Assembly (NCBI GenBank): GCA_004292785.1
Contig: RDXG01000211.1
Location: forward strand, 1 to 38,252
Reading direction: 5' to 3'
Length of the DNA stretch: 38,252 bases
Source of the DNA: Bacteroidota bacterium
GTDB lineage: Bacteria > Bacteroidota > Bacteroidia > Cytophagales > Thermoflexibacteraceae
This document shows positions 1 to 38,252 of the stretch, piece by piece. Positions within the stretch are counted from its first letter, which is position 1. Each line of letters opens with the position of its first letter. The notes below the pieces were generated by a model, which saw only the letters and a program-made list of their open reading frames with translations, was not told where the DNA came from and did not search any database. Both the position numbers and the translations under genes were made by a program.

Positions 1-246
1 CCAAAATGGATTGTTGATCACAGCTGTTCCGCAAATAGCTGCATTTTTGAGCATGGCACGATAAAAAGGAACGTCTTGAGAAATTCTGTCAATAATCACC
101 GCATAACCAGAATCAACGGCTTGTTCGCATTTTTCCACAGAAACCAATTCTGCATGAATTCCTTTTTGGTTTTTCGCATTTACCGCTTCAACAAATGCTT
201 GCGGAAATGTATTTTCTTGTCCGAATAAGATACCTATTTTTTTCAA
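1..246 (-). CDS. ATP-grasp domain protein, N-terminal part (runs off the window)
   Basis: About 82 N-terminal residues are present; the rest lies beyond base 1. The protein begins with a beta strand (KKIGILFGQE) and contains the stretch YAVIIDRISQDVPFYRA and then GTAVINNPFW, which I associate with RimK-like ATP-grasp enzymes whose N-terminal pre-ATP-grasp domain precedes the ligase fold. The catalytic ATP-grasp part is not visible, so substrate and reaction cannot be named. The frame opens after a TAA; the only start near it is a TTG at 246..244, giving LKKIGIL, so a TTG start is inferred. A good Bacteroidota promoter lies upstream. Identity is from family resemblance only. Confidence 0.6.
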   Translation of the reverse strand, partial: MKKIGILFGQENTFPQAFVEAVNAKNQKGIHAELVSVEKCEQAVDSGYAVIIDRISQDVPFYRAMLKNAAICGTAVINNPFW

Positions 247-283
247 TTTGCAATAATTTTAAGGTGAACAGATTTTTGATAAT

Positions 284-313
284 CAAAATTAAGAAAAAAA
301 AGCAATATACAAA
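284..313 (-). promoter_or_regulatory. Promoter of the ATP-grasp gene
   Basis: On the minus strand TTTG (313..310) is followed after 17 nt by TAATTTTG (291..284). This fits the Bacteroidota primary sigma consensus TTTG / TAnnTTTG, and it lies about 40 nt upstream of the inferred TTG start. Confidence 0.55.
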
Positions 314-506
314 TTTTTTTTCATTTTTTTAGAAAAACAGTTTGTAAAAATTAGTCCTAAGATAGAAAAATAAATAAATATTTACTCAATAATGGCTCAT
401 TTATAATCCAAAAGCTAAATAATAATTCCTTATTTTTAAGTACATCAGTAAATATTTTTTTGCTTTAAACGTTTTGATAAAAGAATAGTCTAAGCAAAAA
501 AACAAA

Positions 507-1171
507 ATGAAAAAATTATATATATTTTTACTTATTTTTATCTTTTGTCAAGGAATTTTAATTGCACAAAAAGATTCTGTAAAAAATCAACCTGCAAAAA
601 AATTTGCCATTTTATTGGCTTTTGATTCAAGAAATACCTTTTTGAGTTTAAACAAAAAAAAAATCAAGAAAATCCTGTAAATTTGTATGGAGTGCAGTTG
701 GGCGCACGCTACAAAAGATGGAAATATTGGCTAGGATTTGCAAATATTTCGGCAAGTTCAAAAGCTCCTCTAAGAATTAAAAGTCAGTCAAATTCAAACA
801 ATTCTCAAGCTGTACTAAATAGAGAACTAAGTTTATATTTTTTTACTTTAAGCCCTGAATATATTTTTTTCTATCGTTCTTATTTGGAATTAAGCGTTCC
901 ATTGGAGTTTGGTATAGGTTATTCTAGTTTAAAAACTGTAAACGATCAAGGCTTGGTATTTAATGAAAAAAATGGAGTTTTTGTTCCTCTTGAAAGTGGT
1001 TTAAATATTTTGATCAAACCTACGCGTTGGTTTGGAATAATTGCGCGTGGAGGATATCGCAAAACCATCAATGTTTCAGGTTTTGAAGCCGATTATGATG
1101 GCTGGTATTACAACTATGGACTAGCTATTTTTTTAGGAAATATTTATAGAGATTTAAAAAAGAAAAAATAA
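507..1171 (+). pseudogene. Outer-membrane beta-barrel protein gene, frameshifted in a poly(A) tract
   Basis: The reading frame starts at ATG 507 with a clear signal peptide (MKKLYIFLLIFIFCQGILIAQ) and runs to a stop at 678-680 after 57 residues. The rest of the protein continues in another frame to the stop at 1169-1171. It has alternating hydrophobic/aromatic strands, such as LGARYKRWKYWLGFANI and the closing NYGLAIFLGNIYRDL, typical of small outer-membrane barrels. The frames join at a run of ten A residues (654-663); a length of 8 or 11 would give one open frame of about 221 codons. This may be a true mutation, a phase-variable tract or a sequencing error. The stop overlaps the next gene (TAATG). 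Ligand unknown. Confidence 0.7.
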
Positions 1172-1635
1172 TGATGGAAAATGAATTTTTAATAAACACC
1201 GTTTTGGAAGATGACCTAAAAGGCATTTTCGAACTAGAAAAACAAGTTTTTGGCAAAATGTCTTATCCTTTGTTCGTGCTTAGGCAATTTTACGACATTT
1301 GCCAAGATTGTTTTTTGATTGCTACCGATTCGCAAAATAAAGTTTTGGGCTACACGCTTGGAAATTACAACATTCAAACCCAAACAGGTTGGATTTTGTC
1401 TTTGGCAGTTTCAGCTGATATTCAAAGCAAGGGAGTAGGGTTTTCTTTATCTCAAAGTTTGATCGAAAAAATGAAAAATCATGGCATTACACAAATTTTT
1501 TTGACCGTTTCGCCAACAAACCACGCAGCCTTGAAATTATATAAAAAATTGCAATTTGTAGCTCATTCTTTTGACAACAACTACTATGGCGATCAGGAAG
1601 AAAGAATGGTGATGTGTTTGAATCCAAAACTATAA
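1171..1635 (+). CDS. GNAT family N-acetyltransferase
   Basis: The protein has 154 residues, the normal size for a single GNAT domain. It shows the acetyl-CoA-binding motif A (LAVSADIQSKGVGFSLSQSL, about residues 82-101, with the Q-x-x-G-x-G-like turn) and a RimI-like C-terminal part (FLTVSPTNHAALKLYKKLQF), where the N-H-x-A-L-x-L-Y-x-K-L pattern is typical. It transfers an acetyl group from acetyl-CoA to an amine; protein N-terminal or small-molecule acetylation cannot be separated here. Its ATG overlaps the stop of the barrel gene by one base, so the two are probably translated together. A second ATG follows immediately (1174). The gene is convergent with the TonB-dependent receptor, with only 20 bases between stops. 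Confidence 0.88.
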   Translation: MMENEFLINTVLEDDLKGIFELEKQVFGKMSYPLFVLRQFYDICQDCFLIATDSQNKVLGYTLGNYNIQTQTGWILSLAVSADIQSKGVGFSLSQSLIEKMKNHGITQIFLTVSPTNHAALKLYKKLQFVAHSFDNNYYGDQEERMVMCLNPKL

Positions 1636-1655
1636 ACAAGTATTGACCAATCAAA

Positions 1656-4232
1656 TTATTTCCAATCAAAAGCCAAACGAATTTGCAAAGTTCTACGGTT
1701 TTGGGGCAATAAAGGCGCGTACAATTTGGCATTGGCAGACCTAATGCCAGGATCAAAATATTCAGAATCTAACAAATTATTGATGATCATTTGCAAATTT
1801 AAGCCTTTCAAAACTTCATAGGAAATGGTCGTATTTACATTCAAATAAGGATCGACTTTATCAAAAGGATTTTCGCCAACGGTGGTAGTTTTTCCTGTCA
1901 AACGTTCTCCAACATAATTTAATCGGCAATTTAGATTTAGTTTTTCCATAAAAAAATGGGCATTTGCTCCAAAATTGCATTGAAATTTGGCAATATCTCC
2001 CACTCTAACTCCATTATCCTGCGGAAAAGTAGAAGTAGCATTAAAATAAAACTCATAATTTTTGAAGCGTTTGTTAGAATTAAACTGAAAACCTGCAATT
2101 TTTCGGTTGCCATTATCTACAAATTGCGTAGTTCCATCAGGCTGTGTTTGCTCCTCGATCACATTGCTATATTCGGCATAATAGGCAATAAATTCGGCAT
2201 AATTGCCTTCAGAATGAGTCCATCTGCTACTAAATTCTATATTTTTGACTTGTTCAGGCTTTAGTTTTGGGTTACTTTTTCGGATCAATGAAGTAGCATA
2301 TTTGTTAAAAAACGAAGCATCTTTAAAGGCTTCCGAATACATCAACTTAAAAATATATCTTTGAGGCGAAAAAACTGCCACCAAGCGGCTATTATTGACC
2401 GTTCCATAACCCAAATTCCCATCTTTGATGCTGTTGTAATCCAAACGATGCCCAAAAACAAAATTCCAAACAGCAGATGCTTTATAAGAAAATTGTGCAA
2501 AAGTACCTAAATCAAGTACAGGGGACTGGTTTCCGCCATTAAAAGACTCTTTTGTTATAGGCTGACCGATTAAATTTGGTTGTGGAACAGAAGATAAAAC
2601 ATAATCGCCTTGCATATTGCTACTTCTAAATTCTGCACCACCAAGCAAATTCAATTTATCGGTCAAATTATAAGAAAAACGGGCTTCTGTTCTGAATTGC
2701 GAACTGCTTTGATAATAATAAGTATCCGCCCAAGTGGGTATTCGGTTGTTGGCAAGTTCCGCTATTCCTAAACTGCCTCTGCCATAACTTCCATAAGTCG
2801 AAATTACGGTTTCAGGCGTAAAAGAGTGCCTTTTATATTGGCTAAAACTTGTAAAATAAAGTCTTTCAGTCAAATATTTGTCGTAACGTGCATACACAAA
2901 CCATTCTTCTGTGTTCCATTTCAAGCCGTTGGCAGAACCCGAATAGGTGTTGTAATCTCCGTACATTCCCGCCGCTCCTTCGTTGAGTTTCCAATATTGA
3001 AAACCAATTTTAAAGTCTTGATACTTAAATTTTCCTCCGAAATATATATTTTCTTTTGCGTTTGAATATTCCAAAGGATTACCTTTTGAGTCTTTGATAT
3101 AATTTTCTTTATCGAGTTGCTTGGCTTTTTGGATAGCAAAATTTGTAGGCAAAATTGCATTAGGATTTCCGTTTGCATCAAAGTTTACGGTATAATTTTC
3201 GTTATTGATGGCAGAAATTCCTTTGTTTTTCAAATAATTTGGAACGTCTCTGCTTACCGATAAATTTCGCAAATAGGCTGCGTCAGAAAAATAATCGTCT
3301 TTCCATTCGTATTTCCAATAAGGATAATTTGACAAATCCATTTCGTTAGACCTAAAAATTCTGCCTGAAACAGTAAAAACAGCCTTATTTTTTCTGAAAC
3401 CGAGAGTTAAATCTGCAAATTGATTTTGATAAGTTCCTGCACCTGCATAAGCCGAAACTCCAACAGATTTTCCTGCCTTAAACAAATCATTTTCTTCTTT
3501 GGTTACAATGTTGATCACGCCCAAAAAGGCATTAGAACCGTACATTGTCGATGCGGGTCCATAAATAACTTCTACTTTTTTAAGATAACTCAAAGGAAAT
3601 TGGCGCGATAAAAAAGCAATGTTTGTATAAAGTTCGTTGTCTTCAACCCCATCAACCAAAACCAATGTTCTGTCCGTACTCGATGCCGATCTATACCCTC
3701 TTTGGTACAAATTGGAATAACCGATTCCGTTGGAGCGCGAAATATCAAAGCCTGAAAGATCGTGAAAAATTTGTTCAACGTCTTGATAACCACGCTTTTT
3801 AATATCTTTATCCGTGATCACAGACATGGTGGCAGGAGCTAATTCTATTTTTTCGGCACGTTTGGAAACCGAAGAAGTTTGATCGGATTCTAATTCGTTT
3901 TTGGTTTGGGTAAACAATTCTTCGAAAAGTGGGGAGTCATCGTAGGCTGGTTCAAAATCAGGTTTCAAAAAAATTAATTCTTGAATTTCTTGTTTGGATT
4001 TTTTGGTGGAATCTATTGCCAAATAAGATTTTGCCTTAATTTTGCGTGCTTCTACTTTTTCAATGTAAGTCAAATTTGTAAAACAGCGGTTCAAATCTTC
4101 GATGGCTTTGTTAAAATTACCATTTTTGAAGGCTAATTCCGATTTTAACACCATATCTTTACATTCATTGTTTTGCGAAAACAAAATAAAAGGCAAAAAG
4201 CACAGAAAAAAGAGTAAAAAGTATATTTTCAT
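1656..4232 (-). CDS. TonB-dependent receptor with N-terminal TPR-like extension
   Basis: Outer-membrane active transporter, 858 residues from ATG 4232. I chose this start because it gives the signal peptide MKIYFLLFFLCFLPFILFSQ; an in-frame upstream start would bury it. Residues about 22-110 are helical and TPR-like (SELAFKNGNFNKAIEDLNRC) instead of the usual carboxypeptidase-regulatory-like domain. The plug follows (APATMSVITDKDIKKRGYQD, then LVLVDGVEDNELY, VEVIYGPASTMYGSNAFLGV), and the remainder is a beta-barrel ending in RLAFDWK with a C-terminal aromatic. Substrate unknown: no siderophore, vitamin or glycan gene is adjacent. It is separated from the PBP gene upstream by a terminator hairpin, so it is probably transcribed alone. 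Confidence 0.9.
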   Translation of the reverse strand: MKIYFLLFFLCFLPFILFSQNNECKDMVLKSELAFKNGNFNKAIEDLNRCFTNLTYIEKVEARKIKAKSYLAIDSTKKSKQEIQELIFLKPDFEPAYDDSPLFEELFTQTKNELESDQTSSVSKRAEKIELAPATMSVITDKDIKKRGYQDVEQIFHDLSGFDISRSNGIGYSNLYQRGYRSASSTDRTLVLVDGVEDNELYTNIAFLSRQFPLSYLKKVEVIYGPASTMYGSNAFLGVINIVTKEENDLFKAGKSVGVSAYAGAGTYQNQFADLTLGFRKNKAVFTVSGRIFRSNEMDLSNYPYWKYEWKDDYFSDAAYLRNLSVSRDVPNYLKNKGISAINNENYTVNFDANGNPNAILPTNFAIQKAKQLDKENYIKDSKGNPLEYSNAKENIYFGGKFKYQDFKIGFQYWKLNEGAAGMYGDYNTYSGSANGLKWNTEEWFVYARYDKYLTERLYFTSFSQYKRHSFTPETVISTYGSYGRGSLGIAELANNRIPTWADTYYYQSSSQFRTEARFSYNLTDKLNLLGGAEFRSSNMQGDYVLSSVPQPNLIGQPITKESFNGGNQSPVLDLGTFAQFSYKASAVWNFVFGHRLDYNSIKDGNLGYGTVNNSRLVAVFSPQRYIFKLMYSEAFKDASFFNKYATSLIRKSNPKLKPEQVKNIEFSSRWTHSEGNYAEFIAYYAEYSNVIEEQTQPDGTTQFVDNGNRKIAGFQFNSNKRFKNYEFYFNATSTFPQDNGVRVGDIAKFQCNFGANAHFFMEKLNLNCRLNYVGERLTGKTTTVGENPFDKVDPYLNVNTTISYEVLKGLNLQMIINNLLDSEYFDPGIRSANAKLYAPLLPQNRRTLQIRLAFDWK

Positions 4233-4291
4233 AAGTAGTAAACCAAATTTTTGTAGATTATTTTTTTGCCATAACTCATTGATAATCAAAT

Positions 4292-4320
4292 TTATCCGAC
4301 ACTTTCAAAGTATCGGATAA
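4292..4320 (-). terminator. Terminator hairpin after the PBP gene
   Basis: TTATCCGACAC (4292-4302) pairs with GTATCGGATAA (4310-4320) around a 7-nt loop. The single C/A mismatch read on the plus strand becomes a G-U pair on the minus strand, which points to function in minus transcripts. No strong U-run follows. It is nearly identical to the hairpin at 7568-7604. Confidence 0.6.
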
Positions 4321-4350
4321 TTGTGTTTGATTACTTATCAATAACTAATT

Positions 4351-6627
4351 TTAGTTAAATCCCAACGGGTGACTAGTTGGCATAATGTACATCGAAGAGT
4401 CTGGTTTAGAAATTGGTCTGTATTTAGAACAATCGAGTTCGATGTCTAGTTTAATGGCAGGTTCTGGAAATTTGCCTTTTTGGTTATATTTGCTCAAACT
4501 TGGGTCTTTAAAAACTTTTTCGTTATAAATTGCAAAAATTGGCATTGCCATTTTTGCCCCTTGTCCCACCGAAGTTCGGAAGTGAATGGTCGGTTTTATG
4601 CCGCCAACTCTTACACCTGTAACCAAATCTTTGGTCATTCCCATAAACCAACCGTCTGAATGACTGTTAGTAGTACCTGTTTTTCCTGCAATTTGATTGT
4701 CTTTTTTGAAGTCGTAACGCGCCAAACCCCAAGCCGTTCCTCCTGATTCTTCGTTTGAACCGCGCAACATATAAGTCATCAAATACGCCAATTTTTCGTC
4801 AATAATTTCGTGAGAACGTGGCTCTTTTTTGAAAATTACTTTGCCATTTTTATCCCTAATTTCTGTAATAAAATGTGGTTCTATCCATCGACCTTGATTG
4901 GCAAAAGTGGCATACGCACCTGTCAAATCTACGACTTTTACATCATTTGCGCCCAAACACAAGGCGGGAACGGTGTCTAAGCGGCTGGTTATTCCCAAAT
5001 CTTTTGCATATTTGATCAAATTGGCGGGTTTAATTTTTTTCATGAGCAAAGCCGCCACACTATTGATGGATCGCGCCAAAGCATTTCTTAAAGTATATTG
5101 TTGGTTAGAATAACCGCCATCGGCATTTTTGGCTGTCCAAGTGCCACCACCGGGCAAAATAAAAGTTTGCGGTGCGTCCAAAACCATGTCGCAAGGCGAA
5201 TAACCATGTTCTTTCATGGCGATCATATACACCAAAGGCTTGAAGGTAGAACCAGGTTGTCGGGGCTGTGTAACATTGTCAAACTGAAAATATTTATAAT
5301 TGATTCCGCCAACCCAAGCCTTGATCTGCCCTGTATGCGGATCCATGGAAGTCATGCCTGTGTGCAAAAAATGATTGCTATAACGTATTGAATCTAAGGG
5401 ACTTAGGATTGTATCTTTTTCGTATTGTGGATTTTCCCAAGTAAAAATTTTCATTTTTATAGGCTCATGCATCACTTTTGCGATGGCAACGGAATCATCT
5501 CCAAATTGTCTTTTTAAATCACGATAACGATCTGTATTTTTTTGTGCGAGATCCAAATAACCTTTAATCTCCTGACCATTTTGATCTATCCAAGGATTTT
5601 TACCTTTCCAATGTTCAAAAAAAGTTTTTTGCAATTCTTTCATGTGTTCTGCAACGGCTTGCTCTGCGTAAGTTTGCATACGCGAGTCGATGGTGGTATA
5701 AACTTTCAAACCGTCTGAATACAAATCGTAGCCTTGTTTTTTGCACCAATCCATGATTTCGTTTCTGACCGCAGTTCTAAAATAAGTTGCCAAACCGACA
5801 TTGTGATCTTCGGGTTGCAAATTGGTTTTGATGGGCAAAACTTTTAGAGTTTGAAATTGTCCTTCGGTCAAATATTCGTATTTGAGCATTTGTTCAAGTA
5901 CCGTATTTCTGCGGCGCATGGCGTTTTCGTATTTTCCTTCTATGGTCGGATTGTAAAAAGTTGGAGCTTTCAACATTCCCATCAAAACGGCAGTTTGTTC
6001 GATGGAAAGTTTTTTGGGAACTGTGTTAAAATACCGTTTAGCCGCTACTTTTATTCCAAAAGAATTTCGCCCAAAATCAACTGTGGTCAAATACATAGCC
6101 ATAATTTCTTTTTTGGTATAGGCTTTTTCGAGTTCGATTGCCAAAATCCATTCTTTTGTTTTGATGATCAACGTACCAAAAATCGGCACATTTGCCAAAG
6201 CTCCTGAATAACCTTCGCCTCTGGTTTTGAACAAATTTTTGGCTAATTGTTGCGTAATGGTACTCGAACCACGCCTTTCTCCTTGCAAAAGATAATAAAA
6301 AACAGCAAAAGTGCCTTTGAGATCGATGCCTGAGTGGTCAAAAAAACGAATGTCCTCTGTGGCGAGCAAACAATTTACAATCGTGTCCGAAAGTTCCTCG
6401 TAAGTAACAGGGTTTCTATCTTCTCTAAAATATTTTCCTAAAAGGACATTATCAGCTGAATATAACTCGGAAGCCAACTCGTTTTTTGGGTTTTCTAATT
6501 CCTTCAAATCGGGCATTCCGCCAAACCAGCCCGCAAAATCCTTGCTTACAGCAGCAACCCACATCACAAAAAATATCGCCCCAGCTGCGAAAGAAATCCA
6601 AGTAATACGAATTATTTTAGCGTACAT
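4351..6627 (-). CDS. Class A penicillin-binding protein (PBP1A-type transglycosylase/transpeptidase)
   Basis: Bifunctional peptidoglycan synthase anchored in the inner membrane. From ATG 6627 it has 758 residues: one N-terminal membrane helix (about 8-28), then a GT51 glycosyltransferase domain with ATEDIRFFDHSGID and GSSTITQQLAKNLFKTRGE, then a penicillin-binding transpeptidase domain with the active-site S-x-x-K (PGSTFKPL), the S-x-N motif (RSINSVAALL) and K-T-G (AGKTGTTNSHSDGWFMG). It polymerises lipid II glycan and cross-links stem peptides in the periplasm. An in-frame TTG at 6672 would add 15 residues; I preferred the ATG, but a TAATTTTG -7-like element at 6703..6696 leaves both possible. 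A terminator hairpin follows the stop. Confidence 0.93.
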   Translation of the reverse strand: MYAKIIRITWISFAAGAIFFVMWVAAVSKDFAGWFGGMPDLKELENPKNELASELYSADNVLLGKYFREDRNPVTYEELSDTIVNCLLATEDIRFFDHSGIDLKGTFAVFYYLLQGERRGSSTITQQLAKNLFKTRGEGYSGALANVPIFGTLIIKTKEWILAIELEKAYTKKEIMAMYLTTVDFGRNSFGIKVAAKRYFNTVPKKLSIEQTAVLMGMLKAPTFYNPTIEGKYENAMRRRNTVLEQMLKYEYLTEGQFQTLKVLPIKTNLQPEDHNVGLATYFRTAVRNEIMDWCKKQGYDLYSDGLKVYTTIDSRMQTYAEQAVAEHMKELQKTFFEHWKGKNPWIDQNGQEIKGYLDLAQKNTDRYRDLKRQFGDDSVAIAKVMHEPIKMKIFTWENPQYEKDTILSPLDSIRYSNHFLHTGMTSMDPHTGQIKAWVGGINYKYFQFDNVTQPRQPGSTFKPLVYMIAMKEHGYSPCDMVLDAPQTFILPGGGTWTAKNADGGYSNQQYTLRNALARSINSVAALLMKKIKPANLIKYAKDLGITSRLDTVPALCLGANDVKVVDLTGAYATFANQGRWIEPHFITEIRDKNGKVIFKKEPRSHEIIDEKLAYLMTYMLRGSNEESGGTAWGLARYDFKKDNQIAGKTGTTNSHSDGWFMGMTKDLVTGVRVGGIKPTIHFRTSVGQGAKMAMPIFAIYNEKVFKDPSLSKYNQKGKFPEPAIKLDIELDCSKYRPISKPDSSMYIMPTSHPLGFN

Positions 6628-6717
6628 ACGCAAATGTTGGTTTAGATTTATAATTTTCTTAAATAAACGCAAAAATACAGTTTTTTATTGGTTTACAAAA
6701 TTATTTAACTTTGTATA

Positions 6718-7509
6718 TTAGCGATAAGCAAAAATGTTAAGTTGCAAATCCATGCCAATTAAAGTATCAATATTGAGATAAGGTTGCGGAGAACGAACTC
6801 CGTTGCGTTCAATGTAATACCTAAAACCTGCCTGCCCAAGAATGTCTAAAATTTGGTTTAAAGACTGTTTTTGATTGGCAAAAGAATGATATTCTACAAA
6901 CATTCGTTCTACGTTTGGCAACAAATCGGCACAATCTTTTAGCACCGTATCCTCTGCTCCTTCGATGTCTATTTTCAAAAAATCTACTTTTTGAGTCAAA
7001 TAGTTTCTTAGGCTAACCGTCTGTACTTCAATGTTTTGCCCCAAATTTTTATCACCTAATCTTCCGCCATCTGCTCCTGTGGAAGCAAAATGCAAAGTCG
7101 TTTCGGTATTCCAAAGGGCTTTTTGGACAAGGGTAATATTTTTTAGATCAAAAGAAGAAATATTTTTTGTTGCAATTTGGTAAATTTTGGGATCAGGTTC
7201 AAAACCAATAATTTGGCTTTTTGGGAAAAGTCTTTTGAAAAACAGCAAACTTGCGCCCACATTTACTCCGCAGTCAATAATGAAAGGTTTGGGATGAGCA
7301 GAAGGAAATTGATAGATTTTTTTGTTAAAAATTTCATCAAACATAATTACAAAAGACCAAGCATCGGCAATTTGAAATTTTTTTCCAAATAAAGAAATGG
7401 AAGTTTGTTGGTATCTGGATCGAAAAAAGAGAGAAATTAGAGAAAAAAAATGCAAATATTTTGATTGATGAATCAATAATTGCAAAATTAATTTGATTTT
7501 ATAGATCAT
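6718..7509 (-). CDS. FkbM family SAM-dependent methyltransferase
   Basis: 263 residues. After a basic and hydrophobic N-terminal stretch, the SAM-binding core starts with FIIDCGVNVGASLLFFKRLF (motif I, glycine-rich), followed by the acidic strand end IIGFEPDPKIYQI and the FkbM signature VDFLKIDIEGAEDTVLKD with the conserved D-I-E-G. FkbM enzymes methylate hydroxyl groups on sugars, polyketides or glycans; in Bacteroidota they often sit in surface-polysaccharide contexts, but no such cluster is here, so the acceptor is unknown. The neighbour is the PBP gene, 90 bases downstream. It has its own promoter just upstream, overlapping the terminator of the previous gene. Confidence 0.88.
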   Translation of the reverse strand: MIYKIKLILQLLIHQSKYLHFFSLISLFFRSRYQQTSISLFGKKFQIADAWSFVIMFDEIFNKKIYQFPSAHPKPFIIDCGVNVGASLLFFKRLFPKSQIIGFEPDPKIYQIATKNISSFDLKNITLVQKALWNTETTLHFASTGADGGRLGDKNLGQNIEVQTVSLRNYLTQKVDFLKIDIEGAEDTVLKDCADLLPNVERMFVEYHSFANQKQSLNQILDILGQAGFRYYIERNGVRSPQPYLNIDTLIGMDLQLNIFAYR

Positions 7510-7537
7510 GAATTTACGAAATTAGAGTCTTGATTGG

Positions 7538-7571
7538 CAAAAGTAAGGATTTTTTACTGAATTAAGACAAA
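7538..7571 (-). promoter_or_regulatory. Promoter of the FkbM methyltransferase gene
   Basis: On the minus strand TTTG (7571..7568) is followed after 22 nt by TACTTTTG (7545..7538), a match to the Bacteroidota consensus TAnnTTTG, about 30 nt before the ATG. The -33 part lies in the 3' arm of the preceding terminator hairpin. Confidence 0.55.
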
Positions 7572-7604
7572 TTATCGGACACTTTCAAAATGTCCGATAA
7601 TTTG
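7568..7604 (-). terminator. Terminator hairpin after the BatC-like gene
   Basis: Perfect 14-bp stem: bases 7568-7581 pair with 7591-7604, with a 9-nt loop, 5 bases beyond the stop of the BatC-like gene. The core ATTATCGGACA / TGTCCGATAAT and loop CTTTCAAAA resemble the hairpin at 4292-4320. Confidence 0.65.
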
Positions 7605-7608
7605 ATGC

Positions 7609-8547
7609 CTACCAATCAGGTTTGCCTTTATCAGGTCTTGTAACCGCTTTTTTGCGATTTTGTTGCAAATATTGGACTTCGTTGTTTTTCATTGCGTCCA
7701 AAATCATTTTGGCTTGTTCAGGCGAAATGTTCACTTCTTGCAAACGTTTAGAACGTGTTTCGGTGGCTTCTTTTTTCTGCTCCTCTTTTTTTCGTTCTTT
7801 GTCTTCGGTTTCGTCTCCGTCTTCCCCTTTTTCTTTTTTGCCGTCTTTGCCTTCTTTTTTCTGCTGTTCACCGTTTTTCTGTTCGTCTTTTTTGCCGTCT
7901 TTTTTCTGATCTTTAGGCTGTTCACCGTTTTTCTCTTTTTCCTTCTGCTGTTGATCTTTTTTCTCCTGCTCTTTCTTGTCCTGCTCCTTCTGTTGATCCT
8001 GTTTTTGTTTGTCTTTTTGATCTTGTTTTTGATCCTTCTGATCTTGTTTGTCTTGATCTTTTTGATCATTCTTTTTGTCCTGATCCTGTTTTTGTTTTTC
8101 TTGGTTCAGTTTGTCGATGATCTTTTTGACAATTTCGTAATTGTGCCTTGCCATTTCGTTTTTTGGGTCGGCTTTGATGGCATTTTTGAAATAAGCAAGC
8201 GATTCTTTGTAATTTTCCAAGTTTTTCGCCTGCATTTTCAAATTGCCTAATTGCAAATTTGCCACCGAAGCAATGTACAGATTTGGCGAATTTATCAATT
8301 CATTGTAATACGTTTTTGAGGTCGTATCTTTGCTTTGATAGAGTGCGTGAGCCAAATTTAGCTTGACTTCCTCATCCAAAACGCCCAAATCTTTGACCAA
8401 TTCGGTATATTTTTTGATCGCCACCGAAAAATTATTGGCTTTAAAGGCTTGTTCGGCTTCGGCTTTTAAAGCATTGACTCTGGCAATTTTGTCAAAATCG
8501 GACAAATTGGAAATGCTTAATAAAAAGAATAAAAAAATTGTTTTCAT
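7609..8547 (-). CDS. BatC-like TPR protein with long charged low-complexity tract
   Basis: 312 residues. N-terminal signal peptide or membrane anchor (MKTIFLFFLLSISNL), then TPR repeats (about residues 20-145: AEQAFKANNFSVAIKKYTEL and SLAYFKNAIKADPKNEMARH). A K/D/Q/E-rich low-complexity tract covers about residues 150-260, and the C-terminus ends in the conserved BatC-type tail (PEQAKMILDAMKNNEVQYLQ ... KPDW). BatC belongs to the Bacteroides aerotolerance locus, where it works with von Willebrand-domain proteins BatA/BatB and with BatD; none of these is adjacent, so this is an orphan copy. The low-complexity DNA creates long meaningless frames on both strands. Function outside the Bat complex is unproven. 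Confidence 0.75.
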   Translation of the reverse strand: MKTIFLFFLLSISNLSDFDKIARVNALKAEAEQAFKANNFSVAIKKYTELVKDLGVLDEEVKLNLAHALYQSKDTTSKTYYNELINSPNLYIASVANLQLGNLKMQAKNLENYKESLAYFKNAIKADPKNEMARHNYEIVKKIIDKLNQEKQKQDQDKKNDQKDQDKQDQKDQKQDQKDKQKQDQQKEQDKKEQEKKDQQQKEKEKNGEQPKDQKKDGKKDEQKNGEQQKKEGKDGKKEKGEDGDETEDKERKKEEQKKEATETRSKRLQEVNISPEQAKMILDAMKNNEVQYLQQNRKKAVTRPDKGKPDW

Positions 8548-8572
8548 GTTTCAAAAAGGATTGATTTAAGCA

Positions 8573-8580
8573 CAAAGATA
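8573..8580 (-). promoter_or_regulatory. -7 promoter element before the BatC-like gene
   Basis: TATCTTTG on the minus strand matches TAnnTTTG and lies 26 nt upstream of the ATG. I found no convincing TTTG -33 element at the usual spacing. Confidence 0.35.
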
Positions 8581-8661
8581 AGATTTTGAAATATTAAGAA
8601 ATGGTAAAGATTCACAAAGATTGTGAAAGGCTATTTTTGGTAGTTTTAAACAAAACTATTC

Positions 8662-9423
8662 TTAGTTTTCTGCCAAAATTTTCTCAAAATTATTTAGCAA
8701 ATATAGCCAAACAAAGGAATATTCTACGTTTTCTCTAATTTTCCTTTCACAATTTTTTTTTGATAATTGAGTTGCAAGTTCAAAAGATTCTTTTTGTGTA
8801 TTTTTCTTCTCCAAAAAAAATTCATAATAATTGTTAAAATCTTCCCAAAAATCGTCAATAGTTTTTTTGCGAGAATATTGTAATTGTAATCTGTTCAATT
8901 TTATAATTTTGATGGTTAGTTCTGCTTTTTTCGAATCTTTTTTTGGCAAAAGTTCTCCATTTTTGTCATTGAGATCAAAATGTTCGAAAGGATCATCAAA
9001 TTCAGGATTTAAAATTAGTGCTTGTTCAGAAAGCAAGTATTCGCTATCCAAACGGCATTTTTCGTAATCCAAATTTCCATTAACCAACAAAGGCGGATCG
9101 TATTTGGGTGGGTTTTCGGTTTCAAAAATATCGCTTTTTTCTTTTTGGCAAATCGTACAACAAGGCAAAAAATTTGTCCATTCATGAGCCAACCAAAAAT
9201 ATTTATTTTTTGATTTGGGACGATAATGTTCCACTGTCGGCATCATTCTTTTCAAATCTGTTTGACAATAAGCACATTTATAATTATATAATTCTAGCAA
9301 ATCTTTTTGCACCCTCGACCAACAAGAATTATTTGCTTTTTTGAGTGCCAATAAATCTGATTCGCACCATAATTGATCTTTTCTTAACGAAATTAGAGAA
9401 AAATTTTTAGTTATTTTCTTCAT
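8662..9423 (-). CDS. ptuB: HNH endonuclease, Septu PtuB-like (TIGR02646-type)
   Basis: 253 residues. The HNH/zinc-binding core is visible: C50-A-Y-C53, then PTVEHYRPK (E65-H66, the catalytic-histidine region), then TNFLPCCTICQKEK with C88/C89 and C92. The E-H-[FY]-R-P-K and N-x-L-P-x-C-x-x-C spacing is characteristic of the HNH family found beside AAA ATPases in Septu defence systems and with some retrons. It should be a metal-dependent nuclease acting with the ATPase encoded just upstream, whose 3' end overlaps this gene by 17 nt. Overlap and order (ATPase then HNH) fit PtuA-PtuB. I saw no reverse transcriptase or retron RNA nearby. Its activity as a defence gene is inferred. Confidence 0.78.
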   Translation of the reverse strand: MKKITKNFSLISLRKDQLWCESDLLALKKANNSCWSRVQKDLLELYNYKCAYCQTDLKRMMPTVEHYRPKSKNKYFWLAHEWTNFLPCCTICQKEKSDIFETENPPKYDPPLLVNGNLDYEKCRLDSEYLLSEQALILNPEFDDPFEHFDLNDKNGELLPKKDSKKAELTIKIIKLNRLQLQYSRKKTIDDFWEDFNNYYEFFLEKKNTQKESFELATQLSKKNCERKIRENVEYSFVWLYLLNNFEKILAEN

Positions 9424-10900
9424 TTTCCATGTTTTTTAGTTGTTGATACAAATTTTTGATGTTATTTTTGGCTTGTTGGCGTTTTTCTTTTTCCTCAAAG
9501 GAGTCGCCTGTATGAATATGCTCAATTCCTTCGTTTTGGGTACTAAAAATATTTTCCAAACCAAACAAAGGCGAAGTCAATAACAAATTGGGAGTCAAAT
9601 TTTTGACATCAATATCCAATCTTTCTATTTGTGTACCTTCTGTTTCGTTGCGATCCACCCTAAAAAAAGCTGTATTTTCGGGCATTCCCAACAAAGCAAT
9701 CGCGCTGTGCGTGCTTACAATAAATTGCACTTTTGGGAAAGTTTCTGAAAGCATTTTTGGAAATTCTTTTTGCCATTTTGGATGTAAATGAGCATCTAAT
9801 TCATCAATAAGCACAATTCCTGCAAAATCTTTTGGGTTTTCTATATGCGGTTGCACTTCCGCCAACCTGATGATCATATCGCCGATCATGGCTACAATAT
9901 TTTTATTTCCTGCCGAAAGCTGATCCATAGAAACGGAAAAGTTTTTTTCGTAATAAAAGAACTCACTTCCTTTTCTTTCAATTCGATCAATGTTGGGCAA
10001 AAGCCTCACCATCATGTCCATCACGACCTGCACTTGTTTCTCTTTGCCTTCCAAAATTTGATTTTTAAACCAATATCCTATGTTTAACAAAGTGGCATCC
10101 GTTCTGAAAATATGATACGCCGCGCCGCGTTTACTTTTTTTGCTTTCCATGCTTTCCGCAGTTTGCAGTTGCAAACGAGAAGCACCGTAAGCAGCAAAAC
10201 AAGGAATTAATTTTTCTTGATTAAAAGTTGTTTCTAAAACAGCAACATTAAAATTGTATTCATTTTCTTTTTTCGATTCTGTTTCTATCCAAAAATTTCG
10301 TTCATTGCAAAGAATCATGCCCGAATCGTGATCGTAATTTCCTTGCAAACCAATGGCAATGGCTTGTAAAATGGCTGTTTTTCCTCCACCATTATCTCCC
10401 AAAAAAACAATAAATTGGCAATCCAACGGAAAAACCGTTTCTATTTTTTTGATAGACTGATATTGAGAAACCAACAAATATTTTAAACAATATTGATAAG
10501 CAAATTTTTGATCATGGGCGTACACATTGGGAATAGATTTTGGAGCGCTGTCTTCTATGACAAAATCTATAATTTCTTTTAGTTTTTGAAAATGGTTAAA
10601 AGCTTCCTCTTTGTCAAAGGTAAATTCTTGTTTATTATCCGATTCATTATCAAATGTGATAAAATAATTCATGGTATCAGAAAAAATGAGCAAATAAGGT
10701 TTTACTTCAAAAAGTCTTTGCCAATCTTTTTTTATATCTTGATGCCCAAATCTTGGATATAACAATATAAGTGTATATAAAGTCAGGTTACAATTAAACC
10801 AAATGGATTGTTTAACATTACTATCGTTTTGAATTATAATTTGTTTAGACAAATCATATTCATCCCAAATTGCCTGAATAAAAACATCTCTTACTGCCAT
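9407..10900 (-). CDS. ptuA: AAA/ABC-type ATPase, Septu PtuA-like
   Basis: 497 residues from ATG 10900 (MAVRDVFIQAIWDEYDL). A TTG farther upstream was rejected because it would lie inside the promoter. Residues 1-150 are a family-specific N-terminal region. The ATPase then shows Walker A (FLGDNGGGKTAILQAI, K174), an ABC-type signature (QLSAGNKNIVAMIGDMI), Walker B (GIVLIDELDAHLHP, D366-E367) and the switch histidine (QFIVSTHSAIALLG). This is the OLD/RecF-like arrangement of stand-alone defence ATPases. In Septu, PtuA assembles with the HNH nuclease PtuB and controls DNA degradation during phage infection. The next gene is that HNH nuclease, overlapped by 17 nt, so they form one operon. Confidence 0.8.
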   Translation of the reverse strand: MAVRDVFIQAIWDEYDLSKQIIIQNDSNVKQSIWFNCNLTLYTLILLYPRFGHQDIKKDWQRLFEVKPYLLIFSDTMNYFITFDNESDNKQEFTFDKEEAFNHFQKLKEIIDFVIEDSAPKSIPNVYAHDQKFAYQYCLKYLLVSQYQSIKKIETVFPLDCQFIVFLGDNGGGKTAILQAIAIGLQGNYDHDSGMILCNERNFWIETESKKENEYNFNVAVLETTFNQEKLIPCFAAYGASRLQLQTAESMESKKSKRGAAYHIFRTDATLLNIGYWFKNQILEGKEKQVQVVMDMMVRLLPNIDRIERKGSEFFYYEKNFSVSMDQLSAGNKNIVAMIGDMIIRLAEVQPHIENPKDFAGIVLIDELDAHLHPKWQKEFPKMLSETFPKVQFIVSTHSAIALLGMPENTAFFRVDRNETEGTQIERLDIDVKNLTPNLLLTSPLFGLENIFSTQNEGIEHIHTGDSFEEKEKRQQAKNNIKNLYQQLKNMENEENN

Positions 10901-10918
10901 ATTTAATAATTTTTTTGC

Positions 10919-10947
10919 CAAATATACGCAAAAAAAAATTTCCAAAA
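10919..10947 (-). promoter_or_regulatory. Promoter of the Septu-like operon
   Basis: On the minus strand TTTTG (10947..10943) is followed after 16 nt by TATATTTG (10926..10919), a consensus -7 element, 18 nt before the ATPase ATG. It makes the pair an independent transcription unit. Confidence 0.5.
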
Positions 10948-11007
10948 GAAATAAATTCTTTCAGAAATTTTTTGTAAAACAAAAATCAAAAACGACTAAA
11001 ACACATT

Positions 11008-12585
11008 CTAAAACACATTTGCCTGCACAAATTTGCCTGTGGCTTTGGTGTTGTCGGTGTCAATTCCTTTCAAATTTAAGATGTCAAAGGCTTGTTTGGT
11101 GGTCAAATCGGGCGTTACGGATTTCATAATTCCCAACAAACCTGCCACATAAGGAGTTGCCATCGAAGTTCCGTTTAGTTCCATATACGAATTTTCTGGA
11201 AAAGTTGAAAAAATTGCTACGCCTGGTGCCGCCAAACCCATTTCTAAATCAGTGATAAAATTAGAAAATTCAGCTTTTTTCAAATTGTGATCTACTGCTG
11301 TAACTGCAATTACGCCTTTCACGTTTGCAGGCGAAAAATCGATGGCGTTTTCGTTGCTATTTCCTGCCGCTACGACCATAATTGCTCCAGCACGGTTGGC
11401 GTATTTTACGGCTTCTTCGTATGCTTTTTGGCTCAAATCATTTGATGGTCCGCCCAAAGACATCGAAATAACATCTGCTTTTTGGTCTGCTGCCAAAATA
11501 ATTCCTTCCAAAATATCTTTTTGCGTTCCCCAACCTTCATCACTCAAAACTTTGATGCTCGTTACTTGCACAAATTGGTTATTTGGCGCAAAAGATGCAA
11601 TTCCTTTGCCGTTGTTTGATACCGCCGCCGCAATTCCTGCGCAATGCGTGCCGTGTCCTTGTTTGTCTGAATCGTATTCTTTGTTGGTAGAAATGTAATT
11701 TCCGTTCAAATCTTCGTGTTCAAAATCGATGCCTGTGTCCAAAATTGCAATTTTTGCTTTGCGCACAGGTTGAATATTTTGTTTGCGAATTTGTGCGTAC
11801 AAATCTGCCACTTTCATTTGTTCGAATGCCCAAAGTTTAGATAAATCGGGATCGTTGATTCCGTAGTCAATTTTTGGAGGAGTTGGGCTTGGATTTTGAA
11901 CTTTTGGCAAATTTAATTGATACATTTCGTTTTCTTCGATCCAATCAACTTGGTTTGTTTGTGTTAAAACGTCAAAAATATCGCCCAAATCGGCATCTTC
12001 AGGAATGTTTACGGTATAATAATCGTCTAATTCCGAATATTCAGGATGTTGTAAATTTGGAAATGCCTTTTGAATGGTCGATTTGTAAGGAATTAACGCT
12101 TTTTCGATGGCAGAAACGTCATTCGGATTTTTGACATCAATCAAAACCTCTGCATTTGGGTCTAATTTGTTGCCAATAAATTGAATTTCTTGTTTGCTGG
12201 TGCGTTTTTGTTCAGAAGGTTTGGTAAAATATTGTTCAAAAAAAGTCGGAGAATTAAAACTAGTCATCAAAACTTTGTCTAAATAGAAAAATTTGAAGAA
12301 CATGAAAACCACTGCCAAACCGACATAAAACACTTTTGGCATTTTGACAAATTTGTTAAAAAACAAAACTATCAAGACAAACAAAGACAAATCACGGGGC
12401 AATAACCACAAAAATTTGAAGATCAAACTTCCGTCATCAAGCAACAAAGTCAAAACGTAAGTCAAAACCGAAACCAAAAAACCGCCTGACACAAAAGTTG
12501 TAGGCATTTCTTTGTTTTTCAGAAATAACCACAAAACTGTGCTAACTAAAATGCCAATGTAGGCATACGAATAGATAAATTCCAT
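11008..12585 (-). CDS. Membrane-anchored S8 (subtilisin-like) serine protease
   Basis: 525 residues. The first 110 or so hold four hydrophobic helices, with no classical cleavable signal peptide. A propeptide/inhibitor-like domain follows (about residues 130-225), then the peptidase S8 domain with the full triad: D283 (AILDTGID), H314 (GHGTHCAG) and S474 (GTSMATPYVAGL), plus the oxyanion-hole asparagine region VVAAGNSNENA. All catalytic residues are present, so it should be active, probably outside the cytoplasmic membrane if the topology is as expected. The N-terminal multi-pass anchor is unusual for S8 enzymes. Upstream, TATCTTTAC (near 12629..12621) resembles a -7 element. No terminator is seen before the ATPase gene downstream. 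Confidence 0.9.
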   Translation of the reverse strand: MEFIYSYAYIGILVSTVLWLFLKNKEMPTTFVSGGFLVSVLTYVLTLLLDDGSLIFKFLWLLPRDLSLFVLIVLFFNKFVKMPKVFYVGLAVVFMFFKFFYLDKVLMTSFNSPTFFEQYFTKPSEQKRTSKQEIQFIGNKLDPNAEVLIDVKNPNDVSAIEKALIPYKSTIQKAFPNLQHPEYSELDDYYTVNIPEDADLGDIFDVLTQTNQVDWIEENEMYQLNLPKVQNPSPTPPKIDYGINDPDLSKLWAFEQMKVADLYAQIRKQNIQPVRKAKIAILDTGIDFEHEDLNGNYISTNKEYDSDKQGHGTHCAGIAAAVSNNGKGIASFAPNNQFVQVTSIKVLSDEGWGTQKDILEGIILAADQKADVISMSLGGPSNDLSQKAYEEAVKYANRAGAIMVVAAGNSNENAIDFSPANVKGVIAVTAVDHNLKKAEFSNFITDLEMGLAAPGVAIFSTFPENSYMELNGTSMATPYVAGLLGIMKSVTPDLTTKQAFDILNLKGIDTDNTKATGKFVQANVF

Positions 12586-12668
12586 AGAAAAATATTTTTG
12601 GGTGAGATATTAAGGAAAACGTAAAGATAAAAATAAAAGTTTTTAGAAAGGGTTATTTTTGTTTTTTT

Positions 12669-12807
12669 AAACGATTGCCAAGGTCTTTCGACCATTGGCA
12701 ACGTTTTGGTTTCTTAACGATTGCCAAAAACTTTCGACTATTGGCAACGTTTTGGTTTTTTAAACGATTGCCAAGGTCTTTCGACCGTTGGCAACGTGTT
12801 GGTTTTT
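12669..12807 (-). repeat. Three tandem copies of a palindromic TTGCCAA repeat
   Basis: A unit of about 46-47 bases occurs three times (units begin near 12669, 12715 and 12762). Each contains ACGATTGCCAA, CTTTCGAC and TTGGCAACG, so each folds into a TTGCCAA...TTGGCAA hairpin around a CTTTCG turn, followed by a T-rich spacer. Copies differ by a few bases (for example GGTCTTTC versus AAACTTTC). The array lies just beyond the stop of the lipoprotein gene and upstream of the S8 protease, so it may end SusCD-operon transcription. It resembles REP-type repeats rather than CRISPR because no unique spacers are present. Confidence 0.85.
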
Positions 12808-12808
12808 G

Positions 12809-13357
12809 TTAAGGAACAATTACAACATTCAAAAAAGGAGTAAAAGTAGTTCCTAAAGCATTTGCAGTAATACCAGGTCCTGAATTATCCGCAGAAAAAA
12901 TGCGACCGTCTTTCATGGTAGCCACAAATTTGAGAACAAAACGATCATTTGCAGCCAAATTAGCCAAAACAAAACCTGATTTAGAAGCCAATTCGGTCAA
13001 AGCAAATTGTTCTTGTGAAGCCAAATTGGTCATACTTTTAAGCAAAGTTCCATGTGGAGCAGCAGCGTTTAACAAAGGCGTAGAAACCGTTCCTCTGGCA
13101 TGACGCACATAAACATCCACCTTTTCTATGTCTGTTGCGTTCAAACTTTGTGTACTAAAAGCCACATTTCCAGTTGCAGCATTTGCCAATTTTACAGAAA
13201 GCGTGGCAATATTTGCAGCTGTAACAGGGCTTGGCTCAGGGTTTAATCTGACAATGAAAGTTGCCCCATAAGCAATGTTAGGATAAGGCGACTTGCTTTC
13301 GTCTCGGCAAGAAGAAAACAAGAAAATGCTCAAAATTAAGATTAAGATATTTTTCAT
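12809..13357 (-). CDS. SusCD-linked lipoprotein, function unknown
   Basis: 182 residues from ATG 13357, chosen because it gives a lipoprotein signal (MKNILILILSIFLFSSCRDE with the lipobox cysteine); an upstream in-frame start adds 21 residues ahead of it. The mature part is rich in Ala, Thr and Asn and looks all-beta (TFIVRLNPEPSPV, DVYVRHARGTV, RFVLKFVATMKDGRIFSA). It follows SusD in the same direction, as accessory surface lipoproteins (SusE/SusF-like in position) often do in Sus-type operons. No sequence family is recognised with certainty; a role in ligand binding at the cell surface is inference from position. Confidence 0.72.
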   Translation of the reverse strand: MKNILILILSIFLFSSCRDESKSPYPNIAYGATFIVRLNPEPSPVTAANIATLSVKLANAATGNVAFSTQSLNATDIEKVDVYVRHARGTVSTPLLNAAAPHGTLLKSMTNLASQEQFALTELASKSGFVLANLAANDRFVLKFVATMKDGRIFSADNSGPGITANALGTTFTPFLNVVIVP

Positions 13358-13412
13358 ATTTTTTTGTAAAATATTGTTTTTCAAGAGTTTAAAATCTTTT
13401 AATTCATGAACA

Positions 13413-13436
13413 TACCACACGCTAAAGCGTATGGTA
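13413..13436 (-). terminator. Hairpin between SusD and lipoprotein genes
   Basis: TACCACACGCT (13413-13423) pairs with AGCGTATGGTA (13426-13436). The C/A mismatch on the plus strand is a G-U pair in the minus transcript. There is no U-run, so it may lower rather than stop transcription into the lipoprotein gene, or protect the susCD message end. Confidence 0.45.
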
Positions 13437-13453
13437 CATTTAATTTTATGTAA

Positions 13454-15061
13454 CTACTTTTGCCAAAAAACTTTGTCTGTTGCAATTACTCTTTGTTTAG
13501 GAGCATTTGGGTTCAAAATAAGTTCTGTTGGTGCAGGATAAGGCATACTCACAGCAAAGGCTCTTTGTACATTGGTAAAAGGAACGCCATCGGTTGCAGG
13601 ATCAAAAGGTTTTGGGAAACCTGTTCTTCTGTAATCGTTGTAAGACTCTAAACCAAAACCAAAGTTAGCGATCCATTTTTGAGTAATGATCATTTCCAAT
13701 TTTCCGTTGGCATCAGCAGCATCATATTTGCCCATAATTCCGTCTGCGTAAGTATTGATAGCCGCAGCAGAAATTGCTGGTGCGCCGCCGCCTGCCGCAG
13801 ATTTATTTACTTCAGCAAAAGAAGCCAAAATTGCACTTCTTAACAAGGCTTTCGCATCCCCAGAACTTGTTCCTGTTTGTGCCAATTCAGCCAAAGTGTA
13901 AAGATGTGAATGGAAAGGCAAAATACGCAAAGCGCCGTCTCCACGAGCAGAAGTACCGTTTACACCTGAAGAAGTTACGCCCAAGCCATCATCAAAACGA
14001 CCTCCGCAATAGTACAAACCTACAATAGTCAAAGAAGATGATTGATCAAAACCTTGATTAGGTCCTTGTGAAGAAAAATAAATCGACACAAAATTGTCTC
14101 TTCTGTACTCTGTCGGATTTTGCGCGTTTGGGCGAGCATTTGATAATTGATTGAAATAATAATAAGGAATACGCGGATCGGTAACACCACTGGTGATGGT
14201 ATTTAAAGCGCTAACTCCTAATAAAATTTCATGAAAATATGGGCTAATGTAGTTAGAACGACCACCTGCCACGTTATAATCACTTCTGAAAATAGGGTTG
14301 CGATTATCAGGGGCGGCTTGAGTGCTGTATGCAAACTCAAAATTGTCGGCTGCGCCAATAAAATCGTTTTCAGCAATCAAAGCGTTTACTTGTGTGTTTA
14401 CATTTTGAACCAAACGCACTTGATTATACATTTTGAGTTTCAAAGATTTGGCAAATTTTCTCCATTTTGTCAAATTTCCTGCATAGATCAAATCGTCTGC
14501 ACGTGGAGATAACAAAGAAGGCTTAGTCAAATCGGCAATTCCTTCGTCTATTAAAGTGAATAATTTGGGATAAATGTCTTGTCCTTTGTCAAATTTAGGA
14601 AATTGAACAGTAACATTTTTTGAACTTGCCTCTGAAAAAGGAATATCTCCCCAAACGTCAACCATATAACTAAATGCTACTGCTTTCATAATTTTGGCAA
14701 TGCCCACATAAGCAAATTCGTTTGCTTTTGTACCATTTTCAACTACGATATTTAAGTTTTGAATGGCTCTATAAAGCGCACCCCAAGACTGTCCGATCAC
14801 AAAATCTGCACCTGTGATGCCATAAGCATCATTATTGCCTCTTTGTGTACATTGATGCACAAAAACAGAAGCAGGATTTGAAAGTCCTGTTGACCCTGAA
14901 CCCAAAGAGTTGCTGATGTCCAACTGTGCTTGTGTAAGCAACCATGCATTACGCACCTCAACTGGATTGTTTGGGTCTTGATTGATATTCAAATCGCAAG
15001 CACTCAAAAACAAGGCAACTGCCGTTAAAATGAGTGTGGAATATATTTTTAGTTTCTTCAT
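13454..15061 (-). CDS. SusD/RagB family nutrient-binding lipoprotein
   Basis: 535 residues with a lipoprotein signal (MKKLKIYSTLILTAVALFLSAC, lipobox LSAC, about residue 22), followed by the SusD N-terminal pattern DLNINQDPNNPVEVRNAW. The helical TPR-like SusD core is evident (ILKLKMYNQVRLVQNVNTQV-like helices, WRKFAKSLKLKMYNQVRL), and the C-terminal part ITQKWIANFGFGLESYNDYR is the conserved closing region of the SusD_2/RagB-type family. It caps the SusC barrel on the cell surface and captures the ligand. It is 21 bases downstream of susC, in one operon. The ligand (glycan or peptide) is unknown because no hydrolase is adjacent. Confidence 0.92.
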   Translation of the reverse strand: MKKLKIYSTLILTAVALFLSACDLNINQDPNNPVEVRNAWLLTQAQLDISNSLGSGSTGLSNPASVFVHQCTQRGNNDAYGITGADFVIGQSWGALYRAIQNLNIVVENGTKANEFAYVGIAKIMKAVAFSYMVDVWGDIPFSEASSKNVTVQFPKFDKGQDIYPKLFTLIDEGIADLTKPSLLSPRADDLIYAGNLTKWRKFAKSLKLKMYNQVRLVQNVNTQVNALIAENDFIGAADNFEFAYSTQAAPDNRNPIFRSDYNVAGGRSNYISPYFHEILLGVSALNTITSGVTDPRIPYYYFNQLSNARPNAQNPTEYRRDNFVSIYFSSQGPNQGFDQSSSLTIVGLYYCGGRFDDGLGVTSSGVNGTSARGDGALRILPFHSHLYTLAELAQTGTSSGDAKALLRSAILASFAEVNKSAAGGGAPAISAAAINTYADGIMGKYDAADANGKLEMIITQKWIANFGFGLESYNDYRRTGFPKPFDPATDGVPFTNVQRAFAVSMPYPAPTELILNPNAPKQRVIATDKVFWQK

Positions 15062-15082
15062 TTTAAATTAAATTTTTTTGTT

Positions 15083-18000
15083 TTAGAAAGTTACTTTCAA
15101 GTTGAAACCGAATCTTCTGATAGAAGGAGTTGCAAAAAAATCAAATCCTTGTGCATTTGAATTTCCGAGTGTACTTACTTCAGGATCGAAGTTTGAGTTT
15201 TTAGGGAAATTAGGTGCAAAGAAGAACAAGTTTCTGCCATTCAAACTCAAATTTACTGAACCAAAAGGAGTTTTTGCAAGCCATGCTTTTGGCAAATTGT
15301 AACCAAAAGTAATTTCGCGCAAACGAAATACAGAAGCGTCATAAATAGAATATTCGTTAGGACCGTTGATAGCCAAAGCACCGTTACCGCTTGCTTGAAA
15401 CCACAAATTGTTTTCCATAACTTGAATATTGTTTCTAACTGGCTGACCGTCTGCTCCCAAAATTGGTTGCAAAGTGTTTACATTTCCCAAAACGCCATCT
15501 ACTACACGCGGAACTTCGCGGTTTTCTGTGTCTTGCGTAACGCCACGTCCCATGTAGAATTGATTTGTCCAAGAAAATAAACTTCCGCCATGACGATAAT
15601 CAACCAAAGCACTCAAACTAAAACCTTTGTAAGTAAAAGTATTGGTAACGCCTAACAAAAATCTGGCATTTGGATTTCCGATAATTCGTTGTTCGATGTC
15701 AGGAATAACCAAACCTGTAGCAGGATTGATCAACAAATTTCCGTTAGCATCACGAGCAGCAGCCGTTCCGCGCAATAAACCAAATTCTTCACCTGGTCTA
15801 ACAATTGGTGTAGGATTTCCTGCAATTAAGTTACGTAATACAACTTCATTGATACCTTCTTCAAGTTTTACAACTACGTTTCTGTTCAAAGTAAAAGCAG
15901 TATAAATATCCCATTGAAAGCCGTTTGCAGCCTGAATAGGAACGACATTTAAACCAACTTCCATTCCGTAGTTTCTAATTTCTCCGAAGTTTGTCAAAAC
16001 TTGACCAAAACCTGTAGATTGTGGCAAAGAACGGCTTGCAATTACGTTAGTAGTAGAACGGTCATAATAAGTAGCGTCTAAAGTAACTCTGCCTTTGAAA
16101 AATTCCAAGTTCAAACCCGTTTCGATTTCGCTAGTAAATTCTGGTTTTAAGTTTGGATCAAATGACGTAAACGCCACAGAAGCTCCTGATTGTGTACGGA
16201 AAGGATAATCGTTGTTACGAGTTGCTCCAGAAACACCAGAACCTTCTCCTCTGTTGATTCGGAAAGTGTTGATGGTTTGGTAAGGACTTGCATCACGACC
16301 TACACGAGCATAACCCAAACGGAATTTACCGCTAGTCAAGAAATTAGATTTGATTTTGAGGGCTTCTGTAAAAATAAAAGAACCACTAGCCGAATAATAG
16401 AAATAACTACGGTTATTAACAGGCAAAGTAGAAGAATTATCGTTACGTGCTGTCAAATTGAAGTGCAAATAATCTTTGTAACTCAAAGTAACATCTGCAA
16501 AAACTGCCCACAATCTGCGTTGATCATATCCACTGTTATTGTTTGGAGTTGCTGTACTTACGTTGCTAATCAAATCAATGTTTGGAACAATAATTCCTAA
16601 GCCATTTACTGCAAATTGGCTATTAGTACGTTGGTTATAGTTCGCACCAACAATTGCTCTAACCGTAAAATCTTCGTTTACCTTGCGGCTTGCATTGATC
16701 AAAAAGTTATGATCTTGTTCTTGAAAAGTGATCGCATCTTGTTGCAAACTTCCAATACCTTGCGCACCAAACAAAGAACCCGCAGAAATTCGTTGCAAAC
16801 GGTTGTCGTTATAAGTATTCAAACCGCCTTTGTATGTAACTTTTAACCAATCGTAAATGTCGTAAGAAATGCTACCAGAAGCTGCCAAACGATTTACATC
16901 ACTTTTGAAAGTGCTGTTATTGACTGACCAATAAGCATTGTCCGCTTGTCCGAAAGGAAAGAAAAACACGCCTTGACCTGTTGGGTCTTGATAAGGCAAC
17001 TGATCTAAAGGCCAGTTACGTGGCATCTGAAACAAGCGAGACAAAGGCGAAGTACCGTCAGAACCAAACAAAGGACTTGTTTGCAAACTATTGGTATATG
17101 CCAAATTTGCAGAAATTTGGATTCCATTATCCAAAGTAGTGCTTCCTCCTACACTAATATTTGTTCTTTTGAAAGTAGAACCAGGAAAATAACTATCTTG
17201 GTCAGTATGAGAAAAAACAGCAGAAAGACTAGCTTTCGGACCCCCGCCTGCAATACTCACAGAATACTCACGCAACACACCTTGTCTGAAAAAGTTTTTT
17301 ACGTTGTCAGGGTAAGATCGATAAGCTACGTTTCCGCCTGGTCTCAAACCTGATTGTCCTGCTAAAGTAGGATACTGATTGGCAAAAGTATTATAACCTA
17401 CCCAAATTGGAATAGAGTCTGTGCCTGTAGTGTTTGGAGTCCAACCACCTGCTGCATTGTAAGTACGACCAAGCCCAAAAGCAGGACCCCAAGTACCGTT
17501 TGCGTTGGCATACACTTGTTGCGAACCAGCACCGTATTTGTTTTGGAAATTTGGATAACTAGAAATGTCTTCTACGGACATACCCAAATTTGCCGTAATT
17601 TCCAAACCTTTTTTGGTCATTTTAGCAGAACCTGATTTGGTAGTGATCACAATCACGCCATTGGCAGCACGAGTTCCGTAAAGCGCAGCAGCAGCAGCAC
17701 CTTTCAAAACAGTCATCGAAGCAATGTTGTTTGGATCTAAATCGGCAATACGGCTCGAAAAAGCAGCTCCGTTGTCTCTTTGGCTAGAACTTTCGTTGAA
17801 AGAGTTGTCATAAGGAATACCATCAACGACAAACAAAGGCTGATTTGCCCCAAAAAACGAGTTGTTACCGCGAATCGTAATACGGCTAGAACTTCCCGCA
17901 GCACCACCAGACGAAGTAATGTTCACACCAGGAACTTTTCCTTGCATAGAACGCAACAAATCAGGTTCGGCGCGTTGCATCAATTTTTCAGAAGCAACTT

Positions 18001-18373
18001 GCTCAACAGAATAGCCCATTTGACGGCTATTGCGTTCAATACCTACCGCAGTTACAATGACCTCTCCAATCATTTTGGCATCAGCTTCCATCGATAAATC
18101 GATGTTAGTTTGGTTTCCTACCACAACTTCTGTGGTTTTCATACCTACAAAACTAAAAACGAGTGTAGCATTGGCAGGAGTAGAAATTTTATAATTTCCG
18201 TCAAAATCAGTCAATGTTCCTGTGGTTGTCCCTTTGATCTGAATATTTACACCAGGTAAGCCTCCTTCGTCTTCTTTGGAACTTACCTTTCCTGTAATTA
18301 CTCTGTCTTGCGCAAAGGATATTTGTGAAAATCCCAAAAGCAAAAAACAGAACAGTAAAATAAATTTGTTCAT
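15083..18373 (-). CDS. SusC/RagA family TonB-linked outer-membrane protein
   Basis: 1096 residues, usual for SusC. Signal peptide MNKFILLFCFLLLGFSQISFAQ; carboxypeptidase-regulatory-like domain at about residues 23-105 (VITGKVSSKEDEGGLPGVNI, GTLTDFDGNYKI); TonB-box-like GEVIVTAVG; plug domain with the SusC signature (LRSMQGKVPGVNITSSGG, FVVDGIPYDNSF, VLKGAAAAALYGTRAANGVI); then a 22-strand-type barrel ending in RRFGFNLKVTF with a terminal Phe. It imports oligomeric nutrients with energy from TonB/ExbBD. First gene of the susC-susD-lipoprotein operon. No anti-sigma/ECF pair or hydrolase gene is next to it, and the divergent neighbour is an M16 peptidase. Confidence 0.95.
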   Translation of the reverse strand: MNKFILLFCFLLLGFSQISFAQDRVITGKVSSKEDEGGLPGVNIQIKGTTTGTLTDFDGNYKISTPANATLVFSFVGMKTTEVVVGNQTNIDLSMEADAKMIGEVIVTAVGIERNSRQMGYSVEQVASEKLMQRAEPDLLRSMQGKVPGVNITSSGGAAGSSSRITIRGNNSFFGANQPLFVVDGIPYDNSFNESSSQRDNGAAFSSRIADLDPNNIASMTVLKGAAAAALYGTRAANGVIVITTKSGSAKMTKKGLEITANLGMSVEDISSYPNFQNKYGAGSQQVYANANGTWGPAFGLGRTYNAAGGWTPNTTGTDSIPIWVGYNTFANQYPTLAGQSGLRPGGNVAYRSYPDNVKNFFRQGVLREYSVSIAGGGPKASLSAVFSHTDQDSYFPGSTFKRTNISVGGSTTLDNGIQISANLAYTNSLQTSPLFGSDGTSPLSRLFQMPRNWPLDQLPYQDPTGQGVFFFPFGQADNAYWSVNNSTFKSDVNRLAASGSISYDIYDWLKVTYKGGLNTYNDNRLQRISAGSLFGAQGIGSLQQDAITFQEQDHNFLINASRKVNEDFTVRAIVGANYNQRTNSQFAVNGLGIIVPNIDLISNVSTATPNNNSGYDQRRLWAVFADVTLSYKDYLHFNLTARNDNSSTLPVNNRSYFYYSASGSFIFTEALKIKSNFLTSGKFRLGYARVGRDASPYQTINTFRINRGEGSGVSGATRNNDYPFRTQSGASVAFTSFDPNLKPEFTSEIETGLNLEFFKGRVTLDATYYDRSTTNVIASRSLPQSTGFGQVLTNFGEIRNYGMEVGLNVVPIQAANGFQWDIYTAFTLNRNVVVKLEEGINEVVLRNLIAGNPTPIVRPGEEFGLLRGTAAARDANGNLLINPATGLVIPDIEQRIIGNPNARFLLGVTNTFTYKGFSLSALVDYRHGGSLFSWTNQFYMGRGVTQDTENREVPRVVDGVLGNVNTLQPILGADGQPVRNNIQVMENNLWFQASGNGALAINGPNEYSIYDASVFRLREITFGYNLPKAWLAKTPFGSVNLSLNGRNLFFFAPNFPKNSNFDPEVSTLGNSNAQGFDFFATPSIRRFGFNLKVTF

Positions 18374-18826
18374 TTGGTTTAATTTAAAGGGTTAGAAATA
18401 CTAAATAGTTCGTAAACTAAATGATTTTCAAAATAGAATCAAAGAATCTATTTTTTTTTATTGAAAGAAATATAAAAATTTGTTAATTTTTATAAAAAAA
18501 AGTAAAAAAAATATTAATTAATAATTTGATTATTAACATTTTAGTAATTTAAGATGATTTAAAAATTAACTTAAAAAAAGTGAAAATTATATTTTTTACG
18601 ATGAAACCCTATACACATTGAAATAAATGGAATAATTCTGTATAATGAAATTTTTTTGTTATTTTTTTAAACAAAAAAAGGTTTTATTTGTTAAAAGCCA
18701 AGTTTACGTTCTTTTAATGAAAAATTAACCATTTAGACAAACCAATAAAAGATGTTCATGCTAATCGCAAAATTATTTTTATTTTTAAAACATTTGTCAA
18801 AACAATTAATTTTAAATTAAATATCT
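18374..18826 (+). other. AT-rich divergent intergenic region, no gene
   Basis: About 450 bases between susC (-) and the M16 peptidase (+). Very AT-rich with many stops in all frames; I see no small gene or RNA. It must hold both divergent promoters; only that of the peptidase matches the consensus well. Confidence 0.7.
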
Positions 18827-18829
18827 TTG
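18793..18829 (+). promoter_or_regulatory. Promoter of the M16 peptidase gene
   Basis: TATCTTTG at 18822-18829 matches TAnnTTTG and lies 45 nt before ATG 18875. A TTTG at 18793-18796 is 25 nt upstream, slightly longer than usual. The position also argues against the TTG start at 18827, which would lie inside the -7 element. Confidence 0.5.
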
Positions 18830-18874
18830 TCTTTCAGTTTTCATCAAGTCAAATTAATTCAAAATCCCAACAAA

Positions 18875-21646
18875 ATGATGTTCAAATTTATTTCATTGAT
18901 CTGCTTAACTTGCTTTTTTTCAGGCAGTTTGTTTGCGCAAGGCGTAAAAGTAGAAGGCTTTGAATTCGTCAAAGAATTGCAAGGTTATCAGGAGTACAAA
19001 CTTTCAAAAAACAATTTACAAGTCATTTTGAAAGAAGACAAAAGCGTTCCTTCGGTCATGTTTATGGTTACTTACAAAGTAGGTTCTCGCAACGAAACCA
19101 TCGGAAACACAGGCGCAACCCATTTGTTAGAACATTTGATGTTCAAAGGCACAGCCAAATTTAACAAAGCGTCAGGCAACAGCTACGACAAACTCATCGA
19201 AGGCGTGGGCGGTTTGGTAAACGCAACCACTTGGCTAGACCGAACCAATTATTACGGATTAGTACCAAATGAATATTTGGAAAGAATCATCGAAGTAGAA
19301 GCCGACCGTATGCGAAATTTGAAAATTTTGAAAACCGACAAAGAATCGGAAATGACGGTAGTAAGAAACGAGTTTGAAATTGGCGAAAACAACCCACAAG
19401 GAGCATTAGACAAAATTATTTGGGCAACCGCCTATCAAGCACACCCTTATCACCATTCTACGATTGGTTGGAGATCGGACATCGAAAATGTAAGCGTAGA
19501 ACGTTTGCAAGAATTTTATGATACTTACTATTGGGCTGATAATGCGACAGTTACGGTGGCAGGAAATTTTGACAAAGCCAAAACTTTGGAATACATTTAC
19601 AAATATTATGGAGCAATTCCAAAATCTCCAAAACCAATTCCTGCCGTTTATACCACCGAACCAGTGCAAGAAGGCGCAAGACGTGCCGTTTTGAAAAGAA
19701 CAGGCACAACAGGCGTAGTGGGTGTGGCACACAAAACTCCAAAAGGCTTAGACAAAGAAAGTTATTCTTTTGCAATTATCGAAAAAATATTGACATCAGG
19801 CAAAACTAGCAGATTGTATAAAGCATTCATTGACAAAGGTTTAGCGTCTAATATTGCTTGTTGGTACAGCCAATTTAACGATGGTGGTTTGTTTCCAATT
19901 TACGTAACACTTAGCCCTGCAACTACTCACGAAAAAGCCGAAAAAATCTTGTTAGATGAATACGAAAAAATTGTCAAAGAAGGTTTTACAGAAGACGAAT
20001 TAAAGCGCGCCAAATCACAAATCAAAACCGATATTTCTTTTGGTATGGACGGTCCCTTTAATACCGCAGGAGTTTTGAATGAAAGTATTGCACTCGGAGA
20101 CTGGACTTATGTGTTAAATTTTGTTGAAAATACTTCAAAAATTTCTTTGGAAGAAGTAAATGCAGTCTTCAAAAAATATTTTGTTGAAGATCAATCAACA
20201 ACGGCTTGGTTTATTCCTATCGAAGGCGACAAAGCAGCAACAGGTTCTATTCAAGACAAGCCTCGCCCACATTACTACCGCGATCCTTCCCACGAACACG
20301 AAGAAATTAAAGACTTAAATGCTCAACTTTTGCAAGAGTCCAAATTCAAAACCGAAGGAATTGCCGATCAAATTAAAGACAGAAAAATTGAAAATATCCG
20401 CTTAATGACCTTAAAAACAGGTATAAAAGATGTGGTTACAGTTTCTGGAAGTATTTTAGCAGGTGATTATTTTTCGATCAAAGAAAACAGTATGACCGCC
20501 AAATTAACCGCTGCCATGCTCGATCAAGGAACTTTGGTTCAGGACAAATTTGCAATTTCTGAAGCTTTGGGAAATATTGGAGCTTCTATTTCTTTTTCTG
20601 CGGGAAACGCAACCTTGAATTTTAACGCCAAATGTTTGAAAGAAGATGTGCCAATGGTTTTCAAGTTGATTGCTGAACAGTTGCGCAAACCTGCTTTTAA
20701 AGACACAGAATTGGAATCGTTAAAAAAACGTTTTACAGGTCAGCTAAAACAACAAATGGAAAATACAAATGTTCGCGCTAGAATTTCGGCAATGGCAAGC
20801 ATTTTTCCTGAAGGACACCCAAATTTTCCGATAAGTTTAGAGCAAATGCTTAAAGACATTGAAAATGTAAGCATCGAGGATATTAAAAAATTCCACGCAA
20901 CTTATTATGGCAACAAATCCATGAATTTGGTAGTAGTGGGCGACGTTGATGATTCTGCCATCGAAAAAGCGGTAAAAAGCAATTTTTCTGCTTGGAACTC
21001 AGGTGTTACGTTCCCAAAATACAGCAAAGCAAGCATAAAAGCGGTTACAAACAAAAATATTGTGGTAACAATGCCCGACAAACCAAACGTTTCTGTGATC
21101 ATGGTTACGCCAATTATGTTGCAAGCCGACGAAAAAGATTATGCCGCTTTGGAAACTGCCACCAGCATTTTGGGAGGCAAATTTACTGCCCGATTGATGC
21201 AAACAGTAAGAGATAAAGAGGGTTTGACTTACGGAATTTATAGTTCTTTGACAGGCGCAACTTTTGCCGATGGAGCATGGGTTTTGACTGCTAGTTTTAG
21301 CCCTTCTTTGCTAGAAAAAGGCTTAATTTCGTCTAATCGTGAATTGAATAAATGGATTGACGAAGGAATTACAAAAGAAGAATTGGAGTCAGAAAAAATT
21401 TATGCAGCAGGTGATGCAAAAGTAGGAATTTCTAACTCTGGAGCTATTGCAGGGCAAATTTTGAATTTGGCTCAACGCAATGCACCTTTAAAACTCATTG
21501 ATACTTCGCCTGAACAAATCAAGGCTTTGACTTTGGAACAGGTAAATAATGCCATCAAAAAATATGTAAATGTCAAAAATATTCAAACTGTTTTGGCAGG
21601 TAGCATCGATAACGAGTTGAAAGAACTCAAAAAAGATAAAAAATAG
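18875..21646 (+). CDS. Exported M16 family zinc metallopeptidase (full-length, two-half)
   Basis: 923 residues from ATG 18875 (MMFKFISLICLTCFFSGSLFAQ, signal peptide). The inverted zinc motif H-x-x-E-H is present as H83-LLE-H87, with the distal Glu in VVRNEFEIGENNP (about residue 170). The first half carries M16 and M16_C domains; the second half (about 500-920) repeats the fold without the motif but keeps the R/Y region (LMQTVRDKEGLTYGIYSSLT), as in pitrilysin-type enzymes. It should degrade peptides in the periplasm or at the envelope. ATG 18875 was chosen over an in-frame TTG at 18827, which lies inside the promoter. It is monocistronic, with a strong terminator directly after the stop. 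Confidence 0.93.
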   Translation: MMFKFISLICLTCFFSGSLFAQGVKVEGFEFVKELQGYQEYKLSKNNLQVILKEDKSVPSVMFMVTYKVGSRNETIGNTGATHLLEHLMFKGTAKFNKASGNSYDKLIEGVGGLVNATTWLDRTNYYGLVPNEYLERIIEVEADRMRNLKILKTDKESEMTVVRNEFEIGENNPQGALDKIIWATAYQAHPYHHSTIGWRSDIENVSVERLQEFYDTYYWADNATVTVAGNFDKAKTLEYIYKYYGAIPKSPKPIPAVYTTEPVQEGARRAVLKRTGTTGVVGVAHKTPKGLDKESYSFAIIEKILTSGKTSRLYKAFIDKGLASNIACWYSQFNDGGLFPIYVTLSPATTHEKAEKILLDEYEKIVKEGFTEDELKRAKSQIKTDISFGMDGPFNTAGVLNESIALGDWTYVLNFVENTSKISLEEVNAVFKKYFVEDQSTTAWFIPIEGDKAATGSIQDKPRPHYYRDPSHEHEEIKDLNAQLLQESKFKTEGIADQIKDRKIENIRLMTLKTGIKDVVTVSGSILAGDYFSIKENSMTAKLTAAMLDQGTLVQDKFAISEALGNIGASISFSAGNATLNFNAKCLKEDVPMVFKLIAEQLRKPAFKDTELESLKKRFTGQLKQQMENTNVRARISAMASIFPEGHPNFPISLEQMLKDIENVSIEDIKKFHATYYGNKSMNLVVVGDVDDSAIEKAVKSNFSAWNSGVTFPKYSKASIKAVTNKNIVVTMPDKPNVSVIMVTPIMLQADEKDYAALETATSILGGKFTARLMQTVRDKEGLTYGIYSSLTGATFADGAWVLTASFSPSLLEKGLISSNRELNKWIDEGITKEELESEKIYAAGDAKVGISNSGAIAGQILNLAQRNAPLKLIDTSPEQIKALTLEQVNNAIKKYVNVKNIQTVLAGSIDNELKELKKDKK

Positions 21647-21651
21647 TTTAT

Positions 21652-21689
21652 AAATTAGGTTTACGTAATATTTTGCGTAAACCTAATTT
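21652..21689 (+). terminator. Rho-independent terminator of the M16 gene
   Basis: Perfect 14-bp stem AAATTAGGTTTACG (21652-21665) with CGTAAACCTAATTT (21676-21689), 10-nt loop, starting 5 bases after the stop. The 3' arm ends in a short T-run. Confidence 0.8.
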
Positions 21690-21717
21690 TATAAAAACTG
21701 TTGAATTTAATTTATAT

Positions 21718-21905
21718 AAAAAAATTGTCCGACAAATGTCTGACATTGGTTTTTTCTTGTAAATATTTTTTAAGAGAATATAAGCCCATGTTTTGTTTTT
21801 TTGCAAAAAAAAAAGAAAAAAATGAGCAATAAAAACCTATAATCTTTTAGAAGTTTTATTTAAAATTTCTGTGTGATAGTCAGACATTTGTCGGACAATT
21901 TTTTT
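21718..21905. repeat. 27-bp inverted repeat flanking 134 bases (paired terminators or MITE-like)
   Basis: Arms 21718-21744 and 21879-21905 are perfect reverse complements: A7 + TTGTCCGACAAATGTCTGAC, and its complement ending in T7. Within each arm TGTCCGACA and TGTCTGACA-type halves can pair (full second half only in the left arm), so each arm can form a small hairpin. The right arm is followed by T's on the plus strand and the left arm by T's on the minus strand, as expected for terminators of the two convergent genes. No ORF is inside and no clear target-site duplication flanks it, so mobility is unproven. Confidence 0.75.
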
Positions 21906-22697
21906 TCATAATTTTGGATTTCGTACCACAAATTCGTATTCAAAATCTCGTTTTTGTTTAGAAATAACGTCATAAAGATGATGAACAGTAAAACGATATT
22001 TGCCTTCTTTTGGTGGAATAAAACTAAAATAAATTGCGTAATTTTTGCGAAAAATACACTTTTGAACATCAATTTTTATTGCTTGATTGTTCAAATAAAT
22101 GTTTGTTTTTATTTTTTCCAAACTGTCCTCACTTTCCAAACACCTGATTAATAAATTCCAATTTTTGCCTATTTCTCCAATAGTATCTGCCTTATAATTT
22201 TTATTTTTAACCAGAATTGCATTTTCAATACTCATTTTTTCAAATATTTTTTCAAGAATTAAATGTTCTAAGGTTGCCAAATTTAACAAGCAAAATAAAG
22301 TATTTTTTTGGTTTGGATTTTCGATGAGCATTTGCGAATAAATTTGGTGTTTTTCTTTAATTTCCTGTATCGAAAATGTATCTTTATGATAATTGAATAA
22401 AAATTGGCTATAAGCATCTAATAAACTTTGATTTGCCACAAAATTCGGTTTTTTTAAATCTAATTTTCGAAGTGCATTTCGCCTTTGCTCAATTAAAAAT
22501 TCCATTCTTTTTAGTATGTTGATATCTTCTGGAAACATTCCAAATTCTGTATGTTTTTTCCAAAATAAAACCATATTTTCATTTTTGATCAAGGCTTCAG
22601 AATATTGCGCATAAAGCCATTCAAACTCTTTTTGCGTCTGTTTTGGGTTTTCGCAAGAAAAAAATAGCAGTAAAAAAAGAATTAGATTTTTTTTCAT
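21906..22697 (-). CDS. Lipoprotein of unknown function
   Basis: 263 residues. It starts with a lipoprotein signal (MKKNLILFLLLFFSCEN, lipobox FFSC, cysteine near residue 15). Residues about 20-190 are predicted from composition to be mostly helical and charged; the C-terminal 60 residues look beta-rich (AIYFSFIPPKEGKYRFTVHH, RDFEYEFVVRNPK), like a small Ig-like or GldM-type end domain, but I do not recognise a family. It should sit on a membrane facing the periplasm or cell surface. It follows the 540-aa gene in the same direction, separated by a hairpin, and faces the M16 gene. Confidence 0.72.
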   Translation of the reverse strand: MKKNLILFLLLFFSCENPKQTQKEFEWLYAQYSEALIKNENMVLFWKKHTEFGMFPEDINILKRMEFLIEQRRNALRKLDLKKPNFVANQSLLDAYSQFLFNYHKDTFSIQEIKEKHQIYSQMLIENPNQKNTLFCLLNLATLEHLILEKIFEKMSIENAILVKNKNYKADTIGEIGKNWNLLIRCLESEDSLEKIKTNIYLNNQAIKIDVQKCIFRKNYAIYFSFIPPKEGKYRFTVHHLYDVISKQKRDFEYEFVVRNPKL

Positions 22698-22712
22698 TTG
22701 TTTAAAATCTTA

Positions 22713-22745
22713 ACTTTTATAAGGCTTTTGAAACCTTATAAAAGT
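22713..22745 (-). terminator. Hairpin after the 540-aa gene
   Basis: ACTTTTATAAGG (22713-22724) pairs perfectly with CCTTATAAAAGT (22734-22745), 9-nt loop, about 20 bases beyond the stop. Same stem sequence as the hairpin at 26094-26128 and closely related to 38088-38120. No long U-run follows on the minus strand. Confidence 0.6.
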
Positions 22746-22765
22746 CTGATTATCAAGTTTTTAAA

Positions 22766-24388
22766 CTATTTCGCATCTCTAAATCGTTCCCAATGTTCAG
22801 TGTGTTCAAAGGCATACAAACGCCATTTCCAAGCAGACATCTCGTCCATTTTGAGTGCGGAAAGCAAAGCAAAAATACGCAAAAGTTCACGATCTTCTAG
22901 TTGGTCTATTTTTTCCCAAGTTTTATCGGACAAAGCAAAACCGTTGAGATGCGAATATTCGTAAATACTTTGTTTGTATTCGTCTAAAGTGTCAAACACA
23001 AATTTGTTAGGTTTAAGATTTCCTCTGATTTGTCCGCCCATTTTTGCCAAAGAATCGCCTAAATCCGCAAATTTTGGACATTGTAACAAAGTTTGGCGAA
23101 CAATGTAGCGATCTATTTCGGGGCTTTCAAGAACTATTTTTTCGTCTTGATCGTCAGAATCTGACTCTTTTGGGGTTTGCGTTGCCAATTTCTCCTCGAT
23201 TTCTGCAATTTCTTGATTGATTTTTTCCAAATCTTTCAAGTTTTTTTCTTCGGCTTTATCCAAAATTTCGCGGTACAGGGCTGCATTTATTGGGTCTTTT
23301 GCCATAAAAGCCTCCCAAATTTCTTCTTTTGGAATATAAACTCGCAAATTTGGCGTTTTCATACCTCCCAAAAGCGCCATGATGTCCGTAAAAGAATCCT
23401 CTACGGTGGTCAAATCTCCTTTTTTGCGTTTCAAAAGATCGAGATTTTCTTTGAGAATTGGGTTGATAGACACATAATCATTGCAAAGTGCTTTGAGCAA
23501 TTTTGCCAATTCGAAAGGCTCTTTTTTGTCTCGATTTTGGTTTACGACCTCAATAAATTCCAACAAAATATCAACATCGTCCCAAACTTCCAAAACCGTA
23601 GACCAAATTTTGACTGCACCATTTTGGCTAATTTCAGAATAACTATTCATTTCTTTGGCTAAGGTTTCAAACAAGGTTTTTCGATCTACAAGTTCGGACA
23701 AAGCACGATAAGTTTGGACAGGATCGAGGCGAATAAGCGTAATAAACCTTTCGATGGCGTGTTTTTCGTCATTGTTTTGGCGCAAATATTTCCACAAACG
23801 TTGCGGATCGAGGCAAACAGGCAACAAAATTTCACGCTTTAACTGAAAAGAAAGCCATTTTTGCATTTCTTGGGCTTGAGTCATATCAAAATCACCGAAC
23901 ACATATCCTCGCCCTTCAAAATGATTTTCTAGCACCATGCAAGCCGCCAAAATTGCCAAATGAAAGGGATAGCCCTGTGTTTTTGGATCCCAACCGCCAA
24001 AAACTCCTACGCCAAATTCTGCGTTTGCAAAGTCATAATCTGTGGAAGAATGAAAAACAGAATGTTCAGAAAAAGCGCGCGCTACCCTTTCACCGCCATC
24101 TTCTCCGCTCATTCTTTCGATCATGTGCCTGTATAATTTAAAAGTTTCGCCTGTTTTGCTGCTCCATAAATCTCCTTCCAAACTCCAATGTTCGTTGGCT
24201 TTGTTGGTATTTTTGACAAGTTTGCTCGACCAAACATGGCGTTTTTTGCCTAAAACTGTTTGTTCTGTTAAACAAACCAAAGGAATCGGAAATTTTTTTA
24301 AAACAGTAAGCGTTTCTTGATACGCATTTTCCCATTCAGATTTGTCCAAATGCTGAAAATTGGTGTAAAATGAAAGATGAAGTCCCAT
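22766..24388 (-). CDS. Conserved-looking cytoplasmic protein of unknown function, 540 aa
   Basis: I do not recognise this family. The protein has no signal peptide or membrane helix. The N-terminal half has Trp- and Gly-rich stretches suggestive of a globular alpha/beta domain (WSLEGDLWSSKTGETFKLYR, FANAEFGVGVFGGWDP, HFEGRGYVFGDFD). The middle is helical. A coiled-coil-like, acidic stretch lies at about residues 385-440 (KDLEKINQEIAEIEEKLATQ, then SDSDDQDEK). The C-terminus is helical with several Trp (MSAWKWRLYAFEHTEHWER). Codon use and composition resemble the neighbours, so it is probably a resident gene. It may be transcribed alone: TATCTTTAC about 23-31 nt upstream resembles a -7 element, and a hairpin follows. 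Confidence 0.75.
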   Translation of the reverse strand: MGLHLSFYTNFQHLDKSEWENAYQETLTVLKKFPIPLVCLTEQTVLGKKRHVWSSKLVKNTNKANEHWSLEGDLWSSKTGETFKLYRHMIERMSGEDGGERVARAFSEHSVFHSSTDYDFANAEFGVGVFGGWDPKTQGYPFHLAILAACMVLENHFEGRGYVFGDFDMTQAQEMQKWLSFQLKREILLPVCLDPQRLWKYLRQNNDEKHAIERFITLIRLDPVQTYRALSELVDRKTLFETLAKEMNSYSEISQNGAVKIWSTVLEVWDDVDILLEFIEVVNQNRDKKEPFELAKLLKALCNDYVSINPILKENLDLLKRKKGDLTTVEDSFTDIMALLGGMKTPNLRVYIPKEEIWEAFMAKDPINAALYREILDKAEEKNLKDLEKINQEIAEIEEKLATQTPKESDSDDQDEKIVLESPEIDRYIVRQTLLQCPKFADLGDSLAKMGGQIRGNLKPNKFVFDTLDEYKQSIYEYSHLNGFALSDKTWEKIDQLEDRELLRIFALLSALKMDEMSAWKWRLYAFEHTEHWERFRDAK

Positions 24389-24445
24389 AGAAAAAAATGT
24401 TTAGAAATTGGTAAAGATAAAAAAAATGTTTGGATTAAAAGAAAA

Positions 24446-24476
24446 AAACTAACATTTATTTGAGAAATGTTAGTTT
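24446..24476 (-). terminator. Rho-independent terminator of the TolC-like gene
   Basis: AAACTAACATTT (24446-24457) pairs perfectly with AAATGTTAGTTT (24465-24476), 7-nt loop, 5 bases after the stop. On the minus strand the stem is followed by a T-rich run (TTTTTCTTTT). Confidence 0.8.
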
Positions 24477-24481
24477 AAACT

Positions 24482-25819
24482 CTATTTTTGATCCACCAAA
24501 CCACCTGACAAACGCAAAATGGTCGTATTGGCATCAATCAAATTGAAGATCGCTTCGAGTTCGTCAAAAGCAGCATCAATAAAATTGTTTTGCAAAATCC
24601 TGTAATCAAAAGAATTAATTGTTCCGTTTTTGAAACGTTCTTCGGCTAATTGCAAATTGGTTTCTGCCGTTTTTTTGTATTCCAACGCAATTTTTACCAA
24701 CTGTTTTCTGACATTATACAAATCGTAAGCCGATGAAAGATCGCGCTTTAAAGAAAGTTTTAAGCGTTCAATTCTCAAATAACCTATTTCTTGCTGAACT
24801 TTTGAGTTTTGAATTGCCCTTTTGATTTGCCCGCCATTGAAAACTGTAAAATTTAACGTTAAATTTGCTCCATAATTGGTTGTTGTTGCCGTATTTACGC
24901 CCAAAGTAGCTGTCGGATTGGTCAAAATTTTGGCATCTGACAAATCTTGGCGATTTCGGTTGTAAGAATAAAAAGAGTTTAACGTAACAGTAGGAAATTG
25001 GGCAGCTTCACGCAATTTTTGATCACTTTTTAGGATTTCTTGAGTCAAAAACAAACGTTTCAAATCCACATTTTCGGCTACTACATTTTGCAACAATTCC
25101 TCTAAATTGTAGTCTTTTTCGGTCAAATCAAATTTTTCGCTTAACGAATAATTTTTGTTTACTTCAGGCTCTGCCATTAGCAAATTTAGGTTTCGCAAAG
25201 CATCTCTAATCACCAAATTTTGATTCACATAAAAAGAAGAATCACGCAAATAATTGGATTTTTCTAACAAAACTTCCGAACTTACTGCCGTTCCTAATTC
25301 TTTTTTGAACTGCAAATAATCGTAACGTTCTCTGGAAAGTTTCAAAACTTCTGCCAAAACTTTCAATCGTTCTGTTTCCAAAGTTGCCCGATAATAAGCC
25401 CGAATGATGTTTTGGATCGTATTTTCTACAATAATTTTTGCATTTCCTTCGGTATCTTTTTGCAAATTTTCGAGGCGTTGCTTGGTAATTTGAGCCGAAA
25501 AACCGTTAAAAATTGTCCAATTTAAGTTCAAAGTGGGTTGCAAAGAATTGCTATACGTTGTGCCTTGCAAAACAGACGCAGGGTTTTCTATTTTGGTTGC
25601 GTTGTTGTTTTGCGTCAAATTTACAGAAACGCTAGGCAACATTCCCGCCTGCCCAATGTGGTTGTTATTGACCGTAACCTGAACATTTTGTTTTTCTATT
25701 CGAATGTCAAAATTTTGCGCCAAAGCCTTTTCGATGGCTTGCGTCAAAGATAAACTTTCTTGGGCATGACTCAAAAAAGAATAAAACAGTAAAAAAGTAA
25801 AAATTTTGATTGATTTCAT
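24482..25819 (-). CDS. TolC family outer-membrane efflux protein
   Basis: 445 residues with signal peptide MKSIKIFTFLLFYSFLSHAQ. Two OEP repeats are visible: LSLTQAIEKALAQNFDIRIE opens the first, with IGQAGMLPSVSVNL as the usual G-x-x-L-P strand; the second half has LREAAQFPTVTLNSFYSYN and ends ERFKNGTINSFDYRILQNN, the typical TolC R-[FY]-x-x-G motif. It forms the trimeric outer-membrane channel of an RND, MacB or type I export system. No membrane-fusion or pump gene is adjacent: upstream is leuS and downstream an unknown gene, so it must work with partners encoded elsewhere. It is likely monocistronic, with promoter upstream and strong terminator downstream. Confidence 0.92.
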   Translation of the reverse strand: MKSIKIFTFLLFYSFLSHAQESLSLTQAIEKALAQNFDIRIEKQNVQVTVNNNHIGQAGMLPSVSVNLTQNNNATKIENPASVLQGTTYSNSLQPTLNLNWTIFNGFSAQITKQRLENLQKDTEGNAKIIVENTIQNIIRAYYRATLETERLKVLAEVLKLSRERYDYLQFKKELGTAVSSEVLLEKSNYLRDSSFYVNQNLVIRDALRNLNLLMAEPEVNKNYSLSEKFDLTEKDYNLEELLQNVVAENVDLKRLFLTQEILKSDQKLREAAQFPTVTLNSFYSYNRNRQDLSDAKILTNPTATLGVNTATTTNYGANLTLNFTVFNGGQIKRAIQNSKVQQEIGYLRIERLKLSLKRDLSSAYDLYNVRKQLVKIALEYKKTAETNLQLAEERFKNGTINSFDYRILQNNFIDAAFDELEAIFNLIDANTTILRLSGGLVDQK

Positions 25820-25842
25820 GAAATTAGAGGATATAATTTTTG

Positions 25843-25850
25843 CAAATTTA
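25843..25850 (-). promoter_or_regulatory. -7 promoter element of the TolC-like gene
   Basis: TAAATTTG on the minus strand matches TAnnTTTG and lies 24 nt before the ATG. No clear -33 TTTG at standard spacing was found in the AT-rich upstream DNA. Confidence 0.4.
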
Positions 25851-25955
25851 TCTTAAAAATTAAAATAAATTGTTTGTTTGGATGCTTTTATTAGAAAGGT
25901 GTTATTTTTAGAATTTGACCACAAAAAAATACCTTTTTTTAAGCAACATCGTTAC

Positions 25956-26052
25956 GTACCGTAGGTAGAAAATTTGAAATTTTGTACGCCAAAAGTACCG
26001 TAGGTATGCACCTATAGTGCTTTAATTTGTATTGAATTATCTAATTTCTACC
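25956..26052 (-). repeat. Intergenic repeat-like segment with duplicated GTACCGTAGGTA
   Basis: In the 315-base gap between tolC-like and leuS, the 12-mer GTACCGTAGGTA occurs twice (25956-25967 and 25995-26006, 39 bases apart). GGTAGAAA (25964-25971) has its inverted copy TTTCTACC at 26045-26052, and TAGGT/ACCTA forms a small palindrome at 26001-26014. This CTACC/GGTAG layout resembles dispersed intergenic repeats common in Bacteroidota genomes. No ORF is present here. Confidence 0.55.
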
Positions 26053-26093
26053 AACAGTACGACTTTAATGAGGCTTAATTTTTTAAAAACCAT

Positions 26094-26128
26094 AACTTTT
26101 ATAAGGCTTTTAAAGCCTTATAAAAGTT
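26094..26128 (-). terminator. Terminator hairpin of leuS
   Basis: AACTTTTATAAGGCTTT (26094-26110) is perfectly complementary to 26112-26128, giving a long stem with a tight centre, 6 bases beyond the leuS stop. T-rich sequence (GGTTTTT) follows on the minus strand. Shares its stem with 22713-22745. Confidence 0.75.
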
Positions 26129-26134
26129 GTTTTT

Positions 26135-28900
26135 CTAAACCACCAAATTCACAATTTTATTCGGAACAATGACCATTTTTTTAGGTGCTTTGCCCTCCAA
26201 CCATTTCTGAATATGCTCCGATGCCAACACTTCTCTCTCCATTTCTGCCTGCGGCATATCCAAAGAAAAATTCATTTTTGCACGCATTTTTCCGTTGATC
26301 ATGATCGGGTATTCAAAAGAAGATTCTTGCACATATTCCTGTTTCCAAATTGGGTATTCTGCCTGAATAATGCTCGAATTTTTGCCCAACAAATGCCATA
26401 ATTCCTCTGAAATGTGCGGTGCATAAGGCGACAAAATCACCAAAAAATCGGACAAAATACTTGCTTTATGGCATTTTAAAGCCGTAAATTCGTTTACACA
26501 AATCATAAACATACTTACAGGAGTATTAAAAGAATCTCTTTCAATTTCTTCTGCAATTCTTTTGATGGTTTTGTGCAAAATTTTGAGTTCGGCGGGCGTA
26601 GCGGCTTCGTTGGAAACCACAAAATTGCCTTGTGCGTCATAAAACAAACGCCAAAGTTTTTTCAAAAATTTCAAAACGCCATCAATGCCATGCGTGTCCC
26701 AAGGTTTGAATTGAGTAAGCGGTCCCAAAAACATTTCGTACAAACGCAAAGTATCCGCACCGTAGCGCGCAATAATATCGTCAGGATTAACGGTGTTGTG
26801 TTTGGATTTTGACATTTTTTCGACCATATCTCCGCAAATATATTTTCCGTTTTCGAGAATAAATTCGGAATTTGCATATTCAGAACGCCATTTTTTGAAG
26901 CCTTCCACGTCTAAAACGTGATCTTTAACCAAAGAAATATCGACATGAATTTCAAAAGAATCGTGATCTTTTCGCAAGTTTTTGGACACAAAAGTATTTT
27001 GATCTTTGAGTTTGTAAACAAAGCTCGAAACACCTTGAATCATTCCTTGATTGATCAATTTTTTGAAAGGTTCTTCGTGAGAAATGTAACCCAAATCTTT
27101 TAAAAACTTATTCCAAAACCTAGAATAAAGCAAATGCCCTGTGCCATGTTCTGCTCCGCCCAAATACAAATCTACTTGCCCCCAATATTTTTCTGCCGTT
27201 TGATCGCAAAATTCCTTGTCGTTTTGGGCATCTTTGTAGCGTGCAAAATACCAAGACGAGCCTGCCCAACCTGGCATGGTGGTGTGTTCGTATTCGAAAG
27301 TTCCTTTGTATTTCCAATTTTTGGCGCGTGCCAAAGGTGGTTCACCTGTTTCTGTTGGTTTGTATTGATCAATTTCGGGCAAAACCAAAGGCAATTCGCT
27401 AGAATCAATCAATTTTGGGATTCCGTTTTCGTAATACACAGGAATCGGTTCGCCCCAATAACGCTGTCTTCCAAAAACGGCATTGTGCATTTTATAATTA
27501 ATTTTTGCTGTTCCTACGCCCAATTCTTCACATTTTTCGATGGCTTTCAAAATGGCATCTTTGGTTTCCATGCCGTTCAAAAATCCAGAATTGATCAATT
27601 TTCCATGTTTTTTATCACAAGGATTTTCCAAATTTTCAGTTCCTTCGATCACATAAATAATTGGCAAATCGAAATGTTTGGCAAATTTAAAATCACGTTC
27701 ATCAGACGATGGAACAGCCATCACAACTCCCGTTCCGTAGCCCGCCAAGACATAATCGGCAATCCAAATCGGTATTTTTTCGTTGTTAAAAGGATTGATC
27801 ACATAAGAACCTGTAAACACACCTGAAACCGTTTTCACGTCAGCCATTCTTTCTCTTTCTGAACGGTTGATCGCCGTGTGAACATAATGATCTACGGCAT
27901 CTTTTTGTTCGGAAGTGGTCAATTCGGCAATCAAATCACTTTCTGGGGCAATAGAAACGTAAGTTACGCCAAAAATAGTATCGATTCGGGTAGTAAAAAC
28001 GGTTAAAGTAATGTCTTTGCCATCGACTTTAAAATCCAATTCTGCTCCCATCGATTTTCCGATCCAATTTCTTTGAATTTCTTTGATCGAATCCGACCAA
28101 TCAAGCGTATCCAAACCTTTCAACAAACGGTCTGCGTAGGCAGTAATTCGCATCATCCACTGTTTCATTTTTTTTCGTTCCACAGGAAAACCTCCTCGTT
28201 CCGAAAAACCATCTTTTACTTCGTCGTTTGCCAAAACTGTTCCCATCGCAGGACACCAATTTACCATCGCTTCCGAAAGGTAAGTCAAACGATAATGCGC
28301 CAAAAGTTCTTGCTGTTTGGCAAAATCAAAATTTGTCCATTCTTGCGCCGAAAAAATAGGCGTATGCGAATCGCAAAATGCTTGCACATTTGCATTTCCT
28401 TCGGCTTGAAAAAGAGCAATTAAAGAGTCAATTTTTTCGGCTTTATCCGCTTTTTTGTTGTACCAACTGTTAAACAATAGCCCAAAAATCCATTGAGTCC
28501 AACGATAAAAATCGGGGGAAGAAGTTTGTACTTCCCTGCTCCAATCATAACTAAACCCAATTTTTGCAAATTGCGATTTGAAAGTAATGATGTTTTCTTC
28601 GGTGGTTTTTGCGGGATGTTGCCCTGTGCTGATGGCGTATTGTTCGGCAGGCAAACCAAAAGAATCGAAGCCCATCGGATGCAAAACGTGAAAGCCTTTC
28701 AAACGCTTATAACGAGCCACAATATCTGTCGCAATGTAGCCTAGCGGATGCCCCACGTGCAAACCTGCCCCCGAAGGATAAGGAAACATATCGAGAACAT
28801 AATATTTGGGTTTTTCGGAATGATTTTCTACCTTATATATTTGACTATCAGCCCATTGCTGTTGCCATTTGCTTTCAATTTCTTTTGGATTGTATTCCAT
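26135..28900 (-). CDS. leuS: Leucyl-tRNA synthetase
   Basis: Cytoplasmic class I aminoacyl-tRNA synthetase charging tRNA-Leu. 921 residues from ATG 28900 (MEYNPKEIESKWQQQWADSQ, the typical LeuRS start); an in-frame TTG nine codons upstream lies in the promoter and was rejected. The HIGH motif appears as HVGH (residues 48-51) in PYPSGAGLHVGHPLGY; the CP1 editing domain contains VFTTRIDTIFGVTYVSIAPE (with the T-R-x-D-T editing motif) and YGTGVVMAVPSSDERDF with the conserved Asp; the KMSKS loop is intact (VEKMSKSKHNTVNPDDII); an anticodon-binding domain and C-terminal domain follow. Length is slightly above the roughly 860 of E. coli, as is usual in Bacteroidota. It has its own promoter and terminator. 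Confidence 0.97.
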   Translation of the reverse strand: MEYNPKEIESKWQQQWADSQIYKVENHSEKPKYYVLDMFPYPSGAGLHVGHPLGYIATDIVARYKRLKGFHVLHPMGFDSFGLPAEQYAISTGQHPAKTTEENIITFKSQFAKIGFSYDWSREVQTSSPDFYRWTQWIFGLLFNSWYNKKADKAEKIDSLIALFQAEGNANVQAFCDSHTPIFSAQEWTNFDFAKQQELLAHYRLTYLSEAMVNWCPAMGTVLANDEVKDGFSERGGFPVERKKMKQWMMRITAYADRLLKGLDTLDWSDSIKEIQRNWIGKSMGAELDFKVDGKDITLTVFTTRIDTIFGVTYVSIAPESDLIAELTTSEQKDAVDHYVHTAINRSERERMADVKTVSGVFTGSYVINPFNNEKIPIWIADYVLAGYGTGVVMAVPSSDERDFKFAKHFDLPIIYVIEGTENLENPCDKKHGKLINSGFLNGMETKDAILKAIEKCEELGVGTAKINYKMHNAVFGRQRYWGEPIPVYYENGIPKLIDSSELPLVLPEIDQYKPTETGEPPLARAKNWKYKGTFEYEHTTMPGWAGSSWYFARYKDAQNDKEFCDQTAEKYWGQVDLYLGGAEHGTGHLLYSRFWNKFLKDLGYISHEEPFKKLINQGMIQGVSSFVYKLKDQNTFVSKNLRKDHDSFEIHVDISLVKDHVLDVEGFKKWRSEYANSEFILENGKYICGDMVEKMSKSKHNTVNPDDIIARYGADTLRLYEMFLGPLTQFKPWDTHGIDGVLKFLKKLWRLFYDAQGNFVVSNEAATPAELKILHKTIKRIAEEIERDSFNTPVSMFMICVNEFTALKCHKASILSDFLVILSPYAPHISEELWHLLGKNSSIIQAEYPIWKQEYVQESSFEYPIMINGKMRAKMNFSLDMPQAEMEREVLASEHIQKWLEGKAPKKMVIVPNKIVNLVV

Positions 28901-28924
28901 AAATATTTTATTTTTTTGAATTTG

Positions 28925-28932
28925 CAAAGGTA
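28925..28932 (-). promoter_or_regulatory. -7 promoter element of leuS
   Basis: TACCTTTG on the minus strand is a consensus TAnnTTTG, 24 nt before the ATG. The -33 element is not clear. Confidence 0.45.
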
Positions 28933-29009
28933 GGAAATTATTTTGAAAAAGGATTTTTTGAGGGAAAATTGAAATTTAGAAAATTATTTGTTTTTATTTC
29001 TAAGTCGAC

Positions 29010-29774
29010 TTATTTTTGTATTGTACGAAATTCCTTTTTTAAATACTCTTGATTTTTTAAGGCAGAAAGTACCAAATTTTTTATGCCTAAACATATTTTA
29101 TATGAGGAGAGTCTTAAACTTTTATATAACCCTTTTTCTATTCCTTTTGTAAATGTACCATGCCCAATTTCGTTTCGATTATGAAGTAATTGGTTTATAC
29201 TGCTGTCATATATTTTAAATTCATCATAAGGAAGCCCAAGCTGAAATAATATTTTTCTAATAACAGAAAGTTTTAAATTACTTTCTGTATCAACCAAGCC
29301 TTTGATATGATCTTCGCCTTTTTTGCGTTTATTTTGATTAGCAACAGGTATTTTAATTATCTTACCATTTGTATTTACACCAAATATTTCATCAAATTTT
29401 TCAGTAAATTCTAACCTTCTAGAAAACAAATGCAAATCCTTATCATCAGGTAAATCATTTTTAAACAAAGCACTTTTATTTGTAATATCTTGTAAATCTT
29501 TAAAAACAGTCAATAGCGAGCTAACCTGAATGGCATAACTAGCCTGATAAAGAGGTATTTTTTCCTCATTAATTAGGTCAACATAATAATCATCGAGAAT
29601 TTGTTTAAAAAATCCTTCAAAATGCGAATATAACATTACCACCAAAGATTTACGATAAATTTCTTTAGCAGTCTCATTGGCTATGCTTTCAAGCAGAGAT
29701 TCTAAAAATAGCATTTCTCTACAACGTTTTTTAAATTGTGCCTTTATGTCTGACTCAATGTCTTTAATATTCAT
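29010..29774 (-). CDS. HEPN-domain protein, MAE_28990/MAE_18760-like
   Basis: 254 residues, all-helical by appearance. N-terminal helices include VVMLYSHFEGFFKQILDDYY, an S/C-H-[FY]-E-G-F pattern common to this HEPN group. Near the C-terminus, INQLLHNRNEIGHGTF carries the HEPN R-x4-H motif (R200, H205), with the N-E-x-x-H-G context expected for a metal-independent RNase active site. Translation is coupled to the DUF262 gene: its ATG overlaps that gene's TGA (ATGA). HEPN proteins often act as RNA-cleaving toxins in toxin-antitoxin and abortive-infection systems; here the effector role is inferred from motif and pairing. Composition is AT-rich like the partner, consistent with an accessory module. 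Confidence 0.78.
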   Translation of the reverse strand: MNIKDIESDIKAQFKKRCREMLFLESLLESIANETAKEIYRKSLVVMLYSHFEGFFKQILDDYYVDLINEEKIPLYQASYAIQVSSLLTVFKDLQDITNKSALFKNDLPDDKDLHLFSRRLEFTEKFDEIFGVNTNGKIIKIPVANQNKRKKGEDHIKGLVDTESNLKLSVIRKILFQLGLPYDEFKIYDSSINQLLHNRNEIGHGTFTKGIEKGLYKSLRLSSYKICLGIKNLVLSALKNQEYLKKEFRTIQK

Positions 29775-30868
29775 GAATTTGTAAGTATTTTTTCGACAAT
29801 ATTTTCTATTAGCTCAATTCTCTTTTTGAGATTTTTACGCTTAGAGCCATCTTTAGTAGAGGTAGCCATTTTAAAATCTTTGTCTTCTTTAATATTTCTA
29901 AAGTTTTCGCCCAATTTTGAATAATGTTTTTGTTCTATTTGTTCCAGAAATTTTTGGATACCCAGAGTAAATGCTTCAAAATAGAAGGCTCTATATTGAC
30001 CATTTTTACTTGAACGAAAAATATCTTTTCCCAAACTTCCTTTTAAAATTTTAAAAGTTTTTTCAAAAATCTTTTCTTCACGAATATAGTCAAAGTTATG
30101 TTTTTTTTCTGCTACCAATTCAGCATATTGTGTCATAAATTCAGATAATTGTTCCTCGTATTTTTCTATTCCGTTTTTTAAAGCGAAAAAACGAAGTACT
30201 AACTCTTGATCTGATTTTCTACGAATATCATACTCTGCTACACTAGATATACAAGTTTTAAAATAATTATTTTCACTTAGTTTGATGATAAATCTCATGA
30301 ACTTATCTCCTGAATCTAACAATCTAATGGTGGCATTGCGTATTTCCTGAGGACTTAATGTTAAACCATTTGTATTTAAACGATTAAACATATCGTATTT
30401 TAGGCGTGAAGAACTATCTTTTCCTATAATTTCTACTCTAATTGGACTCCGTTTTATTTTAAGTTTTATAGCTTGTGGTAGTGTTTCAAATGTTAGTCCA
30501 TTAAGCCCTTCTATAATATCACAATTCTTTAAACATAAAGGAGATAATAATTCTCCTTCCTCTCTAAGTAGACCTTTAAAATGTAACCAAGACGAAATTC
30601 TTTGTAACCCATCAATTAATTCCCATATTCTACTGCCTTGTCTTTCAACCACAAAAATAGGCGGAATTGGCAATTCGAGAATGATGGATTCTATGAACTG
30701 AGATTGTAAAGTTTCAGACCATCGGAAAAGTCTTTGAAATTCAGGCGAAATAATTAACTCTTGATCTTTATACATTTCAGCTAATTCATTAAAAGAAAAA
30801 TCAGCTGAACTGGTTCTAACAGTTAAAATAGTTTTGTCTATAGAATTTATAAGTGTTGCAGTATCCAT
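29771..30868 (-). CDS. DUF262 (GmrSD N-terminal-like) protein, lacking the nuclease half
   Basis: 365 residues from ATG 30868. The DUF262 ParB-like domain is clear: SPEFQRLFRWSETLQSQFIE (residues 41-60, with the F-Q-R-x-x-R-W signature), IPPIFVVERQGSRIWELIDGLQR with the D-G-x-Q-R loop (86-90), and FNRLNTNGLTLSPQEIRNA, the typical N-x-x-G-x-x-L-[ST]-x-x-E-x-R-x-A motif. In GmrSD/BrxU-type type IV restriction enzymes this domain senses or hydrolyses nucleotides and is joined to a DUF1524 HNH nuclease. That nuclease part is absent; the rest is helical. A HEPN gene overlaps its stop by 4 nt and may supply the effector. The start was preferred over a TTG inside the promoter. Confidence 0.85.
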   Translation of the reverse strand: MDTATLINSIDKTILTVRTSSADFSFNELAEMYKDQELIISPEFQRLFRWSETLQSQFIESIILELPIPPIFVVERQGSRIWELIDGLQRISSWLHFKGLLREEGELLSPLCLKNCDIIEGLNGLTFETLPQAIKLKIKRSPIRVEIIGKDSSSRLKYDMFNRLNTNGLTLSPQEIRNATIRLLDSGDKFMRFIIKLSENNYFKTCISSVAEYDIRRKSDQELVLRFFALKNGIEKYEEQLSEFMTQYAELVAEKKHNFDYIREEKIFEKTFKILKGSLGKDIFRSSKNGQYRAFYFEAFTLGIQKFLEQIEQKHYSKLGENFRNIKEDKDFKMATSTKDGSKRKNLKKRIELIENIVEKILTNS

Positions 30869-30895
30869 ATGATTTTTTTTAGAATTACTTTTGCG

Positions 30896-30903
30896 CAAAG
30901 GTA
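30896..30903 (-). promoter_or_regulatory. -7 promoter element of the DUF262-HEPN operon
   Basis: TACCTTTG on the minus strand matches TAnnTTTG, 27 nt before the DUF262 ATG. No good -33 element is visible upstream. Confidence 0.4.
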
Positions 30904-30979
30904 ATAATTTTTATTTAAAATAAACTTAAACACCATTTTTTTTTATAAATTTTGTACAAACTAAACAATTACGCATAAG

Positions 30980-31009
30980 AATCTAGTCCGATAAAAGCCG
31001 AACTAGATT
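30980..31009 (-). terminator. Hairpin after the PRPP-synthetase-like gene
   Basis: Bases 30980-30990 pair with 30999-31009 (AATCTAGT core with ACTAGATT, extended by G-U pairs that exist only in the minus transcript), 8 bases beyond the stop. The following U-run is weak. Confidence 0.55.
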
Positions 31010-31017
31010 TTAAATTT

Positions 31018-31956
31018 TTACTCAATTTCTCCCAAAGATTCCAAAGCATCTTTTAATAAAAAATGAATTGGTTTGACTTTCAGAAAATCTCCTTCTAATT
31101 CCAATACATTTGGATGGCTGTCTGTAACCATCATTTGCTCGACCAGACCCGAATCTTTGATTTTTTGTAGGGCATTGTTTGGAAAAATTCCATGCGTGGC
31201 AATGACAAAAATTTTCTTTGCCCCTGCGTCTGCATAGGCTTTGGCTGCGTGCAAAAGCGATCCACCTGTGCGAATCATGTCGTCATAAATCACTACATTT
31301 CTATTTTTGACATCGGCATTTATTCCTGTAACTTGTGTGTTACTGCCACTCAAACGGCGTTTATACACAAAAGCGGCATCAACGTGCATATCGTAAGCCA
31401 ATGATTCTACCCATTTTGCTCGCCCTGCATCTGTGGAAGCTAGGACAAAATTTTCGCCTGCCAATTCTTTTGCAGCTTCGATGATCAAAGGTTTGGCGTA
31501 CAAATGCAAAGGTCTGATTGCGCCTTCAAAATAATTGGTAATTCCTTCGGAATGTAAATCTAACAAAATGACTCGGTTTCCAAAATATGCCTGCGGAATA
31601 GCAGAAATAAGCCTTGCGCGCGTTTTAGCGGTTACAATTTCGCCTTTTTTTACGCTGCGTTCCATAGTGCTGTAACCATAATAAGGCAAAATAAGGTTCA
31701 ATTTTCTTGCTCCATATTCCACCAAACCTGTTGCCAAATCGTAGAGTTCGAGGGTTTCTTGGTCAGAAATTGTACCGCCAATCAAAACCACTTCTTTGTA
31801 TTGGACATTACTCAAAATTTGATAGTATTTTTCTCCGTCAGGAAAAGTTTTGCGGGTCAATTCGCCTGATTCATAATTTCCTTCTGCAAGTAAATTTTTT
31901 TTGAGATAATTGTATTTTTCCGTAGAAAAAACAATAAATTGATCTTTATTTTTCAT
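31018..31956 (-). CDS. Ribose-phosphate pyrophosphokinase-like protein
   Basis: 312 residues, the usual PRPP synthetase length, with two phosphoribosyltransferase-like lobes. The N-terminal lobe shows FPDGEKYYQI (F-x-D-G-E), GARKLNLILPYYGYSTMERS and VTAKTRARLISAI; the C-terminal lobe shows VILLDLHSEGITNYF, the catalytic ASTDAGRAKWVESLA, and the PRPP-binding loop VVIYDDMIRTGGSLLHAAKA. The canonical flexible loop R-Q-D-[KR]-K is replaced by YSTMERSVKKGE, as in divergent members, so activity (ATP + ribose 5-phosphate to PRPP) is likely but could be altered. Its ATG overlaps the stop of the small upstream gene by 4 nt (ATGA). Confidence 0.82.
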   Translation of the reverse strand: MKNKDQFIVFSTEKYNYLKKNLLAEGNYESGELTRKTFPDGEKYYQILSNVQYKEVVLIGGTISDQETLELYDLATGLVEYGARKLNLILPYYGYSTMERSVKKGEIVTAKTRARLISAIPQAYFGNRVILLDLHSEGITNYFEGAIRPLHLYAKPLIIEAAKELAGENFVLASTDAGRAKWVESLAYDMHVDAAFVYKRRLSGSNTQVTGINADVKNRNVVIYDDMIRTGGSLLHAAKAYADAGAKKIFVIATHGIFPNNALQKIKDSGLVEQMMVTDSHPNVLELEGDFLKVKPIHFLLKDALESLGEIE

Positions 31957-32429
31957 ATTTCTTTACTTAAAAGCCATTTTTTTGCTTCTTCTTTATTTTC
32001 GAAATAACGTAAATTTTGCATATTTACATATTCTGATTTTTTATCGAACATTTCGTCGAGTGTTTGTTCAACCGAAATTTGTGTAATAAAATCATGACTT
32101 ACCACAAAAGCATATTTTTTGTCTTTTCCAAGAATATTTTGGGTTCTTATATTTACGTGTTCGTTTGTCCATGCTTGCAGTTCTGGCGAGAGAATAAAAT
32201 CGAGTTTTTGCATATCAACCAGCACATGAATAGGCAAAAAATGTAAGATATTTTCTACCAAAACTAATTGTTCGGCACAATATTGCTCCTCTTTCATCTG
32301 TATGGTTTTGGAAAACCATTTTTGTTCCATACATTTTTTTTCTAGATCAACGCAAATTCGTTGAAATTGACTTCTGTAAATTACTCTCATACGCATAAAA
32401 TTTGACGGAAGGTAAGAGAAATCACTCAT
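31953..32429 (-). CDS. Small STAS/SpoIIAA-like protein
   Basis: 158 residues without signal peptide or membrane helix. The sequence alternates short strands and helices (ILHFLPIHVLVDMQKLDF, KKYAFVVSHDFITQISVEQT) and closes with NLRYFENKEEAKKWLLSKE, a [FY]-x-x-x-E-E-A-x-x-W-L ending common in SpoIIAA/STAS-like proteins of Bacteroidota. Such domains are usually protein-interaction or lipid-binding modules; the role here is unknown. It sits between rhomboid (15-base gap) and the PRPP-synthetase-like gene (ATGA overlap), so the three are probably co-transcribed. The family assignment is tentative. Confidence 0.6.
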   Translation of the reverse strand: MSDFSYLPSNFMRMRVIYRSQFQRICVDLEKKCMEQKWFSKTIQMKEEQYCAEQLVLVENILHFLPIHVLVDMQKLDFILSPELQAWTNEHVNIRTQNILGKDKKYAFVVSHDFITQISVEQTLDEMFDKKSEYVNMQNLRYFENKEEAKKWLLSKEI

Positions 32430-32444
32430 TAAAAATTGTTTTTA

Positions 32445-33098
32445 TCAATTTTTTTTTTTATTTTCTTTAAAAACATACTTAAAATTTTGTCCTTCTATAT
32501 TTCTATATCCTTTTGATACTGAAAAATGAATAATGTGTTCTTTTTCTTCTATTTCGTGAATGTTTTTATAATAAAAAGCGCAAAAAATACCAACCAAAGC
32601 TCCAAATAAATGCGATTCCCAAGAAACATGAGTTTCTTTTGGAAAAACGCCTTCCAACATTCCACCATACAACACAAAAACCGCCAAAGACAAACTCATA
32701 AATTTGATGTCTTTTCTGAAAATTCCGCTAAAAAACAAAAAAGCTGCCCAAGCGTACACCTGTCCGCTTGCTCCAATATGTGGGGCAGTGCGGGCAAAAA
32801 GCCAAACCAACAGCCCCGTTGCCAAATATGACCACGCAAAAACTTTGTAAGAAACTTTTGGGTAAAAATATAAAATTGCAGTTCCTAACACAATCAAAGG
32901 AACAGTGTTGCTGATCAAATGCACGAAATCTGCGTGCAAAAAAGGCGAAAACAAAATGCCAATCAAACCTTTGGAATGTCTGGGATATAATGCAAAAAAT
33001 CTGTTTAAAGGCAATTCAAGACTAGTTTGCAAGATTTTAACGATCCAAAGAAAAGCGGAAAGCCAAAGCATTTTTTGTAGGCTGTTGTAAAAAGGCAT
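32445..33098 (-). CDS. Rhomboid family intramembrane serine protease
   Basis: 217 residues with six hydrophobic helices. The rhomboid landmarks are present: HADFVHLISNTVPLIVLG (H-x-x-x-N region in helix 2), the catalytic serine S111 in HIGASGQVYAW (G-x-S-G) and the catalytic histidine H163 in SWESHLFGALVG. It cleaves transmembrane segments of membrane proteins within the inner membrane. A cytoplasmic charged C-terminal tail of about 35 residues follows the last helix. It is the first gene of a likely three-gene operon (rhomboid, STAS-like, PRPP-synthetase-like) and is separated from the MarR gene upstream by a 16-bp-stem hairpin. Confidence 0.92.
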   Translation of the reverse strand: MPFYNSLQKMLWLSAFLWIVKILQTSLELPLNRFFALYPRHSKGLIGILFSPFLHADFVHLISNTVPLIVLGTAILYFYPKVSYKVFAWSYLATGLLVWLFARTAPHIGASGQVYAWAAFLFFSGIFRKDIKFMSLSLAVFVLYGGMLEGVFPKETHVSWESHLFGALVGIFCAFYYKNIHEIEEKEHIIHFSVSKGYRNIEGQNFKYVFKENKKKN

Positions 33099-33120
33099 GA
33101 TTTTTTTGGGTTAAATTAAT

Positions 33121-33170
33121 TTAATGATCAATATTTGGATTTGTGATGCGAATAAAATATTGATCATTAA
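33121..33170 (-). terminator. Long-stem hairpin after the MarR gene
   Basis: Perfect 16-bp inverted repeat: TTAATGATCAATATTT (33121-33136) and AAATATTGATCATTAA (33155-33170), 18-nt loop. It starts 12 bases beyond the marR stop and ends 23 bases before the rhomboid ATG. It could be a terminator or an operator; there is no U-run. Confidence 0.55.
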
Positions 33171-33181
33171 ACAAAAAATAT

Positions 33182-33619
33182 TTATTCATCAAAATTAGCA
33201 AAAATGCTATCCAAAATTCTAAGTAAATTGTCAAAATCAACTTCATTGATATTTTTTCTGCCCTGTTTGCGCCATTCAATTACGGTTGGCAGGAGTTCTT
33301 TGACCAAATTTAGACCTTTTTCGGTCAAAATAATTTTAAATTTTCTACGATCCGACTTATCGCCATGTCTTTGCGCCCACTCTTTTTTGCAGAGTAAATC
33401 TATGATTCGAGTTACGGTTGGTGCATCTTTAAAAGTGCCATCAGCGAGTTCATTTTGGCTCATTCCACTAGACATATAGAGTTGATCGAGGATCACCCAT
33501 TGGTCAACTGTGATGTCAATTTGTAAAGAATTAAACTTTTTTTGAAGTGATTGCCTCATTCTTTTGGCAGTGCGTTCTAGTTTAAAACCGTAACTTGTAT
33601 AGTCAATTTCCAGATTCAT
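33182..33619 (-). CDS. MarR family transcriptional regulator
   Basis: 145 residues, the standard MarR length. The winged helix-turn-helix is at about residues 45-110: SGMSQNELADGTFKDAPTVT (HTH helices), RIIDLLCKKEWAQRHGDKSD and the wing with D-R-R-K-F-K-I-I-L-T-E-K-G, the family signature. It should bind DNA as a dimer, usually repressing its own gene or a divergent neighbour until a small ligand or oxidation releases it. It is divergent from the FdtA-like cupin gene, and the shared 133-base gap contains a TTGC-N5-GCAA palindrome, a plausible operator. No transporter or detoxification gene is adjacent. Confidence 0.92.
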   Translation of the reverse strand: MNLEIDYTSYGFKLERTAKRMRQSLQKKFNSLQIDITVDQWVILDQLYMSSGMSQNELADGTFKDAPTVTRIIDLLCKKEWAQRHGDKSDRRKFKIILTEKGLNLVKELLPTVIEWRKQGRKNINEVDFDNLLRILDSIFANFDE

Positions 33620-33693
33620 ATTGGTAAATGGTAATATTTTTTGTGAAATTTAATAAAAAAATTTGTTCTTACAACTTTATAAAAAAAATAAGG

Positions 33694-33731
33694 TTGCAAT
33701 TTGCAAAAAATATTTGTTTTAAATACCTTTG
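33694..33731 (+). promoter_or_regulatory. Cupin promoter overlapped by a TTGC-N5-GCAA palindrome (candidate MarR operator)
   Basis: TTG (33701-33703), 20 nt, TACCTTTG (33724-33731) is a close Bacteroidota consensus promoter. TTGCAATTTGCAA (33694-33706) is a 13-base palindrome covering the -33 element, in the gap divergent to marR. Binding is inference. Confidence 0.55.
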
Positions 33732-33752
33732 TGCAACGAAATAATATAATTT

Positions 33753-34169
33753 GTGGAAAAAAAATCTTATCTTATTCCTTTTCAGTCTATTGGTGAGTCT
33801 TCGATTGGCTATATTTCTGTAGCTGAATCTGCCCAAAATATTCCTTTTGAGATCAAAAGAGTTTATTGGACATATTTTACTCCTGAAAATATTGTTCGAG
33901 GTAGGCACGCACATCGCCAAACTGAACAGATTTTGATTGCAGTTGCAGGCAGAATAACCGTTACAGTAGAGGCAGCAGACGATCCTATACCACAAGTTTT
34001 TGTATTGGATCACCCAAATATGGGTTTGTATATTCCGCCTTCTGTATGGCATACCATGCAATATTCGCACAGCGCGGTTCAGTTGGTTTTGGCATCAAAA
34101 GAATATGATGCCACCGATTATTTAAGAAATTATGAAGAATTTAAACAAATTTGGAGCTTAAAAAACTAA
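33753..34169 (+). CDS. FdtA/QdtA or WxcM-like sugar-isomerase cupin
   Basis: 138 residues, single cupin domain. It contains the FdtA/WxcM-like signature GRHAHRQTEQILIAVAGRIT (G-x-H-A-H-x-x-x-x-Q) and the second motif YIPPSVWHTMQYS, followed by LVLASKEYDATDYLRNYEEF, matching dTDP-4-oxo-6-deoxyglucose 3,4-ketoisomerases. These enzymes make dTDP-3-amino sugar precursors for surface polysaccharides. Here no dTDP-sugar genes surround it, so it is an orphan and may have another sugar or regulatory role. The start is GTG at 33753; a consensus promoter lies just upstream, divergent from marR. Confidence 0.8.
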   Translation: MEKKSYLIPFQSIGESSIGYISVAESAQNIPFEIKRVYWTYFTPENIVRGRHAHRQTEQILIAVAGRITVTVEAADDPIPQVFVLDHPNMGLYIPPSVWHTMQYSHSAVQLVLASKEYDATDYLRNYEEFKQIWSLKN

Positions 34170-34216
34170 AAATTTTGGCTGGATTTTTCTTTAAAAAAAA
34201 TAAAAAAATATGATTT

Positions 34217-34247
34217 TTTGTTTTTCAAAAAAAAAAACGTATTTTTG
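34217..34247 (+). promoter_or_regulatory. rpsT promoter
   Basis: TTTG (34217-34220), 19 nt, TATTTTTG (34240-34247): a very good Bacteroidota consensus promoter about 40 nt before the rpsT ATG. Confidence 0.7.
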
Positions 34248-34288
34248 CGTTCCTTTTAGAAAAAATTATAAAATTTAAGTTATAAATC

Positions 34289-34558
34289 ATGGCAAATCAT
34301 AAGTCTGCGATAAAACGTATTCGTTCTAATGACGCAAAACGTTTGCGTAATCGCTACCAAGCAAAAACTACTCGTACTTTCATCAAAAGATTGAAAGAAG
34401 CGACAGACAAAACAGAAGCACAAAAATTGCTTTCTGAAGTAAGTTCAATGCTTGATAAATTGGCAAAGAAAAATATCATTCACAAAAACAAAGCAGCTAA
34501 CCAAAAATCTGGTTTGACTAAATTGGTGAATAAATTAGGTACAGTAGCTGCCAAGTAG
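34289..34558 (+). CDS. rpsT: 30S ribosomal protein S20
   Basis: 89 residues, the normal S20 size. It has the typical start MANHKSAIKRIRSNDAKRLR, an all-helical basic sequence and the conserved closing stretch KNIIHKNKAANQKSGLTKLV (N-K-A-A-R/N-x-K-S). It binds 16S rRNA early in 30S assembly. It stands alone between the cupin and ribD genes with a strong promoter of its own, as is common for rpsT. Confidence 0.97.
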   Translation: MANHKSAIKRIRSNDAKRLRNRYQAKTTRTFIKRLKEATDKTEAQKLLSEVSSMLDKLAKKNIIHKNKAANQKSGLTKLVNKLGTVAAK

Positions 34559-34566
34559 ATAAAAAA

Positions 34567-34592
34567 GGTGTAAGAGTTTAAGCCCTTACACC
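34567..34592 (+). terminator. Hairpin after rpsT
   Basis: GGTGTAAG (34567-34574) pairs with CTTACACC (34585-34592), 8 bases after the stop. The plus strand lacks a U-run beyond it; the minus strand has one (T6), so direction is uncertain. Confidence 0.55.
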
Positions 34593-34740
34593 CTTAACAA
34601 AACATTTAAAATGCCTTTCCAAAAAGCTCTCACAAAAAACTATTTCACCTCAACCAGATCAGTTTTGCTTATAATTTAGTTTATTTTTAGAAAAATTAGC
34701 TAAATTTACTGGTCAATTATTCATAAAAAAACAAAAAAAT

Positions 34741-35766
34741 ATGAGCAAAGACGAAATTTTTATGCAACGTTGCCTAGAATTGGCTGTTTTGGGCATGGCA
34801 AGCGTAAGCCCAAACCCAATGGTTGGTTGTGTTATTGTGCATGAAAACCAAATTATTGGAGAAGGTTATCATCAGAAGTTTGGACAAGCCCACGCAGAAG
34901 TAAACGCCATAAATTCGGTAGAAAACAAAGAATTATTGACCCAATCAACGGTTTATGTAAGTCTTGAACCTTGCGCACACGTCGGTAAAACTCCTGCCTG
35001 TGCCGATTTGCTGATCAAAATTGGAGTAAAAAAAGTAGTCGTTGCCTGCCTCGATCCCAATCCGTTGGTGGCAGGGAAAGGAATTAAAAAACTAGAAAAT
35101 GCTGGAATTGAAGTAGTTACAAAGGTTTTAGAAGCGCAAGCACAAGAACTTAACCGCAGATTTTTTGTAAGGATCAACAAAAACAGACCTTATATTATTT
35201 TGAAATGGGCAGAAACCGCAGACGGATTTATTGCTCGAAGCAATCATTCGTCCAAATGGATTAGCAATTCGTTTTCCAGAAAATTGGTACATAAATGGCG
35301 TTCAGAAGAAGACGCTATTTTGGTTGGCACAAATACCGCTTTTTACGACAATCCGCAACTAAACGTCAGAAATTGGGTTGGCAGAAATCCTGTGCGTGTT
35401 TTTATGGATAAAGACCTCAATTTGAACCGAAAAATGAATTTGTTGGATCAATCGCAACCCACCATTTGTTACAATTTGTACGAAGACGAGGAATTGCCTA
35501 ATTTGATTTATGCAAAACTAAGCAAAGAAAATTTTTTGGCGGAAATGCTTACAGATTTGGTCGAAAAACGCAACATTCAATCGATCATCATAGAAGGTGG
35601 CAGCAATACTTTGCGATCTTTTTTGGACAAAAAACTCTTTGACGAGATTCGCTTGTTTAGAACTCCGATCACCTTTGGAAAAGGCATAGACTCGCCAAGA
35701 CCTGCGGGAAGTTTGTTTAGTCAAGAGAAAATTTTTGAAGATATTTTATTGGTTTATCGAAACTAA
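34741..35766 (+). CDS. ribD: Bifunctional riboflavin biosynthesis protein (deaminase/reductase)
   Basis: 341 residues. The N-terminal cytidine-deaminase-like domain has the zinc site H-A-E-V (GQAHAEVNAI) and P-C-x-H-x-G-K-T-P-x-C (EPCAHVGKTPACADLLIK), plus SPNPMVGCVIV. The C-terminal reductase domain shows ILKWAETADGFIA, DAILVGTNTAFYDNPQLNVR and IIIEGGSNTLRSFL. It deaminates diaminohydroxyphosphoribosylaminopyrimidine and reduces the ribosyl side chain, steps 2 and 3 of riboflavin synthesis, in the cytoplasm. The other rib genes are not in the window. A strong terminator follows, which also lies against the end of the convergent TerB-like gene. Confidence 0.95.
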   Translation: MSKDEIFMQRCLELAVLGMASVSPNPMVGCVIVHENQIIGEGYHQKFGQAHAEVNAINSVENKELLTQSTVYVSLEPCAHVGKTPACADLLIKIGVKKVVVACLDPNPLVAGKGIKKLENAGIEVVTKVLEAQAQELNRRFFVRINKNRPYIILKWAETADGFIARSNHSSKWISNSFSRKLVHKWRSEEDAILVGTNTAFYDNPQLNVRNWVGRNPVRVFMDKDLNLNRKMNLLDQSQPTICYNLYEDEELPNLIYAKLSKENFLAEMLTDLVEKRNIQSIIIEGGSNTLRSFLDKKLFDEIRLFRTPITFGKGIDSPRPAGSLFSQEKIFEDILLVYRN

Positions 35767-35824
35767 TTTTTTGCTTTTCTTCAGAGTTGTCAATGCTTTA
35801 AAATAACTTTTGATCTGTTTTTTG

Positions 35825-35855
35825 CCCGCAAAAAAGACATATTTGCGGGTTTTTC
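35825..35855 (+). terminator. Rho-independent terminator of ribD
   Basis: CCCGCAAA (35825-35832) pairs with TTTGCGGG (35842-35849), 9-nt loop, then a T-run on the plus strand directly before the end of the convergent TerB-like gene. Confidence 0.8.
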
Positions 35856-36836
35856 TTACATATCAAAAATCGTTTTTCTCATTTTGTCTATTGCTATTTC
35901 TGTACTTACCAAACTTTCGATGAGTAAAACTTCATTTTTAGGGATTCCCAACAATTTGCTTGCTTTTTCTACGGTTTCTTTTTCAGAATAATCGTCATCT
36001 GCTTTGGCAACTTGGATGGCGTTGTAAAGTAAAGTGCGTTTGAGGCTAGAACGGCAGTTAGGCAATTCGTTTTTAGCGTCAATTTTGGAAAGAATTTCTG
36101 CCAAATTCGCATTTTTATAATCAAATTCTTCCATCATTTCTAAGGCATCTTCCCCTGATTCGTCAATGATTTTAAAATAATTTTTGATCCATTCCCATTC
36201 TTGTTCGGAAACTTCGCCATCTGAACCTGCAATCGTAAGCAAGGCTTTTCCATAATCTGCAAGTAATCGGGTGGCTTCTCGGCTAAAACCGTCAGCTTGC
36301 ATGACATAAAGGCTGATGCTGTCCACAATTTCGCTTTCGAGGGTGCTTGTTTTTTCTTGGGAAACCTGCTCTATGTGCAACAAAAATCTGCGCATTTTGT
36401 CGGCAGCCATTTCCATGTTTACAATTTGCTCTAAGGCGCAAGTAACTTCTGACGGTACTCCGAGCAAAATTGCAGCTTGATGAACGGCTTTTTGTTCGGC
36501 GGGAGCATAGAACAAATCGGCATGAGCCATTTTGATGGCATCATAAATCAAGGTTCTTTTGTAATTGATTGGCACATCAAAAGAAATTTTGTGCAAAACC
36601 ATCTCTAAAGAATGATTTTTAAAATCAAAACTATGCAAGGCTTCAATTACTTCGCCAGGAGCTTCCAACATTTTTTCGTGAACATTCAACAGCCACGCCA
36701 TTTCTGATTCTGAAACTTCGCCATCAGCTCCTGCAATGATCAAGAGTGCATAGCCGTAGTTGCTCCAAGATTGCACAGAAGCACTAGTGTAGCCATAAAT
36801 AGCGGTAGCAAGCGGTGAAGCCTTTATTGTAGTCAT
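35856..36836 (-). CDS. Protein with two tandem TerB-like domains
   Basis: 326 residues, cytoplasmic, all-helical. Two copies of a roughly 150-residue TerB-like unit are visible: YGYALLIIAGADGEVSESEM (about residues 27-46) and YGKALLTIAGSDGEVSEQEW (about 190-209), each with the D-G-E-V-S-E acidic motif of tellurite-resistance TerB/DjlA-like domains. Each is followed by matching helices (RTLIYDAIKMAHAD and RTLLYNAIQVAKADDDYSE) and each unit closes with a M-E-M-A-x-D-K-M-R or T-E-I-A-I-D-K-M-R helix. The acidic motifs may bind a metal ion. No other ter gene is present, so resistance to tellurite should not be assumed; function is unknown. It is convergent with ribD. Confidence 0.78.
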   Translation of the reverse strand: MTTIKASPLATAIYGYTSASVQSWSNYGYALLIIAGADGEVSESEMAWLLNVHEKMLEAPGEVIEALHSFDFKNHSLEMVLHKISFDVPINYKRTLIYDAIKMAHADLFYAPAEQKAVHQAAILLGVPSEVTCALEQIVNMEMAADKMRRFLLHIEQVSQEKTSTLESEIVDSISLYVMQADGFSREATRLLADYGKALLTIAGSDGEVSEQEWEWIKNYFKIIDESGEDALEMMEEFDYKNANLAEILSKIDAKNELPNCRSSLKRTLLYNAIQVAKADDDYSEKETVEKASKLLGIPKNEVLLIESLVSTEIAIDKMRKTIFDM

Positions 36837-36915
36837 AGAATATTTGGGTTTAAATCATTTTTAAAGCAATTTATATACAAATTTTTAATTTTTATAGTTT
36901 ATTTCAATTTTTTTT

Positions 36916-37056
36916 TTAGAATTTGCCCAAATTGTTCATGTTTACCCAAATGACTTCACTAGGATTGTTTGCGTTAAAAACTCTTGCTAAAATGTAGCGT
37001 TGGGGACTTTCTAGCATCAATTTCCATTCGGCGGGAGACAAATAAATACTTTTTTG
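36916..37056 (-). pseudogene. Remnant of a gene end, DUF3883-like C-terminal fragment
   Basis: On the minus strand a 46-codon open stretch ends at TAA 36918..36916 and contains SIYLSPAEWKLMLESPQRYI, then LARVFNANNPSEVIWVNMNN. The S-x-x-E-W and Y-x-[IL]-x-[RY]-V-F pattern followed by V-x-N-[LM]-x-N resembles the C-terminal end of DUF3883-type domains. There is no ATG start and an in-frame TAA precedes it at 37059..37057. It lies just downstream of the nuclease-like gene. Best read as a decayed accessory gene; a very short gene from an internal TTG is less likely. Confidence 0.5.
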
Positions 37057-37065
37057 TTAAAAAAA

Positions 37066-38010
37066 TTAAAACATATTAATTTTTCCTGTTTCTAAAAAGT
37101 TTTTTAAAGATATTATTGGCGGAAACCCTTGTCGATAAATTTCTCGATTAAGATTATTTTCCCAGCAAATAATTAGCTGACAAGGTTCTTTAGACAAGAG
37201 ATGATCTTCGTAACTTTTGCTTTTAAACTCAAACTCTGCCATTATTGCATAACTAAAACGATCAGTATGATCATGACAATATATGCAAGCATCAGGAAAA
37301 CGACTTCGAACAAATACAATTTTTGAAAATGACATTGTTTTACCAATTTTTGTAAAGTGATATTTTTTTAATTCGCTAAAAAGCAAGCAAAAAAGAGCTA
37401 CCGTACCTTGTTCGTCAATGGGTTCGAATGCCATATTTCCCAAAACTTCGGTAAAATTGGGATATTTGAATTCTTTCCCATGTTTATCTGGTTTCGTTTC
37501 CTCTTTTGCTCGTTTGATATTAAAAACCTCTGTAACAATTTCTTTTACTATATCGTCTTCCAGCCTTGACTGTTCAGATTTAGATATAGATATAATCTTA
37601 ACAACCTTTTTTATTTCTTCAGTAGTAAAAACGTGTGCTTTTTCTTCTAAACTTTTTGATTTTATGTATTTAGAACGTAGGTCTCTAAATGTTTGTATGG
37701 CAATATTTCTAATTTTCGTTTCTTTTATTTTTACAAATTCTCTTAAATGAGAAAAAAGCATATCGGAAACTTCATCAAATTTAAAATTACTATAAATATC
37801 GATGTAAACATCGACAGTATCTTCTGTTTTACGAAATTTCTCTTTAGTATATTCGCCAAATGTCTTAATTTTTAGCTGTTCGTAGGTTTTACCTTTCCAT
37901 ATACGAGATGCAATTTCTCCAATTCGCCAAGCTATAGAGCCTGTTTCATCAGCCCTGTCCAAAAGATTTTTTAGATTAGCTGTATCAGCATTAATATCTG
38001 TTGTTGCCAT
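37066..38010 (-). CDS. Putative PD-(D/E)XK-type nuclease-like protein of unknown family
   Basis: 314 residues, no signal peptide or membrane helix. Residues 1-160 are helical and charged. The C-terminal part (about 225-300) shows FVRSRFPDACIYC, then AIMAEFEFKSKSYEDHLLSK, then CQLIICWENN. This F-P-D ... x-E-F-E-x-x-S-x-x-Y/F-x-x-H ... C-x-[IL]-I-[VI]-C-W-E-N pattern is one I associate with restriction-endonuclease-like domains, with D240, E259/E261 and K263 as candidate active-site residues. It lies between a decayed accessory gene end and an Rpn-type gene, consistent with an accessory patch. Catalytic function is inference; no partner methylase is seen. Confidence 0.6.
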   Translation of the reverse strand: MATTDINADTANLKNLLDRADETGSIAWRIGEIASRIWKGKTYEQLKIKTFGEYTKEKFRKTEDTVDVYIDIYSNFKFDEVSDMLFSHLREFVKIKETKIRNIAIQTFRDLRSKYIKSKSLEEKAHVFTTEEIKKVVKIISISKSEQSRLEDDIVKEIVTEVFNIKRAKEETKPDKHGKEFKYPNFTEVLGNMAFEPIDEQGTVALFCLLFSELKKYHFTKIGKTMSFSKIVFVRSRFPDACIYCHDHTDRFSYAIMAEFEFKSKSYEDHLLSKEPCQLIICWENNLNREIYRQGFPPIISLKNFLETGKINMF

Positions 38011-38087
38011 TTTTAATTTTTTTTATGAGGCAATTTTAAAAAATAATTATTAAACTTACAAGAAAAGACTATAAAATTTCAAAAATA

Positions 38088-38120
38088 AACCTTTATAAAA
38101 CTTAAAGCCTTATAAAGGTT
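38088..38120 (-). terminator. Hairpin after the Rpn-like gene
   Basis: AACCTTTATAA (38088-38098) pairs with TTATAAAGGTT (38110-38120), 11-nt loop that includes an AAGCC tract, 8 bases beyond the stop. Third member of the CTTATAAAAG hairpin group (22713-22745, 26094-26128). Confidence 0.6.
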
Positions 38121-38128
38121 AGCGTGAT

Positions 38129-38252
38129 TTATTTTTCTTCTTCTATTTCGTTGCCTGTTCGCAAAATATGTATTTGTTCAATAAGCAAACCTGTATCTTC
38201 AGCAATATCTTCGTTGCTAAGGTTACGTTTGATGAGTTTTTTAGCAATTTCT
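38129..38252 (-). CDS. C-terminal end of an Rpn-family (PD-(D/E)XK recombination-promoting nuclease/putative transposase) protein
   Basis: Only 41 codons are inside the window; the 5' part lies beyond base 38252. The tail EIAKKLIKRNLSNEDIAEDT, then GLLIEQIHILRTG, matches the helix-turn-helix-like C-terminal motif (I-A-x-x-L-[IL]-x-x-x-[LM]-S-x-E-x-I-A-x-x-T-G-L) of Rpn-family proteins. These carry an N-terminal PD-(D/E)XK nuclease domain and occur in many copies in Bacteroidota genomes. The family call rests only on this tail; a similar HTH tail occurs in some other proteins. Confidence 0.6.
   Translation of the reverse strand, partial: EIAKKLIKRNLSNEDIAEDTGLLIEQIHILRTGNEIEEEK

Follow-up and report, generated by a model that had tools for sequence, protein, structure and literature searches.

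A predicted PD-(D/E)XK-like nuclease gene of a little-described family, lying between a NOV_C remnant and the end of an Rpn-type gene

The window analysed here, a stretch of 38,252 nucleotides, is an entire contig (C354) of a 3.7-Mb assembly in 391 contigs, and near its end it carries a minus-strand gene of 314 codons. In our opinion this gene probably encodes a stand-alone, metal-dependent PD-(D/E)XK endonuclease that is likely to restrict foreign DNA. Its C-terminal domain belongs to a family that spans many phyla of Bacteria and Archaea and, judged by sequence searches, appears to be uncatalogued in Pfam, PADLOC and PHROGs. An HTH-like N-terminal domain would bind DNA and present it to the C-terminal catalytic domain, where D240, E259 and E261 would be the metal ligands, in a D...ExE variant of the site as in BamHI. 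In restricting foreign DNA, such a protein would serve as an accessory or modification-sensing nuclease. According to the same reading, the two gene ends beside it, a start-less NOV_C stub and the tail of an Rpn-type gene, are independent of the nuclease, and the three would have gathered where genes are repeatedly gained and lost. A preliminary description had pointed to these three minus-strand items, and all of them are real.

The 314-amino acid protein and its predicted fold

The open reading frame (37066..38010, minus strand) is intact and single-copy in its genome. No model of Pfam, NCBIfam or PADLOC reaches its cut-off with the protein. Relatives do exist at the protein level, and hence this is not a chance open reading frame: apart from the window's own genome, 97 genomes of the order were compared, and six of them encode a relative with 30-41% identity, which in five cases aligns over nearly the full length. 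A profile built from the order-level relatives led to 117 loci encoding a relative in the genome collection. The DNA pattern used to find loci includes the signature C-[DHQ]-[LM]-I-x-C-W. Eighty of the 117 loci were retained for analysis, and the residue counts given below rest on 78 aligned sequences, 77 of them relatives. About ten relatives have the entire architecture, and these come from Cytophagales, other Bacteroidetes, cyanobacteria and one unplaced bacterium. In the remaining relatives the common part is only the C-terminal ~100-140 residues.

Residues 1-118 (37657..38010, minus strand) form a helical domain that is conserved among the ten full-length relatives and is probably DNA binding. 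Its AlphaFold2 model is all-helical, from H6-17 to H98-116, with pLDDT >90 across most of residues 11-100. Matches of this part to known families are weak: Phage_HP1_Orf24 for the window protein (E 0.02) and the partition-type protein NF033725 for one relative, L019 (E 4.8e-4).

The unnamed nuclease-like domain comprises residues 172-314 (37069..37497, minus strand). AlphaFold2 models the whole protein with a mean pLDDT of 89.1 and this domain alone with pLDDT 94.0 and pTM 0.88. In the 143-residue construct the elements follow each other as helix 29-43, strands 53-63, 70-76 and 81-92, helix 93-99 and strand 108-113, and the alpha-beta-beta-beta-alpha-beta order of the PD-(D/E)XK core is seen in two AlphaFold2 models. 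From the topology and the position of the residues, the domain is a probable PD-(D/E)XK-like core; the restriction fold suggested in the preliminary description thus stands as a prediction, supported by the model scores and by the order of the elements. Foldseek returned no match to the PDB at E <= 0.001 with either the domain alone or the entire protein; among restriction enzymes PaqCI came nearest, ranking second with E 0.21 and TM 0.30. There was no significant match among viral models either, and a sequence search found no relative with a solved structure. Since no solved structure matches significantly, the fold is a predicted one and the activity a putative one, and it is by inference that we credit the 314-amino acid protein with metal binding, cleavage, a DNA-binding N-terminal domain and a role in defence.

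The residues from which a possible restriction fold had been suggested, D240, E259, E261 and K263, as well as C282-W283-E284-N285, are all present at these numbers. D240, part of an invariant P239-D240, lies immediately before core strand beta-2 (37291..37293, minus strand), and E259-F260-E261 lies in core strand beta-3 (37228..37236, minus strand). P239, D240, E259 and E261 are identical in 78/78 aligned sequences. C282-W283 in core strand beta-4 (37162..37167, minus strand) closes the C-[DHQ]-[LM]-I-x-C-W signature and is invariant, but it is also a part of the search pattern. Ten members were found by profile without the pattern bias, and all ten keep the D, the E-x-E and the C-W. In contrast to the three acidic residues, K263 does not hold up as a catalytic lysine: the position is K in just 17 of the 78 sequences, and most of them have E, K, R or Q there. 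With this position variable, the family motif reads D-x18-E-x-E and not ExK.

A lysine two residues past the beta-3 acid is absent from the family, position 261 being E in 78/78. The catalytic lysine is, however, replaced in some accepted PD-(D/E)XK members, for example in BamHI, a working restriction enzyme with a D, E, E active site, and for this reason we call the domain PD-(D/E)XK-like. The missing ExK lysine could also mean that the fold is kept while its chemistry has been lost or altered, so that the protein would serve in binding or regulation. The scarcity of K at position 263 and the E at position 261 throughout agree with this idea. Three strictly invariant acidic residues are, on the contrary, unexpected in a non-catalytic relic, and BamHI illustrates that ExE restriction enzymes do work. 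We therefore regard loss of catalysis as rather improbable.

Fusions, neighbours and copy number in the family

The suggestion that the gene represents a little-described family finds support in the libraries searched. At E <= 0.01 all 78 domain sequences are without a match to any Pfam, PADLOC or PHROGs family, and an NCBIfam scan, which covered the window protein and the ten full-length relatives, gave no credible domain match, only weak or N-terminal ones.

In the relatives the domain is fused to several partners. The homing-endonuclease-associated repeat occurs in 38 of the 78, Mrr_N and DUF5655 in six each, HARE-HTH and EVE in one each. Mrr_N, HARE-HTH and EVE are specificity or modification-reading domains of restriction enzymes: EVE-PD(D/E)XK fusions are putative type IV enzymes (PMC7641849), and HARE-HTH is a proposed sensor of modified bases (PMC11037411).

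Of the genes that could be named among 134 neighbouring open reading frames, those of Type I restriction are the most frequent (N6_Mtase 3, HSDR_N 3); this is a plain count of neighbours and not a test of enrichment over distant genes. In Trichocoleus (L026) the gene of the relative sits between hsdR and hsdM-hsdS, and in genome G087 it stands at the head of an hsdR-hsdM-hsdS set, 53 bases upstream. Type I-like genes are immediately adjacent also at three further loci (L082, L090 and L056). The hsd names come from the sequence and from phmmer matches between loci; for the neighbours taken together there is also support from PADLOC and Pfam. Most full-length relatives are without an adjacent restriction gene and lie alone among unrelated genes. 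One full-length relative, at L016, has ~350 bases upstream a gene (1238-2599, plus strand) for a protein with Schlafen/AlbA_2 and HATPase_c_4 domains, which also matches PADLOC pAgo models.

Copy number varies widely. The acidobacterial genome G723 (locus L069 and others) has 26 domain matches, several of them with in-frame stops; other genomes have 6-9, among them a rhodospirillacean with 9 and a planctomycete with 7, again with in-frame stops in some copies. Multiple copies are unusual for restriction enzymes, hence a selfish or homing-like role has to be considered for the repeat-bearing branch. More generally, the domain could do its cutting for a selfish homing-like element, spread by cutting and copying, or for a genome-maintenance pathway, and not for host defence. 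The repeat found in nearly half of the relatives speaks for this, as do the 26 matches in a single genome, the 6-9 in others and the stops in some of them, an odd picture for restriction enzymes lacking a methylase. However, the subfamily of the window has a different N-terminal domain without the repeat, the window gene is single-copy, two relatives sit in Type I restriction operons, and searches of phage, plasmid and viral-contig collections gave no relative. We consider such an origin unlikely, although less so than a loss of catalysis, and we continue to favor a restriction endonuclease.

It is tempting to speculate further that the D...ExE domain is, across phyla, a swappable cutter for many DNA-reading domains (HTH, Mrr_N, HARE-HTH, EVE and homing repeats), which has been amplified to >20 copies in one acidobacterial genome and acts in one branch as an extra Type I subunit. 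This is a tentative proposal, which we rate below even chance. A family that has no name in Pfam, PADLOC or PHROGs represents a gap in the catalogues of restriction and defence genes. If its members are active, they would be a source of DNA-cutting enzymes, possibly modification-dependent ones, and would account for a large number of proteins now called hypothetical, a part of which lie next to restriction genes.

The neighbouring gene ends and the rest of the contig

Read along the minus strand, the Rpn-type C-terminus is followed by a palindrome, the 314-codon gene, the start-less stub and a TerB gene. As the window is the entire contig, position 38252 is the contig end, and the sequence upstream of it is unreadable in the present assembly. 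Genes for hsdR, hsdM and hsdS are absent from the readable side of the 314-codon gene; the opposite side is off the contig.

The C-terminus of the Rpn family (recombination-promoting nuclease/putative transposase), a common kind of mobile nuclease gene, occupies 38129..38252 (minus strand) and is cut by the contig end. Its earlier identification is supported by a paralogue, since the frame has 84% DNA identity to the end of a 127-amino acid Rpn-like frame in contig C102 of the same genome. NCBIfam TIGR01784 is matched weakly at its end (E 0.01, 15.7 bits against a cut-off of 52.1, the last ~40 residues only). Between this tail and the nuclease gene lies a dispersed terminator-like palindrome (38085..38120, AACCTTTATAAG..CTTATAAAGGTT, hairpin z = -3.2). 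Similar copies are present at many sites of the genome, on both strands, and also at L003, L004, L005, L007 and L008; the palindrome could represent a repeated terminator acting in both directions, or a REP-like element. With this hairpin between them, the Rpn tail and the nuclease gene are probably separate units accumulated at one turnover site.

The stub (36916..37056, minus strand) consists of the last ~44 codons of a NOV_C gene. With Pfam PF13020 (NOV_C, formerly DUF3883) it scores 25.6 bits, where the cut-off is 22.1, and covers profile positions 56-88 of 91; it is start-less, with an in-frame stop directly upstream, in agreement with its first description as a DUF3883-like tail. It is the sole NOV_C match in the genome. 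We considered an independent small gene starting from TTG 37041 and rejected it, because the stretch is the C-terminus of NOV_C and a stop directly precedes it. The stub is 41-49% identical to the C-termini of ATPase-like proteins of ~1,320-1,340 amino acids in other genomes. Its QKSIYLSPAEW... aligns with KDSIYLSPAEW..., KDIIYLSPNEW... and KDVVYLSPNEW... at the C-termini of intact proteins of 1,318-1,338 amino acids from three genomes of the same order; it is a real NOV_C tail. The NOV_C homology starts ~16 bases past the nuclease stop codon, so that ~97% of the large NOV gene is missing. We read the stub as a leftover of a separate gene of ~1,330 codons, a large defence-type gene that is otherwise lost.

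The preliminary description went further and took the stub as a sign of a larger system that partly decayed or was replaced. That the NOV_C homology begins on the same strand so close to the nuclease stop may encourage the view that the two genes once formed one defence system whose NOV part decayed. The intact homologues speak against it. Around each of the three close NOV proteins ~12 kb was read and no member of the nuclease family was found; genome G068, which has the closest intact NOV homologue, encodes no relative of the 314-amino acid protein; and elsewhere in the window's family NOV_C genes occur only at two loci of G007, a genome from which the nuclease is absent. A common system thus seems very improbable to us, more so than the other alternatives, and the nuclease is better regarded as standing alone.

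Several other observations concern the same contig. Directly downstream of the stub, the gene at 35856-36836 (minus strand) has more than one TerB match in Pfam and no match in PADLOC. At 29010-30898 (minus strand) a DUF262/GmrSD_N protein of 375 amino acids matches the PADLOC models NsnA (E 7.5e-63) and PD-T4-2_A (E 2.3e-42); its gene overlaps a partner gene of 254 codons by 4 bases, and the two are probably a separate defence pair. At 8662-10945 (minus strand) a 253-amino acid protein with an HNH-like CxxC...H motif (CAYCQTDLKRMMPTVEHYRPKSKN), read by eye, is encoded by a gene overlapping a gene for 512 amino acids, possibly another accessory pair. A DNA match between the 3' end of the 314-codon gene and contig C334 was discarded, as it is a short non-coding A+T-rich stretch.

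Comparison with known families

The overall plan of an N-terminal reader followed by a C-terminal nuclease core is shared with PD-(D/E)XK restriction enzymes that carry winged-helix/HTH, EVE or Mrr_N domains and are putative or proven type IV enzymes (PMC7641849, PMC11037411). The acidic residues also stand at the canonical strand positions of PD-(D/E)XK restriction endonucleases. Unlike in the type IV enzymes, the catalytic domain here has no family in Pfam, PADLOC or PHROGs and carries ExE, not (D/E)xK, and in the N-terminal domain of this subfamily no Pfam model reaches its cut-off. The protein differs from Mrr-like enzymes as well: Mrr_N is absent from the window protein and is found in six distant relatives only, and Pfam Mrr_cat is matched by none of the 78 domains.

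With the D-E-E site of the BamHI type the family has in common a D...E-x-E arrangement, with 18 residues between D240 and E259; there is no sequence match or significant structural match to BamHI. As to the neighbouring remnant, the stub matches the last ~35 residues of NO VEIN-like/NOV_C ATPase-like proteins (PADLOC model TmtA), and ~3% of such a gene is left.

A further likeness came from a profile match, L104, which at first resembled a false positive but is a DUF2851-type protein (named from its sequence). This recognition led to a profile comparison with DUF2851 (PF11013), in which the domain profile scored 31.5 over 65 columns, while 100 column-shuffled alignments gave no more than 19.0 and the reversed alignment 11.3. 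DUF2851 is a family of Bacteroidetes; in the class, 60 genomes were sampled and 55 have it, almost always once. It differs from our family in having E-x-H, no CW signature and open frames of ~400-520 amino acids. Nevertheless, the two share the pattern PD ... E-x-[EH] ... S-x-[FW]-x-x-H-x-H ... LELK, and by this resemblance DUF2851 (L105-L134) could be a PD-(D/E)XK-like family in its own right.
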